Positions 1 to 64,000 of a stretch of DNA of 64,000 nt are shown in pieces. The notes under the pieces were generated by a model, which was given only the letters and a program-made list of their open reading frames with translations, did no database searches and had not been told where the DNA came from. Each line of letters begins with the position of its first letter. The first letter of the stretch is position 1. The stretch is from Golubevia sp. BC0850 (Eukaryota; Basidiomycota; Exobasidiomycetes; Golubeviales; Golubeviaceae). The DNA lies in assembly GCA_012976225.1 (NCBI GenBank), contig JAAVVG010000002.1:1364001-1428000 (forward strand). The letters run 5' to 3'. Position numbers and translations under genes: made by a program.

Positions 1-111
1 TTCGCTCATAGGTTTCTTTCAGAAGGCGAGAGAAACAGCAACGTAACGAAAGATGTGTTGATTAAAGAAGCAATATTCATATGCAAATATGCAAAAAAAG
101 GATTTTCTGCT

Positions 112-3100
112 TCATTCCTCGTCAATATCAACGTCCAAAGCGGGCAAGTTCTTTCTATTGTAATCCTTTCCTATCCGTCCTCTTGCAGCTCCAGACTCGT
201 CGATCCCTTTGTTCACATTGGCGTCCGGAGCTAACTGACTTCTCAATCTGGCTTTGAAAGGACTTGCTTGCTCGGCATGATCTTTTGAATTGACAGCGAC
301 ATCACTGTGAGAACCTAAGTCTGTCTGGAAGTGAGGTTCAGTTGGTTTTAACTTGTCCTCTCCGCTAGCAGGGCGCCGCCTAGTTAATTTGAACTTCTCA
401 AATCTCGATTTTCTGGGAGCTCCAGATTCGCAGTCTTCGTCGTCCAGATCGTCCTCACTTGGAATCCTGTAGGGAAGCGGTACGTCTCGACAGACTCGGT
501 AAATATCGACGTTCCCCAGATGCTCGTTCTCAAGCCTGTAGAAATTCCATTGAAACCTCCTCAGAACTTCTAGCAGAGCGATGATGAAGACTTTGAGAGT
601 AGTACTTGCTGGACCAGGTAGAAGATAGATGGACCAACCAAATCTTAGGATCACGTTAGAACAGACGGAGAAGTAGTAGAGCGGCCAGGTCGATTCGAAT
701 GCGAGCTCGTTTCGAAGGAGTGGGTATTTGCAGTTCCTTTTCAAAAGACTCCAGTCCATAGTGATGTCCCACGTCGAGGTATAGAGGGAGTAGATGATTC
801 CAAAGACCCTGAAATAAAGGACGCAAATGCAAAAGTGACACTCAGCTTCTAGTCATCGGTCACCACTGTTTCCGTTGACTGGACTCACCATAACAAAGCC
901 AGGTCCTTATTTCCCTGAGATCCACGCTTGTAATTCTGATAGAAGAAATGATAAAGAATAGTGGAAGCGTACCTTTCGAAGTGAAAGAGAAGAAGAGTGG
1001 ATGCGCGTTAGATACACAGGATTGATCTGTGAGCGAGATTGAGGGTGGACTTACTTTCCAGCGTTGACCAAATGAAGATAGGCGGTACTCTCCGAGTCTT
1101 TGAACCTTCTCAGGCATTGGATTAGTCGGAGAAAGGCTGGGAGAGAGGCCAGCCTGTGAATGAGAAGAAGGAGAAGGAAAAGTGAGCTCGAGTGAAAAGA
1201 TGCCAACAACTGCAGATAGCTTTCGTCGTTTCTTTACACTTACGCAGCGGTCCAGAAAGTGCCGTTGGAATGGCAAGTATCCGGTGTCTTCCATTTTCTA
1301 TCGTATTCACAGCCGATTAGCCATAAACTCGAGATAGTATAAGCCAATGAGTTGAGTTCGTCTCCCAAGAAGAAATCTCGAAATTCAATGCTTGATAGAA
1401 CCCCAGCTTGAAAGACTCGAAGTACGGACCGAACAAACCAGGTTCTGCTTCGATAATTCATGATATGAATCGGATTCAACAGAATGAGAAGAACCGCCAC
1501 TATCCAGACCAAGGGCCAAGAGGTGGGTGCTATTGAGTCCGGAAAGGGGTTCAAGAAGGAGACCCAAAAGCAGAGTGAAAGCAGCAGAAGGAAGAAGGTT
1601 GGCATTTCGAAGTAAGTCCTGTAGTCTATGGTATGCCTGACGTCCCATTCCTGTAGATCGGAACGAAGAGAGAATAGGCCTGAATGAATAGCGACTCTTA
1701 ACCAGACTAGGGTCATCGAGTCAGCTACTTACGAAGATAAAAGTCGCATTGATTCTGTTCCGGTTCCATGCCATAAGGTTTAATCCGAAGAGTAAAGCAA
1801 AGATGGGTGGTAAGAACAATGCTCCGTACACTTTGTACAGCTCCTCGTGGTTTGGAATCTCGACAAAAGTGTTAGGGTGGTGTGCTGCGAGAGTGGACGT
1901 TCGAGAGTGTCAGTTCAACTTTCTTTCGAATTCTCATCGATCTATGTGACACTTCCTGTCGCCCTCTTCTCAGTACTGCGCTCACTTTGTACTATTCCAG
2001 CCACAGTGGCACAAAGTGCGATCCCCAGAAAGATTCCGGATCTAAACACTGAGAGGTGATGACTTGACGTCTCTCCCAAAGTGCTTCGAGTTCCAGCTCT
2101 AAGCCTCTCGACAGCACGTTTTCTGTTTCCGTGTTCAAAATAGGCTGCGAAGATGCCTTCTGTAGCTTTAATGAGCTTTTCGATCCTATCACTCTTCACC
2201 AGAGCAGTTTGACTAACTTTCTCTGAATACCAGCTTTCGGAAATCCCAGCAACGTGTACCGTCTTTTCTAATTTCTTCATGGACTTCTGAAACCCCGTTC
2301 GATTTAGAATCTTGAAGTTCCGTAGAAGCTCAAGAGTCCGGTAGTAATCGACCAAAGCTGCTTTTAACTTCTTTCTTGCGTTCCTGTACGTTTCTGGATT
2401 ATGAGCTGCAGATTTGGTCTTTTCGCTCTGCTCTTCTAGTTCTGGAGTCTTGAGACTTGATATTTCAGCTTGCATGACCTCTGCTAATGCTAGAGATCTT
2501 CTTCTACTTCCTTCGTCCTCTCCACTTGATCGGGTGTCCTCCAGCGCCTTTTGGTGAGTTCCTTCTGAAGCTGTTTGGCCTGTGAGAAGGGGTCGAATTG
2601 AAGGAAAAGAGATGACTCCAGACAGAGCTTTTGAAGTGCCGGGTGACTCAGCTTCGAATTTGGCTTTGAAGTGTTGTCGATGATCGGCCAGCTTTTGAAG
2701 ATGAAGAGAAGGGTAGAGAAGGAGGAACCAGCCCAGAGACTTGGGTTACTTTTGTACAGTCTACACGCCTTGGACGTGAGGGCGAATCATGAGGCTAGAC
2801 TCACTTCTTTCAGTTGTCTAGCAAGAACAGCGAACCTATCTTTGATTTCTTCTTCGCGTTTGTCGAAGAAGTCCAAGACTCTTTCCAGTTCATTGGAAGC
2901 CGCTGAAAAGACTTGAGCCTCCGATTGGTCGAAGTTCTCTGAGATGAGATCTTGAAGAGAAGACCCTGACCTTCCTGTGAGAAGTGCAAAGGGTGGCAGG
3001 GAAAAGTCAGAGATGACATCGAGAGAAAAAGTACCACAAGAAAGTGACTCAAACTCACCTGCTTTGTTGTTCCCACTCGAAGCCTTGTTCTTCCCTCTGA

Positions 3101-4123
3101 AGCTGAACCTTCCTTCACTTCCCGATCTTGAACCGAGACCTCTTTTTCTGGGATTTGGAGTTGAAAATTCGTCCCGAGATTTTGCCACATCAGCAAAGAT
3201 TTGAGGGTTTTCCTCGACCTGGGTTCCATCAGAATCTAAAGCGTCAGCTTCATCCGGATCATTTCTTAGATCAGATGAAACATTCAATTTCGGCTTTGCG
3301 TTGATGGAGGCACCTAATTGATCTTGATCCTGGGTGTAGTTGGTTGCGGCTGAACTCCAAGTCACAGTGCGATGACTTGACCCATCAACATCGTCGGATC
3401 TGGAGTGCTCGACGCTTGATGTTACTGGAGATTGAACTTCCGTAACCATCTGATTATCGTTCGTGGTTGGGAAACGGGAATCTAATCTTGAAGCGATGTT
3501 GGAGAGGACTTTTGGAATCGGCACCAATCTTGAACCCCCAGCTTCCTCGAGATTACTCGGTGACTTGAGAAGATCGTCTTGCAACTGTAAGCCTGTTCCG
3601 ACTAGAGAGATAGGCAGGAGACTATCTCGCTCTCGAGCTATTCCTTCAGGACTGAAAGATTGGTCCTCTTTGGAAGAAAGAGCGTTCGGTTCGATTGTGG
3701 GCTCGTCTTGATCTGTATCATTCGTGGACCTTCTGGTCATTCCACGGAAAGTGCCTCTTCGTCGGAAGTTTGGAAAACCAGTTCCACTTGGACAGCTGCC
3801 TCCTCTGCTTGCCATTCTCTCCAACTCCGCCAGAGCCAGTCTCTTTGATCGATGCTCGTGGACTCTCTTGATGAGTTTCTTCATTCCTCTGTAGTTCAAG
3901 TAAGCTTTCTTCCATTCCGGAACTGATTGCTCCTCTAGATATCTGGCGCTGTGTTAGGAAAAGGATGGATGGTTGATAAGAAAAGCAAGTCGACGAAAGA
4001 ATGAAACCGCCGTCGCTCGCCACCTCCAACTCTCGATCCTCTCGCACTCAGCCATCTTAAACCGTTTCCCCTCTTATCTTGAGGAGGCAGAGGTTTTCAT
4101 TCTTTTGATACTCACAATTTCAT
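112..4123 (-). CDS. SYG1: SYG1/XPR1-type phosphate exporter (SPX-EXS protein)
   Basis: Multi-span membrane protein that exports inorganic phosphate and is gated by inositol pyrophosphates bound to its N-terminal SPX domain. Exon 1 is only 8 nt (4116-4123); it splices to 3948 to give MKFARYLEEQSVPEWKKAYL, the classic SPX start. The SPX domain is split by a long Ser/Asp-rich insert (about 3000-3850) and resumes near 2200-2330 with LNRTGFQKSMKKLEK and a TEGIFAAYFEHG segment. Hydrophobic segments follow from about 2000. The EXS domain shows FFLGDELNSLAYTISSLW, a PAFLRLIQCLRRF segment and RRFQWNFYRLENEHLGNVD near 490-560. The last 130 or so residues are charged and disordered. There are roughly eight to ten short introns with GTGAGT donors. 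Family identity is very sure; the inner exon borders I did not test are less so. The S. cerevisiae SYG1 relative is the same family. Confidence 0.92.
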
Positions 4124-5148
4124 GGTGCTAGTTGAGCTCTAGAAAGATAGACGGGTAGAGAGATAGAAGCAGAAGCAGAAGGTTGATGAGAATGCTAACG
4201 CTGGCCCAGTTTAGAAGTTGAAATTGGAAGAAAGAGGGCGTTACATTTCGATAGGTGATTCTTGATTATATATCCAAATCTGGAGTATGTAAGGTCATTG
4301 GTAATGAGACAGGAGTTGGAATGATGGCGTGTTGACTGTCGATCCATTTCAATTTCAATTTGCAATTCCCAAAGAAGAACATTACGTACTCTGGCTAGCT
4401 GGCTTCCGTCCATTTCTCTCCCAAAACCTATGTAGAATCTTGATTAATTGATCGATGTTTGTTTCTTATCACGAGAGTTTCTAATATCTCCACTCACAGC
4501 AGCTCACTCTCTCCACTGCCTTTCGTTTGTCGGTCGGATAGATCCGAAGAACAACACCTTGCGTAAACCCTCGATTCTCAATCTCCGATCTCGTGAACAC
4601 CCATTTCTAGTGATTCTAATCTTAAGATTCGAGCTTAGGATCAACGGAGGCAAGAGGATAGAACGGAGAAGAGGATTTCAAGAGACCATTTCAGCCGCAA
4701 CTCGGATACTCTTCCCTTCACCTTTCGAACGGTGGGGTGAACCCTTTTTTCTGCCCTCCAATTGAGTGTTGGTATGTAGCAGTAGCCAAGAATGTGATCT
4801 TCCTTTCTGCACTACCAAAGGGTTGGAGCTGAGTGGAACGTCGATTTGAAGGAAGAAGAGAAAAAAATCTAAAGCGGAGGGTTGCGAGATCCAAAGAAAT
4901 GAAAGATGAAAGAATACAAGGAAGACTTTGAGAACAGAGAAATGATCTGAGGTGAACATCTTTGTTTGCCCTGGAGGTCAAAGACTCAGGTTTGATTCCT
5001 ATCGAAATGGTCTAAGGTAGAAGAGAAGAAGGTGGAGATTAACATCAGTTGCTAAGCTGCCAATTCCGACCTTCAGTTGTTCCAGGTCTCTCTACTCACC
5101 TCATATCCACTTCAATGCTTTAGTTCTCACTACATCTAGTCAACGTGC
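4124..5148. other. Intergenic stretch upstream of SYG1
   Basis: No convincing gene. Open frames here (for example 4448-4765 plus and 4718-4981 minus) lack an ATG start, known motifs or good splice partners. The part next to 4123 must hold the SYG1 promoter and 5' leader. Confidence 0.5.
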
Positions 5149-5574
5149 TCAAACGACATTGATGATCTGGACACTCAACACTAAACCGACGAAGCTCAAA
5201 ATCAACCAGTTGACGGTTTCCCTCTCGATCCCATCCGTTGAATCTTCCTCCTCCTCCTGAACATCTCCTTCTGAACTTGATTTTGAAGAAGTGGAAGTGG
5301 AGCCGGCGGCAGAAGAAAGACCAGTTTTATTTCCTACAAACATATCTGCGCACTCATTTGCCTCTTCATTCGTTTCAGAATAGAAGCAGAAAACATTTCC
5401 CAAAATCTCCCCAGAGCTCTGCTCTGCGTCTTTTCCAACGACAGTTGCATTTTCTCTGGTTGGTCCACAGGTTCTTGCTAATTCTTCACAAGTTGTATAG
5501 GTGCAGTTCCAGGGTTGCTGCCAGCTGGTGGCTAGGATCTCTGGGGTGCAGCTTAAATTGGAATTGCTGCTCAA
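5149..5574 (-). CDS. Possible Cys-rich surface protein with GPI-type tail (5' end unresolved)
   Basis: An open frame of about 141 codons that reads like the outer part of a fungal surface protein: six or so cysteines, several N-glycosylation sequons (NCT, NAT, NKT), a Ser/Thr-rich then acidic linker, and a C-terminal hydrophobic segment ending LILSFVGLVLSVQIINVV, as in a GPI-anchor signal or a single membrane anchor. The frame has no ATG. It opens at a TTG after an in-frame stop, so a 5' exon with a signal peptide is probably missing. Branch-like CTGAC and candidate AG acceptors lie at about 5568-5602 on this strand, but I could not find a persuasive first exon. A TATA-like TATAAAAA on this strand (about 5614-5622) confuses the picture. 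No family recognised. Confidence 0.35.
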   Translation of the reverse strand: MSSNSNLSCTPEILATSWQQPWNCTYTTCEELARTCGPTRENATVVGKDAEQSSGEILGNVFCFYSETNEEANECADMFVGNKTGLSSAAGSTSTSSKSSSEGDVQEEEEDSTDGIERETVNWLILSFVGLVLSVQIINVV

Positions 5575-7099
5575 TTTTGAAGTTGGTAGATTGAGTCAGG
5601 AAGTTGGAGAGTGCTTTTTATAAGGTGAGAGAATAGACAGAAATGTTCAAGCCTTTTGGGCCGAAAGAGCAGGAATCTCACACGACTGAGACGGAGACCT
5701 CGCGGGGAAGACATCATGCGCGATGATGTACTTGGTTGCTTCTATACCGGAAACTTGGGATCGATTCAAAGGGTCGGGGAAGTCAAAGGGAGGGGTAGAG
5801 CGGAGAGAGAAGGTCCTGGTTACAAAGCGCGCAACCCCTGATGCTCTCAAAGTAGAAAAAGACTATCCTCATCATACAGAGAGAATGACCAGGTAACATG
5901 GGGAATAGTCCCTCTGGATACACTTATGTCTGTGATGCGCTTTTGGAAAGGTCAAGAAGGGAGTAAATGAGTGAGGTGAGAGCAGCAAAGAAAGAAGTCT
6001 CGGAAGGTAGTGGAGGGTAAAGTTACCCTTGGTGAGCTCGAAACCCAGACAGAGAAGGTAAATATATATTTAAAAAGTCACTGAACAAGATCTGACAGAA
6101 GGGAAGCTGCCAGTTCAGGCGAAACTTTCTCCTTTTGGTCTCTTAGCTTTCCTTCTAGGGGGTGCTCCTTCAAGCTGTTCTCTCACAAATTCTCTTCTGG
6201 ATATATGGGTGTGGTGAAAAAATTGCATATGCTAAACTGAAACCTGAAGTTGAAAAGATGGTGAAAGTGGAGGGACAAGAGACAAGGTGTGGCATCTCAC
6301 CTTTGCTTCTTAGAGCTCACTCTATCGTTCTGGGGCACTACTTCTACTCAAGATGATTGAGTTGTATCATATTCGGAAAGTTGCAGGCCCTGTATTTCTG
6401 ATGGTATGTAGACATCTGAGCCCAAAGAAGTCACAACCAGCATCTTGGGTTTTGTGGTTGAGGAGCTAGGTGCGAACGATTGATGAAGTAGGTACTTGAG
6501 AGTCTCGTCTGGCTTTGCAGAAGGTTAAAAGAGATCGGCTACAAGGAAGGCTTTTGTGCATAGTGCCATACAGAACGGCAAGAAGGGGGGGGGGGTTCTT
6601 CTGTGTCAAGGACCTCCCTCTTCTTCTTCTTTGGAGGCCCACTTTATCCAGGGAGCTTTTGAAATTGAGCGATTTTCCTTCATAGAGTCACTTAGAACAA
6701 TGGAAGGGAGAGCTAGGGTAAAAAGAGAGGGGAACCCTGTTCTAGAGATCTCTCGCACTTCTGGCTAGTCCTTCGACCAGGGGCCTACGCACCTCTAGAC
6801 CATGCTGAAGGGTGTAAGCGGAGTAGAAATGATAAGAAATAGGGTCGAGAGGAGTGGTTAGGTGTGGGAGAATTTTTTTTCGAAGGGGACTGGAGGGGTC
6901 AAAAAGTGACCAAATGGAGCCCCAAGACCCAGTCTTGTTCAGTCTCTCATCCAAGCACCGCCGTGAGGCCGACGCTCTCCTCTTCCGGAATCGCGTTGTT
7001 GCCTGCTAGCTGGGTACACGTGACGTGACGCTGGTTGGTGATGAGGTCTTGGGCAAGACTACCACAAAGCCACACAGAGATGATCGTCGGCAAAAAAGT
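5575..7099. other. Gene-poor stretch
   Basis: No supported gene. It contains an AT-rich patch near 6060-6075, an 11-nt G run (6585-6595), and short open frames such as 6162-6356 and 6556-6768 without recognisable content. Sequence 5' of 7100 includes the Pol III terminator of the tRNA. Confidence 0.5.
7092..7097 (-). terminator. Pol III terminator of the tRNA
   Basis: Six consecutive T on the minus strand, two bases past the tRNA discriminator base. Confidence 0.7.
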
Positions 7100-7205
7100 T
7101 GTCCTCAGTGTGGATTGAACACACGGCCTCGGCGAAGCCGCTCTCTAGACTATTCTAAGGATCTTAATGCTTCAGTGCCACGCTCTCCCACTGAGCTATA
7201 AGGAC
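7100..7205 (-). tRNA. Intron-containing tRNA gene, probably tRNA-Phe(GAA)
   Basis: Acceptor strands GTCCTTA and TGAGGAC pair over 7 bp, with discriminator A at 7100. The D arm reads TAGCTCAGTGGGAGAGC (A box) and the T arm GTGTG-TTCAATC-CACAC (B box). The anticodon loop begins CTGAAG, giving anticodon GAA if the intron sits at the usual place one base 3' of the anticodon. Removing about 34 nt leaves a 72-nt mature tRNA. The anticodon stem is TGGCA against CGCCG, so the last pair (A-C) is a mismatch and the first is U-G. That, and the long GC hairpin inside the intron, make the isotype uncertain. A run of six T on this strand (7092-7097) is a Pol III terminator. Confidence 0.7.
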
Positions 7206-7548
7206 ATTTGCTTAATGGATGATGGGGGATCTCGAAATTGGATTTATGATTAATTCGAAAGGAGGCTGAGACTCGCCTACTTGGTGTCACTCATTCTCTC
7301 CCCTCATTCTGTTCTGACCACTCTGAACCCCAAAATGTGCTCCGATCGCCGTGAGACCTTTCATGAGGCCTAACCCAAAAACCAAGCATTAGAGGGAAAA
7401 AGGTTCAGAAGGAGTCTCAGCCTAGACGAAGCGGTCCTTCTAGTTTTGGAGGGTCTCACTCGCAGGTGGATGAAGACATCGAGATCGGCCGGCCTACTCC
7501 AGTTGGTGTCCTTTCTTACTCCAGAACGTCACTTTCGCCCTGATCAAC
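7206..7548. other. Stretch between tRNA and F-box-like locus
   Basis: No confirmed gene. From about 7421 a plus-strand frame beginning LDEAVLLVLEGLTRRW resembles the first helix of an F-box. It may be a lost or diverged N-terminus of the locus at 7549, but the frames do not connect simply. Confidence 0.35.
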
Positions 7549-8430
7549 ATGGATTCAACCAATTTGCTGTTTCAAAGAGAGCCAATATTCGGTAGTCAGA
7601 TTCAGCAGCTGGTGGTACGACCCTTCAAAGGCAACACTACCGAAGAGCAGCGAGCATCGTTCGTCAAACTCTGGGTGGCTCTTATTTCTGCATCCGGAGG
7701 AAGACTCACTCAACTCGAAGCTAGATATCAAATGTTGGAAAGCATACTGAGCAAGTGTCAGACTCCAGGCTCTAGTCTTAGCAGGTGGAATCTTCTCGTT
7801 CCTGTTTGTGGCTATTAGTCAAGGAAGCAGCATCCCACTCCCTTTCCTAACTCAATCCCTGAAGAGCCTCTTTTGGGTCTCTAGTATAGATCACAAATGG
7901 AACATGACAGCACAGAACATGATCTGGATCTCGGGTGAGTTGGAAAGGTCCCTCGTCTCTCCCTTCACTCAAACTGAACTCCGATCTTTCCCCTGGCCTC
8001 CAATCTTTCCCATACGATCTGAATGGCAAAAGTGTTTTGCCCATATTTGACACAGGCTCCAATAGAATTCAATTTAGATAAGTTGTCATTCGCTTGTCTT
8101 TTGGAGTACTCGGAAACCTTCAAAGGTCTATCAAACGTCAAGCAGCTAGCTCTCAGACCCAGGATCGTCTGGGATGATGATTTCATCTACAATAGAGGAT
8201 GGCAAAGATGGCGAGGTGAAGAGAGTAACTTGGTGGGAGGGAGTTTAGAGACAGCAGCAGTTTATCACTTTCTTCTGGTTGCAAACTCTCTCGATTCTGT
8301 GGTTCTCTGCCTTACCTTCCCTATTCTCATTTCTTCGTTCCTCAACTTCTACATCTCAAGTATCGAACGTCACTTTTCACTATTTCTCTTCACCTTCATA
8401 TTCAACTTTTCAACGATTGTTTCACTGTAA
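7549..8430 (+). pseudogene. F-box/LRR-like locus, diverged or degenerate
   Basis: Three consecutive plus-strand frames read like one basidiomycete F-box/leucine-rich protein: 7549-7780 has GSQIQQLVVRPFKG and a Trp/Leu-rich helix; 7810-7930 has LKSLFWVSSIDHKWN; 8050-8200 has SNVKQLALRPRIVWDDDFIY. A GTGAGTTGG donor at about 7935 and a CACAG acceptor near 8052 could splice the last two, but the phases I worked out do not agree, and the first junction would need an intron of about 35 nt. Either I have misplaced the splice sites or the gene is decaying. The rest of 8200-8430 is hydrophobic and not clearly coding. The family call rests on style, not on a diagnostic motif. Confidence 0.3.
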
Positions 8431-9405
8431 CTTTGATACTTCATTGTTGAGTCTCGAGAATGTAATTGCTTCGACTTAGTGGAAAAATAGAGGGAGATAT
8501 CCTTTCGGAGAGAAATCCTCTACGCGGGAATCAGAGTTTTCTGAAAAATTTATCCTTGAAAAAGAAGATGGTGTTGACAGATTCAGGAGGCCACAGGCTC
8601 ACAGCTCTCCCATTACTACTCTCGTTAAAAGCCAACAACCTTGGAAGATTCTCAACAGCTTCTGCCACTCTCTTACGGATAGAAAACTGACGGATAGGAA
8701 ACTGGTCCAGGTGGTGGAGTGAGGTTTTCAAATTCAAGCTCATCCACTCAACAATTATCACTCTCGAGCCTTCGTCGCTATAAAAGCACCCTTTAAAACC
8801 CCCACAAATCACGAATCTAGAGGCTTTCGCTCTTCCCGAGTCCTTCAGATCTCTGCCCTTTGTCTCTTTTTGCTCTTCTACTGACCCAAAGTTACGGTGG
8901 CGGCTATGATAGCTATGGCGGCGGTGGAGAATATTAGTGATGCAAAGAAACAGAAAAGAGAAAAGAAAGAAAACTGAAGTACCAAAGACTTCTGTAGCTT
9001 TTATTTGAACGATCTCGAGAAGACGTCTAGGTGTGAGTTCACAAAAGCTCCAACAACCCTAGTGAGATAGATACCTTGTCGTGATCTCCTCATGACTTTC
9101 CTCTCCGGTATGTTCAAATCTTCCAAAGGCGACTGGGAAGCATCAAAATCGAAGTACTTACGAGGTTATCAAAGAACCTCAGCAGATTCTAGAGCTGGCC
9201 TCCTCATTTCAAATGCATTTAAACCGATCATCATTTCCACACAATTTTGTTTCCCAATCCTCAAAACAGAAGGAATAAAACCAACTTGAAAAGGTGAGGA
9301 GAGGGAGAGTTCTGATACAAGAGTCAAGAGAGTCACAAAGATGAGAGTGGGTAAAAAAAGAAAAGAAGCCAAGAGTCCGCTTCGACATTTTGCAGAGTTG
9401 AATTT
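8431..9405. other. Stretch between F-box-like locus and delta-COP
   Basis: No supported gene. At about 8890-8935 the plus strand encodes a short Gly/Tyr-rich tail (QSYGGGYDSYGGGGEY then stop) preceded by CTGACCCAAAG, which looks like a branch site and acceptor. It could be a last exon, but I see no upstream exon for it. Confidence 0.35.
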
Positions 9406-11857
9406 CTAAGCGATGACATAATTCTCAGTACTCAAAACTGACTGCTGTGAGAAAACAGTTGGAGATTCAGAATCCACCTGTATAACATCAGCGACCTGAG
9501 ATGAAAAAAGGGTAGGAGGAGGAGAGAGAAAAAATCAACATCATGATAAATCTCCAAACTCCAAATCGTCTTTCTGAAACTCACCTCAACCATACACATA
9601 GTCTGTTGACTAACGAAATCCACCTTAACAGGATAGAAAACATCATTAACGGTAGCACCATTTGGAACACTGAATTCCAAATTCCCACTCTCATTAATTT
9701 CCTTTGAAATCTCTTCAATTTCCCAAATCACCGAATTGGAATTCTCATCATAAAACCAATTCCCTGGATTCTCTTCTGGATTTTCACCAACCCTAGGTAA
9801 TTCAGGTGAAGTTTCCATTGAATCAGGTAAAGGGATTTCAATCTTAACATTTTTTAAAACTAAATCTTTATTTTCCAATTCGAAATCTAAATTCAATTCT
9901 GCAGAACCAGTATCATCGCCACTTAAAGAAGGCCAACAATTGATAATCAAAGGTAAAAATGTTTCATCTTTAGAATTGAATCTCCATCTCAAAACTGGTA
10001 GAGTTTGATTGATTGGGAATGGTTTTTTAGAATCTTTTAATCCTATGATTCGATTTGATGACCATAAATTCTTATCAACATGAGGATGAGTCTTATAAAC
10101 CGCTTCACCAGAATTGAGAATCGATTTTGAAGAAATCGGTTTCAATTGAATCTTTAATTTGGATTGATTTGGATCTGAAACTCTTAATTCTAAGATTCCT
10201 GAAATGTCTAAAGATGAAGCTCCACCATCTCTAATCCCTGTCATTGAAACTTTTTCCTTGACTAGAAGATGTACGCTGAGAAGATTGTGACGGGAAGAAA
10301 GAATGGGGAGGGGTATGAAAAAGAGAAGGTCAACCAAAACTCATCTCGACTAGTTTCCCACCCATCCTTCTTGGATTCTCTGACTCACCTCTCCTGATGA
10401 ACTGAAGGTAGATAATCCAGAGGATCGGAAGCAGCAGCAGCTACTGGAGGTCTAGAAACCGGAGCAGGATTAGATGCAGGTTGTTCAGGTCCAAGAAGAT
10501 CAACTTCACTTGCATTAGCAGAACTATCAGGAATTGACATTGCTCCCAAAAGTTCTGAATTCTTGGATTTCTTCCCAAGTTGCATTCCTTTTGATTTGAA
10601 AGGTTTGGAAGAAGGAAGAGCGGGTCTGGGAGATTATAGACAAAAGAGAATCAAAGAGAAAAGGGTGGGTCAGTTCTAATCTCTTATCTGTCATTAAAGT
10701 CCACATGTCCTTCTAGTTTGATAAAAGTAGGATTTTTTCGAGTATTACTCACTCTTCAACTCCAGTATCTCTGACTCCATCGAAGCCACTACTAGGGACA
10801 GAGGAATAACCAGAATTGGTGGAAGCTCCAACAGTACCGAATCCTCCACTGTTACCACTTGGTACTCCGCGACGACCTGCATCTCTTCTTTGCATTTCTA
10901 ATTGTTTGGCTCTACGTTTCAATTCTTCCTTGGCTTCCAGTTCTTTGTTCTGAGGTAAAAGGGGGGGGAGGATTGCAGGAAAGGGTTAGAGAGGAGCCTT
11001 TGGACATCTTTTTCAAAAGAGAAGGGAATCCTTCTAGTGATCAAGCTCAAATTCAAACCAAAGCCTATCAATCCTTCTTAAAAGGCGAAAATAAGAGCTC
11101 CATGCATCTCAAAAAGACATCTACCAATCCTTCTCGTCCTGCCCCCCAACTTTTATTCCTTTTAATCTCTTCTAACAAAACTCACCCTCTCAATGATTTC
11201 CTGTATCTTCTCCTCATGACTTTCCATTTCCAAAATGCTTCTAATCTGTTGTAGATTGACATTCTCTCTATAACCCATAGCAGCGATTTCATCAAAAGCA
11301 CCCAACAACTGAAAGGCATTCCTAGAAATCTCCCTTTCATCCAAAGTCTTACACATATCTGAAACCAATCTACTAAATAGATGTAAGGAATCGATGTCTT
11401 GAAGAATGTTTGAAGATTTGTTGGTGATTAGAATCATGTAAAGATCTTCTAAAGGTTGATAGACGTAACGAATCGAATCGGTTTCAATGGTGGTATGTTG
11501 TGAACCTGAAGTTAAGAGTTTTGGAAAGGAGGCAAGTAGTGCTTCTACTCGTGAGCGTGGCATTTCCCGGAATTGCCGTGAGATGACGGCTGAGAGATGC
11601 AGATGAAAGAGGTTGGGCAGGTTAGAACGAGGGAGACAGTTAGGTTGAGATGATTGATTGAAGAAGGACTTACGTTTTCCACCTCTTGTGCATACTGAAG
11701 CTGCTAATAGCACCTGTTAAAATCGTAAGGGAATAGTGATGGAGTAGGTGGGAGCATAATTGGTGATGAGCTGGATTGGATTCAAGAAGATCGGGCCAGG
11801 TAGCTGGTCCTCGTGAGATCCTGGTCGGGTTGACCTTCAATCGGGTGTGCTTACCAT
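9406..11857 (-). CDS. RET2: Coatomer subunit delta (delta-COP)
   Basis: Subunit of the COPI F-subcomplex, needed for retrograde Golgi-to-ER traffic. The first coding exon is just the ATG (11855-11857), followed by GTAAGC; exon 2 (11674-11713) gives VLLAASVCTRGGK and exon 3 starts VISRQFREMPRSRVEALLAS, matching the N-terminal longin-like domain of delta-COP. The middle is a helical KELEAKEELKRRAKQLEMQR segment and a Ser/Gly linker. The C-terminal half is a mu-homology domain (RVHLLVKEKVSMTGIRDGG, WRFNSKDETFLPLIINCWPS), ending with FSQQSVLSTENYVIA. Length is close to the family's usual 520 or so residues. At least five introns. Divergent from HRP1 across 165 bp. Identity is very sure. Confidence 0.95.
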
Positions 11858-12022
11858 GATTTAGGAGTTTTACTCTGGTTTGAATCTTGGACTTTGACGT
11901 TGAATAGAGCGATTAAGGTTAGAGGCTTGCTGAGAAGGTGGGTGGTGGGTACAAAAGAGAGCGAGCTTGTCTTCTACTTCTACTTCCCCTTCCCATCCCG
12001 CGCCCAATCTTTCAATCTCAAA
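11858..12022. promoter_or_regulatory. Divergent promoter, delta-COP / HRP1
   Basis: Only 165 bp separate the two start codons, so both genes must be driven from this interval. A pyrimidine-rich stretch (CTTCTACTTCTACTTCCCC, about 11970-11990) precedes the HRP1 start. No TATA box is obvious. Confidence 0.6.
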
Positions 12023-15000
12023 ATGGCCGACGAAGACGATTTGTATTCTGATCTTTACGGAGATGAAATCCAAGTGAACCCATCACCTCCACCTGAAGAT
12101 GAACCCTCAACCAAAGATGAGGCCTCAACTTCAACTGGATTACCATCCTTCATTCCAGGTGGCGCTTCTTACGTTGCGCCAGCTCCAAAAGATTCAAACA
12201 ATAGATTAAACAATCAATCTTACAACAGAGGCAGTCAACAGCAGCAACGTGCTTCTTCCACTTCTTCCTCATCTTTCATTCCACCTTCAACCTCTTCTCG
12301 TGCTGAGACTTCTTCCTCTTCTTCTTCCTATAACAATAACAACAACCAATCCAACGATTATTCAAATCAATCCCACGATAACAACAGAGATAGAAACAAT
12401 GGAGGTGGTGATAGGAGCAATACTAGAAATCGTGGTTCAAATGGTCCAAACGCTTTGTTCAATCAAGGAAACAAATTCTCTGCGGGAAACAATGATGGTC
12501 ATAGAGATAGGAATAATAGAGAACCTAAAGAAATCCCAGTTGAAAGCGTTGGGTTGTTGAGACCTCATGAAATGCCTGATGATGGGTGAGTAACAACCAC
12601 AAGAAAAGGAGGTGTGACGAGTCTGGAAGAGAGAGAGTGTGTCAGATCGACCTTTGAAGAATGGATCGTCATGGGAAAAAAATCCTCAGATGACAGCAGT
12701 GGATAAGGTGTCATATGGGAGATTCTGGAAGAAGGGAGTGAGAGAGTTTTCACTCTCGACTCTCTCTTCCTTCGCTCAGTGCCCCTTCTACTGAATCTTC
12801 AAATCAAAGGTACCACTCTTAAATCATAGTAGAATATCTTTCGAAACTATCTAGAAATCAGCGCCCCCTGTCTCTCTTTCAGAAGAAGTCTCTGTCAAAA
12901 GAGTTCCGTCGTTCCTTTACTAGTTAATTACCAAAAACAAAACCAAAAACATCGAGTATTATAGGTTCAGAAACCTTTCAACCACTAAATATCTATCATG
13001 AATAGCCTCTTCCTATTTCGTTGCTTTCTCTTCGCCTTCCATTTCATCCTCCCTTTTCTGTTGCTCGAGTCTTGCTCTTAAAGCTTTAGCTTGAACAAAG
13101 GATAATTACAATTTAAAAACAACAAGCTAAACAAATAAGGTACTAAGATACTATACTAAATCCTTAACGATCCTTTTCTATTGACAATTTGATGGGAATA
13201 TAGATGAGCGTTTTCTTCTTTAAAATCTAACTGGGGTGGAATGAGAGAATGGAAGTAAGAGAAGGTCCACGAATCCTCCTTCTGGCGAAGGAATGCCAGA
13301 AGAGGAGGGTCATCTAAGTCTCTTCGGAAACATTTTATCCTCGTGCTCGAGAGACCCTTCAAATGAAGGCTCTTTTTGTTTCTCAAACTTTCTACTTTCT
13401 TCACTTCCCTTGCCTTGTCCCTCCAACCACCAATCTTGTTTCCCCAAATCTCATCCTTCTCTCCTTTTTCTCCATCTTCGAAACCCCTTCTCCTTCTCCC
13501 TTCTCTTACATCTCTTTCTCAGAAAAATCTTCGTAGGAGGTTTAGATTGGGCTACTACCGATGGTAAGAATATCAGAACTCAAAAAACATCCTCCAACCC
13601 TCTGAAGACTTCTCTTTCTCGAAACCAATCTTACCAACTCCCCCCCTTTTTTTTCTCTCCTTTCGTTTTGCAGAAAACCTCAAAGAGTACTTCCAACAGT
13701 GGGGAAAGGTCAATCATGTAACGATCATGAGAGATCCAGGAGCCAAATCTCGTGGATTCGCCTTTTTATGTTTCGCAGATCCATCAACTGTTCAACAAGT
13801 TATGGGCAAAGACCATTATTTGGATGGAAAGGTTGTGAGTATTTCTTTCATTTTCTATTGTTCACTCTCAACTTCTCAAGTTAATCAAGGGGTCGGTCTG
13901 ATAATTCTGTTGTCTTGTCCCATCTTCTTTTCCTTCAGATTGACGCAAAAAGAGCCATCCCTAGACCAGTGCACGCTAAATGTTCCAAGATCTTCGTAGG
14001 AGGAGTTCCAAATCATGTCACAGCAGACATGTTCAGAGAATTCTTTGGTAGTTATGGAACTGTTACGGAATCGACTTTGATGATGGATAAGGATACTCAG
14101 AGAACTAGAGGTTTCGGTTTCGTGACTTTTGCTGAGGAAGATGCTGCTGAGAATTTGATTGCTCAACAACCTCTTGACATGGAGGGGAAGTCTGTGAGTT
14201 GCTTGAGAGAAGAGAGAAAGGTTGGAGAGAAGAAGCAAGAGTTAGAGAATGTACTGAACCTTTTTCATCTCTTTTTTCTTCGGCAGGTTGAAATCAAGCA
14301 CGCAGCTCCTAAATCTGAAAGGGATCCAACAGCAACGCCAGGTTCAACAATCTTTCAAAGAGGTGGAGGTTCTGGTGGAACTAGATCTGGTCAAACTTAT
14401 GATTCAAGAACTGGAGATGCAGATGATAACAGGAGCTCAAATTCAAATCAAAGAGGAAATAACAATCGAAATCATAACACTATGGATATGAATCAAATGG
14501 GAGGAGGTATGGGAATGATGGGAATGGGTGGAATGGGAGGAATGGGTATGATGGGAAACCAATTCGATCCTCAAGCTATGGCTAGAATGTTTCAACAAAC
14601 TGGTTGGGGATCTCAACAATGGAATCCTCAAATGCTTTGGCAAATGAATCAAATGGGAATGAATGGAATGGGGATGAATGGAATGGGGATGAATGGAATG
14701 GGGATGAATGGAATGGGGATGGGCGGAATGGGTGGAATGAATCATCAAGGGATGATGGGAATGGGTGGTGGATATGGAAATCAAATGGGAGGTTATGGTG
14801 GTCAACAAATGGGTGGAATGAATATGGGTATGGGCGGGATGAATCAAGGTGGAATGGGAAGTATGTCTCCTCCTCAACACCATCAACAACAGCAACAACC
14901 AATTCAACCTCAACCTCAGCCTCAACCTCCTCAAATGCAACAGCAACAACAACTTCCATCTGGAACGACAAATACAAACAACGCAGGTGGAAGGAAAAGA

Positions 15001-15330
15001 ATTGATTACTCTAACTTGGACAACTATCAGATCAAGACTGAGAATAAAAACGATCAGACTTCAACTCCTCCTAGTGGTTCTAGAGGTCCAAATGGACTTC
15101 CTCCAAGACCTACTGGAAATCTTCCTGGAAATGGTAGAGCTCCTCCTCCAGCTCATTTCAATAAGAAAGAAGATGATGATACTGTTATTGATGTTATGAG
15201 TAGAGGTAGAAGTAGCCTTAGCAGATCTAAGAGTCCGGAAACTGCAAGAAGATTGGCTGGTAGAGATAGAGAGAGAAGTCCGAACGCTGTCAAGAGAGAA
15301 GATGATGGTGGCAGAGCTGACAGAAATTAG
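12023..15330 (+). CDS. HRP1: Hrp1/Nab4-type two-RRM mRNA 3'-end processing factor
   Basis: Nuclear RNA-binding protein of the Hrp1/Nab4 (cleavage factor IB) family, acting in poly(A)-site choice and mRNA export. Five exons (12023-12585, 13523-13563, 13674-13834, 13939-14193, 14287-15330) sum to 688 codons including the stop. Residues 1-187 are Ser/Asn/Gln-rich. RRM1 (about 188-265) has KIFVGGLDWATTDENL and KSRGFAFLCF. RRM2 (about 272-350) has KIFVGGVPNHVT and RTRGFGFVTF. The C-terminus is Met/Gly-rich with four perfect MNGMG repeats, then a Gln/Pro tract and a basic RS-like tail with a second basic patch. Intron 1 is 937 nt, far longer than its neighbours, and may carry a cassette exon. Family is sure. 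Confidence 0.93.
14659..14718 (+). repeat. Four perfect 15-bp tandem repeats (MNGMG)
   Basis: ATGAATGGAATGGGG repeated four times head to tail in the HRP1 C-terminal region, in frame. Identity at every base suggests recent slippage or unequal exchange. Confidence 0.95.
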
Positions 15331-15878
15331 AAAGTTCTGACTTGTTTCGCTTTTGTTTGGATTCTGATTTGGTCGCCTCTTTGATCCTTCAGTTACTTTT
15401 TCTGTACATCTTTTCATTTGAATTAGATTCTTTTCTAGGGTTTTGTTTAGTCTTGAATCTGTCAATCTTGGACTCCTCGATCCAGTCAGATTTGTGTCAT
15501 TCAAACAACAGAAATTCAAAAGCAGAAGCAAATGTGATGAGAATTCCGAGAACTTTCCGATGTTTTTGAATTGCTTGCGACGGATTTTAAGTGATACAAT
15601 TTTGGAAGAGCAGCTCGGAAAATTACACGGAATACTGAAATACAGTCTATTAAGAGGAAGATCGAACGAGAGAAGAGTCAGGTCGGGTAGAAAAGCAAAG
15701 GTATTAAAGAAGGGCATCGAGAGCGAGCAAAAAGGAGTCAATTGATAAATTTTGGATCTGCTTGAATGATAAGGAGCTTTTGAGAGATAGCGATTTGAAT
15801 ATTTTTTCGATCTGGATGAGCAAAGTCTATGTGTTTGGGTGTTAAGATTCGGAAGCAATAGAAAGAACACGTCGGATT
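15331..15878. other. 3' ends of HRP1 and the Rua1-type gene (convergent)
   Basis: Tail-to-tail interval. It should hold both 3' UTRs. No gene seen. Confidence 0.6.
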
Positions 15879-17782
15879 TTAAGAAAGTTTTGCTCTTTTA
15901 GAAGAATTTGAAGCAGTTGGATGACAACTTCTGGCATGTCTATAGAAGGTCGAGAAACGAACACCACTTTTGCTTGCTAGCTTAATCCAGCTGTTGCAGT
16001 TGTGACAGAGCGCTTGTTCCTTTCTCTCGACAAATCTAGTTGCAGTAGGGGCTGTGTAACGTTTACGGGAGGTCGCAGAGATTCCATGAGTGTAAGCTAA
16101 GTGATAGTTGTAGCTTGAAACCTGAAGGAAAGGAAAGCACACAGACAAAAAAAAGCGTAACAAACGTACAAACGTCAGACCCCTGACTTTACTTTTGAAT
16201 GTTAGTTGCGCGAGTTCAAGTTCCATCCACAGTTTCGAAACTCACCTTCATCTTATACCAGCCTCCTTGAGGACAAAGAGGACAGTATCCTTCTTTGGTT
16301 GCTCCTGCGCCACGTACGAAACGAGGAGTGTAGAAGTCTTCCGGACCTCCAATCTTCGTTGGATCTTGTTCAACTGTTCTCTTACTTGAGACTGGATGAT
16401 TTAAATCAGAGGTTGGGGGTCTGATGCAAATCAGAGGTTCGGCTTCACCATAGCTAGAATCCGACTTTGGATGATCGACAGTCACTGGTCTCTTGGCTTT
16501 GATGGAAGCCTTTGGCTTTTCAGCTTGAGGTCTGGTTGGTTCGTTGCGCCAAGAGACAGAATGTCTTTCAGAATCTAATAAAACATCTTGTTGAAAACCT
16601 TTTTCAGGAGTTTGAGATGGAGTTAAGAGAGGATCCAAGGTTGGACGAGGAGGAATCGCAGGTTGGAATTGAAATTGACGACGCTGAGGCTGAAGAATCG
16701 ATGCACCTGAAGTCGAAGTAGTCCCTGAAAGGAAGTGGTAAGACTCCTCTCTCGAGTGACATTCATGACAATCTGGATGAGATGAAGAGACTGTAGAAGT
16801 AGTAGTAGAGTCGATTGAGTTGAAAGAATATGGACGATTTGGACCAACTTCTGCAACGCAACCCTCATGGTTTCCATCTCTTAAACCTGCGTCTACTAAA
16901 TCCGCATCAGTTCTCATTGATGAAGACTGAATGTATTGGTTGATAGTACGTTCGGAAGGCCAACTGAGCCCTCTTTGTCTCTCAGTTCCTTCTCCATCGG
17001 CTCTTTTCTCAAAAGGCTCGATCTCTGGAAGACTCCATCTGTATCTGTCTGAACTTCCGTTTCCTTCCCTAGCTGCATAATAAGCAGGTGAAAGCATGTT
17101 GTCGTAATTAAGGGAGAGTGAACTCCTCTCAGACAAACTTGATGAAGGTTGAACGATTTGAGAAGCTGAGGTCGCCCAGGTGGGAGAGCTACTGCGAATA
17201 GAACCACTTGAAGTGGAAGAGTAATACTGGACAGCCGAGGCAGATGAAGAGACTGAGAAAGAAGTCGGGAAAAAAACTCGGATCAGGTCCTGTTGAAATT
17301 CCACTATCGACTTCTATGCTCGACTCACGAGCTGCGACACTTAAATCGTTCCCTTGTTGAGTCAAATCGACAAATGTTCCACCAGAACCCTCTACTTCTG
17401 ACGGAGAGACAAATTGAGTTCTAGAGGTAGCGTCTGAGTAAGAAGGTGATAGACGAGCAGGATAACAGACCTGTGAAAGAAAACCTATACCATGGGGAAA
17501 ACAAGGAAGTTCAGGAAGCGTTTGAGAACGAACGCGCAGTTTCGGCGCATACAGCTTAGGCTGTTGGAGCAGATCAGAAAGTCCTAGAAAGTACTCACTA
17601 TAACAAGCTGAACTATTTGAAGTGCTGGAAAATGGAAGGGAAGTTGGAGGAGCAGGAGTAGGAGGAAATTGAAAAGTGGATCTATTCTCATTTGAGTTGC
17701 CAAGAGAGAAGGGATCTGTGAAGAGAAGATTGGAATTGGGAGTTGGAGTGTTGAAGAAATAGCTCTGATTTGAATTAGGCAT
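15879..17782 (-). CDS. Rua1-type transcription regulator
   Basis: Three exons (17329-17782, 16246-17252, 15879-16121) sum to 568 codons with the stop, in one frame. The first 470 or so residues are Ser/Pro/Gln-rich and disordered. The C-terminal 120 residues form the conserved fungal zinc domain named after Rua1 of Ustilago maydis: EDFYTPRFVRGAGATKEGYC, a CPLC pair followed by GGWYKMK, then SSYNYHLAYTHGIS, LCHNCNSWIKL and FYRHARSCH, which give C2H2-like metal ligands. In U. maydis Rua1 activates ustilagic acid glycolipid genes; there is no glycolipid cluster in this window, so the target here is unknown. A TATATA element lies about 80 bp upstream. Confidence 0.85.
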
Positions 17783-18184
17783 GATCAAGGAGAACTAAAT
17801 TGTGTATTCCAAGCTACTTGGTGAGAAGGAAGAGAAGAAGATGAGAAGAATCTTTTGTTCCCTATATAAACATTTCTGAGACCTTCTATCCCCGTCCGCT
17901 GATGTTCGCAATGCAGCCTTTGCACTGAAAAACACAGCAAACCCCATTTCGGTCCCCTTGACTGAAGTGCGGGAAGGCCGAAGAAATACTGCGTAGAGCC
18001 CGGACCTTTCTAGATCTTCACCCCAATTTTCTCCCCTATCCTTCAGTCATGATGCTGAAGTAAAAGAATGATTGAAAAGATCCCATTATGACGCAGTATA
18101 AAATAAGCATGACTATCTAGAAGGCTGGAAAAGCGAAGGATGTGAGAGCAAAGATCTATTTGGCAGCGAAGAAGAAGACTTCGT
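17783..18184. other. Upstream region of Rua1-type gene and 3' flank of peroxidase gene
   Basis: Contains the TATA-like box near 17865. Nothing else recognised. Confidence 0.5.
17861..17870 (-). promoter_or_regulatory. TATA-like box of the Rua1-type gene
   Basis: TTTATATAGG on the minus strand, about 80 bp 5' of the ATG at 17782. TATA boxes are rare elsewhere in this window. Confidence 0.4.
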
Positions 18185-19903
18185 TCAAATTTCCGCCTGG
18201 GCTGAGCTTGCGCTTGGATCCTTAACGTTGGCTGGTGAACAGTTGAAAGCATCTTTAGCAGGCTTGTAAAGCTGTCCAGCTAGGTTGGCAACGACTGAGA
18301 GAAGACCATCAGCTAGACCTTGGAGAGCTGAAGGGGTCTGACCACCAGCGACGACTGACTCGTAGAGAGCACATCCCTAAAAGATGGAGGAAAAGAAGGA
18401 AGTAAGATTCAACCAAGCTTGAAAGCAGGCTCAAAGCGTCACAGTAGCTAAAAGCAACGTCAGATAACTCACGAGGTTCTGGGGAGTCAAATCCTTGAGG
18501 TCGAGAGAAGGTTGCAAAGGAAGGTAGTTTCCTGCACCAGCGTTCTGACCAGGTAGAACGAATCTTGGAGCCAAGATTTCCAAGGTATTGACAAGGACGT
18601 TGAGGAAGGAGTATGGTTTCTCAATTGGGTACCAGTTTTCTGGGAATTTCTCTTGCAAGAAGAAGGAATCCAAATCAGAAGACTTGACTACTTCTCCAGA
18701 CTGACCGTCCTTTGAGTTAGACATGAGATTCAATACAAGAGCTGCCTCTCCGTAAGAGAAGGCGCTGAAAGAGTGGGAGGAAAGGGAGAAGTTTGAAGGG
18801 TCAGAGGTCCGTCGCTACCTCACCGTCGTCCTCGCTAACTCGACCCTCCTACTCACTATCTTGGGAAGACGAAGCTGAATTGTGGGTTGTTGTCACAGGA
18901 ATCCAAGAATCTCTGGTAACGGTATTCGATCAATGATTTCTTGGTGGCGTCACCGAAACCGAACTTATCGTTGAAAGATTTGAAAGCATCGTATCTTTCT
19001 TGAGTTAACACCGAGTTCTGTCCGTTATAGTAATAGTCCTCTCTTGAAAGAGAAGCATCTCCTTCGAAGTGATTGTGGTCTTTGGAGACGAGAAGAGTTG
19101 GAAGAAGGTGTGAGAAAGAGGACGAGGGTCGTGGAAAGTTGTCAAACACTCACTGTTGAGACCCTTTCTCTGGGCAGTGCTTCCTCCGATGTTGATCATT
19201 TGGGTCAAAAGATCTCCGTCAGTGTAGACTGCGAAGACTGCCAAGAAAGTGGCGAAGTCGAATCCCTGAGAGACGAAGAGAGCGGTTTAGTGGGAAGGTT
19301 TCGAGACGAGAAACGTCTCGAGTTTACTCACCATGTTGAAACCCTTCTGCGCTCCTTCGATAATATCGGACGCATGCATGATACCACCTCTGGGGAGGTA
19401 CCCATGGTTGGCAAGCTATGGGAAAGAAAAAGGAAAAGGCTGATTAATAACTTACCACCTGTCTTCTCTTTCAACATTGCTTTCTCTTTCAACACTCACT
19501 GTGTTGAGACCTGGACAAGGTCTGATTTCAGAGTGAAAACCCCAGAGACATCCAAAGAGTAAAGAAGAGAGATCAGTTAAACTTCCACGCTTTTAGAACA
19601 TGTTCGCCACCTCCGAGAATTGCCAAACACTCACGATCTTTGGTCATTCTTTCCTGGTTTCTGGTATGGATGATCAGCATCTGGAACCATCTTCACATCT
19701 CTCTTTTCGTTTCCATTTTCGAGACTGAAATCTCTTGCTGGAGCACGTTTGCCAGCCAAAGGATCCGGAATCGAATCTCTCTGAGCGAAAGGGGTGAAGC
19801 CAGAGGCATCAGTCAGATCCCTGTTTGCGAAGGATGGGAAAGCTTGAACTTGAGAAGTGAGAAGCAATGAGAGAGAGCAAAGGAAAGTGGAAGAGAATTT
19901 CAT
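18185..19903 (-). CDS. Secreted heme-thiolate peroxidase (chloroperoxidase / UPO family)
   Basis: Peroxidase family 2 enzyme, which uses H2O2 and a cysteine-ligated heme for oxygen transfer or halogenation. It starts with a clear signal peptide (MKFSSTFLCSLSLLLTSQVQA) and a Lys/Arg-containing propeptide-like stretch. The heme cysteine lies in SPCPGLNTLANHGYLPRGG, recovered by splicing a short exon near 19500-19530. The distal acid-base region is FEGDASLSREDYY, matching the EGD-S-R pattern of unspecific peroxygenases rather than the EHD of Caldariomyces chloroperoxidase. The C-terminus reads CALYESVVAGGQ, then a small Ala/Ser tail ending AEI. About seven exons and roughly 370-400 residues. Substrate cannot be told from sequence. 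Family is sure. Confidence 0.88.
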
Positions 19904-20435
19904 CTTGAAGGAAGGCAGGAGGGGAGGGGAAGAATACGTAGGGGAGGAGAAGGTTGGTGGGCTTAGAAAGCCATCGCTGTCGATTGGGCTTTTAAATCTG
20001 AATATCCTCTCCCCACACAAAGTGACTTCATCTTGTCGAAGTAGGAACCCGTGCAAAACTCCGGTCAATTAAGAACCATTTTTGAAATGAGAATGATCCT
20101 CGTCTGCGCCACTTCGTGAGAGGAGCGGGTATCTGATTCGAAGCTAAGGATGCGAGCGGCTTCTGGAGTTAGAAGGAGGGCAGAGATAGCATACCTCCCC
20201 TGTCCCTACAGAGGGAGGGCATGTTGAAAAAATGTCTCTTAAGAGAGACCCAATTTGATGTTGAAAGTTGAAAGAATGAAGAGCCTTTCGAGAGAAAATT
20301 TTGAGAGTGCCGTGGAGAATCGCTGCGAAATAGAGAAACAGAGCGAAGAAAATCCAACCTTCCACCCACCACATCACAAGTCATCAATTTCCCATCGTAC
20401 TGCTTTCACGTTGGATTCTCTAACTACCATCAAAC
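19904..20435. promoter_or_regulatory. Divergent upstream region, peroxidase / antizyme
   Basis: 532 bp between two divergent start codons. No gene seen; a short open frame at 20144-20387 minus has no ATG-led coding signal. Must contain both promoters. Confidence 0.5.
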
Positions 20436-22266
20436 ATGAATTCTTCAAATCAGTCCCACAATCCTAATCCGAACCCCAACCAGCTTGAGACATCTCAAGC
20501 TGGTTGGGCTTCCACTGCCGAGAGCAACAGCAACTCTAACTCTTCCAATTCTACAATTCATCAATCTATTTCTCGTGCTACCATGCGCGAGTCTTCTCTG
20601 AAGAAAAGTAGCGTCGTCCGTTGGTGGGGGTGGTGAGTGTACCATGCTGCAAGAGTGCAGTCGAACTTCTATGTACTGATCTGGACATCGATGCTCTCTC
20701 TTTCTTCTCTACTCTTCAGACGTCATTAAACAAGAAAAAGGTCCTGTGAATCAAATCACAGGTCGTCATGATCCTGTGACAGGGGACATGGCTCAAGATT
20801 CAGATTCAATTACAAATGCTTCATTTTCAAATCACCCTTTACCTTCTCTACTTCTAACTTCAAGATCTGGATCTAGATCTAGATCGCCGATCTCATCTTT
20901 CAATTCTCTACCAAGTTCTTCAAGTCAATCGGTTCAGATCCCTGCACCCCAATTTCAAGATGGAGTTCCAATCTCTCCTCCTTCAACTCCTCCTACTTCT
21001 CCTAGAGCCCTACCAATTCAAACTTCAATCTCTCCTACAGCCTCAATCATCAATAATTACGAATTCAATCCAAACGTCAGCGTAATGGTCAGAAGTTCAG
21101 GTGGAAGAATGGTGGATCATAAGAGTGGCTCGGGATCGGATTCCGAAGTCGTTGAATCTCAAAGTGAGATCAGCGCAGAGGGAGGTGCTTCTTTGGTAGA
21201 AGATGGCTACGGAAAGGAGGAAGATTGGGAAACTTATGGGCAAGTCAAGCAGAATGGAAGGAAGCTCAAAGGAAAGGGAAAAGAACAGTGCGCAGTAGAC
21301 CTCCTTTCTGCAACTGCTTCAAGAATGGGAACAAGTTCAACTAGGAGCTCTCATCAGGCATCTGGTACTCATTCTACAGCTTCGATCTCAGGAACTGAAA
21401 GTGACAAGTCATCGAACAATTCAGCCGCAGAAGAGGAGGAGGGAACAGAACACTTATCTGATCTCGAAGAGGAAGAACAAGTCACTCAACTTTCCCACCA
21501 ACTTCTTTCATTCTCAAGACCAATCAGTATGCCAGATACTCCAGCTGCAACTCCGGAATCTCTTCAATATGCTTCAATTGGAAGATCTTCTTCAACTTCA
21601 ACTTCATCTTTCCCATCAGGACCTCAACTCGAAGTTTCCCATAGACCTACTTTTTCAGCTAGAGCTTTTATGGTTGAACTTTTCCCCGCATTAGAAGACA
21701 AACTGTTTTCTGCCAGAGGGAATGGAAAGAGTAAAAAGAGTAAGAACAGAGGATTAAAAGAAGGATGGCTAGCTGAAGATGCAGGAGTTGAATTAATCGA
21801 AAATTGTCATGGTTGGAGAGGTGCAGTTTTAGATAGAAATGGTGCTGTCATGAGAAAAGCTGGTAGGGGAGATTCGGAGAAGAGAGTTCTATACGTTTCT
21901 ATGCCACTTGGAAGTGGAAATAAGACTAGTGGTGGAATTGAACCTCAATCGAATTTGAACAAAGAATCAACTTCAAGTAACCTTCAAACTCCAACTACTT
22001 ATCAATCTTCAGCTTCTTTAAGAACTACAGTACTTTCCTTGTTGGATTTCGCTTCGGATTCCCTTCATCCTCCTTGTGGAGCTTTAGTGCTTTCTATCGA
22101 GAAGGGCTTGTTGGCTAATGGAGAATTACCTGGACTTTTACATGGATTATGCTATGTTGGTGGAAACGTGGTTAGTTTTAATGGGGAGAAAGAAGAGGGA
22201 AGCGAAGAAGGTGGGGCTGGGGAGAAACCTAAGGAAGGGGTGGTATTGGTTAGGATCGAACTTTAA
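20436..22266 (+). CDS. OAZ1: Ornithine decarboxylase antizyme, programmed +1 frameshift
   Basis: Antizyme binds ornithine decarboxylase and sends it to the proteasome when polyamines are high; synthesis needs a polyamine-stimulated +1 shift at the end of ORF1. Exon 1 (20436-20632) ends ...GGG TG; intron 20633-20719 (GTGAGT...TTCAG); exon 2 starts with A, so spliced mRNA reads GGG UGA C. Frame 0 stops there after about 65 codons. Shifting +1 gives GAC GTC ATT AAA and opens a frame through to TAA at 22264-22266; spliced coding length is 3x581+1, as expected for one skipped base. The last 200 or so residues match the antizyme core: VELFPALEDKLF, WLAEDAGVELIENCHGWRGA, VLYVSMPLG, LSLLDFASDSL, ALVLSIEK and LHGLCYVGGNVV. 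The middle is Ser/Glu-rich. S. cerevisiae OAZ1 shifts at GCG UGA C, a close analogue. Confidence 0.85.
20743..20783 (+). promoter_or_regulatory. Hairpins downstream of antizyme shift site
   Basis: CCTGTGA (20743-20749) and TCACAGG (20756-20762) form a perfect 7-bp stem with a 6-nt loop. A second CCTGTGA (20773-20779) could pair with the same TCACAGG. It lies about 22 nt 3' of the spliced UGA. A role in stimulating or sensing frameshifting is inferred. Confidence 0.4.
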
Positions 22267-22677
22267 AACTGGAAGGAACTTGGTGGATCTTCCTTTCTCT
22301 TTACCTTTAAAAAAATCAAACTTCAAATCAAATCAGCAAAAATACATTTCCGTCTCGCCGTCTCAGATAAGAGACATCACAAGTCAAGCCTTTTAATTGT
22401 TCTCAGTCTCCTCTCTTTCTCCTCTCTTTCTCCTCTCAAGTTTCTCGTTTTGTTCTCTTTCTCAGTGTAAAGTCTCAAGATTGAAAGTTATGTCATTGAT
22501 CTGTTTCTTGATACAGTTTCTGAACTGATGTATTTCTGACTGAATCCAAGCCAGATTGGTCGAAGAGATGACATCATAGTCTGCCACCTCTTTCTTGCCT
22601 TTTTTGATTCTCTCGTTTCGGGCTTTGAACAATCTCTAGATTCTAGAATCTAGCACAAGAGGACAACTGCTGGTACA
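22267..22677. other. 3' flank of antizyme; palindromic heat-shock-like element
   Basis: CT-rich 3' UTR region, then an 18-bp perfect palindrome at 22636-22653 that contains TTCTAGAA. No gene. Confidence 0.5.
22636..22653. promoter_or_regulatory. 18-bp palindrome containing a heat-shock-element core
   Basis: CTAGATTCTAGAATCTAG equals its own reverse complement and includes the TTCnnGAA unit bound by Hsf1. It sits 25 bp before an ATG at 22678. Confidence 0.4.
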
Positions 22678-23007
22678 ATGGAAACGTGGGGTTTCCGAAC
22701 GGTACTGTTGCTGGGAATCCTGGGATGTTTCTCAACAATCTGTAACTGCACCGGTCTCAGCGATGTTCTCAGAAGATTCTCCCCCAGCTGTGCTTCTCTT
22801 GATGGGTTTAATTATGTATGCTTTCCCGTTTCCGGAAGGATCCCTTCGGAACGTTTGATCGTTGATCAATTTGAAGGAATGTTACCTCATCTTCTTTTTT
22901 GTGCCTCGCTCTCTGCCTACTCCCCTCGCTATCCGTTGCCATCTCACCCAAACTCTAAACCCTCTCTACCCTCGAAATTCACCGCTTTGAGACATTTGAG
23001 CAGCTGA
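22678..23007 (+). CDS. Possible small secreted protein
   Basis: ATG-led frame of 109 codons in a good context (acaATGg). The first 25 residues (METWGFRTVLLLGILGCFST...) look like a signal peptide, followed by Cys-containing sequence and a Pro/Ser-rich tail. No introns and no family. It could equally be a chance frame in the 5' region of the forkhead gene; the tail is low in coding character. Confidence 0.3.
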   Translation: METWGFRTVLLLGILGCFSTICNCTGLSDVLRRFSPSCASLDGFNYVCFPVSGRIPSERLIVDQFEGMLPHLLFCASLSAYSPRYPLPSHPNSKPSLPSKFTALRHLSS

Positions 23008-23218
23008 TTAAGAGGCTTCGTTGTATCTTCATTCCCCGTCCTCTTCATATATAGCAACTGACTTAAGATTGCTCAAAGCGTAATTCTTCCCATTCACTCG
23101 TATCTGCATCCGCCCTTCATTTCCAGCTTCAACTTCAATCCAAGGCCAAGGCTATACAATTTTTAAGCCTCAGTTCAAATCACCTACCTCATCACATAGA
23201 AAAAAATAATTGAACGTC

Positions 23219-24465
23219 ATGTCAAATCGATCGGACGTCCCTACTCTCTTTTCATCACCTTCAACCTCTTCTTCTTCAAGTCTCGCCACCGCCTTCACCT
23301 GTCCTCCATCGGCTCCGTTGCCTTCTTTCAAAGAGTTGTTCCCCGACATCAGTCGTCAATTTCCAGCAAGTCGGTCACTTGCTCAGAGGAGAAGCCTTCC
23401 GGACCTGCACCATGTCCAAGAAGAGAGACGATCCTCTTTGAAAGCAGGAAGGGAAATGATTGAGAGTTGGAGAAGAGGTCACGACAAAGGTGAGTCATCA
23501 GCTTGAGTTTCAATTTGGTTGTCGGTCCAGGATTGAGATGTCAGAGGAGAAACCGGCTGTAGATGATGCAGTGGCAAACAACAGAGCAAAGCTTTCCGCA
23601 GTGAGGTCACCCGCTTCTCACTTCGTCATTCTGATTCTAAATTTCCATTCTCTCTTTCTTTTTTCCAGAGCCCTCACCTTTCGTCGTCTTTCGGGAAGGA
23701 TCCCCTCGAGAGCGCAAGGAACTCGACCTTGGAGCTGGTGACGAAGCAGGAGGAGTCTCCGAGTGGACAAGCACAAGCCCGTCTAGAAGAAATAGCGAAG
23801 AATCAGAACTTTCGACGAGCCAAGTACCTGAATTCAAGAGAGATTTAGTCAAGTCTCCAGAAAGCACGGATTTTGAAGCGGCTTCTTATCTTTGCCACCT
23901 AGCTTCAGGATCGAGAAAGAGAAGGTCAGATCAAGATCTCCCAACCAAGATAGCTGGAGATTCTATTTCATTCAATTGTTCTTTCACTCCAGACGGTGAA
24001 CGCAGAGATAGTGGTTCATCTCTCTCCACGTCAACAAGTACAACAGCTTCCTGGTCACCGAGTCAACTTCAACTTGAACGACATCAACAGAAAGAAAGTT
24101 CGAGTGAGGACTCACCTCTTCTATTCTCTCCACTCTCTCTTCAGCCTCAAACATCACCTCCAGCCGATTCTAAACGTCAAAAAAGAGCTTCATCGTCAAG
24201 TTGCGCTTCCCTAATCGCTCAAGCAATCTCTTCCTCCAAAAATCAAGATTTGAGCTTGAAAGACATTTATTCTTGGCTGAATGATTCTGATCCTTTCAAG
24301 TATGCTCTGAATGGAATCAACACTCAAAGCTGGCGTAATACGGCCAGACATAACTTGTCCATCAACGACGTTTTCATCAAAGCAGAAAGAGGTGGGAACG
24401 GAAGAGCTGGTGGATTATGGACTTTAGATCAGGAGTTGATCAGTCAGAGGGGAAATGGGAGCTGA
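23219..24465 (+). CDS. Forkhead transcription factor
   Basis: DNA-binding regulator with a C-terminal forkhead (winged-helix) domain. Exons 23219-23489, 23545-23600 and 23671-24465 sum to 374 codons with the stop; the last acceptor uses CAGAG, the second AG keeping frame. Residues 1-285 are Ser-rich with no known domain. The forkhead spans about 285-370: SLIAQAI, LSLKDIYSWL, then WRNTARHNLSINDVFIKAER and GGLWTLDQE, which match recognition helix 3 (WQNSIRHNLS in most family members; here NTARHNLS) and wing 1. The domain lies at the extreme C-terminus, unlike Fkh1/2 or Hcm1, and no FHA domain is present. Target genes unknown. Confidence 0.85.
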
Positions 24466-24915
24466 AGATTTGCTGGCATTCTTGGAGTCGAGATGGAGAT
24501 GGATGTGTTTCCTGCCAATAGAGTGTATCCTTTGTAAGATTGTACTTTATACCTACCATATATTCTCAGTATTTTAGCCATTCTCTTTGCAATTGCATTT
24601 GTTGTCATTTTCTCCAGCTGTTTCAGGAGGTGTAGTACTACCTAATGTACTTCAAAGCCTTTTTTTTTCTTCGTTCTCGGCTTTTCTCCCTTTCAGATCT
24701 CACTTCGGCTTGTTTTCTGATATCTAGCCGAGCCTGGATCGGCATTGAAAATCCACAACTGATAACGCTTGACGCTTGACTTGTTTGAAGCAACGGTTCA
24801 ACAATCCTCCCTCTGAGTCTCATCGATCTCATCACGATCGAATCGCCTATCCTTCCTTCTTCCTCTCCTCTATCTCCCTACCCCCCTGCTATCCTTCTCC
24901 TCGACCAAAAGAAAA
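24466..24915. other. Interval between forkhead and muskelin genes
   Basis: 3' flank of the forkhead gene and a pyrimidine-rich promoter (about 24850-24905) ahead of the muskelin ATG. No gene. Confidence 0.55.
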
Positions 24916-27900
24916 ATGAGCCCTAAATCCTCACTATATCAGCAAACCCGACCTGAAACACAGTCACCGAACCAGACGACGTCAAATCAAGGAGGCACAG
25001 GAAATGGTGGAGCTGTTGCAGCTCACCCAGCACTAACTCGAAATCTGGTGACTTCAAGTCAAGTGGTGAGATTGAAGTACGAAATAGCTTTTGCTACCAG
25101 CTACTCTGGTAATTATGAGCCGTGAGTAAGAGAGAAAACGAAGGACGGGATTGCATTGCGCTGAGATGTTGAATGATGGATTGATAAGGATTCAGGTTGG
25201 ACACGCTCTGACAGAACTGGTACTGGATAGGTGTGCCAGCTGAATTTGAATTAAGAGAACATTGTTTCATTAAAGTGGGCAAGGATGTCACAGCTGTTCC
25301 TTTGTTCGGGATCAGAGACTATGTCTTCTGTCCCTCAACCTCTCTACCTTCCTTCCTTCTCCTCTTCCCCAATCAGACACAACATCATACACGACAAACC
25401 ACACGATCTCACTTCAAGGTGGTCTGGTGCAAGCGTAGCTGCTATGCCTGCTGCCTCAACTTCAGGTATGAGCGTCCCTTCCACTTCTACCTCAGCGAAC
25501 AACCCAACGCCCTCTGCTTCAGGAAGTGGAAATGGAGGTAGCTCCCCTTTGCTTTCTGGAACCGATGGTTGGACCAACACCTCCGTCCTTCTCAACAGCG
25601 GTCGTGCATCTGGATCTGGAACTCCAAATTCGACTGGAGGGAGAAACAATTCAGCAGCTAATCAATCATCTCAAACCTTCCTTAGCAATGTTCAAGGTGG
25701 GACAACTGGGAGTAGCTCTGCTAGTAGACAGTACATCATACTGAAATTGGAGAAGGCGGCGGTAGTCCGTGAGTTTCGAGATAGGAGAGGGTTGGGCTTG
25801 TTCGAGAGTTTCGGAAATCTCATTTCTTTCCTTTGCCCCTTCTTCCGCTGTAAACAGAAACCATCACCTTCGGAAAGTATCACAAAGGTTAGTCTTTCTC
25901 CATTGGAAGTCGGAGAAGGAATTCCTACTGATCTACGTTCGATCCCCCTCGCCCCAAATCGCAGCTCATCCTTGCAATCTACGTGACTTCAAAGTCTACG
26001 GAGCCTTCTCTCTGCCTGCCCTTCTTTCTAACGAGACGGAGGAGTATCTAACTGAAAGCTCTTCCTCAGCAACCGGGACCGAGAAAGGAATTCAAAATGC
26101 AGTGGCCATCAGTGGAGGATGGATCAAGCTTCTTCGAGGAGGACTTCGAAACGACAGCATTCCGGAAACATTCGCTCTGAGATGGAAAGACTCACAGGGA
26201 GTAGCTTTCTCAGTGAGATACATCAAGTTGGTTCCTCTAGCCGCTCATCAACCTAACTACAACTTCTCAGTCTGGCACATCTCCTTGGCTGGAGTCATCG
26301 AAAGCAAGGTGGTGGATCAAGTTTGTAGGGAATGGAAACAATACAGAGAAACGATGGCTACCAGGTTGATTCTGAAACACCTCAGGGCTAGTGGACATCA
26401 TTCTGCTTTCTCTATGCTGCTGGAATCAAGTGGTTTAGGGAATCCGGAAACTTCAAGCCTTAATCCCAATTCTTTAGCTCGGGGTTACAACACCTCTCCT
26501 ATCAACAGACTATTCGAACACCCTCTCCTACAATCCCTCTACGACGCCCTTTGTCGAAGAGGTGCCTGGGATGAGGTAGAGCAATGCTTGGAGAGAGCAG
26601 CTTTGGGAGACAATGGTGGAACCATGGATCATTCAATCGATCAACCTGCCTCAATCACTTCCGATCCTTCTTCATCCGACCAACCTCTCTTCTCTCACTA
26701 CGTCCACCTGACGACTCCTCGTACCTCTTGGTCTCAACTCTTCGTCACTGACGCTGATGGAGATCGACCTTCTGGAAGAGGAGGTCATCAAACAGTCTTC
26801 GATCCGGATCGAGGAATACTCTATCTCTTTGGAGGCTGGGACGGAAGAACGGATCTCTGCGATCTTTGGGCGTATCATATCAACGAAAGCAGATGGAGAT
26901 GCATCTCTTACGATACCCGTATTCAAAATGGCCCAGGTCCTCGATCCTGTCACAAGATGGTCTTTGATAGGAGAACTGGCTTCATCTACATTCTCGGTCG
27001 ATACCTAGACTTCGAAAAGGCTCAGGAAGTCTCTGGATCTGGATCGCCTTTCAATCGAAGCGGAACGCCAGCAGCAGCAGCAGTTGGGTCTTCTCCTCAG
27101 GTGAGCTCAGACGATGCCTCTTCCGCTGCCAGGACTGCCCGTAGAACCTTCCTCCCTCCAGGCCCGGGATCCAGTAGAGAACAGAGCTCCGAAGAGCTGT
27201 TCATCTCTGGAAGAGGCGGCAGCACGAGGTTAGGAGTAAGCGGTGGATCAGGACTTAATCCATCTTCTCGTCTCAATCCGTCGAGTGGCACTGGGGCCAA
27301 CTCACCTTCGCAGCAACAACGATCCAGCAGTCCTTCTGATAACTCCACCTCCTCTGCGAGAGCTGCTGCATCTGCTGCCCAGCCTCCCGGTCGATTCGGA
27401 GTAGAATCGGATTTCTTCTGCTTCTCTACTAGGAATGAGAGATGGACGTGTCTCAGCAACGACACTTCCACTGATGGAGGACCGAAGCTGCTCTTCGATC
27501 ATCAAATGGCGATTGACTCCGAGACTCAACTCCTCTACGTCTTTGGAGGAAGGGTCGTTCATCACGATCCAGGAAGAACTGAGCTCTCAGGAATGTGGAG
27601 ATACGACGTCATTCAACGTAGCTGGACTTTCCTCTTCGACGACGATTCGTGTGGAGCTAGGGTTCCAAGCAGAACAGGTCACAGCATGCTGCTGGATTCC
27701 AACCCAGGCTTTGGATCGGGAGGAAGACAAATCTGGATTCTAGGTGGTCAAAGAGGAGACGCCTATCTAGCAAGCATGTACACCTACAATCTATCCACTG
27801 GAGCTGTCAGAGAAGTCTCAAGAGACTATTCTGCTGATGGACCGGAAGGAGGGTTTACTCAACGAGTCGCCATCAACCCCAACGCCAGAGAACTCTATCT

Positions 27901-28963
27901 TTTCAGTGGTCTAACTCCAACGAAGAAGATAGGTACCGAATTGAAGAACTCCTTCTGGATGTACAAGATCGAGGAGGCCAAGTGGTCTCTCATCTACCAA
28001 TCCGCTTCTTCCAGAGAGGAGGAACGAAGTCAGAACGCCAGAAACGACGACGAAGAGACCACGACGTCACCGCCGCCTTTCAGTGGAGGTACTGGTGGAA
28101 CTTCTTCTTCAAATCTGGATCCAGGTTCGGATGATTCTTTTGCTTTCTTCCCCCGATCTCCAGAGCCTAGGCCAAGATACGCGGTTCAGATGGTTCATGA
28201 CATCAAGAACGCGTGCTTCTATCTTTTCGGAGGCAACCCTCTGGATGGGCAATCTCCAGATCTACGCTTGGGCGACTTCTGGAAGATGGACCTCGTCAGA
28301 CCGACTGCCAACGAAGTTCTGAGGAGAGCTCAGTTCAAGGTCAGGAAGCAGAGGTTCTTGGAGATGGCTAGTCAAGCCAAGAGTGCAAGCGGGGGGCTTT
28401 TAGCAATGAACGCTTTGGTGTACCTTCAAAATCAAGTTGGCAGCTGCGTGGATCATTCAAATGAAACAGAATCTACAGCTTTCAGGAAATTGATGACCAA
28501 TCTCTTTGGACAAGGAGAAGGAACTCAAGACCAAGAGATGCATCAAGGTGAAATCTCTGATCCAGATCCAAACAACACTCCTAAAGTTCAAAAGGTTCAA
28601 CCTTCCCTACGCTCACCTCTGAGCGACGACGATGATGGTCTTCCAGATGACGACGAAGATTCTGAAATGCTTTCGATCTCTCAAACCCTGCCTGCTGGAG
28701 AATCTGGCCAAGGAGAACGTTCAGGCAAAATCTCGCCTGCGCTTTCTTCTTCTGGATCTAATCAACCGACCAGCTCGAATCAAGCTTTCAGTCAGCTGCT
28801 GATCAAGGCCAGAGGAGAAGGCAAGCCAACAGATCTTTACTCTCAAAGAGTCGCTCTCTTCCAAGACCTTCTGGAATTCTTCCCACCTTCTTGCACTCAA
28901 CCTACCGACATGTCCTTGAGCGACTGTATCGAGTTCGGGATGACAAAAAAGGTGACGGATTAG
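24916..28963 (+). CDS. Muskelin homologue (discoidin-LisH/CTLH-Kelch)
   Basis: Muskelin is a Kelch protein that in animals joins the CTLH (GID-type) ubiquitin ligase. The N-terminus has the muskelin discoidin-like domain: LKYEIAFATSYSGNYEP, YIILKLEKAAVVR, then a GKYHKAHPCNLRDFKVYG stretch across an intron. A LisH/CTLH-like helix follows (LILKHLRASGHHSAFSMLLE, HPLLQSLYDALCRRGAWDEV). Six Kelch blades run from about 26730: GGHQTVFDPDRGILYLFGGW, SCHKMVFDRRTGFIYILGR, FDHQMAIDSETQLLYVFGGR, TGHSMLLDS, QRVAINPNARELYLFSGL and YAVQMVHDIKNACFYLFGG. The C-terminus has QRVALFQDLLEFFPPS, typical of muskelin. A low-complexity insert of about 120 residues breaks the Kelch repeats (27030-27400). Roughly 1,200 residues, larger than the animal protein (735), mostly through disordered inserts. 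Confidence 0.93.
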
Positions 28964-29334
28964 CGTTCATTAGTGGGTTCTCACTTTGGTGTTCCTTCCA
29001 ATTCCCTTTTCTCACTTTCAACTCTGCTTTCGATCACATCTTGCCTGTTATTCATCCTTTTGCTCAACCGTAATCAGGATATCTTGTGTTTCCTTTTGGC
29101 GGAAAATAAAGTCTCAGGGTATAGATAGTATTTCCTTTCAGTACTTATAGCAAGATTCGGCACAAAGAGATAAACAAGAATTGCTGAAGAGCTTGTGGGG
29201 TTGAAATGAACATCAAATGAGTGTGTGGGGATGGATCTTCGAGATCGAAAGAGCAAAACAACGAGATTAAAAAGCGAGATAAAGTCGAACGCGAGACGAG
29301 ACGAAAGAAATAAGCTAATTGTTTGAAACTGAGT
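28964..29334. other. Convergent 3' flanks of muskelin and EFR3
   Basis: Tail-to-tail interval. No gene seen. Open frames on the minus strand here lack ATG starts. Confidence 0.6.
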
Positions 29335-32300
29335 TTAAGCAGCATAAGGAGCTACAAGAGTTGGACCGCCGTTTTGTTGATCCATTGGTTTCTCTTCAGG
29401 AACACCGACATGCATTGAGTCGAGCAGACCTCCCACGCTGTAAGAGTTTGGAGTTGAAGCTTGAGCTCCACTGATCTTCCTGGAGACCCTTCGACTGGCT
29501 CGTCGATCAGTTCCAGAATTCATACTAGCACCTGAAGCGCTAGTTTGGTTGGTATTAGAGGCGTAAGAACGAGATCCAAGAGCTTGACGTAGGTCATCGA
29601 CTCCAACTCCACGTTCACTCTCATCGGCTCTCGATAGAGAGACTGCAGAAGGGTTCCCGGTACGCTGAGCAGGAATAGCGGCTTGCTGACCCTCTTCGTG
29701 GTATGGAGAAGCACCGATGAAGGCTAGAAGGGGAGGTATGGGGAGAGGAGTAAGAATTGGATGTCGAGGCCACGCAAGGTTCTGCTCTTGAGACGGAGAC
29801 TCACAATCATCGACAGCAATCGAGACAGACCAGTCTCTTCCGAACCACTGCTTGAGTGTAGCTTCGTCTAAAGAAGTGGAAGATTGAATCTTGTTGCATC
29901 TTGAGAGAGCGTCCACGACGCTCTTTCCATCGACCAAGGGAAAAGTGGCTGCGCTACCTTCTCCATTTGAAGAACCAGAGAAAGGAAGACCGGCTGCTCC
30001 GACGGCAAGCTCTTCTGGGGCAGGTGGCAGTTCTCCGAGGGAGTCTGAGCGGATTTGCTGAGAGCGGAAAGATCAGGGAAGAAAAAGGTGTTAGAATTTC
30101 TGCTGGCTTTCTTCGTGGGGGAGACAATTCTCTAATACTCACTCCACTTCCGACGCCAGACAAAGAAGAGATTCCCCAGACTTGAGCGATCTTTGAGTAA
30201 GCCCTAGAGATGACAGCACGAGTTGCCAATCTACGTTGACCTTCAGCTCCACTGGAAGAAGCAGAAGAAACCAATCTGCTTCCAGCATTCTTGTCTAGAG
30301 CGATGATCATTGGAACAGTGGCTAGAAGAGCGGGGACTGGAGTCTTCTCTAGCATCTCTTCGAGTAGAGAGGCGAGAGCTACGTAATCTAGAGGAACTGC
30401 CGAAGTGCTTGAATCGGCAGCTAGAGCTCTTCCTTCGTCCGCATTCGATCGATCGATGATTGGGAGAGCTTCGAGTGGACTTTCTCTGACAGAATTTGGG
30501 CCATAGAGGGTCTTGCTCAAGGCAAGAACGTAAGCTGCTGCAGAGAACGAGTGACCGAATCCAATGGCGTCTGCACAGAGTTGAGCTCCAGTGTTTCCAC
30601 CTAGGAACTCTGATTCTGAAGAACCTCCTGGGTTGACCTCGGTCTTGAAGTAGGATAGAAGGACTTGCTCATACATCAGCCTGACAGTTGCGTTTGAGGA
30701 AGCTAGGAGAGCTGCAGTCTGTGCGAAGACGTCAGGTGTGATTCTGTTCCTTGTTCCAGCACGAGCTAGTGCAAGACCGTCTCCAGCTGAACCCTTTCCT
30801 TTCTCAGCAGATCCGTTGTCGACAGCCTTTTGGACCTCTCCATTGGAACGATGAGCAGAGTTCATGACTCCGTTCAAGCAGAAGAGCAGAACTCGGATAC
30901 TCTCACTCTTTTGCTCTGGACCTGAAGTAGTAGCAGTCTGTTTCCTTCCTCCATGAGCAGTTCTGGCAGTCTCGGCTGCGTCGACCTCTGGAAGTTGAAG
31001 AGCTACAATGCGAGCGCAGATCTCTTCGGCGATGTCGTTGATTTGATCAGCGTAGTAAGTGTGAGTTCCCAGTCCACTGACACACTCGACTAGAGAAGGT
31101 AGAAGAACGTCGCGAGTATCTTGATGAACGCGACGAACAGCTAGACCGACCAAGTTGTTGAGAGTGTCTGAAGTACTCAATCCGATGAGACTCTGCTTTC
31201 CAGTAAGGAGAGAGTGAATCATGCCGATCAGAGTTTGATGCTTGGCCAGAGCTGGACCATCGCAGGTCTCCACCAAGTGCTCGACTAGAGAGGAGAGGAC
31301 GACGAATCGGTATTGAAGAGCTGACCAGCTTGAGAGAGCTCCGGCGAGCCAGCAGCACCATTCCTTGTTCTCCCATTGAGACCCTTGGCCAGTTGACTTT
31401 CCATCTAGCCAATTCAAAGCAGCAGAGACAGTTGCTTGAACGTGAGAAGCGTCTCCGTGGCTCATGAGACCTTGAAGAGTTCCGATTGAGGCTGAGGCTA
31501 CGTCTTCAGAAGTAGGTCCTTTCTCTCCATCGACATGTCCGCGGATTGATGGAGCGCGACGAGAGTCGACTGGACGACGCTTGATAGAGAAGGCGGCTAG
31601 AGATGGGGTTCCATGAGCTGCTTTGGAGGTCTCAGAGTCCAGGAAGTCCAAAGTGACTTGGCTCTGTTGAACGTTGGACAATAGAGCTGGAATGATGACT
31701 CCGGCTTGCTTGACAAAGCTGGTAGTGTAAAGTGCATCGGATCCTACAGCTCCGGAAAGAGCTCCAATTCCGATTAGACGATTGCTAGAGGAAGTGAAGC
31801 GGGGAGAGGAAGGAGAGGTGAGATGAGTGTGGAAAGGAGCAGCAGCTCTTCTGATCCCTTTGAACCCTTCTAATTTCCGTTCAAATTTCCCCGCTCATCT
31901 CCTATTCCAATGATCATTCTAATTGCAAGAGAAGAAGCTAACTCACCGACTTTTCTCTTCCTCATCCTTCCCACTCTTCTCCATTGCCAGCTTGGAGAAC
32001 TGGGAGAGCAAGTCTTGATAAGTCCTACCCAAATCTTGATCCAACGAGGTAGTAGCAGGATCAGTGAAAGTGGCTAGAGCGTAGAAAGTGCTTGCAGCAC
32101 GGGCAAAGAGCTCTTGATCTCTTTGACCATTTGGACTACCTGTGGAAGCTGCTTCTAGACCGGAAGCAATAATGGCTTGAGCTGACTTGTGAAAGTAGTT
32201 GAGCTGACGTTTGCATTCAGTGATCAAGTACTTTGTAATAGCTAGAGTGACCATGAGTCCACTGTGCGAGAGGAGGTACATGAGGAGAGATGAGCATCTT

Positions 32301-32617
32301 GGAAGATCGCAAAAGTCGGGAGATTGCTGAGGGTGGGATGGATCAGGATGAATAGTTGAATGATTGAATTGAACTTACCCTTTGGCCTTGTCTGAAGCAG
32401 GACCGGAACCTCTAACACCTGAAGCATCCTTTGCAGCTTTTGCTTGAAGGTTACTTCCAACTTTGGTCAACTTTGCTGGTTTGCTGGAAGCGTAGTAGGC
32501 TAATCTGCTCACTTCATTGCTGTTTGGACGATAATCTGGACCACAGGTGGCTAGAGCTTTGGGAGCTGGATAGCATTCATCGATTAGCTTCTTGTGATTG
32601 GATTTTGGGATGCACAT
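29335..32617 (-). CDS. EFR3: EFR3-type plasma-membrane scaffold for PI4-kinase
   Basis: Efr3 anchors the Stt4/PI4KIIIalpha complex at the plasma membrane to make PI4P. The start matches the family: MCIPKSNHKKLIDECYPAPK, with an N-terminal cysteine that could be palmitoylated, then NEVSRLAYYASSKPAKLTKV. Intron 1 joins KAKG to GLMVTLAITKYLITECKRQL in frame. The body is a helical-repeat protein: LFARAASTFYALATFTD, VGSDALYTTSFVKQAGVIIP, LNNLVGLAVRRVHQD. The C-terminal 200 residues are Ser-rich with KPMDQQNGG near the end. About 880 residues, in line with fungal Efr3. Four or five introns. Family sure from the N-terminal domain. Confidence 0.88.
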
Positions 32618-33094
32618 CTTCCGTTTCTGAGGGGCTCGAGATTTGCGGGGGAGAGTGGGAAGTGCTGGATGAGGACGGAAGGGGCAAAGGAAGAGTTGAA
32701 GGCAACTGGAAGAAGACTGCTCGAGACGAGGAACTTGAGGGCTTGATTCGAAGATCAAAAGTAAGGAATTCGGTTAAAAGAGATGGACAGGAAGAGAAAT
32801 GGGATGAAGAGGGTGGTCAAGCGGTCAAGAAGGAAGATCTCACTCAACGTGAAGCAGCGTGAAGCGTGAAAGGAGCTAAACAGGTAAAAAAAGAAAGAAA
32901 AGCCTCTCTAGTTGGGTAGTCTAGCAACGCAAAGGGGATGAAAGAATGAATCGGATTTCCATGATATAGTACAGGCGCAGAACTACAAAAAGTCTTAAGA
33001 TGTCTCCTCAAAGCAGCGATCCGAAAGAGGGATCTTTTTCTTGAAGCTTCAAGGGAGTTGATATCGACCTTCAAAGCCCCAAGTTATGGTCTGC
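32618..33094. other. Upstream region of EFR3 and 3' flank of SARAF
   Basis: Head-to-tail interval on the minus strand. Should hold the EFR3 promoter. No gene seen; 32431-32862 plus is antisense and lacks an ATG. Confidence 0.55.
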
Positions 33095-34382
33095 TTAACG
33101 ATTTCTCGTTCCTCCAAATCCTGAGCTCGACCTCAAACCTGAGGAGCTTCCACTTGATCCACTTGAACCATCTCCCCATCGTCCCCCACCTCCTCCTCCC
33201 CCACCCCACATACTGCCTCCTCCATCTCTCCTATCATCGTATCTTGTGTCTCTCCTCCTTAATCCACCTCCAAATATGGCATTGGCAGCAGCTTGAGCCG
33301 CAATTTGGCCTGTCCCCAGGGCAAGTCCATTTTGAAACGATTGAAAGAGACCTCCTCCTCTCGGAGCTGCTTGTGGAACCTGCTTCGAATAAGGAGGTGG
33401 ACCACCTCCTGTATCACTGTTATCGTCTCCTCCCCAGCCAGATCCCCAGCCTCCCCAGCCTCCAGGGCCATTCCCTCCTCCAGCATTTGGTCCCAGAGTA
33501 GCCGTTCGATTCCCTCCCAAACAAGCCTTGAGAGTGTAAACAAGGATGATTCCAGCGATCGTCCAGAATAAAATTTGAAAGAACAAATCTAGAATCCCTT
33601 GCGAAGCTGGATGGAACGAAGGGGAAGAAGGAGTGTCAGCGAATTCTCTTCGTTCCTATACCAAAGAGGTCACTGATGGCTGAACCTACAATCATTGGAA
33701 TTGTAGTAGTCCTTGTTTCCATCATCGAAGGCTTTGAGAAGCGTGTATTCTAAGCCGCAAGAGCCTTTTAGGATGTAAGGATCGTCACTAGATTCCCAAC
33801 CCTCGCAACCGACCTGTACTCTTCCCATTCGAATAGAAGGAGGCAAGTCTGCAGAGCACTGGTGAGCGAAATTGAAGGATAGAGGTGCCATATAGAGGTG
33901 TTGGAGGAAGGGGCAAGAATGAAAGACAGAGGTGTTAGAGAAAGGTCAACCAACCTCTTTCCGCCTTCCACCCTGCAAAGATCTCACATGCCGTAGCGAT
34001 TTCAAGTTCAAGTGACCTCTTGAAAGACCTCATCACAGAACTGAGCTTCAGAACGTGGTCCCCAAGAAGGAGTGTTGTTCTCCATGCCACCTGGCCACCT
34101 GCCTTGCCCTCACCATTTCTCATTCGAACTCACCTTCCACTCTCCATCTCCCATACTCGTGCACTGAACAACATCAGGAGTAAATTTCCTACAAGCATTC
34201 CCGCTACAGCTCAGCTGAGGAACCGGGATTGATCTTCTGCCTTCAGTCAATTCACCATCGTAAAATGTTAGAGTCTTGATAGAGGACTGAAGAACCTTTT
34301 GATGAGATGAGTGCGCTATTGAAAAGGAAGTCATGGAAAACAAGAGTAGCAAGCTCGATACAAATCGAGATGTCAATCTCAT
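33095..34382 (-). CDS. SARAF-like (TMEM66) store-operated calcium entry regulator
   Basis: ER membrane protein of the SARAF family, which in animals damps STIM/Orai calcium entry. A signal peptide (MRLTSRFVSSLLLLFSMTSF) is followed by the luminal domain: KTLTFYDGELTEGRRSIPVP, QLSCSGNACRKFTPDVVQC, then across an intron a SADLPPSIRMGRVQVGCEGW stretch and DDPYILKGSCGLEYTL, with conserved cysteines. One membrane span (LFFQILFWTIAGIILVYTLK) leads to a cytosolic Gly/Arg/Ser-rich tail with a PPPYSK motif. At least four exons; I could not confirm the phase of the junction just before the membrane span. Family is sure. Confidence 0.9.
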
Positions 34383-34488
34383 TCTTGAAGTTGCTCGTTG
34401 GTTGGGAAGAGACCATCAAAATGGCCGTTTTGTCCTTCACCGATTCTTCCACGTCACATCGAACTTTCTACGAGTGATTGATTGTATT

Positions 34489-36584
34489 TCAGGAGCCTAA
34501 GATCAGATGCAGTAAAGTTGATCCACAAAGCACAGTAACAGCAAAAACTCCAACCAGCCAATGAACTCTCCTCCTGATTTTCATCAACCAAATCTCATCC
34601 AGTCCTTCTCCATCATCTTCCAAAAACCTTCCCGCCACATCCCTAGCTCCTCTGCTGGCATTTTCTCTTCTTCTTTCCATGCCGATATTATTTCCGGATG
34701 TCTTAAGTCTACTTTCCTTCCGTTTCCTCAGCCATTTCCTCGCTGCGATAACCAGAAAAACGTCTCCATCTAAATGTGGGAGAGGTAACATGTTGAGGAT
34801 AGCCAAAGCTAGGCTTAAAGACATGAAGTAACTCGTGGTGAGATCTATCCAATCGGATATTTTCGTTGGTAAGAACCACCATCGTTGACGTATTGGACTG
34901 ACATTTAGAGCTAGATGAACCGCTTGTCTTGATCCTTGAAAGAGAACGACTTTTGGAATCGAAGGCTCAGAAAAAGCGACGACCCCTATTCGTACCAGCT
35001 CCTCTCTAGGATCTGATCTTACGCAAATTTTTGAATCTTCACAGCTCTCTATGCATCTCGTTGGAGCCTTTCCTCCTTCTTGAACGTTGATGAGAGGTAG
35101 CGGATCGAGGCATCTCTGAGAAGCTTTTTCGCCTGAAGACATAAAGCAGAACTCTACTTCTGAAGGATCAATAGCACTTGGAATTGTTCCAAGATCTAGA
35201 TCTAGCTTGTCGCAGCACTTTCGAGAAAGGTCTGAGAAATAAGAGAAAGATTCGAAAAGTTCAGAACGAAACAAACTTCAAATCTGAGTTGGGTTGACGA
35301 CTCACTTTTCCAAGCTTGCGAATCCATGCACCACCCAAGCTCCTCCGACTGCTCCTGTTCTAGACTCCAATGAGGAGAGCTAGTCTTCCCATCCTGGTTT
35401 AGAGAGCCTTGAATGGGAGACTCTTCGAGCAGGAAATGCCTCCATAGTCTTTGACGTTCTGGTTCTGGAACTACGTCGATGGCCAAGTCGTCTAGATGAG
35501 TGATTACGTCTCCAGCAGAGAGGTAATATGCTAGAGGAGAAGACTAACAGATATTACAAAGCAGAACGGTCTGGTCAGATAAGAAGATCAGGAATGGTTC
35601 TTCCACTTTCTTAATGCTCACCGAATCTACTGCCGTGACACTCATTCCATTGACTTCTGCCCAAGCCAACCCTCTCCAAAATGTTCCAATTCCAACCCAA
35701 GTCATCAAAATGAGTAATCCAAAGGTGAAAGCGTTGTGCCACACTCCAGCTGCCAGAATACTGAGTTGAGAATCAGCATTCAAGACCTTGCCTCTTCTGC
35801 CTACTTGTAGAGAGATTCCATCTTCCAGGTCATTCCGAAGTCTGTCAGAGCTGGAAGCGACATTTGATATTCTCCCACTCGTATCAGTATCGAAGGCTTC
35901 ATCTGGTAATACTACGAACGCTCCCGGTAGAATGGGGAAGGCTAGCAAGACTCCCATTCTCAGAGGCTTTAAACCGTTCATGGCACCTGCTATGGCGTGT
36001 CCTGCTTCGTGAATTACTTGAGCTAGTAGTAGAGCTACTACCATGAAAGGCAGATGCCATAATGGTAGGGTCACTCCTGGAATTAGAGGAGTTATAGAAG
36101 GTTTAAATGCACTTGACTTGGAAGGTGCCGGAGGAGTCTCTGAACGTTTTGTTAATTTAATCACTTCTGGTCCTACCGAGCTCATGAAACGAAGATCCTT
36201 CACGTTGTTTACCAGCTGGAAAAAGCCATAAGCGATAATCAGAAGTGAGAGGATGGATGCTCCGAAGGCAAAGAAAGTTCCGACCTCGTAGAAAATGGAA
36301 AGAATCCTTCTCGACGAATTTCGTTCTCTCTGAGTTCGACTCTTTGATAAAGATGGTAGTTGAGATTGAGCTTTGATAGCAGTATGGATCCCTAAAGATT
36401 CTAAAAGAGCTGAAGGTAGTTGATTGAAGCTTTCTGTTTCTAATTTGGCTACGAAAGTTGAGAGTGAAAAAGTGAAGAGAGATGAATCTGGACGGCTTGA
36501 GGCTCTTCTTCGTTTCTCATATTGGCTGTTGAAGAGATTTGCTAGAATCCAAAAGACTATGATTGAACCAATGAACCCCCACAT
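34489..36584 (-). CDS. Site-2 protease (intramembrane zinc metalloprotease)
   Basis: Cuts membrane-bound transcription factors such as SREBP within the membrane at the Golgi. The first exon gives several membrane spans, with the zinc motif HEAGH in LLAQVIHEAGHAIAGAMNGL and the signature SQLSILAAGVWHNAFTFGLL. A second exon adds a PDZ-like region with GDVITHLDDLAI, and the last exon has a luminal Cys-rich segment and the third ligand motif NMLPLPHLDGD (NxxPxxxLDG). The start ATG gives MWGFIGSIIVFWILANLF. About 590 residues, near the human MBTPS2 length of 519 plus inserts. Divergent from POP5 over 96 bp. Presence suggests a working SREBP/Sre1-type sterol or hypoxia pathway. Confidence 0.92.
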
Positions 36585-36680
36585 TCGATGGCCTTAGCGC
36601 CACTGATCTATCGAAGGCTTGAACTAATTGGGTGGGTCAGTCGAGAAGAGTAACTTTTCTTTCCCAATCCCGTTCCACTC
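36585..36680. promoter_or_regulatory. Divergent promoter, site-2 protease / POP5
   Basis: Only 96 bp separate the two start codons, so both promoters must overlap. No TATA box seen. Confidence 0.6.
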
Positions 36681-37667
36681 ATGGTCCGAATAAAGGTGAG
36701 CAATCAAACGTCTCTAGCTTTCAAATTTGAACTCTAGCTTCACTTGATTCTTATCCACTTCCACTTCCAACAGAATCGATGGCTTCTTCTAAGCGTCTCA
36801 ACCTGTCCTCAATCTCAACTTCAATCTCAAGCATCATCTGCCAATCCAAGCCCCAGTTGCCATCTACAACCTCATCCAAACTTAGATTCAGGTAGTCTGA
36901 CAAGGCTGATCAGAACTGCTCTGGCCTTGAACTTCGGAGATGCAGGAGCTGGTGCTCTTGGAGGATTGATCTGCAAGTACTATGCTCCAGCAACTGGAAC
37001 TGCCATTGTTAGATGCACAAGAGAGGGAGTTCAGGTGGTCAGAGCTACTCTTTTCATGATAGATGAGGCATTGGGAAGGAAGACTAGAATCGTTGTCGAA
37101 CATTGCGGAGGTGAGTTGGTCGGAGTGGAATGAGGAGATCTGGAAGGGAACGATGGCTGCTGAAGAGAGAGCCTGGTGGAGCCGGCTATGAGTACTCAAG
37201 ATAGAAAATCTTCTCAGGAAGAATTAGGCCCGGAAATCTAACGCCCCTGTCAGAGGTAGCATCTCGAGAGTTGCACTTCTGAAGACTGACCCGCCACCTC
37301 TTCCCACCTTCGCCCCCTTTTAGGAACCATCAAGAAAGTACAGCGAAGAGCCATACAACTAGACAGACGACAAATCAATCGACTTTTTCATCAGAGGAAA
37401 GTCTTAGCACACGAAGCCTCTTCAAATCTTCCTGCTCCGTCCTTAATTGCTCCAACTTCTGCCCTAGCAAGTCTCGATAGCGAAGATCTAGGAACTTCAA
37501 TCGACGCAAACACAGACCAGAATGCCTCAGAGATAGTTTTGGAGCATCAGAGAAAGAGGAAAGGGGGAGGCGATCCTACAAAAGGGACGAAGAAACAGAA
37601 ACTAGACGAGGAGGAAGAGAAGATTTTGGAGAAGAGTCGTCTGGAGATCTTAAGTCTCAAACCTTGA
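36681..37667 (+). CDS. POP5: RNase P/MRP protein subunit Pop5
   Basis: Subunit of RNase P and RNase MRP, which process tRNA and rRNA precursors. Exons 36681-36695, 36774-37110 and 37324-37667 sum to 232 codons with the stop. The tiny first exon gives MVRIK and splices to NRWLLLSVS, matching the family start MVRFKNRYLL. The core has NFGDAGAGALGGLICKYYAP, ATGTAIVRCTREGVQVVRAT and, across intron 2, VVEHCGGTIKKVQRRAIQ. The C-terminal 100 residues are a Lys/Glu-rich extension. A Ser/Gln-rich insert (about residues 20-45) is not in yeast Pop5. Divergent from the site-2 protease gene. Sure. Confidence 0.9.
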
Positions 37668-37865
37668 AGGTCGTATGGGTTCTTCGGCAAAACTTCATTG
37701 TATTTCTACTTTCACTTGTATAACGTCACCTGCTCGGTTCTCGCTTGTGTGTGGTTTGGGCGACTTCGTGAAGAAGAACAGCTTTTGTTCTTTCAAATTC
37801 TTCCTTCCCAACCCATCACTCCTTTTTTTACTTCTTCGTCAACCTCGAGATTCGAAGCAGACGTC

Positions 37866-38268
37866 ATGGAGACTCACAATCAAGAAAGCATCAATCTTGA
37901 TAGGAAGGATGAAGAACTAATTGATCCAAGCTCGCTCTCAGCGAAAACCAGATTGGAGTCAAGACTTCTCCAAAGCTCTCGAAACTTTCAAAATGAGATC
38001 AAGAATCTCAACACTAACTACGTCTTGTGTGTAAGAGAGGACAAGGTAAGATTAAAGTCAAACGTGAAGATTGCGGAGAAGAGGAAGGAGGGGTTGGTAG
38101 AGTCTAAGCAGGTCTGATTGAGGATTGTGCCAAGTTAGAAAGTATCAAGATCGGAGTCACGAGTCAAATTGTATGTATGAGCTATATGGAACAGGTAGAA
38201 GAAGGGAGGGACAATATCAGCTCTAATCTTCAACATTTCTCCGTCAACAGCAAGTCGTCGAGGACTAG
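37866..38268 (+). CDS. Small coiled-coil protein of unknown function
   Basis: Three short exons fit together in one frame: 37866-38045 (METHNQESINLDRKDEELID...), 38123-38170 (DCAKLESIKIGVTSQI) and 38251-38268 (QVVED, stop), giving 81 residues. Donors are GTAAGA and GTATGT. The sequence is acidic and helical with heptad-like leucines (LESRLLQSSRNFQNEIKNL), so a subunit of a small complex such as BLOC-1, Mediator or a kinetochore assembly is possible, but nothing is diagnostic. It starts 199 bp after POP5. The coding call rests on splice fit and composition. Confidence 0.5.
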
Positions 38269-38838
38269 ATTCTCTTCAAACCCATCCTCCTTGATCCATT
38301 CCCTTTGCCTTCGATCTTGTCCCCCCCCCCCCCAACCTCCCGCTTTTTTTCCTCCCTTTATCTCTCTTGACTTTCTCCGGTCGGTGGGGTAAGATCAAAC
38401 GATTAAGGTCAAGAACTCGTTTCTCACACGAAAAGATGGTCAAATAGACGATTTGGATTGTAGAAATACTATGATTTGAATGGGAGAGATTATACCAAAG
38501 GCTAAAAATAACAAACAGGTATGAGGCAAGAAGAAAGGCGAAGGGGCAAAACAATGCTGGGAAAGGAGCGAAGGAGAATACTTAAAATCGAACTCAGCTG
38601 AAATAGAATGAAAGAAAAAGTATGTGCATGTAGAGTGACTGAAGCTGGAGAGAGAGAGAGAGGTAGTGGAGAATAGCATATTGAGGAAAAGAGCAACATC
38701 GTCGAGAACCATAGAATACGAAAGAGTGGGAATTACTTTGCTGGTGCTTGCCGTGGGATGATAGGATAATCTAGGGAATTAAAGAGGGCGTTCAATTTGA
38801 GAAAGACCTTGACGTGGTAGGAAGTGAAGCTGAATCTT
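38269..38838. other. Convergent 3' flanks; 13-nt C run
   Basis: Between the small coiled-coil gene and the homeodomain gene. Holds a C run at 38321-38333. No gene seen. Confidence 0.55.
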
Positions 38839-41326
38839 TCATTCTGGAGTTTTGACGGAGTGAGAAGTAGAAGTGTTGGTGGGAGACGGACTTTGTACTT
38901 CTTTCTGATGACTTGAAGAGATCAGTACTTCAGAGAAATGAGGAGAAGAGCTAGATTGTTTCATCTTGATGTCTAATTCTTGTTCAAAAGATGGAGTTGT
39001 GGAATTGAGAAAATCTTGCGAGTCTAAATCTTTTTTCTCCCCTTCTCCCTTCTTGATTTCATCATCTCCAATCATTTCACTTTCTTCCAAAAACTCCTCT
39101 CCAGAATCGTTGTCTTGAGTAGAAACCATTGTGTTTTGAAAACTAGCAGGAAGAGGAATGTCATAGAGACTTTCTTTCTCCAACGACCTTTCGCCACGAG
39201 CCATTTTTGAGAATCCGACTCCGATCAAAGAGGAAGATAGATACGTTGGATGAGGGAATTGTATGTTTGAACCTTGGATGAAATCTTGACACATTTCGGA
39301 AGAGTTTTCCCTCTTGCTAGCATCTAGATTCCCATTGTCTTCTTGTAAGTTCGAATCGAAGTGATCTTGAGTAAGGAATAAACTTTGCATCGGTAAGATA
39401 TTACTGAAAGTTGAGAAATTATCCGGACAAGAGACTCTTCTGATTTCTGCATCGAAGTTAGACGGGAAGCTTGGAGCGTCTGCAGAATGTCTGAGGCTTG
39501 GAGGATTGCTGCCTAAGTCTTGATCACGTTGAGGCTGAGGTTGTTGATAAGAGCCTGGAGCGAATCCAGGTGGAATGTTGAGATTTGGGATAGACCTGTA
39601 TCTAGCAGCTGTTCCGTAGTTCGAATAGTCCGGTTGACCATAGGCTTGGGATTGAGGCAGAGAAGAATAGGAAGGGTAGCTTGAAGAATGGTAGTGCATA
39701 CCAGCTCCTCCCACGTCCGCGTAGCTCTCTCCTCCTTGAGCCAGGCGACTGTAAGAATTTCCAGGCGGCTGATGATGCATCGACATCGTTTGACCTCCAT
39801 AAGATCCTGAAGGAATGTAGGAAGGATGACTGCTGTTGCTCGTCGCGGAAGACATGGCAGACATGGCGCTCGGCCTCCTGGATTGCCAAGCTGAAGAGTT
39901 GGAGAAGTCGTGAGAAGTAGTCGAAGACCTGGACCTTTCATCTTCATTTCCAACTTCTCCCATTGTGCCAGTCGGAATTTCGCTTTGAGCTGTTCCGAAT
40001 CTGTAAGGAGCCCCTCCAGAGCTGTAGAGCGAAGTTAAGGTCGGTAGATGAGAGGAGCTTTGATGGGCAGATCCGTATCCTCCGTCTCGTTGAGAACGAT
40101 CCGAGAAAGTAGAAGAAGTAGGCGATATCGTTGAGAGAACACTCCCAGTAGAAGCACGGGCGTTGGCTAGATGTCTTTGTAGCTTAGCTGCGTCCTGGTA
40201 CTCCTCCGAGCTATCCAACTCGTCGACCTCTCTTTCTCCAGAAGGACCAGCTCCACCTTGGGATTCAGAGAGTCTTCTAGCTTCCTTAACTTCCTCTGCG
40301 CGCTTCATGAGACTAGCTAAGACAGCTTTACTCTTTGGAGCACGATCAGAGACCTTTCCTCCATGGACTGGGAATTCGATCGGTTCTCCTCTTGCGATGG
40401 CTTCTTCACGTTTGGCTGTCGCCTTGGCTTTGGCTCTTCGATTCTGGAACCAGATCTGCAAATAAGTAGAGAGCAGGAAATAGGTTAGAGAGAATCCTCT
40501 CGTGCTTCTCTGTCTTGCAGCGCTGAAGGAGAAGGACTTACCTGCACAGCTCTAGGTTCCATCCCAAGTTGGGTAGCCAACTGCTGTCTCGTCTGAGAAG
40601 TCGGCTTGAAATCTCCTGCAGGGTTCAACGGGAGAAAAAAGAGGAAATGGCGGAGAAAAAGAAGGCCCGATGTGAGAAAGAGAGCACATGGTTCACAGAG
40701 CAGGCACAGACCCAGAATTCCCAATCTTCCTTCTTCTTTTCCTTGTCCACTCCACCTCCTCCTCCTCTCCAATCCTTCAAAAGAAACTCACTTTGGAAAG
40801 TAGTCTCCAAGGTCTGAAACTGAGACTTGGTAGTCCTCCTCCTATGCTTGATATCGGCGGCACTCTCAAAGCTCTTCCTATGCTCGTTCGGGTTCATTCC
40901 AGGAGGATAGTTAGGAGAAGCAGGTTGAGAAGTATCGGATGAATGAGAAGAAGAGGATTGCCCTAGTAGGTTGAGGTTATCCTTTGAATCTTGAGCACCA
41001 TCCAAGGACGGAGAAGAAAGGTAAGAAGCTGAATGGGGTGGAGGGTAGTTGTAGCTGGAAGAGTAACTTCCTGGAGGTGCTGGAACCAATCCACTGTGCT
41101 GCCTAGTATGACTTCCTGAGGATTGGAAAACTGAAGGATGATCTGGATGATAGGAATTGGGTGGCATTGAGGACATCATAGCATTTGTAGGAGGAGGTTG
41201 ATAGTGACCAAAAGTTGGTGGCTGCTGATGATGATGAGAATGAGAGGACATGTAGGGATCCTGCTGAGGATTGCCGGTTGAAGTTGAAGAGTTTGAAGAA
41301 GTTGAAGATGGATCTGAGTAATTCAT
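38839..41326 (-). CDS. Homeodomain transcription factor
   Basis: Long regulator with one homeodomain. The N-terminus (from ATG 41326) is Ser/Pro/His/Gln-rich. The homeodomain lies at about residues 160-220 and spans three exons: HRRRTTKSQFQTLETTFQS, then DFKPTSQTRQQLATQLGMEP, then VQIWFQNRRAKAKATAKREE. The WFQNRR recognition helix is complete and the spacing fits a typical (non-TALE) 60-residue domain, so it is not an HD1-type mating factor by this feature. The remaining 500 residues are Ser/Gln/Tyr-rich with an acidic C-terminal region. In-frame sequence upstream of the ATG (LHQQHPILHPQPQHQEFH) follows an AG acceptor at about 41390, so a further 5' exon is possible. Target genes unknown. Confidence 0.88.
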
Positions 41327-43819
41327 ATGAAACTCTTGATGTTGTGGTTGAGGATGAAGAATTGGATGTTGTTGGTGAAGCTACTTCGGATGGCTGGGTA
41401 GCTTTTTTACGCTAGTACAAAGGTTGAGAACGTGAGACTTTGAATTCTGATGACTGAGTTTGATCAAGAGGTTGATTTTGAATTGGTAGAGAAGAAAAAG
41501 AAGAAGAGTTGAAATTGAAATCAAAAACTTGACGATTTCAAAGTTCTAAGTCTGACGTCCAAGCTGGTTTAGAAGGTAGATGGAGGTGAGATGGTTTTGA
41601 AAAGCTCCGATGAGTTTGGATTGAAGGCTTGAGAGGCTTGACTTGCTTTGATTTGAAAGTTGACTTGCGGAAGATATCCAATAAGTAGAAAAGGCGATTG
41701 AGAGAAGAAGAGGAGAGAAGGGAAATACTCGAAAGGGGAAATGAAGCAAGAGGAATGAGCGTAGAGGGACCTAGGGAAAGGATGACAGTTAATTTGCTCC
41801 GTTGCCTTGTCACTTTTAAAGTTGTTGCTGCACAGATCGCTTGCTATGTATCCTTCTCTTGAACCAAAAAGCAGGAAACCTATGGGTGTGGGGGGTTTCA
41901 AGAAGAGAAGAACGGACACAACAGACCAACAGCCACAACTTCCAGCTGCTGTCGAACTTTTTTGATTAATTTTCATGTCGATGCCCTTTACCCAGGAAAA
42001 ACCTGTATCTCGCTAGCAAGGCTATCCTTCCACTTTCGACTTTGGGGGTCACATTCACTGCAGTGAAAAGGCTTTAGATTTTCAGAAGCGATTCTTGCGA
42101 TGCCGCGAAACAAGATCCAAGCTCTCGATAAGACCAAAAACAAGAATCGAGATTCGAGAAGTTACTCTCTTCTTCCTGTGGGTGGCAGACAGACAGCCAG
42201 GTGATAAAGGGATGCCGCGGTAGAGATGGACTTTGTTGGTGAGACTAGCTCGAAATGAGAAGGATCCAGTCCACGTCCAAAGAAGTCAAAGAAGCACCGA
42301 AAAGTGGCGTTTGAACTCGCTTAGATCTGTCTTGAGAGAGACGCGCTAATCTTGTTCTTCTCCCAAACCAAAGAGACGGTTCTTAGGATCCGAGAAGCGA
42401 CTTAGCTTGAACGGCAGATGCGTTAGCGATCTCAAAAAGATGGCAAGTTGCAGAGAGGAGGGAACGAGAGGGCCACCACAGAAGAATGTTCTTTTCGTCC
42501 CCAGGAACTCTCCCTGTTATCTCCCAAGGTCTCATTTTCCTAGTTGCCGTCCATGTCCCTTTCGTCCTTTGCCATTGTTCCTCCATCTCAAACAGAGAGT
42601 AACATTAACCTTACAGGTTTTTGATTGCCGAGACAGTACGATAGAATGATAGAGACAGGAAGGCAGAGCCCCAGAAATCGAAGCGAAGCTCAAGAATTCC
42701 AAGCAGCAGCCAAAGGAATCTGGAAAGATGGAAGAAGCGGTCTTTCCAAAATGAACGGAGTTGGAAATGGATTTTGAGTTGGTTCCGTGATCTCACTTCG
42801 ACTTCCTTCACTCCGATTCTTTCTCCTCCAAGCCCTCTTCTTCCACAAATGTACAAAGCTCTGCATCCATTCATGCAAACAAAGTAGCCACCTACGTAAC
42901 TGTCAGGGTCTGTGAGGAGTGAGAGGGTCCCGGGCACGTTTAGAAAATTTGGAATGGGTTTCTCGACGACAAAGGGTCTTGCCGGGCACCACCTCGAACG
43001 CCACTCCTCTTCGAACGACTTTCCTGAAAAATCTTCGCCATCGAAGTCAACAAGACGTCATCCGAAAATCTGTGGAGGCAAGCTAAAGAAAAAATTCCGG
43101 TTGCCTCCTGTCCCCTCGAAGTCGTGATCTTACCAACTGAGGCTGAATGTGTTTTGAGAATCCACTACTTGCCGCATATTTTTGACATGTCCCAAAACCA
43201 AGGTGCTGCGAAGAGAAAGGCAGATTTAGAGGGTGCAGAAATACAATGAAATGTTGATTCGAAACGGATTTCGTGATACTTGGTCGAGAGGAAAGAAATT
43301 ATGTAGATCGAGTCTCGACGCCAAAGCTTCGGAAAGACAGTCCATCATTTCTAACTTTACCTCCTCGAAGCTCAATCCCTCCAAGAGATCTGGAAGAAAT
43401 CCCTGAAACTGAGATCATGGCTCGGCCTTCTTGAGAGGCCCGCAAAGCCCTCGGACTTTCGAGCTCTATTTGCCACCACCTCTTTCTTCTATTTTCTTCT
43501 TGTCTACACCTGCTTCTTCACCTCAAACGGAAAAGACAAAAATCCGTTCTTTGAACCTCTGAACCTCACTGACCTCCGTTACAAGAGAGGTCGCAACTCT
43601 GGCCGATCCATTTGAGTCTCCACGAGTTCACGAAGTGCCATACAAGCAGCTCCGAAGATTAGGACGTTCTTCCTTCCAATGTCCTCAATTATCAGTAGCC
43701 CAAGTACTGCTGACTGTGGAAGAAAGATGGGGAGAATGTGATGGGGGAAGAGAAGAGAGTCAGTTCGAGCTCATCGTGACCCTTGGAAATCCTTTGACCT
43801 GCGAAATCTCCTGGAACCC
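41327..43819. other. Gene-poor interval upstream of the homeodomain gene
   Basis: About 2.5 kb with no gene I can support. The first 500 bp is probably the 5' leader and promoter of the homeodomain gene. Frames at 41569-41976 minus, 42383-42586 minus and 42611-42937 minus were read and have no motif; the second begins with a true ATG (MEEQWQRTKG...) and could be an exon. A noncoding transcript or a long regulatory region is possible. Confidence 0.45.
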
Positions 43820-44074
43820 TTACTCACGAGCGGTGACGGTGATGAAGACATTTGGAATAGTGATGAAGATGAAAAGATTCCCAGAAGAGATGGCTTGGAA
43901 GAAGATGGTTTCGGAGTAGAAGATGGGGTTGCCGGTGAGTTGTTGAAGTCCTTGAGGCGCGATTTCGGTCAAAGTTCTATGAAGGCTCTTTCTTTCTCCT
44001 ATCTTGAAACGGTCGAGGTAAGATCCAATCTCGTGAGTGAGTTGGTTGTCCAAGTTGGTCTGGACGTCAGCCAT
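43820..44074 (-). CDS. Possible small membrane protein, unknown
   Basis: ATG-led frame of 84 codons (MADVQTNLDNQLTHEIGSYL...) with a helical amphipathic first half and a hydrophobic C-terminal segment (GNLFIFITIPNVFITV). The last codons overlap a possible donor (GTGAGT), so it may continue in another exon. Sequence 5' of the ATG is also open (FARLNSNDKDSGLVGSE). No family recognised. Confidence 0.4.
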   Translation of the reverse strand: MADVQTNLDNQLTHEIGSYLDRFKIGERKSLHRTLTEIAPQGLQQLTGNPIFYSETIFFQAISSGNLFIFITIPNVFITVTARE

Positions 44075-44626
44075 CTCACTTCCGACGAGGCCTGAATCTT
44101 TGTCATTGGAGTTGAGGCGAGCAAAAGCGTAGCCACATCTCCGTGACGTCCTCTTTTGATGAGTTTTGATACCAAACCGATGAGATTCGGTCCCTTCTTT
44201 ATCCCAGAGGGAAATAATCCTGCAGAAGGAGCAGAGGATGGAGCCGATTTGGAAGAATGTAAAAGGTTGAAAAAAGAGGGTGAAATATTGACACATCGAA
44301 ATTTGGTTGAAAGAGAAAAATGAATTTTGGAGGGGGTAAAGAACTGATGAGATATTGATTTGAATGTGTCTGGTTCACACTTCTAAGGATTGTATCTTGA
44401 CAAATCGATGCCTTTCGAGTTGTCTACGCTGGCTTTGGAGATCTAACACACAAGTTTAGAAATCGTCTCAATCCTGGATACTCGAATTTTTCCTCGACAC
44501 AGGTTGCTTCAAAGTAAAAGCTAAGAGATGAACTTTCTTACATTGTTTTTGATGTTGTTACAAAAGAGTGATTTCGTCCTCTTTCCATCCTTCCTTTCAG
44601 CTATTTCCCTCCCGTTCTAGCCTTTC
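44075..44626. other. Interval 3' of SF3B4
   Basis: No supported gene. Holds the SF3B4 3' UTR. Confidence 0.5.
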
Positions 44627-46105
44627 TCAACTTCCTCCACCTCTCGGACCAAGAGGAGCCATATTTGAACCAGTCATACTAGGATTATTCCTTCCTCCAT
44701 AACCACCATTCCTACTCTGACCATCATAACCATTATTACCCGGAGGAGGACCAGAATACATCGGAACATTTCCACTCATCATTTCTTGACCTTGAGTCTG
44801 AGGAGCTTGAAAACCATTCGGAGGACCATTCATCATTCCAGCACCCAAAGGAGGTGGACCAGAGTACATTCCAGGACCAACCTGAGATGGTGGTGGTCCA
44901 GGAAATCCATTCGGTTGAACCATCATTCCCATTCCCATACTACTCAAAGGAGCTCCATTTGGATTTCTGAATCCTCCTTGAGGTTCCATTCCCATTCCCA
45001 TTCCTCCAGGACCTGGAAGAGCATTATTCTTTCTAGCTTGAGCAGCTAATAACCTTTCAGCAGCAGTACCGTGTCTTTCTCCTCCTTTACCATCTTTCTT
45101 TAATGCATAGGTTACTGTAATCGGTCGGTTCAGTAAATATTGGTTGTTGAGAGATTCTAAGGCTGCATCGGAAGCTTCGAAAGTTGAGAATGCAACGAAG
45201 GCGTAGGATTTTGATTGATTGGTCACTGGGTCTCTGGCGATCTGCGAGAGATAAGGGAGAAGGATAAAAGGAAGAGAGTCAGATGCCAAAAATACGTGTT
45301 TAGTTCTGAAGGAACTTCGTGAAGGAAAGGTAGAGGTTGAAGCGGAACAGATTAAGGATCGAGAGAGGTTGTTGCTTCTTGCATCTCTTTTCCTCTTTAT
45401 CTCCCATACAAAACGAGAGCTGAGATCACGTCATGATACTTCGATTTCATGACTTCTGTATCGATTGATTCTGTTGGAGCTGAGTGTTCCTTGTGTGGTT
45501 GTTGACCAGCAGCCACCTTGCCGCCCTGCCTTCTAATCCCAGAGACTTGTGATGTCGTTCGACCAAACTCGTTCCAATTTAAGACTTTGATATCCTTTTG
45601 ATGGCCATAGATCCAACTGGTTTCATCCAACCATACTCCAAGAAAGGCCATGCCTCTTTGCACTTGCTTTCCCCTTCTCCAACTTGGATCCTCTTAATTT
45701 ACTCACCTTTGGCATTCCCATCAAAGTACCAAACTGACTAAAGCTTTCCCAAAGCAATCTTTCATCAACTCCACTATCCAAATTTCCAATAAAGAGATTA
45801 GCTCCCACATCCAAAACCTTTCTATCATTTCCAGCTGTTGCTTTATTCACCCTTAAAGGTTTACCGAACAATTTGATCCCATTTAAGATTTGACAAGCAT
45901 AATTTGAATCTTCCTCAGTTAAGAATTCAGCGAAAGCGAAACCTTGATGATTTGAAGTGATTCTATCTTTTGGTAAATGAAGATTGGCTAAAGGACCTGC
46001 TTGAATCATTAATTCCCATAACAATGAATCTGTACATGCATCATCCAAATTACCTACGTAACATGTCGCTTCTTGATTTCTGTCTTGCTCACCAGGTCGT
46101 GACAT
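44627..46105 (-). CDS. HSH49: Splicing factor 3b subunit 4 (SF3B4/Hsh49)
   Basis: U2 snRNP protein that contacts pre-mRNA near the branch site. Two exons (45707-46105 and 44627-45241) sum to 338 codons. RRM1 starts at about residue 13 ([10 protein letters not shown]) with [23 protein letters not shown]2 begins at about 99 ([20 protein letters not shown]) and continues after the intron with [40 protein letters not shown] then leads into a Pro/Gly/Met-rich tail, as in human SF3B4. The single intron is 465 nt, several times the local norm, and holds an ATG-led frame. Divergent from mL60 over 114 bp. Sure. Confidence 0.95.
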
Positions 46106-46219
46106 TGAATAGAGTGATTGAGGACGCAATTATAGGTTGAGAAGAACTGAAGAAGTTGCCTCCCACCACCAAACTTTCCCACTCCTTCCCCCCCCCCCAA
46201 CTCCTCCCACTCCATAAGC
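46106..46219. promoter_or_regulatory. Divergent promoter, SF3B4 / mL60, with 11-nt C run
   Basis: 114 bp between start codons. A C run (46188-46198) and CT-rich sequence precede the mL60 ATG. Confidence 0.6.
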
Positions 46220-46349
46220 ATGTTCGGAGCATTCAGACCTTCAAACGTATCTATGGGCGGCTTACTTTGGTAAGCATCCTACCGCAGAAACAGCCTAAGA
46301 TTACAATTCAGCTCAAGAGGAAGGTCTATCCATCTCTCTCTTTCTCTCT

Positions 46350-46388
<39 letters not shown>

Positions 46389-46719
46389 ATCTCTTCCTCC
46401 CGATCCCTTCCTCTTTTATCCTCTTCTCAGGAAAGTGCCGTACAGGCTGTCAACTCCTCGCAAATTCCGAGTCCGTTCTCGACTCACAGCAGTAGATGAA
46501 GTCATTTCCACAATCAAAGCCTCAGGTGTAGAATGTTCAGCTCTTGCAAGAGCTTTGATGCTTCCAACTGAGAAAGAAATGCCAGCCAGAGACAAATATA
46601 CGACTTTCACTCAGAGGAAGGGTTTGAAAGGTGGAAATTTCAGGAAGGGGGTTCACAAGGTGAGTGTTGAAAGTAGAGACGGAAGAAGGAGAGGAAGAAG
46701 GAGAGGAAGAAAGTTATAG
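46220..46719 (+). CDS. MRPL31: Mitochondrial large ribosomal subunit protein mL60 (MRPL31)
   Basis: Mitoribosome large-subunit protein. Exon 1 (46220-46269) encodes MFGAFRPSNVSMGGLLW, like yeast MFGPFKLTSPVAGGLLW; exon 2 (from 46431) gives KVPYRLSTPRKFRVRSRLTA, VDEVISTIKASG, KEMPARDKYTTFTQRKGLKG and FRKGVHK. Read to the first stop the protein is 112 residues, ending in a basic tail RRRGRRRGRKL. A GTGAGT lies right after FRKGVHK, where the yeast protein continues VPKWT. A further 3' exon is therefore possible, but I found none in the next 250 bp. The intron ends in a (CT)16 run. Family is sure, 3' end is not. Confidence 0.85.
46355..46386 (+). repeat. (CT)16 microsatellite in mL60 intron
   Basis: Sixteen CT dinucleotides in the polypyrimidine region of the only intron, ending 45 nt before the acceptor. 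Confidence 0.95.
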
Positions 46720-47727
46720 TGATGCTAAGAGGGTTTGGTAAGAATCACGTCTCAATTCGTTACCTCGAAATTCAAATGAAGGTGGAAAAGAAAAGAGGCA
46801 GAGAAGAGCTCGATAGAGAGGTAGAAGAGAGGATCAAGTTCTGGTCATCTCAAGAGAGCTTCAGAGACTCTTTCTGGTTAAGCTGCTCAGGATAGGATCC
46901 GGTATTCCATGATTCTATAGTATAGAGTCAAGATGAAATGTAACTGTGATGCAGTCGTTCAAAGGTAGGCTCTCAAGAAGAAGCCAGATGGGAGCCTCTC
47001 ACCCAAAGAAGTTCTCTCAAGGCAACTGCTACCTATCGACCCTCTATTCGAGCTTCAACAAGGATTCTATCTCCTCGAAGATGTTCAGCTATCCAACTTC
47101 TTTGAATAGCGAGAGTGCCACGTCTCGAGAATCTTCAACTTATAACTTCCTTCCTTTGCTAATCTCATCCCCAACTTCTCTCCTTTTCCTCCCCCCCCCC
47201 TCCAACTTTCCCCCTCTCTGCCCCCAATTCATCGCACCTTCAATTTACCCTCTAGGTTCCAAAATGGACTCGTTTAACCCTTCGAGAAAATCCAAAAGGT
47301 TTCTAAAAAAAGAAATCTTTTCGTCAAAAAATCAGGTTTCGTTTTTCTCTTTTTGTATCATTATCAACCCATTGTTTTCATCTTTCTTCTAATGCAATCT
47401 CTTTCTAGGCAGATTATAGTTCTTGGTTTGTGATCCAGTCAAAGGTAAAAGGTAAGTTTGGGGACATATTTTGGTTCTGTCGATTCCTGTAACCTCAATA
47501 TCAATCTGGACCTAAACAAGCCATCCCACGACGATCTAATCTCACATCAAGGCAGAAGATGAAAATCGTGGCAAAAGGCTCAGCTTACATGAATCGGCCC
47601 TGGATTGAGGAGGAAAGCACAGACGCACTGCGCAGTTTAGTATCAGAGCTCAGTTTCCAAAATTCAAAACCTTTATAAATCTTCCTTTCTAAACCACCCT
47701 CCTCCTCCCCCCCCCAAACACCTCAAG
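46720..47727. other. Interval between mL60 and type II membrane gene
   Basis: About 1 kb. A possible small gene start at 47264 (ATG; MDSFNPSRKSKRFLKKEIFS) is preceded by a CT-rich tract and could splice (47334 to about 47410) to ADYSSWFVIQSK, but no sensible end was found. C runs at 47191-47200 and 47707-47715. Confidence 0.4.
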
Positions 47728-49225
47728 ATGCATTCGCAAAATCAACAAGAGCTTGAAAAATTACCAATCATCACTCTAACTCCACCTGATTACCTAGACG
47801 ATGAAGAATTTCAAGCTCACCTCCTTCAACTAAAAAAGCAACGCAAGAGGAATTGCATTCGTAAGATTTTCGTTTTCAGCCTCTTAATTTACATGCTATG
47901 GGCTTTTTTCCTTCGTGGTGAAGAGGGCTTTCGTTCTTTTGACCAGGTGAGTTGAAAGACGAAAGAGTCTTGAAATCGACTGTGTTGACTGACGCGTTTC
48001 CTTACTTCTCTTTGACTCAGGCTTCTATCAATTGGTCTCATTCAACATCATCAGATGTATTTCAATCAAACACTTCTTTCGATCTGTCTCCAACCAAACC
48101 TAAACTTTTCCTCAAAGTCAAGGACTTTTACTCTACTTCGATCGAACACCTCGTAGATGAAACTTCTGAATTGAAGGACGTCAAGGTCGAACTATCAAGC
48201 TCCTATTCAAATGAAGAACTCTTTAGAAATCTCAAAGTTAAGAAGGTGATTAAAGGAGATGAGGAGGGTGTCTTGATTGGTACTTCTAGGACAGGCCGTT
48301 GGACTGGGAAGGGGGGTCAAGGAATCGATTTGGGAATCAAAGTGATTTATCCAAAAGGTGTCAAGATTGGAGAACTTGAGACTTTCAGTGAAGGTTCTGA
48401 GATCGTTGCGGAAAATTTGACTGGAATTGAATTGGATGGTTGGAAAGCAAGAGTCGTCAGTGGAGGGATCAGAATCGGGGTGAGTACAAAGTGTCGATCG
48501 ATGGGGCTGCGTCTCTCTTATGAATCTAATTTTCTGCTTTGCTTCCTTCTCAGTCACTCGAGACCAAATCCCTGATCGGACTTAGTTCTCACTTCGGTTC
48601 AATTCAAGCCACTGGACTTCTATCTTCTGACTCTATTCAAATCGAAAACCACAACGGAAGAATTTCAACTTCCAACCTTCAAGCTTTGGAAACTGCAAAC
48701 CTCCATTCTTCAATGGGAGAGATCTCAGGTCAATTTTTATCTCCATCTCTAACACTTCAAAGTCAAGCAGCTTCACTCAGAGGGGTTTTCAACGTCTCTA
48801 GAGAATTGAAGTTGAAAACTAAGATGGGATCTATCGATGCAAAAATCAATCTAGTAGACGAAGGAAAAGGCATTTCGATTGAAAGCAATTCAGAACAAGG
48901 TAGAAATCACTTGGAATTTTTGAATGGAATCAATGGTTTGAATTTGGAGACTAAAGCTGAGAGTTCTTTGGGAAGAGTAGAGGTTAAATTCAATCAAAGA
49001 GGGTTTCAAGGTGACTTTACAGTCGAGACGAATCTTGGAAGTGCTCAAGTTGAGGGACCTGGAGAAGATGAGAAATATGAATTCAGAGTCACTAAGGAAA
49101 GTAAGGGGCCTGTTGGGAGGGAATTGGAGGGGTGGATTTCTAAGAAGGATCATAATAGAAATGGTAAAGGATGGGGAAAGATTGAGATCAAGACTAAAGC
49201 TGGAAGTGCCCTCTTGAAGCTGTAA
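47728..49225 (+). CDS. Type II membrane protein with repetitive adhesin-like domain
   Basis: Exons 47728-47946, 48021-48479 and 48554-49225 sum to 450 codons with the stop. A short acidic cytosolic N-terminus (LPIITLTPPDYLDDEEFQAH), a basic stretch (KKQRKRNCIRK) and one membrane span (IFVFSLLIYMLWAFFL) give type II topology. The outer region from about residue 150 has repeating short beta-strand units (SLIGLSSHFGSIQA, SSMGEISGQF, TKMGSIDAKINL, TNLGSAQVEG), resembling the DUF4097-type adhesin fold (a parallel beta-helix-like domain). Function unknown; such proteins are common in basidiomycetes. An ATG at 47728 sits 12 nt after a C run. Confidence 0.75.
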
Positions 49226-49844
49226 ATGAAATGGGAAACTTGTAAATTGTGACTACATACTTTTAATTCTGAGTGCGAGAAGGGTGTCTGTCTGAGACAG
49301 AAAAGTGGAGAGTATAAGGGAGACCCAACTCGGGCGAGGAATCTTCCCGCAGTCAGGATGTTGGAACTTGGAGGGATTTGTGATTTTGTGTTGGTAAATG
49401 GTCAATCGAATTAGCGTCGTTCATTAGTAGATGTATGCTCATGCTCCACAGGGATGCCAGGTTCCGAGAAAGAAGATTGAAGGTCGGTCAAAATCCACCG
49501 TGTTTCCTCCACTCCTCTGGATGCAAACCAGTGATTTGCAGTGGGAAACTATTGCTTCGACTCTTCAGAAGATCATCGATAGAGAGAAGAAAGAGGGGTT
49601 GGGAGATTCTGCTGGATAAGAAGGGGTCTCTAGCGCGCAGCGGATTCGTGAGATCACTGAGAGACTGGAGTACGGAGCGGACACACTTTTCCTCCAGAAA
49701 GAGATTAGGCGAGGGATGTTGGTGATCGGGAACAATGCCCTCATTGGAATTGACTAATTCATTTTCTCTTCTTGACTTTGCCCCTCTCCCAAGTCCTAAC
49801 ACCACATCATCCACATCTATCTCTCAACCATAACAACGTCTCAA
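49226..49844. other. Interval between type II membrane and C2H2 genes
   Basis: No supported gene. CT-rich sequence ahead of 49845 is the likely promoter. Confidence 0.55.
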
Positions 49845-51217
49845 ATGCCATCTTTCGAATCCCCTCCACCCTTCTATCCAAATGCACCACATTTTGAAGC
49901 CTCAACCTCAGGAGGGACTCCACCTGTTCAATCTCCTGCCATCAGCCATGAACCTACTTCTGCCAACTCTTCTTGGAATTCAAATAAGAGAAAGAAATCT
50001 TCAACTTCAACAGAGAATGTCACTTCAAACAAATTACATCAATGTCCAATTTGTTTAAACTCTTTCAGTCGACTTTTCAACTTAACCCAACATCAAGTCA
50101 TTCATACAGGTCAAAGGGACTATGGTTGTTTAGAACCAGATTGTACAAGGTCTTTCGTTAGATCAACAGATTTAACTCGGCATTGTAAACATGTTCATAA
50201 AATTGATACAAGAAAGGAAAAAAGATATGAAGGTCAAAAGAAGAGGTTAAGCGCAAAGAACAAAGATCAATCAGCATCTGTCAATTCCAACAATTCCAAT
50301 TCCAACTATGCTCCACCTCTCTCTCCTTCTTCTTCTTCTTCTACCTCTTCGGAGAATACTAATTCAACTCAAGCAAGTTCAACCACTTCTTCTTCAACTT
50401 CTGCTTTCAAGTTGGATGGCATGCATCATTCTCGATCGCAAGCGCAGTTGCCGAAGCCCTTGGTGGTGGGTGGATCATCCACCCGCTGGCTTGGACAACA
50501 ACAGGATTACAGAGGACACCCGGAGGAGGATAGAAGAGTCCATTCACAATAGTGAGTAATCAGTCACAATTCCATCAGGCATCAGGGAAGGGTTGGAGTG
50601 GGAATTGAGGATGGAGAGGGGATTGGTTGATTTCGAAATGGGAGTGCTCAGCCGTTCGGACTTGGGTGGGCCGCGCCAAGTGTGTCTGATCTCCACCTTC
50701 GTCTCGAAACTTTCATCCCTACGGGCACCTTCTCCACCTCTCACTAACATTCTTTTCTTCTTATCCTCATCATCACAGTCGTCCAAATGATGCAGGACAC
50801 TTCACTCTAGCTCCCATCAAACCAACTTTCCCTCAATCTACTGCGCAAGCTCCTCCGATCACTTCTTATCATTCCAAATCTCAGATTGTTTTGCCACCTC
50901 CACCTCCAAACCTGGGTCCCCTCTCTCATCAACCTAGGACTCTCAACAATTCTTTCCTGCCTACATCATTAGCCAGTTCTACCCTCTCCTCACATCTCCA
51001 AATCCCTTCAAATCTAATCAGAAGAGGTAGCGGATCAGACCTCTCCGCCACTCCAACTCTACCTTCGATTAGAACTCAATTACCTTTCTCTTTCAACGGT
51101 TCTGGAATCTCTAATAATTCAACTTCAATGTCTCATTCTAGAACTCCAATTTTTGAGAGAAGTTCAACTGAAAATTCAAGACCTTTACCTCCTATTCGAA
51201 GTTCTTCTCAACTGTGA
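49845..51217 (+). CDS. C2H2 zinc finger protein with two fingers
   Basis: Exons 49845-50551 and 50779-51217 sum to 382 codons with the stop. Two C2H2 fingers lie at about residues 66-120: CPICLNSFSRLFNLTQHQVI followed by H, then GCLEPDCTRSFVRSTDLTRH followed by CKHVH, the second of the C-x4-C type. A basic KEKRYEGQKKRLSAKNK segment follows as a likely nuclear signal. The rest is Ser/Asn/Pro-rich. The arrangement is like many small fungal Msn2/Crz1-style regulators, but nothing pins it to one. Intron is 227 nt. Confidence 0.85.
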
Positions 51218-52025
51218 ATAACTCTCCTAATTATCAGCTCATCATTCATTCGAATTTCCCCTTCCGATTCTGTTGTTAACATTCCTTCATTTTTTTATGT
51301 AAATAGGCCGAAGAACTCCAGTCTCTTTGAGGCTTCGCTGGTCTACGCCTTTTCTCTTCATCCTTTCTTCTTTTTCCCGCTCGCCTTATTGCTACCTCCC
51401 TATAATTCATCTCTCGGAATCATTTGTAAAACCTCCTGTAACACTTCATTCATGAATGTCAAAACCAAAATTGCCTTTTTCATTCACTACATTTTCGAAA
51501 TCAACTTGGAAGAGAATACGGAAAGTCTCGGTCCGCTTCCAGAATCGACTGGCTCTGAGATTCTTCGAGATTTCCTTCTCGAGCATCTGGTTTATGTTCA
51601 TTAAGAACGCATCGTTGAGGTGAGAGCAAAAAGTCATCTGCCAAGCTCTCGTCCTCCAATGACTCTACAGCAGGAGGAGGTTTGCAAGAGCGTGCCTCAT
51701 CATGCCGGCTTTTCCTAAGAGTTCTTACGACCAAAATCGTGAGAGAAAAGAGATGGCAGACATTTGATTGCACATCGCCTTCGAGTGTTTCAAGGCATTG
51801 AAATAGAGTTGAAAAGATAGAAAAGGCGAGAAGAGAGAGAGCGAGATTCTTTCAGAGGATCGAGCATTAAAGGAATTCAATTGATCGATTTTCATTAAGA
51901 CTTGTTAAGGCAAGATTAGATACATAAAGACAGAGAGAGACAGAGAGACAGAGAGACAGAGAGACAGACCGAAGAGATAGAGAGAGCGAAGAGTGCCAGA
52001 AGGAAATGAAAGGGAACTTCCTGCT
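51218..52025. other. Interval with CAGAGAGA repeats
   Basis: 3' flank of the C2H2 gene and of the minus-strand gene that ends at 52026. No gene seen. It holds the short tandem repeat at 51931-51967. Confidence 0.5.
51931..51967 (+). repeat. CAGAGAGA short tandem repeat
   Basis: About four and a half copies of an 8-nt unit in an intergenic stretch. Confidence 0.85.
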
Positions 52026-53056
52026 TTAAACGAGTGTTGCTTTGCCCGACAGGTTAACGTTGCCCAACATTTCAACGAGATCATTTACTGAAGCTACAGG
52101 ATTCTTTGGAGTGCATAGCAGCTCCGATGGAAGAATGAGCTCGCCTCCATCTTTGAGGTTGGTCAACGTCTCTAGTCCGGCCATGGCGATGGTGACGCGG
52201 CTCATTGCCTTCCCCTGAAGAGAAAAAGAGACGGAGCTTTAGCCAAAGGGGTTGAAGAATTGGATAAGACTGCCACTCACAATGTTTGTGTCGGTTCCAA
52301 AGTGGAGAAGGGGGATTACTTCGTAGTCAACCACATTTCTGTTGCCATTGGCGAAAGAACCTTGGGAGGCAGGGTGGGTAGAGTTCCACCAGAGATACTT
52401 TTGCAGACCCTTTAGTTCCATTTGTCCTGCTTTTCAGAAAAGATGCGCTCGTCCAGCAAGGTGGCTGGAATGGTCTTGGCCGTAAAGCCAACGTAGCAAA
52501 CGTAGATGAATTCGGATTTTCCCGATTTGACGTAACAGATCTTGCTGTCGCGTCTGAAAGGTGAGATAGAGTAGTGTGACCCTTTTTCAGAAGATCCTTC
52601 AAGGTACGTAGAAGCTTGAAGCTGCAAAACCACTCACTCTTCGTTTCTGTAGTGTTTTTTTTTGTTGAAATCGTTGAGCACTTTGATGTAATCCTCGCGC
52701 ACCATCTTTGAGATACGGGCGTACAGGATCCCTTTCTCATAGCCTGAGCACTATCTTTGGGGAAATGGCCGAGAGTCATCGGAGAGAGAAATGAGAGGAA
52801 CATCAGCGAGAGCTCTGCAAAGTCCGGAAGAGGGGATACTCACAAAAGCACTTTTCAGGTAAGGGCAAGGGTCGGCTCCTCCGGCACCGTGGCCTGGAAG
52901 TTCGAAGAACAGATCAGTTATAACTCTCTGTTTTCTAATCTCAATATTTCCAAGGACGTTCTTGAACTGAGAAGCTGTCAAACTAGTTTCGCAAACATTA
53001 TTGAAACGTTTTAGAAGTTGAAGTACTTGCTCTTCAGTGTAGCAAGATGAGATCAT
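52026..53056 (-). CDS. Unrecognised multi-exon gene
   Basis: Several exon-like blocks with good donors and acceptors read in order: MISSCYTEEQVLQLLKRFNN and ITDLFFELPGHGAGG (to about 52846), GYEKGILYARISKMVREDYI (about 52650-52740), SKICYVKSGKSEFIYVCYVG and IPATLLDERIFSEKQ (about 52425-52555), LKGLQKYLWWNSTHP and VIPLLHFGTDTNI (to about 52281), and a last exon SRVTIAMAGLETLTNLKDGG ending KATLV at 52026. I could not join the third and fourth blocks in frame without inventing a splice site, so either there is a small intron I missed or the gene is broken there. No known domain; composition is not low complexity. It may be lineage-specific. Confidence 0.5.
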
Positions 53057-54561
53057 GATGAATGTATCCAAGCGGTTCTCTTGTTGAAGGGAAAGTGGCT
53101 TAAGAGGGAAGAGATGAAGGACCAAGGCAGTAAGAAAAGAGGGGCTCTTTAAATACCTTTTGAGTACCACTCAATGAGCAATCTCTGTCTAAAAGTTATG
53201 CGAGCTGAGCGACTGAGCGAGAAGCAGCTAGTTTGTTTGCTTTAAGCTGTTTTGAAGATATCTCAGTTGCTCAGTCGAGTTCAAAGGGGGCTTACCTGGG
53301 GCCTGACCTACTTGTGATCAGTCTAGTCTGATCAAAGCAGATCTTCAACAATTGATCGATCCAATTTATCAAAGTGGAGACAAGAGGAAGTGACGAGATG
53401 AGTGATTTGAAGGTCGCAGAGAACAGCCGGAAACGAGTCGAGAGCGAGTGGACGGTGTCGACCCCTCGATTCCTCCACGGGTGGGTCACCTTCTGTCCCA
53501 CTCAATCCGAGACCTGTTCGCACTCGAGACCCTTAATTCAGGCTGACCTAGTTCTGATCATTTTTTGGTGAGGAAGGGAAGAAGCGTCTTGAAAGCCTCC
53601 AACTTTGAGATTAGAGCGTCTCAGCTTTTCGAATCGAGAAGCGCGAGTATCTATCTCTGCCTCTTTCCTTTTGGGGTCAAGAGAAGAAGGACTTCTTCTT
53701 CTGCTTCTTCTTGAAAGTGATGTTTGAGCGGCCGGGAAGTTTATCTCGCGCACTGAGAAATGAAGGCAAAGGTCTAGACGCCAGGGAGGTGAAAGAGAAG
53801 ATAGAGCTGAGTGACTTTTGGCTAGGAAGAGTCTCTGAAAGAGAGTTGAAGATAGATCGACTTTACGAAAGTCCTTCGTCGTCAAAAATTTGCCAATCGT
53901 AGGTGACAGTACCGGGAACGCAGGATCAGAGTTAAGAGAAGAGGGCGGAGAGAGTCGCCACACGATTCACCCTTCCCTTGTAGTCGACTTTCTGATCTGT
54001 TCCGAACAGGGGTCCCCTGAATGCCTTTCTGTAATCTCTCGGAATTGATGTCTGTTCCTCGACAATTAAAGAGCTGCACCTCAATGAGTTCAGATTTCAG
54101 AATGCTGAAGCGCTGTGCAAAGAGAAAGATTCCTCGAGCTAGTCTCAAGCAAATCGACAACAAGCTCAGGGAACAGTGCTTTATTGCAGCCAAGCGTTTA
54201 CCCTGTCAAAAGAGACGGCTTTTCCTGGAGGATAGATCGGAGGACTTAATTCATGGGTCGAACAGAGGGAAGCTTCTCCAAGGCCAAAACACTAAAGACA
54301 TACTTTAATACCGATTCAAATCGAGAGTGTCTCGTTAGAGGGACGGGGTCTATAACTACGAGTAAAAAAGGCGTGTACTTAAAGCCCTTTGTGTTTATTC
54401 ACCAATTATGAGCTTCCTTTTTCAACAAACCCCCTTCTGAACTCTTTCTCTTCGACTTCAACTTCGTAGCTGGTCTACATACTTTCTTTCAACCGTCATT
54501 TCATTTTTTCTTCCCTTCTCTCTTTTTGATCTCTTCTCTTCTCCCACTCTCTTGATCAAGA
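53057..54561. other. Gene-poor interval
   Basis: No gene I can support. Overlapping frames on both strands (53538-53963 minus, 53711-53902 plus, 54021-54308 plus) have no motif. An imperfect direct repeat (53303-53320 and 53543-53560) is present. Confidence 0.4.
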
Positions 54562-55109
54562 ATGCACCTCTCAGATAAGATTGCCCTTTTCGCAACTCTC
54601 GCCACCGTCACTTCTGCGGCTATAGTGGAGCACCGAGATGGTCTTTTCGGGGTGAGTAAACCCGAAACATCGAAGCAAAGTCTTTCAGATTCATCGCTCA
54701 CCAAGCCCTCGTCTCTTCAAAGCTGAAGGACGACCTTCGAGCTCGTGACTTGGTCGAGAGATCTCCTCTGGCCAAAGGATGGAAGAGTCCACTAGCTGCT
54801 GCTACTGTCCTTTTCGGAGGAACCACTGCTCTTACTTCATGGTAAGTTGAAAAAGAAAAAATCATTTTGGACACGGTTTCTGACTCACAGCAACTGGTCC
54901 CCTTCACCTCCCCCATCTCACTTTGACAGGCTCGCCAATAAAGAAGGTGTGTCAGAAAGCAAGAGATGCAAAACAAGAGAAACGAGCATGTCTCACATTC
55001 CTATACACCCAAATCCTTAGCTGACCTGCTTCCTTCTCCGCAATCAGGCCCGGACTTCCTTTCCAGGGACGAAGGACAAACTTTCGTCTCCAAGATGGCT
55101 GCCAACTAG
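54562..55109 (+). CDS. Small secreted or single-span protein
   Basis: Four exons can be joined in frame: MHLSDKIALFATLATVTSAA with IVEHRDGLFG (donor at about 54653); DDLRARDLVERSPLAKGW with SPLAAATVLFGGTTALTS (acceptor at 54721 or 54727); a 17-nt exon (WLANKEG); and PDFLSRDEGQTFVSKMAAN. The N-terminus is a good signal peptide, and the second hydrophobic stretch could be a membrane span. About 100 residues, no cysteines, no known family. RARDLVER could be a Kex2-type site after pairing of basic residues, but this is weak. The acceptor before exon 2 is ambiguous by 6 nt without changing frame. Confidence 0.55.
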
Positions 55110-55456
55110 ATTTGATATGTCTTCCTAGCCCCCGGAAGCGTGTAGTTGTGAAGAATTCCAGAGAGACTGGTGATCCTTGCTTCAACCATCCCTGTTTCTC
55201 TCACGCTGAAAGCGCTGTCTGATCGAGGATCGAGGATCTCAGAATTCAGATGCAAAAGCACATGACACGCATTTGGAACCCAGACAGGGCTTGGTCTATG
55301 CATTGATCGATTGTTAGAGTACTGAAATACTTAAATGTTAAATGTTCAGTTGGCATTTGAGTTCCGGTGGATTCGAGGGATCGTCACGCGTCATTCACGA
55401 GAGAGATGTCGAAGAAATTGAGTTGATGTGGGTCGAAGTAACAGTACATGCGACAA
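55110..55456. other. Convergent 3' flanks
   Basis: Between the small secreted gene and the deubiquitinase gene. No gene seen. Confidence 0.55.
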
Positions 55457-58400
55457 TCAATACTGACGCTCGAAGAAGTACTCATAAGCCCTGCCAGTGT
55501 CGAGAAGGAGATGAAGGCAAGTAGAAAGGAGTTAGAGCCAGTAAGAGAGGCGATGCCTTCTGAGGTTCAGGTACTCACAGTTTCGAAAGACCTTTGACTC
55601 CAACGTCTGCTTGAGCAACGTCCGCTGATTTATCTGAGGATACAGCTGTTGAGAAATGAGCTTTGACGACCTGGCGATCGAGAAGGAAGAGGAGTGAGAC
55701 GTGGAAAAGAAGGTCAGCCTTAGGTCTAAGTTGATGGGCGATAGCATAGAAGACTTACCTTCTCGTCGCTGGAAGAAAAGCAGAAGCGAAAGGAGACGAA
55801 GGAAAATGTCAGTATAGACCGATTCGTAAAAGAGAACCTTCAAAAGAATCTAAGACCCAAAATGCAGCTCACTTGAAGAACACCCAAGCATTGTCTTCGC
55901 CTTGGACATCGCTTGGCTTGCGAATGTGAGCAACGTACTGCAGAATGGAGATATGAGAAGAGAGCGAATGAGCACGGAAGTCGTCTTGACTTCCAGGGGA
56001 GGTAGACTTACGTGACCACTATGAACGGAAGGCTGCGAGGAAAAGGAAGCGGGTGGAAGTAAGATCGAAGAACTCCAACAGGCAACACTTCTAAGCTATA
56101 GACTCACTCCTTTGTGAGATACGAAAGACTTGATGATATACTTAGCTGGAAGATTAGAAGAACCTCCGACTACTTTGCTCTTTTCTCCCTCACCACTTGA
56201 AGGCCCAGCTGCGTCGACATCCATTCCAGGCTCATCTCCCGGATCACCTGAATTCTCGAACAGCCAGGCGACAGCGATTTCTGGATTGTTGCCATTCAGA
56301 CGTAAAGCCTTCGTAGCTTGAGCTTTGGTGAATCCCATTTCCTCCAGCATCGACGTGTCTGGTCCAGCGGCTTGAGCACTCGAAGATGAAGTGAGAGCTT
56401 TGAAGTCGATTGGATCATCGATGTCTGCATCTTCCATGTGAGAGAACAACCAGTTCATAGCTGCTTCAGCATCACCAGTGTTTCCAGTAGCTAGTAGAGC
56501 TCTTTGGCAGCGAACCTCTGGGACTGTGAGGAAGAGAGAAAGCGACAAGAACAGGAGACGAAGACTCAGCAGACGTTGGGAGATTTTGACGACCTCGCTG
56601 ATATTACTCACATCCCATGCCAGCCAGCTGGGCCATAGCTCCTTGATCGAACTCGATCTTCTTCTCTTCTTCCGCCGCCTCTGGTAATTCCACCTCATCG
56701 TCCCTCTTTCCAGTTCCAAGATACTTGTCGAGAGTGAAACTTTCGAGAGGTACTTCGATTGGAACATCGACCTTTTGAGGAACCCAATTGACCAGTTGGA
56801 ATCTCCTAGCTTGAATTGCTAGAACTTCTGGGAAAGAGGTGAATAGGACTTGCTTTGTTGCGACTACGTTCTTCTGACAAGAAGGACAAAAGTAATCTAG
56901 AGCTTCAGGAGAAGTGAAGATATCCAAACATTCCAAAAGCGAGACTGGCTCGTAAGTAACCTTTTCTGGATCGGAGGAAGTGTTTGAGGTTTCCTTCGAA
57001 ATTGATTTTCCTTTGTCTTCAGACGTTAGTTCAGCTCCGTTTGTCTTACTCTGAACTCTTAGAGGAACTGGTAGACTTAAACCTGCTTCTTGAGATTCGA
57101 TAGTGTAACGAACTTTCTTGCAATCGGTACACTGAAGTCTCTGCTGTAAACCAAAAGAAAAGAGCTTGGTTGGGTCATTGGTTGGCGGGGCTGAAGACCC
57201 TTGAGCTGAAGATTCTGTTTCCAATCTCTTCGAATCTCTCTGAAGAATTGAAACTAAATGTTTAAAGAATTCGTCGGCGTCTTGCTGTCTCATTGTAGAG
57301 AATTCCTCATGACCTTTTCCGATTAAAGCCTTAAACATACTTGGTCTAATACCTGCTTGGAAGATAGGACCTTCCTTTCCTTCGGCGCCAGCGGCTTCTG
57401 CTGACTTAGGATCCACAGCTCTAGGCACTGCATATCGACCAGATAGAAGTCCATCTGCTAGCTTTCCCATCTGACATTCAACGCAAGAAGCTGGAAGAGG
57501 ATTGGAGCAGGAAGTAGTGTGAGGAAGATAGGCGTCTAGATACCTCGCCTGGAAAGCTGGAAGGGAGAACAAGGTCTGAAGAACGGAAGCCATGTAACAG
57601 CTGTTTCCCAGGTTGCGAAGTCCAGTCAAAGCAGGTCCGAATAGAGGTTCCAATTCCTTTCCATCTTCTCCAGTCATGTTGAAGTCAAACTTGAGGTTCT
57701 GCTCGAGTTGAAGTTCCGTCATACTCTTCTCAGTCTTCGAGAGGTCTATGACGTTGATATTGAGATGCTTGAGATGTGCTGCTAGAGAGGGATCGATTCT
57801 AGCATCGTTACATGGGTAACAGTAGATATCGGCAGTTCCTTCCGCTGTGATGGTTCCTTGTTTGACGCTGACTGGATGTCCAGATTCTTCGAAGTGTGTC
57901 AATCCATGACCGTTTCCGCTAACTCCTCCGAATTGAGCTCTTCCGCATCCCAGGTTTCCGCAACTGATAATATGGATTGGAGAAGAAGGAGAGGATTTGT
58001 CAGTCTTAGACAGGGAGACGAACCCTCGAAGAGATGAGACCCACGTCAGGCAAAGCCAAAGATTTGAAGTCTGTCAGGAGAAGGGTTGAATACGGTGTGA
58101 ATAGTCCATCTCAGGGAAGCGAAGATAGGGCATAAGATCACTTCAGAACCTACCAAATCGCACTTGCCACACTTGGCCAAGCCTGGGAGAAAGGAGGAAG
58201 ACTGGGTCAGCAGAAGCTCACTCAGTCAAGCTGAGTCTCATTTGATCAGCACAACTCACCACCTGCTTCCATCTTTGTTGCTTCTCCCAGCTGCTTCAAC
58301 TCCCTAGTGTGTTGACAAGGCTCAATTTCTTCTTCCCAGGCTTTGACCTCAGATTGCTGAGACGAGGACAGAGCTGTCATCATTCCTTTGATGACTTCTT

Positions 58401-59250
58401 CTAGCTGTGAAATAAATAAATAAAGACACAATGAAAGATAAATCAGTATGGTGTCATGAGATCAGAAAGTGGAAGAGCTCTCGAAGATGAAGTTCTGTCT
58501 CTGCTCCAACAAGCTCAGCTCCTCTTGATCTCGCTGCCTTCCTTTCTTCTAACGGACGATTCATTCTGCCATCTCAAGACTCGAAGCACCATTTCTGCCC
58601 CTTTGTTTGCCTCCTATGCTAGCTGATCACTACGAGACTCACCTTATCAGTCCTTGGTAACTCCTTCCCATCGCAAGCCAAGCACCTTGGAGTAGTTTCC
58701 CAATCGTACTTGTCACTATCTGATTCTGCTTCGATAGCTAGCTTCTTTGGAGGTGGCGGCTGTTGCTCATTCTCAGCCTGAGAAGCAAGACATGAGAGAG
58801 GTCAGTGGGAGCCTTCAGGAAGAAAGCCACCAATTGCGAACTCACTCTAGGTTTGAGCTTTCTCTTTACATTGACTACCAAAGGATGATCAGTCTTCTTG
58901 AAGTGTAATAAAGAATGAGATCTATCTGAAGTTGATGGACATGAACCGTTGAAACAGAATAGACAGACGTCTATCCCGTTTGGACCATCCTGGTAACCGA
59001 GGGAGAAAGACAGTGAGGTATGATTCAGGTAGTCAGTCAGAATCTGATCAAAAGACAAAAGACTTACTTGATCATCAAAGCAAAGAGTGCATTCCTCTTT
59101 ATGAATTTGTTGTGAAGGTCTTGGAGGGCTCAATTGTGTGAAGGCAGCAGTCAAATGAGGACAACTTGAACTCATTTCGGTGGTTGAGTTGGCTTGGTTC
59201 TTGGTTGAATCTGATTTGATCTCTGGAGATGAAGATCTTGTTCTCTTCAT
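55457..59250 (-). CDS. UBP14: Ubiquitin carboxyl-terminal hydrolase 5 / Ubp14 type
   Basis: Disassembles free, unanchored polyubiquitin. Domains in order: a cryptic and a canonical zf-UBP (SSSCPHLTAAFTQLSPPRP, ECTLCFDDQ, CLFCFNGSC; then LAKCGKCDL, NLWLCLTCGNLGCGRAQFGG, HFEESGHPVSVKQGTITAEG); the Cys box LRNLGNSCYMASVLQTLF at about residue 340; STMRQQDADEFFKHLVSI; a CxxC zinc pair (CTDCKK and CPSCQK); two UBA domains (QLAGMGCE with CQRALLATGNTGDAEAAMNW, and LEEMGFTKAQATKALRLNGN); and the His box SGHYVAHIRKP near 56025. The last exon gives AYEYFFERQY, as in the YLYFYQR end of the family. A dozen or more introns. All catalytic motifs are present. Sure. Confidence 0.95.
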
Positions 59251-59504
59251 TCAAATTTCAAGAAGAGGAAAGAGTGCCTTGGTTAGAGTGAAGATCTTGA
59301 GAATCTCGATTCTCCACCACCTTTTTGTTCAGGTGGTCCGAGCTCAGCTGTATGCTGCACACGACACCACCGCATCACACCTCAGACCTATTTACAGACT
59401 CATTGGATTGTTGTAGTGATGGAAAAACAAAGAACAATGTACAGAACTGGACAGGAAGGGGTTCAGCCACTTCTTCTACCTCTCCTATCTCTGCTCTCCC
59501 CCCA
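59251..59504. promoter_or_regulatory. Upstream region of UBP14, 3' flank of IPMK gene
   Basis: 254 bp between the UBP14 start codon and the IPMK stop; it must contain the UBP14 promoter. Confidence 0.5.
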
Positions 59505-60708
59505 TTATTTCAACCCTCCCATAATTCCTTCAATCAATGCAATCATGCTATTAACCCCCTTCAGAACCCCTTCATCTATTCCCTCTCCTTTACAAAATCT
59601 GAAATGAGCGAAATCTATGATCCTAACGTCAATTAGCTTTCTCAGCCTTCCGTCCTCCTGATCTTTCAAGCTCTCTTCACCAGGATCTCTTCCGATGTTC
59701 AACCCTTTGACCGATTGAGAGCTTGATTCAACCTCCAAGGAGTCAAATAAAGATTTCAGTTCCTTCTCCAAAATTGCTTCATCTCCTTCGAAAACGATCA
59801 AAAGACTCCCACCTCTGATCCTGCATTCTACTTCCTCGAATACCTGCTTGATTTCGATCAAGGCTGGCAATAAGCCATGTTTCAATAGTGATTTAATGTA
59901 TTTTGAGGGAAGTATCGGTGGATTTGAAGTCTCAGTTTCTAAAGATTCGAGGACTGGATTTGATTCAGATGAATCAGTCTTTGAAGACTTTGCTTCAGCC
60001 TTTCTGAGAACTTCTGATCGGATTTGAGGATCATTTTCATTCGGTACACAGAAGAATAATCGAAGACCAGTCGAAAGATTAGAAGACGGAATCGATTTTC
60101 CGAAAGACTTGGGAGTTGAGATGATCGTCGATGGAGAGCTGGTGGAATGACTCTGATAGTTGAGCAGGCAAATCAAGAAGAAGTCAATATAAACCAAAGT
60201 CAGCCAATTTGCAAGGCTACTCATCTCATCAGAATCGAAGATCTGCGATGCGTTGGTCCTACCCAACGCAACTCACCTGCCAACCAGTCAATCTGATCCC
60301 AGTCTCCCCACTCGTAGTCTCTCTAGACACCTTATCCATTCTAATCCTTTTCTCTTCGGTAGCTTCATCTTCATCCCATAATTGAGTCCCAAGTTTGACG
60401 TCCAACGTATTAGCCTTGGCGAACTTTTTCGAACCAGTTAAGTTCTCTATGACGATGGCATCTTCAGGATCTGAGTTTTCTGGATTGGTTGAAGGGATGG
60501 TGGTCTGTCCTAAATAGTTTGGTAGATACTTTGACAGGTTTTGAGGAATGCAAGTCGGATCAGATTTGATTTGGTTGTAAAAGTTGATCTCTTTTTCCAG
60601 GGATTTCTTTACAACGTAGAGATCGTCTGAAGTTGTATAGACAGATGCTGCATGACCTGCTACTTGCGAACTTAATGGTTTCAAATCCAACGTCTTTGGA
60701 TCAATCAT
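59505..60708 (-). CDS. ARG82: Inositol polyphosphate multikinase (IPMK/Arg82/Ipk2)
   Basis: Phosphorylates InsP3 to InsP5 and feeds inositol pyrophosphate synthesis. Exons 60277-60708 and 59505-60152 sum to 360 codons. The N-terminal lobe has LSSQVAGHAASVYTTSDDLY and YLPNYLGQT. The signature motif PxxxDxKxG appears as ANTLDVKLGTQLWDEDATEE-like (NTLDVKLG), followed by KRIRMDKVSRETTSGETGIR and LTGWQ. The C-terminal lobe has RIRGGSLLIVFEGDE, VRIIDFAHF (the DFAH metal-binding motif) and GVLKGVNSMIALIE. The family's leading proline is replaced (KANTLD). Divergent from the cytochrome b5 reductase gene. Works upstream of SPX-type sensors such as SYG1 in this window. Confidence 0.9.
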
Positions 60709-60979
60709 CCTCGTTTTGAGCAAGTAGTTTCAAGTTGAAGAGAGCGAGCGAGATTCTCTCACATGCACGCCATCCAGATCTTATAATAAACTGCTGCTGG
60801 AACTTCTTCTCAATCCTCAAAAAAGTTGAATGCTTCAATTGCAAGTCATTTTATTCACTACCACCATCTTAACTTTCTTTTCTTGTTTTCTAATCTTCAA
60901 GACTTTACTTCGTTACTTCAATCCAAACGATCAAGGCTTCTTCTCAATCTTTCACGACTTGGATAAAGCTACAGACATC
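60709..60979. promoter_or_regulatory. Divergent upstream region, IPMK / CBR1
   Basis: 271 bp if CBR1 starts at 60980, 121 bp if it starts at 60830. An in-frame upstream stretch here encodes a hydrophobic segment. Confidence 0.5.
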
Positions 60980-62471
<1,492 letters not shown>

Positions 62472-63786
62472 ATTTTCTCAAGGGATTTTGAAAACTGGAT
62501 TCTCTCTTTCTTTTTTCTTGATTCGTTCCGATCCTCATCATTTGATTGTCAGCCTCCGTTGCTAGGGCCTCTATTTGTCTTTCCCATAGAGTTTCCCTCT
62601 TTTGGTTTCTTTCTCTGCTCTATCAACCTCTTTTTCCCCATTCTCTGACTTCTAATTTTCACTTCTGTCCCTCAAAATTTAACTCTTCCAAATCAAAGTG
62701 GAAGTCGCAATCTAATAAAAAGGTCTTCTCTCGCAAATTTCTCTCTATCTCTTACGAGAGTACAGCATCGTCCATCCGCCCCTCCCCTGAAAAGCCAGGT
62801 CCAATTAAAGGTTGAGCCTGGAGGGTCTGATGGATGAAATTAAGCTTCCGCGATTTGAAACTCAAGGGTCAAAAGAAGCATAAATGCTGAAACAGTTGGT
62901 GGCAAGGCAAGAGATGCATCTCCTCCTATTCGAGAGCGAAATCGATTCTTAAATCACGAAATTGTGAAGTGGAGAATCGTAAAACCTACGAAAGCTATCA
63001 ATGAGAGCTTTAAACACTTTCAGGAGAGCGGGAGAGTGAAGTGAGCACAGGTCACGAGAAAGTCAAGGAGGTTACATCGAGAAGAAAATTTCCTCTTCTT
63101 CATTCCTTCCCTCCAAACACTTCTTCAAGAAAAGCTACAGTAGGCTAGCCTCTCTATGTTTATCCGCCCTCTTTCTCTCTCACGCACATCTCCCATCCAC
63201 TTTCAATCGCATTCTATCTTGGATCCATCCATCTGATTGGAATGTCTTCATGATTCAACGACCGTATCACCATATCCAACACGCTTTCCATCGACTCGAG
63301 CTCAGCTTGCATCTCTTGATTAACCACATCCGAGATGTTTCAGGCTCTAACTGAGGAATTCATTATTTGGGACTGGGAGATGCTGGGTGATCCAAAAGAG
63401 GCTTGGAAAATCAGATTCATGGCGGATAAGATTCGAAAGTTGGACTTCCCATCTCGACTCATTCTCATGTTACGGCTTTGTATTTCACTTGAGATTTTGG
63501 TTCCATCTGTCTGATAGGAGTAGATATGCTTCAGGGATAAGTAGAGAAGGAGAGGCCCCTTTGATGACGAGCTTCAAGAGAACTATTGCGTTCTGTCTAT
63601 TCTCATTCCCAGGAGCTACCGATAGGATTGGCTGCAATCATCTTATTAGAATCTTCTTGGATTATAATGGGATTGAACTTCCCGTCCATCAACTTCAATT
63701 CTTCTACTCTCTTGAAACTGCAACCCATCAAGCGCCTTCCCTCCACCACCACCATCCAATCTTCCAACATCTCCACTTCAACCTCC
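62472..63786. other. Interval between CBR1 and aldo/keto reductase
   Basis: No firm gene. A 59-codon ATG frame at 63335-63514 (MFQALTEEFIIWDWEMLGDP...) has coding-like composition and could be a small gene or an exon. A frame from about 63611 (LPIGLAAIILLESSWIIMG) is open into the aldo/keto reductase start. Confidence 0.4.
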
Positions 63787-64000
63787 ATGTCCAACCCTTG
63801 CATTCCTCCGATCCTGTATGGAACAGCTTGGAAAGGTGAAGCCACCTCTCAACTAGTTGTGTTGGCTCTTCGGTGTGGATTCAGAGGCTTGGACGTAGCA
63901 GGTCAGAGGAAGCATTATCGAGAAGATCTGGTGGGAGAGGGAATTCAGATCGCAAAGAGAGATCTTGGTATCAAGAGGAAGGACCTCTGGTTACAATCCA
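63787..64000 (+). CDS. Aldo/keto reductase, 5' part (cut by window end)
   Basis: NADPH-dependent carbonyl reductase family, TIM barrel. From ATG 63787: MSNPCIPPILYGTAWKGEAT, then LVVLALRCGFRGLDVAGQRK with HYREDLVGEGIQIAKRDLGI and KRKDLWLQ, matching a fungal subfamily (GTAWK...FRGIDTA.QPKHY). The catalytic Asp of strand 2 is present (LDVAGQ), and HYRE sits where most members have YxNE with the catalytic Tyr. The frame is open upstream to an ATG at 63667, which would add a Ser/Thr-rich leader. Only about 71 codons are in view. Confidence 0.75.
   Translation, partial: MSNPCIPPILYGTAWKGEATSQLVVLALRCGFRGLDVAGQRKHYREDLVGEGIQIAKRDLGIKRKDLWLQS

Follow-up and report, generated by a model that had tools for sequence, protein, structure and literature searches.

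The window (the whole 64-kb stretch of DNA that was analysed) very likely carries a gene for an ornithine decarboxylase antizyme, closest to those of basidiomycete fungi, in which a +1 frameshift would take place at a UGA stop codon split by an intron. Very probably, the sole recognisable intron of this antizyme gene interrupts the recoding stop itself. Antizyme holds polyamine synthesis in check and regulates itself. Recoding sites are commonly regarded as a fixed property of the gene; here the stop would arise only through splicing. Gene finders working frame by frame on DNA would therefore miss it, and splicing would have a direct bearing on a feedback circuit that is conserved from yeast to mammals. 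The gene would also allow one to see, in a natural setting, how genes recoded at an early stop put up with introns and escape nonsense-mediated decay, and with GGG_UGA_C it contributes a candidate to the list of shift sites. None of the titles, abstract openings and passages compared, which do not extend to the main antizyme survey, describes an intron within a recoding stop, although specialists may well know of the arrangement already. That survey of antizyme genes, by Ivanov and Atkins in 2007, speaks of close to 300 cases in its title.

Layout of the locus

The probable antizyme ORF1 occupies exon 1 on the + strand (20436-20632) and consists of 65 codons (MNSSNQ...VVRWWG) followed by the UG of its stop. 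It starts with the ATG at 20436 and closes with CGT (20619-20621), TGG (20622-20624), TGG (20625-20627) and the putative shift codon GGG (20628-20630), after which the TG of the split UGA (20631-20632) abuts an 87-nt intron (20633-20719, + strand). This intron opens with GTGAGT, bears a branch-like CTGAT at 20676-20680 and ends in CTCTTCAG, its 3′ end being pyrimidine-rich (CTTCTCTACTCTTCAG). The first base of exon 2, at 20720, supplies the A of the UGA, and the exon opens with A CGU CAU UAA. The probable antizyme ORF2 (20720-22266, + strand) runs in the +1 frame from GTC at 20722 to TAA at 22264-22266.

Across the inferred junction the spliced mRNA would read CGU UGG UGG GGG UGA CGU. Frame 0 of this message yields 65 amino acids and ends at the UGA, beyond which the message is open in the +1 frame only, giving two ORFs joined by a +1 step at the ORF1-terminal stop, as deduced from the frames of the inferred spliced mRNA. 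Skipping one base at the UGA would lead to a 580-amino acid product ending at the TAA at 22266. An earlier note on this DNA had placed an intron within the UGA, with exon 1 ending in GGG TG and exon 2 beginning with A CGT, and both the reading frames and the splice-site scores given below agree with it. The same note held that splicing makes the +1 site GGG_UGA_C, which the frames of the inferred spliced mRNA bear out, and that the spliced length amounts to 3x581+1 with one skipped base, which matches the 1744 nt computed from the ATG to the TAA at 22266.

Four ATGs (16, 8, 69 and 63 codons; 20221-20467) precede the ORF1 start, if they lie within the transcript, and the frames of two of them overrun that start in another frame. 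Elsewhere in the window, Pfam matches mark neighbouring ORFs for an adaptor medium subunit (9435-10244, - strand), an RRM protein (14029-15327, + strand), Kelch repeats (26354-28960, + strand), EFR3 (29957-31465, - strand) and a ubiquitin C-terminal hydrolase (56607-57722, - strand).

Evidence for the intron

Splice sites were scored with a model built on intron-like sets from 88 kb of the same genome, with the intron at 20633-20719 left out. These sets were picked by a GTRNGT donor, a pyrimidine-rich acceptor and CTRAY, and the donor scores therefore favour that consensus by construction. In this model, with its built-in preference for GTRNGT, the donor at 20633 scores 11.67, compared to 2.42 for the runner-up in 20441-20719, while the acceptor of the 87-nt intron scores 8.29, compared to 3.26 for the runner-up nearby. 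The medians of the intron-like sets are 10.7 for the donor, 10.0 for the acceptor and 84 nt for length; the acceptor thus falls below its median, although it is clearly the best nearby, and the 87 nt of the intron lie close to the median length. A donor at 20624, which would create CGU_UGA_C, was rejected, scoring 2.42 and losing the UGG UGG.

The genome yielded 38 intron-like sets, the UGA-splitting intron included, compared to 11, 14, 7, 9 and 4 in five Markov resamplings, and part of the 38 is therefore due to chance. GTGAGT is the commonest donor among them (19 of 38) and is 3.6-fold enriched among ORF-bridging pairs when repeats of one donor are kept in the count. On both strands of the window 420 intron-like pairs were identified. 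In 35 of them the junction becomes a stop codon, and a single pair, the one described here, combines such a stop with an ATG-started ORF of at least 40 codons before it and an open +1 frame of at least 100 codons after it. The spacing of the 3′ RNA element described below is right only once the 87 nt are removed, which lends independent support to the junction. At the level of sequence, it is confirmed that donor and acceptor are the best of the region and that the arrangement exceeds what chance would be expected to give.

RNA signals around the shift site

The identification as an antizyme leans on RNA anatomy more than on protein, and we think that the UGG UGG, the stem in ORF1 and the two-stem 3′ element, none of which the earlier note names, form the best independent evidence for it. 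The UGG UGG (20622-20627, + strand) lies directly 5′ of the shift codon and resembles module A (cf. PMC5009743; PMC4505036), so that in CGU UGG UGG GGG UGA one UGG stands two codons upstream of the shift codon. The first half of ORF1 contains a hairpin of 15 perfect base pairs with a 4-nt loop (20475-20508, + strand), located 119 nt upstream of the shift codon and reaching -30.3 kcal/mol when a 42-nt stretch is folded alone. It is the only perfect hairpin of at least 13 bp with a loop of 3-12 nt in the window and, its own complement aside, surpasses in stability every other one of the 9136 56-nt windows scanned.

Fold prediction places a candidate 3′ stimulatory element of two directly adjacent stem-loops at 20741-20792 (+ strand). 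In the spliced mRNA it would begin with a lone pair 21 nt after the UGA (pair probability 0.52-0.67), followed by a 7-bp stem at 23 nt, close to the spacing of about 19 nt that marks such elements, with a shuffle test that is weak: the fold of the 89-nt 3′ region stands out only slightly (z -1.72), and 15 of 200 shuffles are equally good. Over four sequence contexts, stem 1 has a pair probability of 0.99-1.00, and stem 2 reaches 0.69-0.99 in its outer and 0.35-0.50 in its inner part. A scan of 282 windows along the spliced mRNA gave the seven lowest energies to the ORF1 stem and the 3′ element, with best values of -31.4 (z -8.9) and -23.7 (z -3.84), respectively. By z-score the 3′ element ranks tenth of the 282 windows and is outranked by a weak fold within ORF1 at about -95 to -77, counted from the end of the UGA (-11.6 kcal/mol; z -5.9 from 60 shuffles), which is not known to match any described signal.

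The tetranucleotide AAAU does not abut stem 1 of the 3′ element, which is preceded by AAAAAGGU, and is found solely 5′ of an alternative stem; the gene is for this reason not counted as a full member of the structured set. The region 20743-20779 of the window holds CCTGTGA, TCACAGG and CCTGTGA, the middle copy of which can pair with either flank. An alternative fold of TCACAGG with the second CCTGTGA was rejected at a pair probability of at most 0.01 in four contexts, and a role of this repeat as an RNA switch is possible, though energetically unlikely according to the fold models. Rfam returned no antizyme RNA family for 20400-21200, the one match (Xist_exon1, E 0.65) being due to chance.

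Protein evidence

The protein evidence for an antizyme, as judged from the predicted sequence, is thin but specific. All three C-terminal fragments of ORF2 that were searched match the Pfam family ODC_AZ (PF02100) with 16.6, 17.5 and 17.6 bits (E 0.0075, 0.004 and 0.0037 over 24,736 models), below the curated cut-off of 24.2, and they match no other Pfam family. The best-matching stretch, at 17.6 bits likewise sub-threshold, lies at 21982-22182 (+ strand). With these sub-threshold matches and the RNA marks, the proposal of the earlier note that this is a probable antizyme gene gains support.

Other searches returned little. Searched as a whole, ORF2 yields nothing in Pfam at E up to 1 and nothing in NCBIfam; a phmmer search with a segment of human antizyme gave 321 rows from 385 ORFs at E up to 1000, none of them ORF2; and a PDB sequence search with the C-terminal part of ORF2 gave a single irrelevant match (E 1.6). 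AlphaFold single-sequence models reached a pLDDT of 36.1 and 34.5, too poor for use. The search of the organism's own genome with PF02100 returned nothing and recovered 0 of 14 controls as well. Relatives were sought by pattern in viral contigs (9 matches) and prokaryote genomes (83 matches), with none confirmed in either. A single match to PF02784, the ornithine/arginine decarboxylase family, occurs in the genome and presumably represents the target enzyme of the predicted antizyme. A degenerate copy of the 3′ end of the antizyme gene occurs at about 1473-1622 of the 3-kb locus L002 (C61:737601-740726), which also holds a tRNA-Ser gene. The copy is partial, 76.6% identical over 158 nt to window positions 22063-22220, and looks like a pseudogene fragment.

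Alternative routes from ORF1 to ORF2

The possibility that ORF2 is not an antizyme and that the frames meet by accident, through a pseudogene, a sequencing error or some other gene, draws on the weak similarity of ORF2 to antizymes in Pfam, NCBIfam and phmmer, but is very improbable given that ODC_AZ is the sole Pfam family matched, that several antizyme RNA marks stand at near-published spacings and that a junction stop flanked by long frames is unique in the window (1 of 420 pairs). The frames could also be joined by splicing with no shift at all, if the donor GTTGGT at 20620 or GTAGCG at 20608 were used with the same acceptor. Both joins are open in frame and are two of the 91 donor/acceptor pairs listed for shift-free joins, GC donors and weak sites included, and GTAGCG, with 4 pairs and a ratio of 2.53, shows no depletion among ORF-bridging pairs. 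Against this, GTTGGT is depleted (1 pair, ratio 0.14), the two donors score -0.52 and -3.44, compared to 11.67 in the model that favours GTRNGT by construction, and shift-free joins would erase the RWWG context, so that little probability attaches to this route. The two listed shift-free joins from the GTGAGT donor need acceptors at 20916 and 20925, which score -0.36 and 0.59 in the same splice-site model. Nor is it at all likely that ORF2 belongs to a separate gene or isoform with a start of its own: an in-frame AUG at 20788 would open 492 codons, but such a reading leaves the ORF1 stem, the UGG UGG, GGG_UGA_C and the 3′ element without a role, and the two-ORF antizymes known need frameshifting (PMC5009743).

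Proposed mechanism of the shift

In the reading preferred here, a +1 shift at the intron-split UGA, splicing would build GGG_UGA_C and present GGG in the ribosomal P site with UGA_C in the A site. The ribosome would then either terminate at the UGA and release the 65-amino acid ORF1 peptide, or slip by one base, from GGG to GGU, and read on through GAC GUC AUU... to complete the 580-amino acid antizyme. Re-pairing from GGG to GGU keeps two G-C pairs, which makes P-site slippage plausible. The UGG UGG, the ORF1 stem and the two-stem 3′ element probably stimulate or tune the shift. We infer that the message is actually spliced and shifted in this manner, that polyamines raise the yield of the shift as in other antizymes, and that the 580-amino acid product should bind ornithine decarboxylase.

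It was also considered whether GGG lacks a tRNA of its own. The genome holds three loci for tRNA-Gly with anticodon GCC and one with UCC, whereas none of the 14 pattern matches for tRNA-Gly(CCC) held a tRNA according to ARAGORN (a looser pattern gave 235 matches); the T-arm of the CCC pattern suits no more than 7 of the 13 nuclear tRNAs compared, and the lack of tRNA-Gly(CCC) is therefore a hint only. In 15 mechanical ORFs, ORF2 among them, GGG accounts for 50 of 6727 codons (7.4 per 1000). Among the best candidates listed, every tRNA gene that ARAGORN identified outside contig C42, which we take to be mitochondrial, carries an intron of 22-55 nt. Such intron-bearing loci are found in genome G000 at L012-L016, L018-L021, L023, L025-L030, L032, L002, L069 and L075, and in the window at 7098-7206 (- strand); under default settings ARAGORN named a single tRNA across 17 such loci, and for the window it named none.

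Expected consequences of splicing within the stop

If the intron is retained, frame 0 reads GGG UGG UGA and stops after 66 codons, so that such an mRNA would give only a 66-amino acid peptide. A +1 shift at GGG or UGG would run into the UGA at 20677-20679, within the branch-like CTGAT, and a +2 shift would stop at 20749. The earlier claim that retained-intron mRNA cannot enter ORF2 at this point holds, since the +1 and +2 frames are both closed, and this way of producing antizyme would therefore depend on splicing.

Fungal introns are mostly spliced constitutively. Constitutive splicing is the default expectation here as well, and it is likely that the placement of this intron is neutral or set by constraint and involves no splicing-based control, an explanation that is compatible with the proposed frameshift at the split UGA and accounts for the sequence equally well. 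The splice sites look ordinary in the splice-site model, and exon 2 holds no GTRNGT donor, compared to 1.9 expected, a difference that is not significant alone. Constraint could come from mRNA surveillance. Antizyme mRNA is raised in Upf2 mutant Drosophila larvae, as given in the available portion of PMC1756896. With an intron far downstream of the early ORF1 stop, the message could become a target of nonsense-mediated decay; an intron within the stop leaves no exon junction behind, which may explain its place. Direct counter-evidence to constitutive splicing was not met with, yet an intron-retaining mRNA could not make antizyme at this site. That retention varies, for example with polyamines or stress, and acts as a second switch on the antizyme circuit is an unlikely prospect; were it so, the recoding site would be present only in a controlled fraction of the mRNA, and the retained form would represent an antizyme-off state yielding the 66-amino acid peptide.

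Comparison with known antizymes

The antizymes of Coprinopsis cinerea and related basidiomycetes (Yordanova et al. 2015; PMC4505036), compared on the basis of the text of that article, are the closest counterparts of the frameshift gene proposed here. Like it, they comprise two ORFs with a +1 shift at the ORF1-terminal UGA, and module A adjoins their shift site, some non-Agaricomycete basidiomycetes carrying UGG in place of CGU at the E-site codon, where UGG is also found here. For 34 Agaricomycetes and one Dacrymycete that text reports a stable stem within the first half of ORF1, with 14 bp and at least 30 kcal/mol, located 106 nt 5′ of the site, compared to 15 bp and 119 nt here, and two adjacent stem-loops begin 19 nt 3′ of the site, compared to about 20 nt here. 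The same text describes AAAU abutting stem 1 in all of the structured basidiomycete sequences and UUU_UGA as the shift site, whereas this gene has no AAAU at stem 1 and employs GGG_UGA; the word stems intron and splic are absent from that text, whereas an intron lies in the UGA here. Agaricomycete antizymes combine UUU_UGA with a nascent peptide of the YYYSTTFSGG type, given for Ganoderma in the accessible part of PMC9604110; with GGG_UGA and SLKKSSVVRWW in their stead, the present gene is not classed as an Agaricomycete antizyme. According to the same part of that source, the GlAZ gene of Ganoderma lucidum is also a basidiomycete antizyme with a +1 shift and has a GT-AG intron in one gene model; its shift sequence, in contrast, is TTTGA, and the place of its intron, unstated there, could be the counterpart of the one described here.

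Introns are present in the antizyme gene of Drosophila, Oda, as well, but the change of frame is described in its second exon (PMC4528330, in the portion available). Another fungal case, PaYIP3, is represented by cDNAs that differ from the gene only by a 5′-UTR intron, as stated in the accessible text of PMC3777964, and the antizyme finder OAF is described in the text available of PMC2375905 as working on spliced or intronless sequence.

The OAZ1 gene of Saccharomyces cerevisiae (GCG_UGA_C) shares UGA_C with the present site and, like it, has a shift codon that is neither UCC nor UUU, as far as the available part of PMC12661321 covers it, and both may place in the P site a codon that lacks an ideal tRNA, for which there is a hint here. 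The shift at GCG, however, appears to proceed without re-pairing according to that part of the source, whereas GGG can re-pair to GGU, and OAZ1 is further distinguished by inhibitory control through its nascent peptide (PMC5009743). Mammalian antizyme 1 employs the shift codon UCC and has, 3 nt from the site, a pseudoknot on the 3′ side (PMC5009743), unlike the gene described here, but its ORF1 ends in RWCS-stop, close to the RWWG-stop of this fungal gene, and both have, two codons ahead of the shift codon, the UGG that is strongly conserved, though not universal, among antizymes (PMC5009743).
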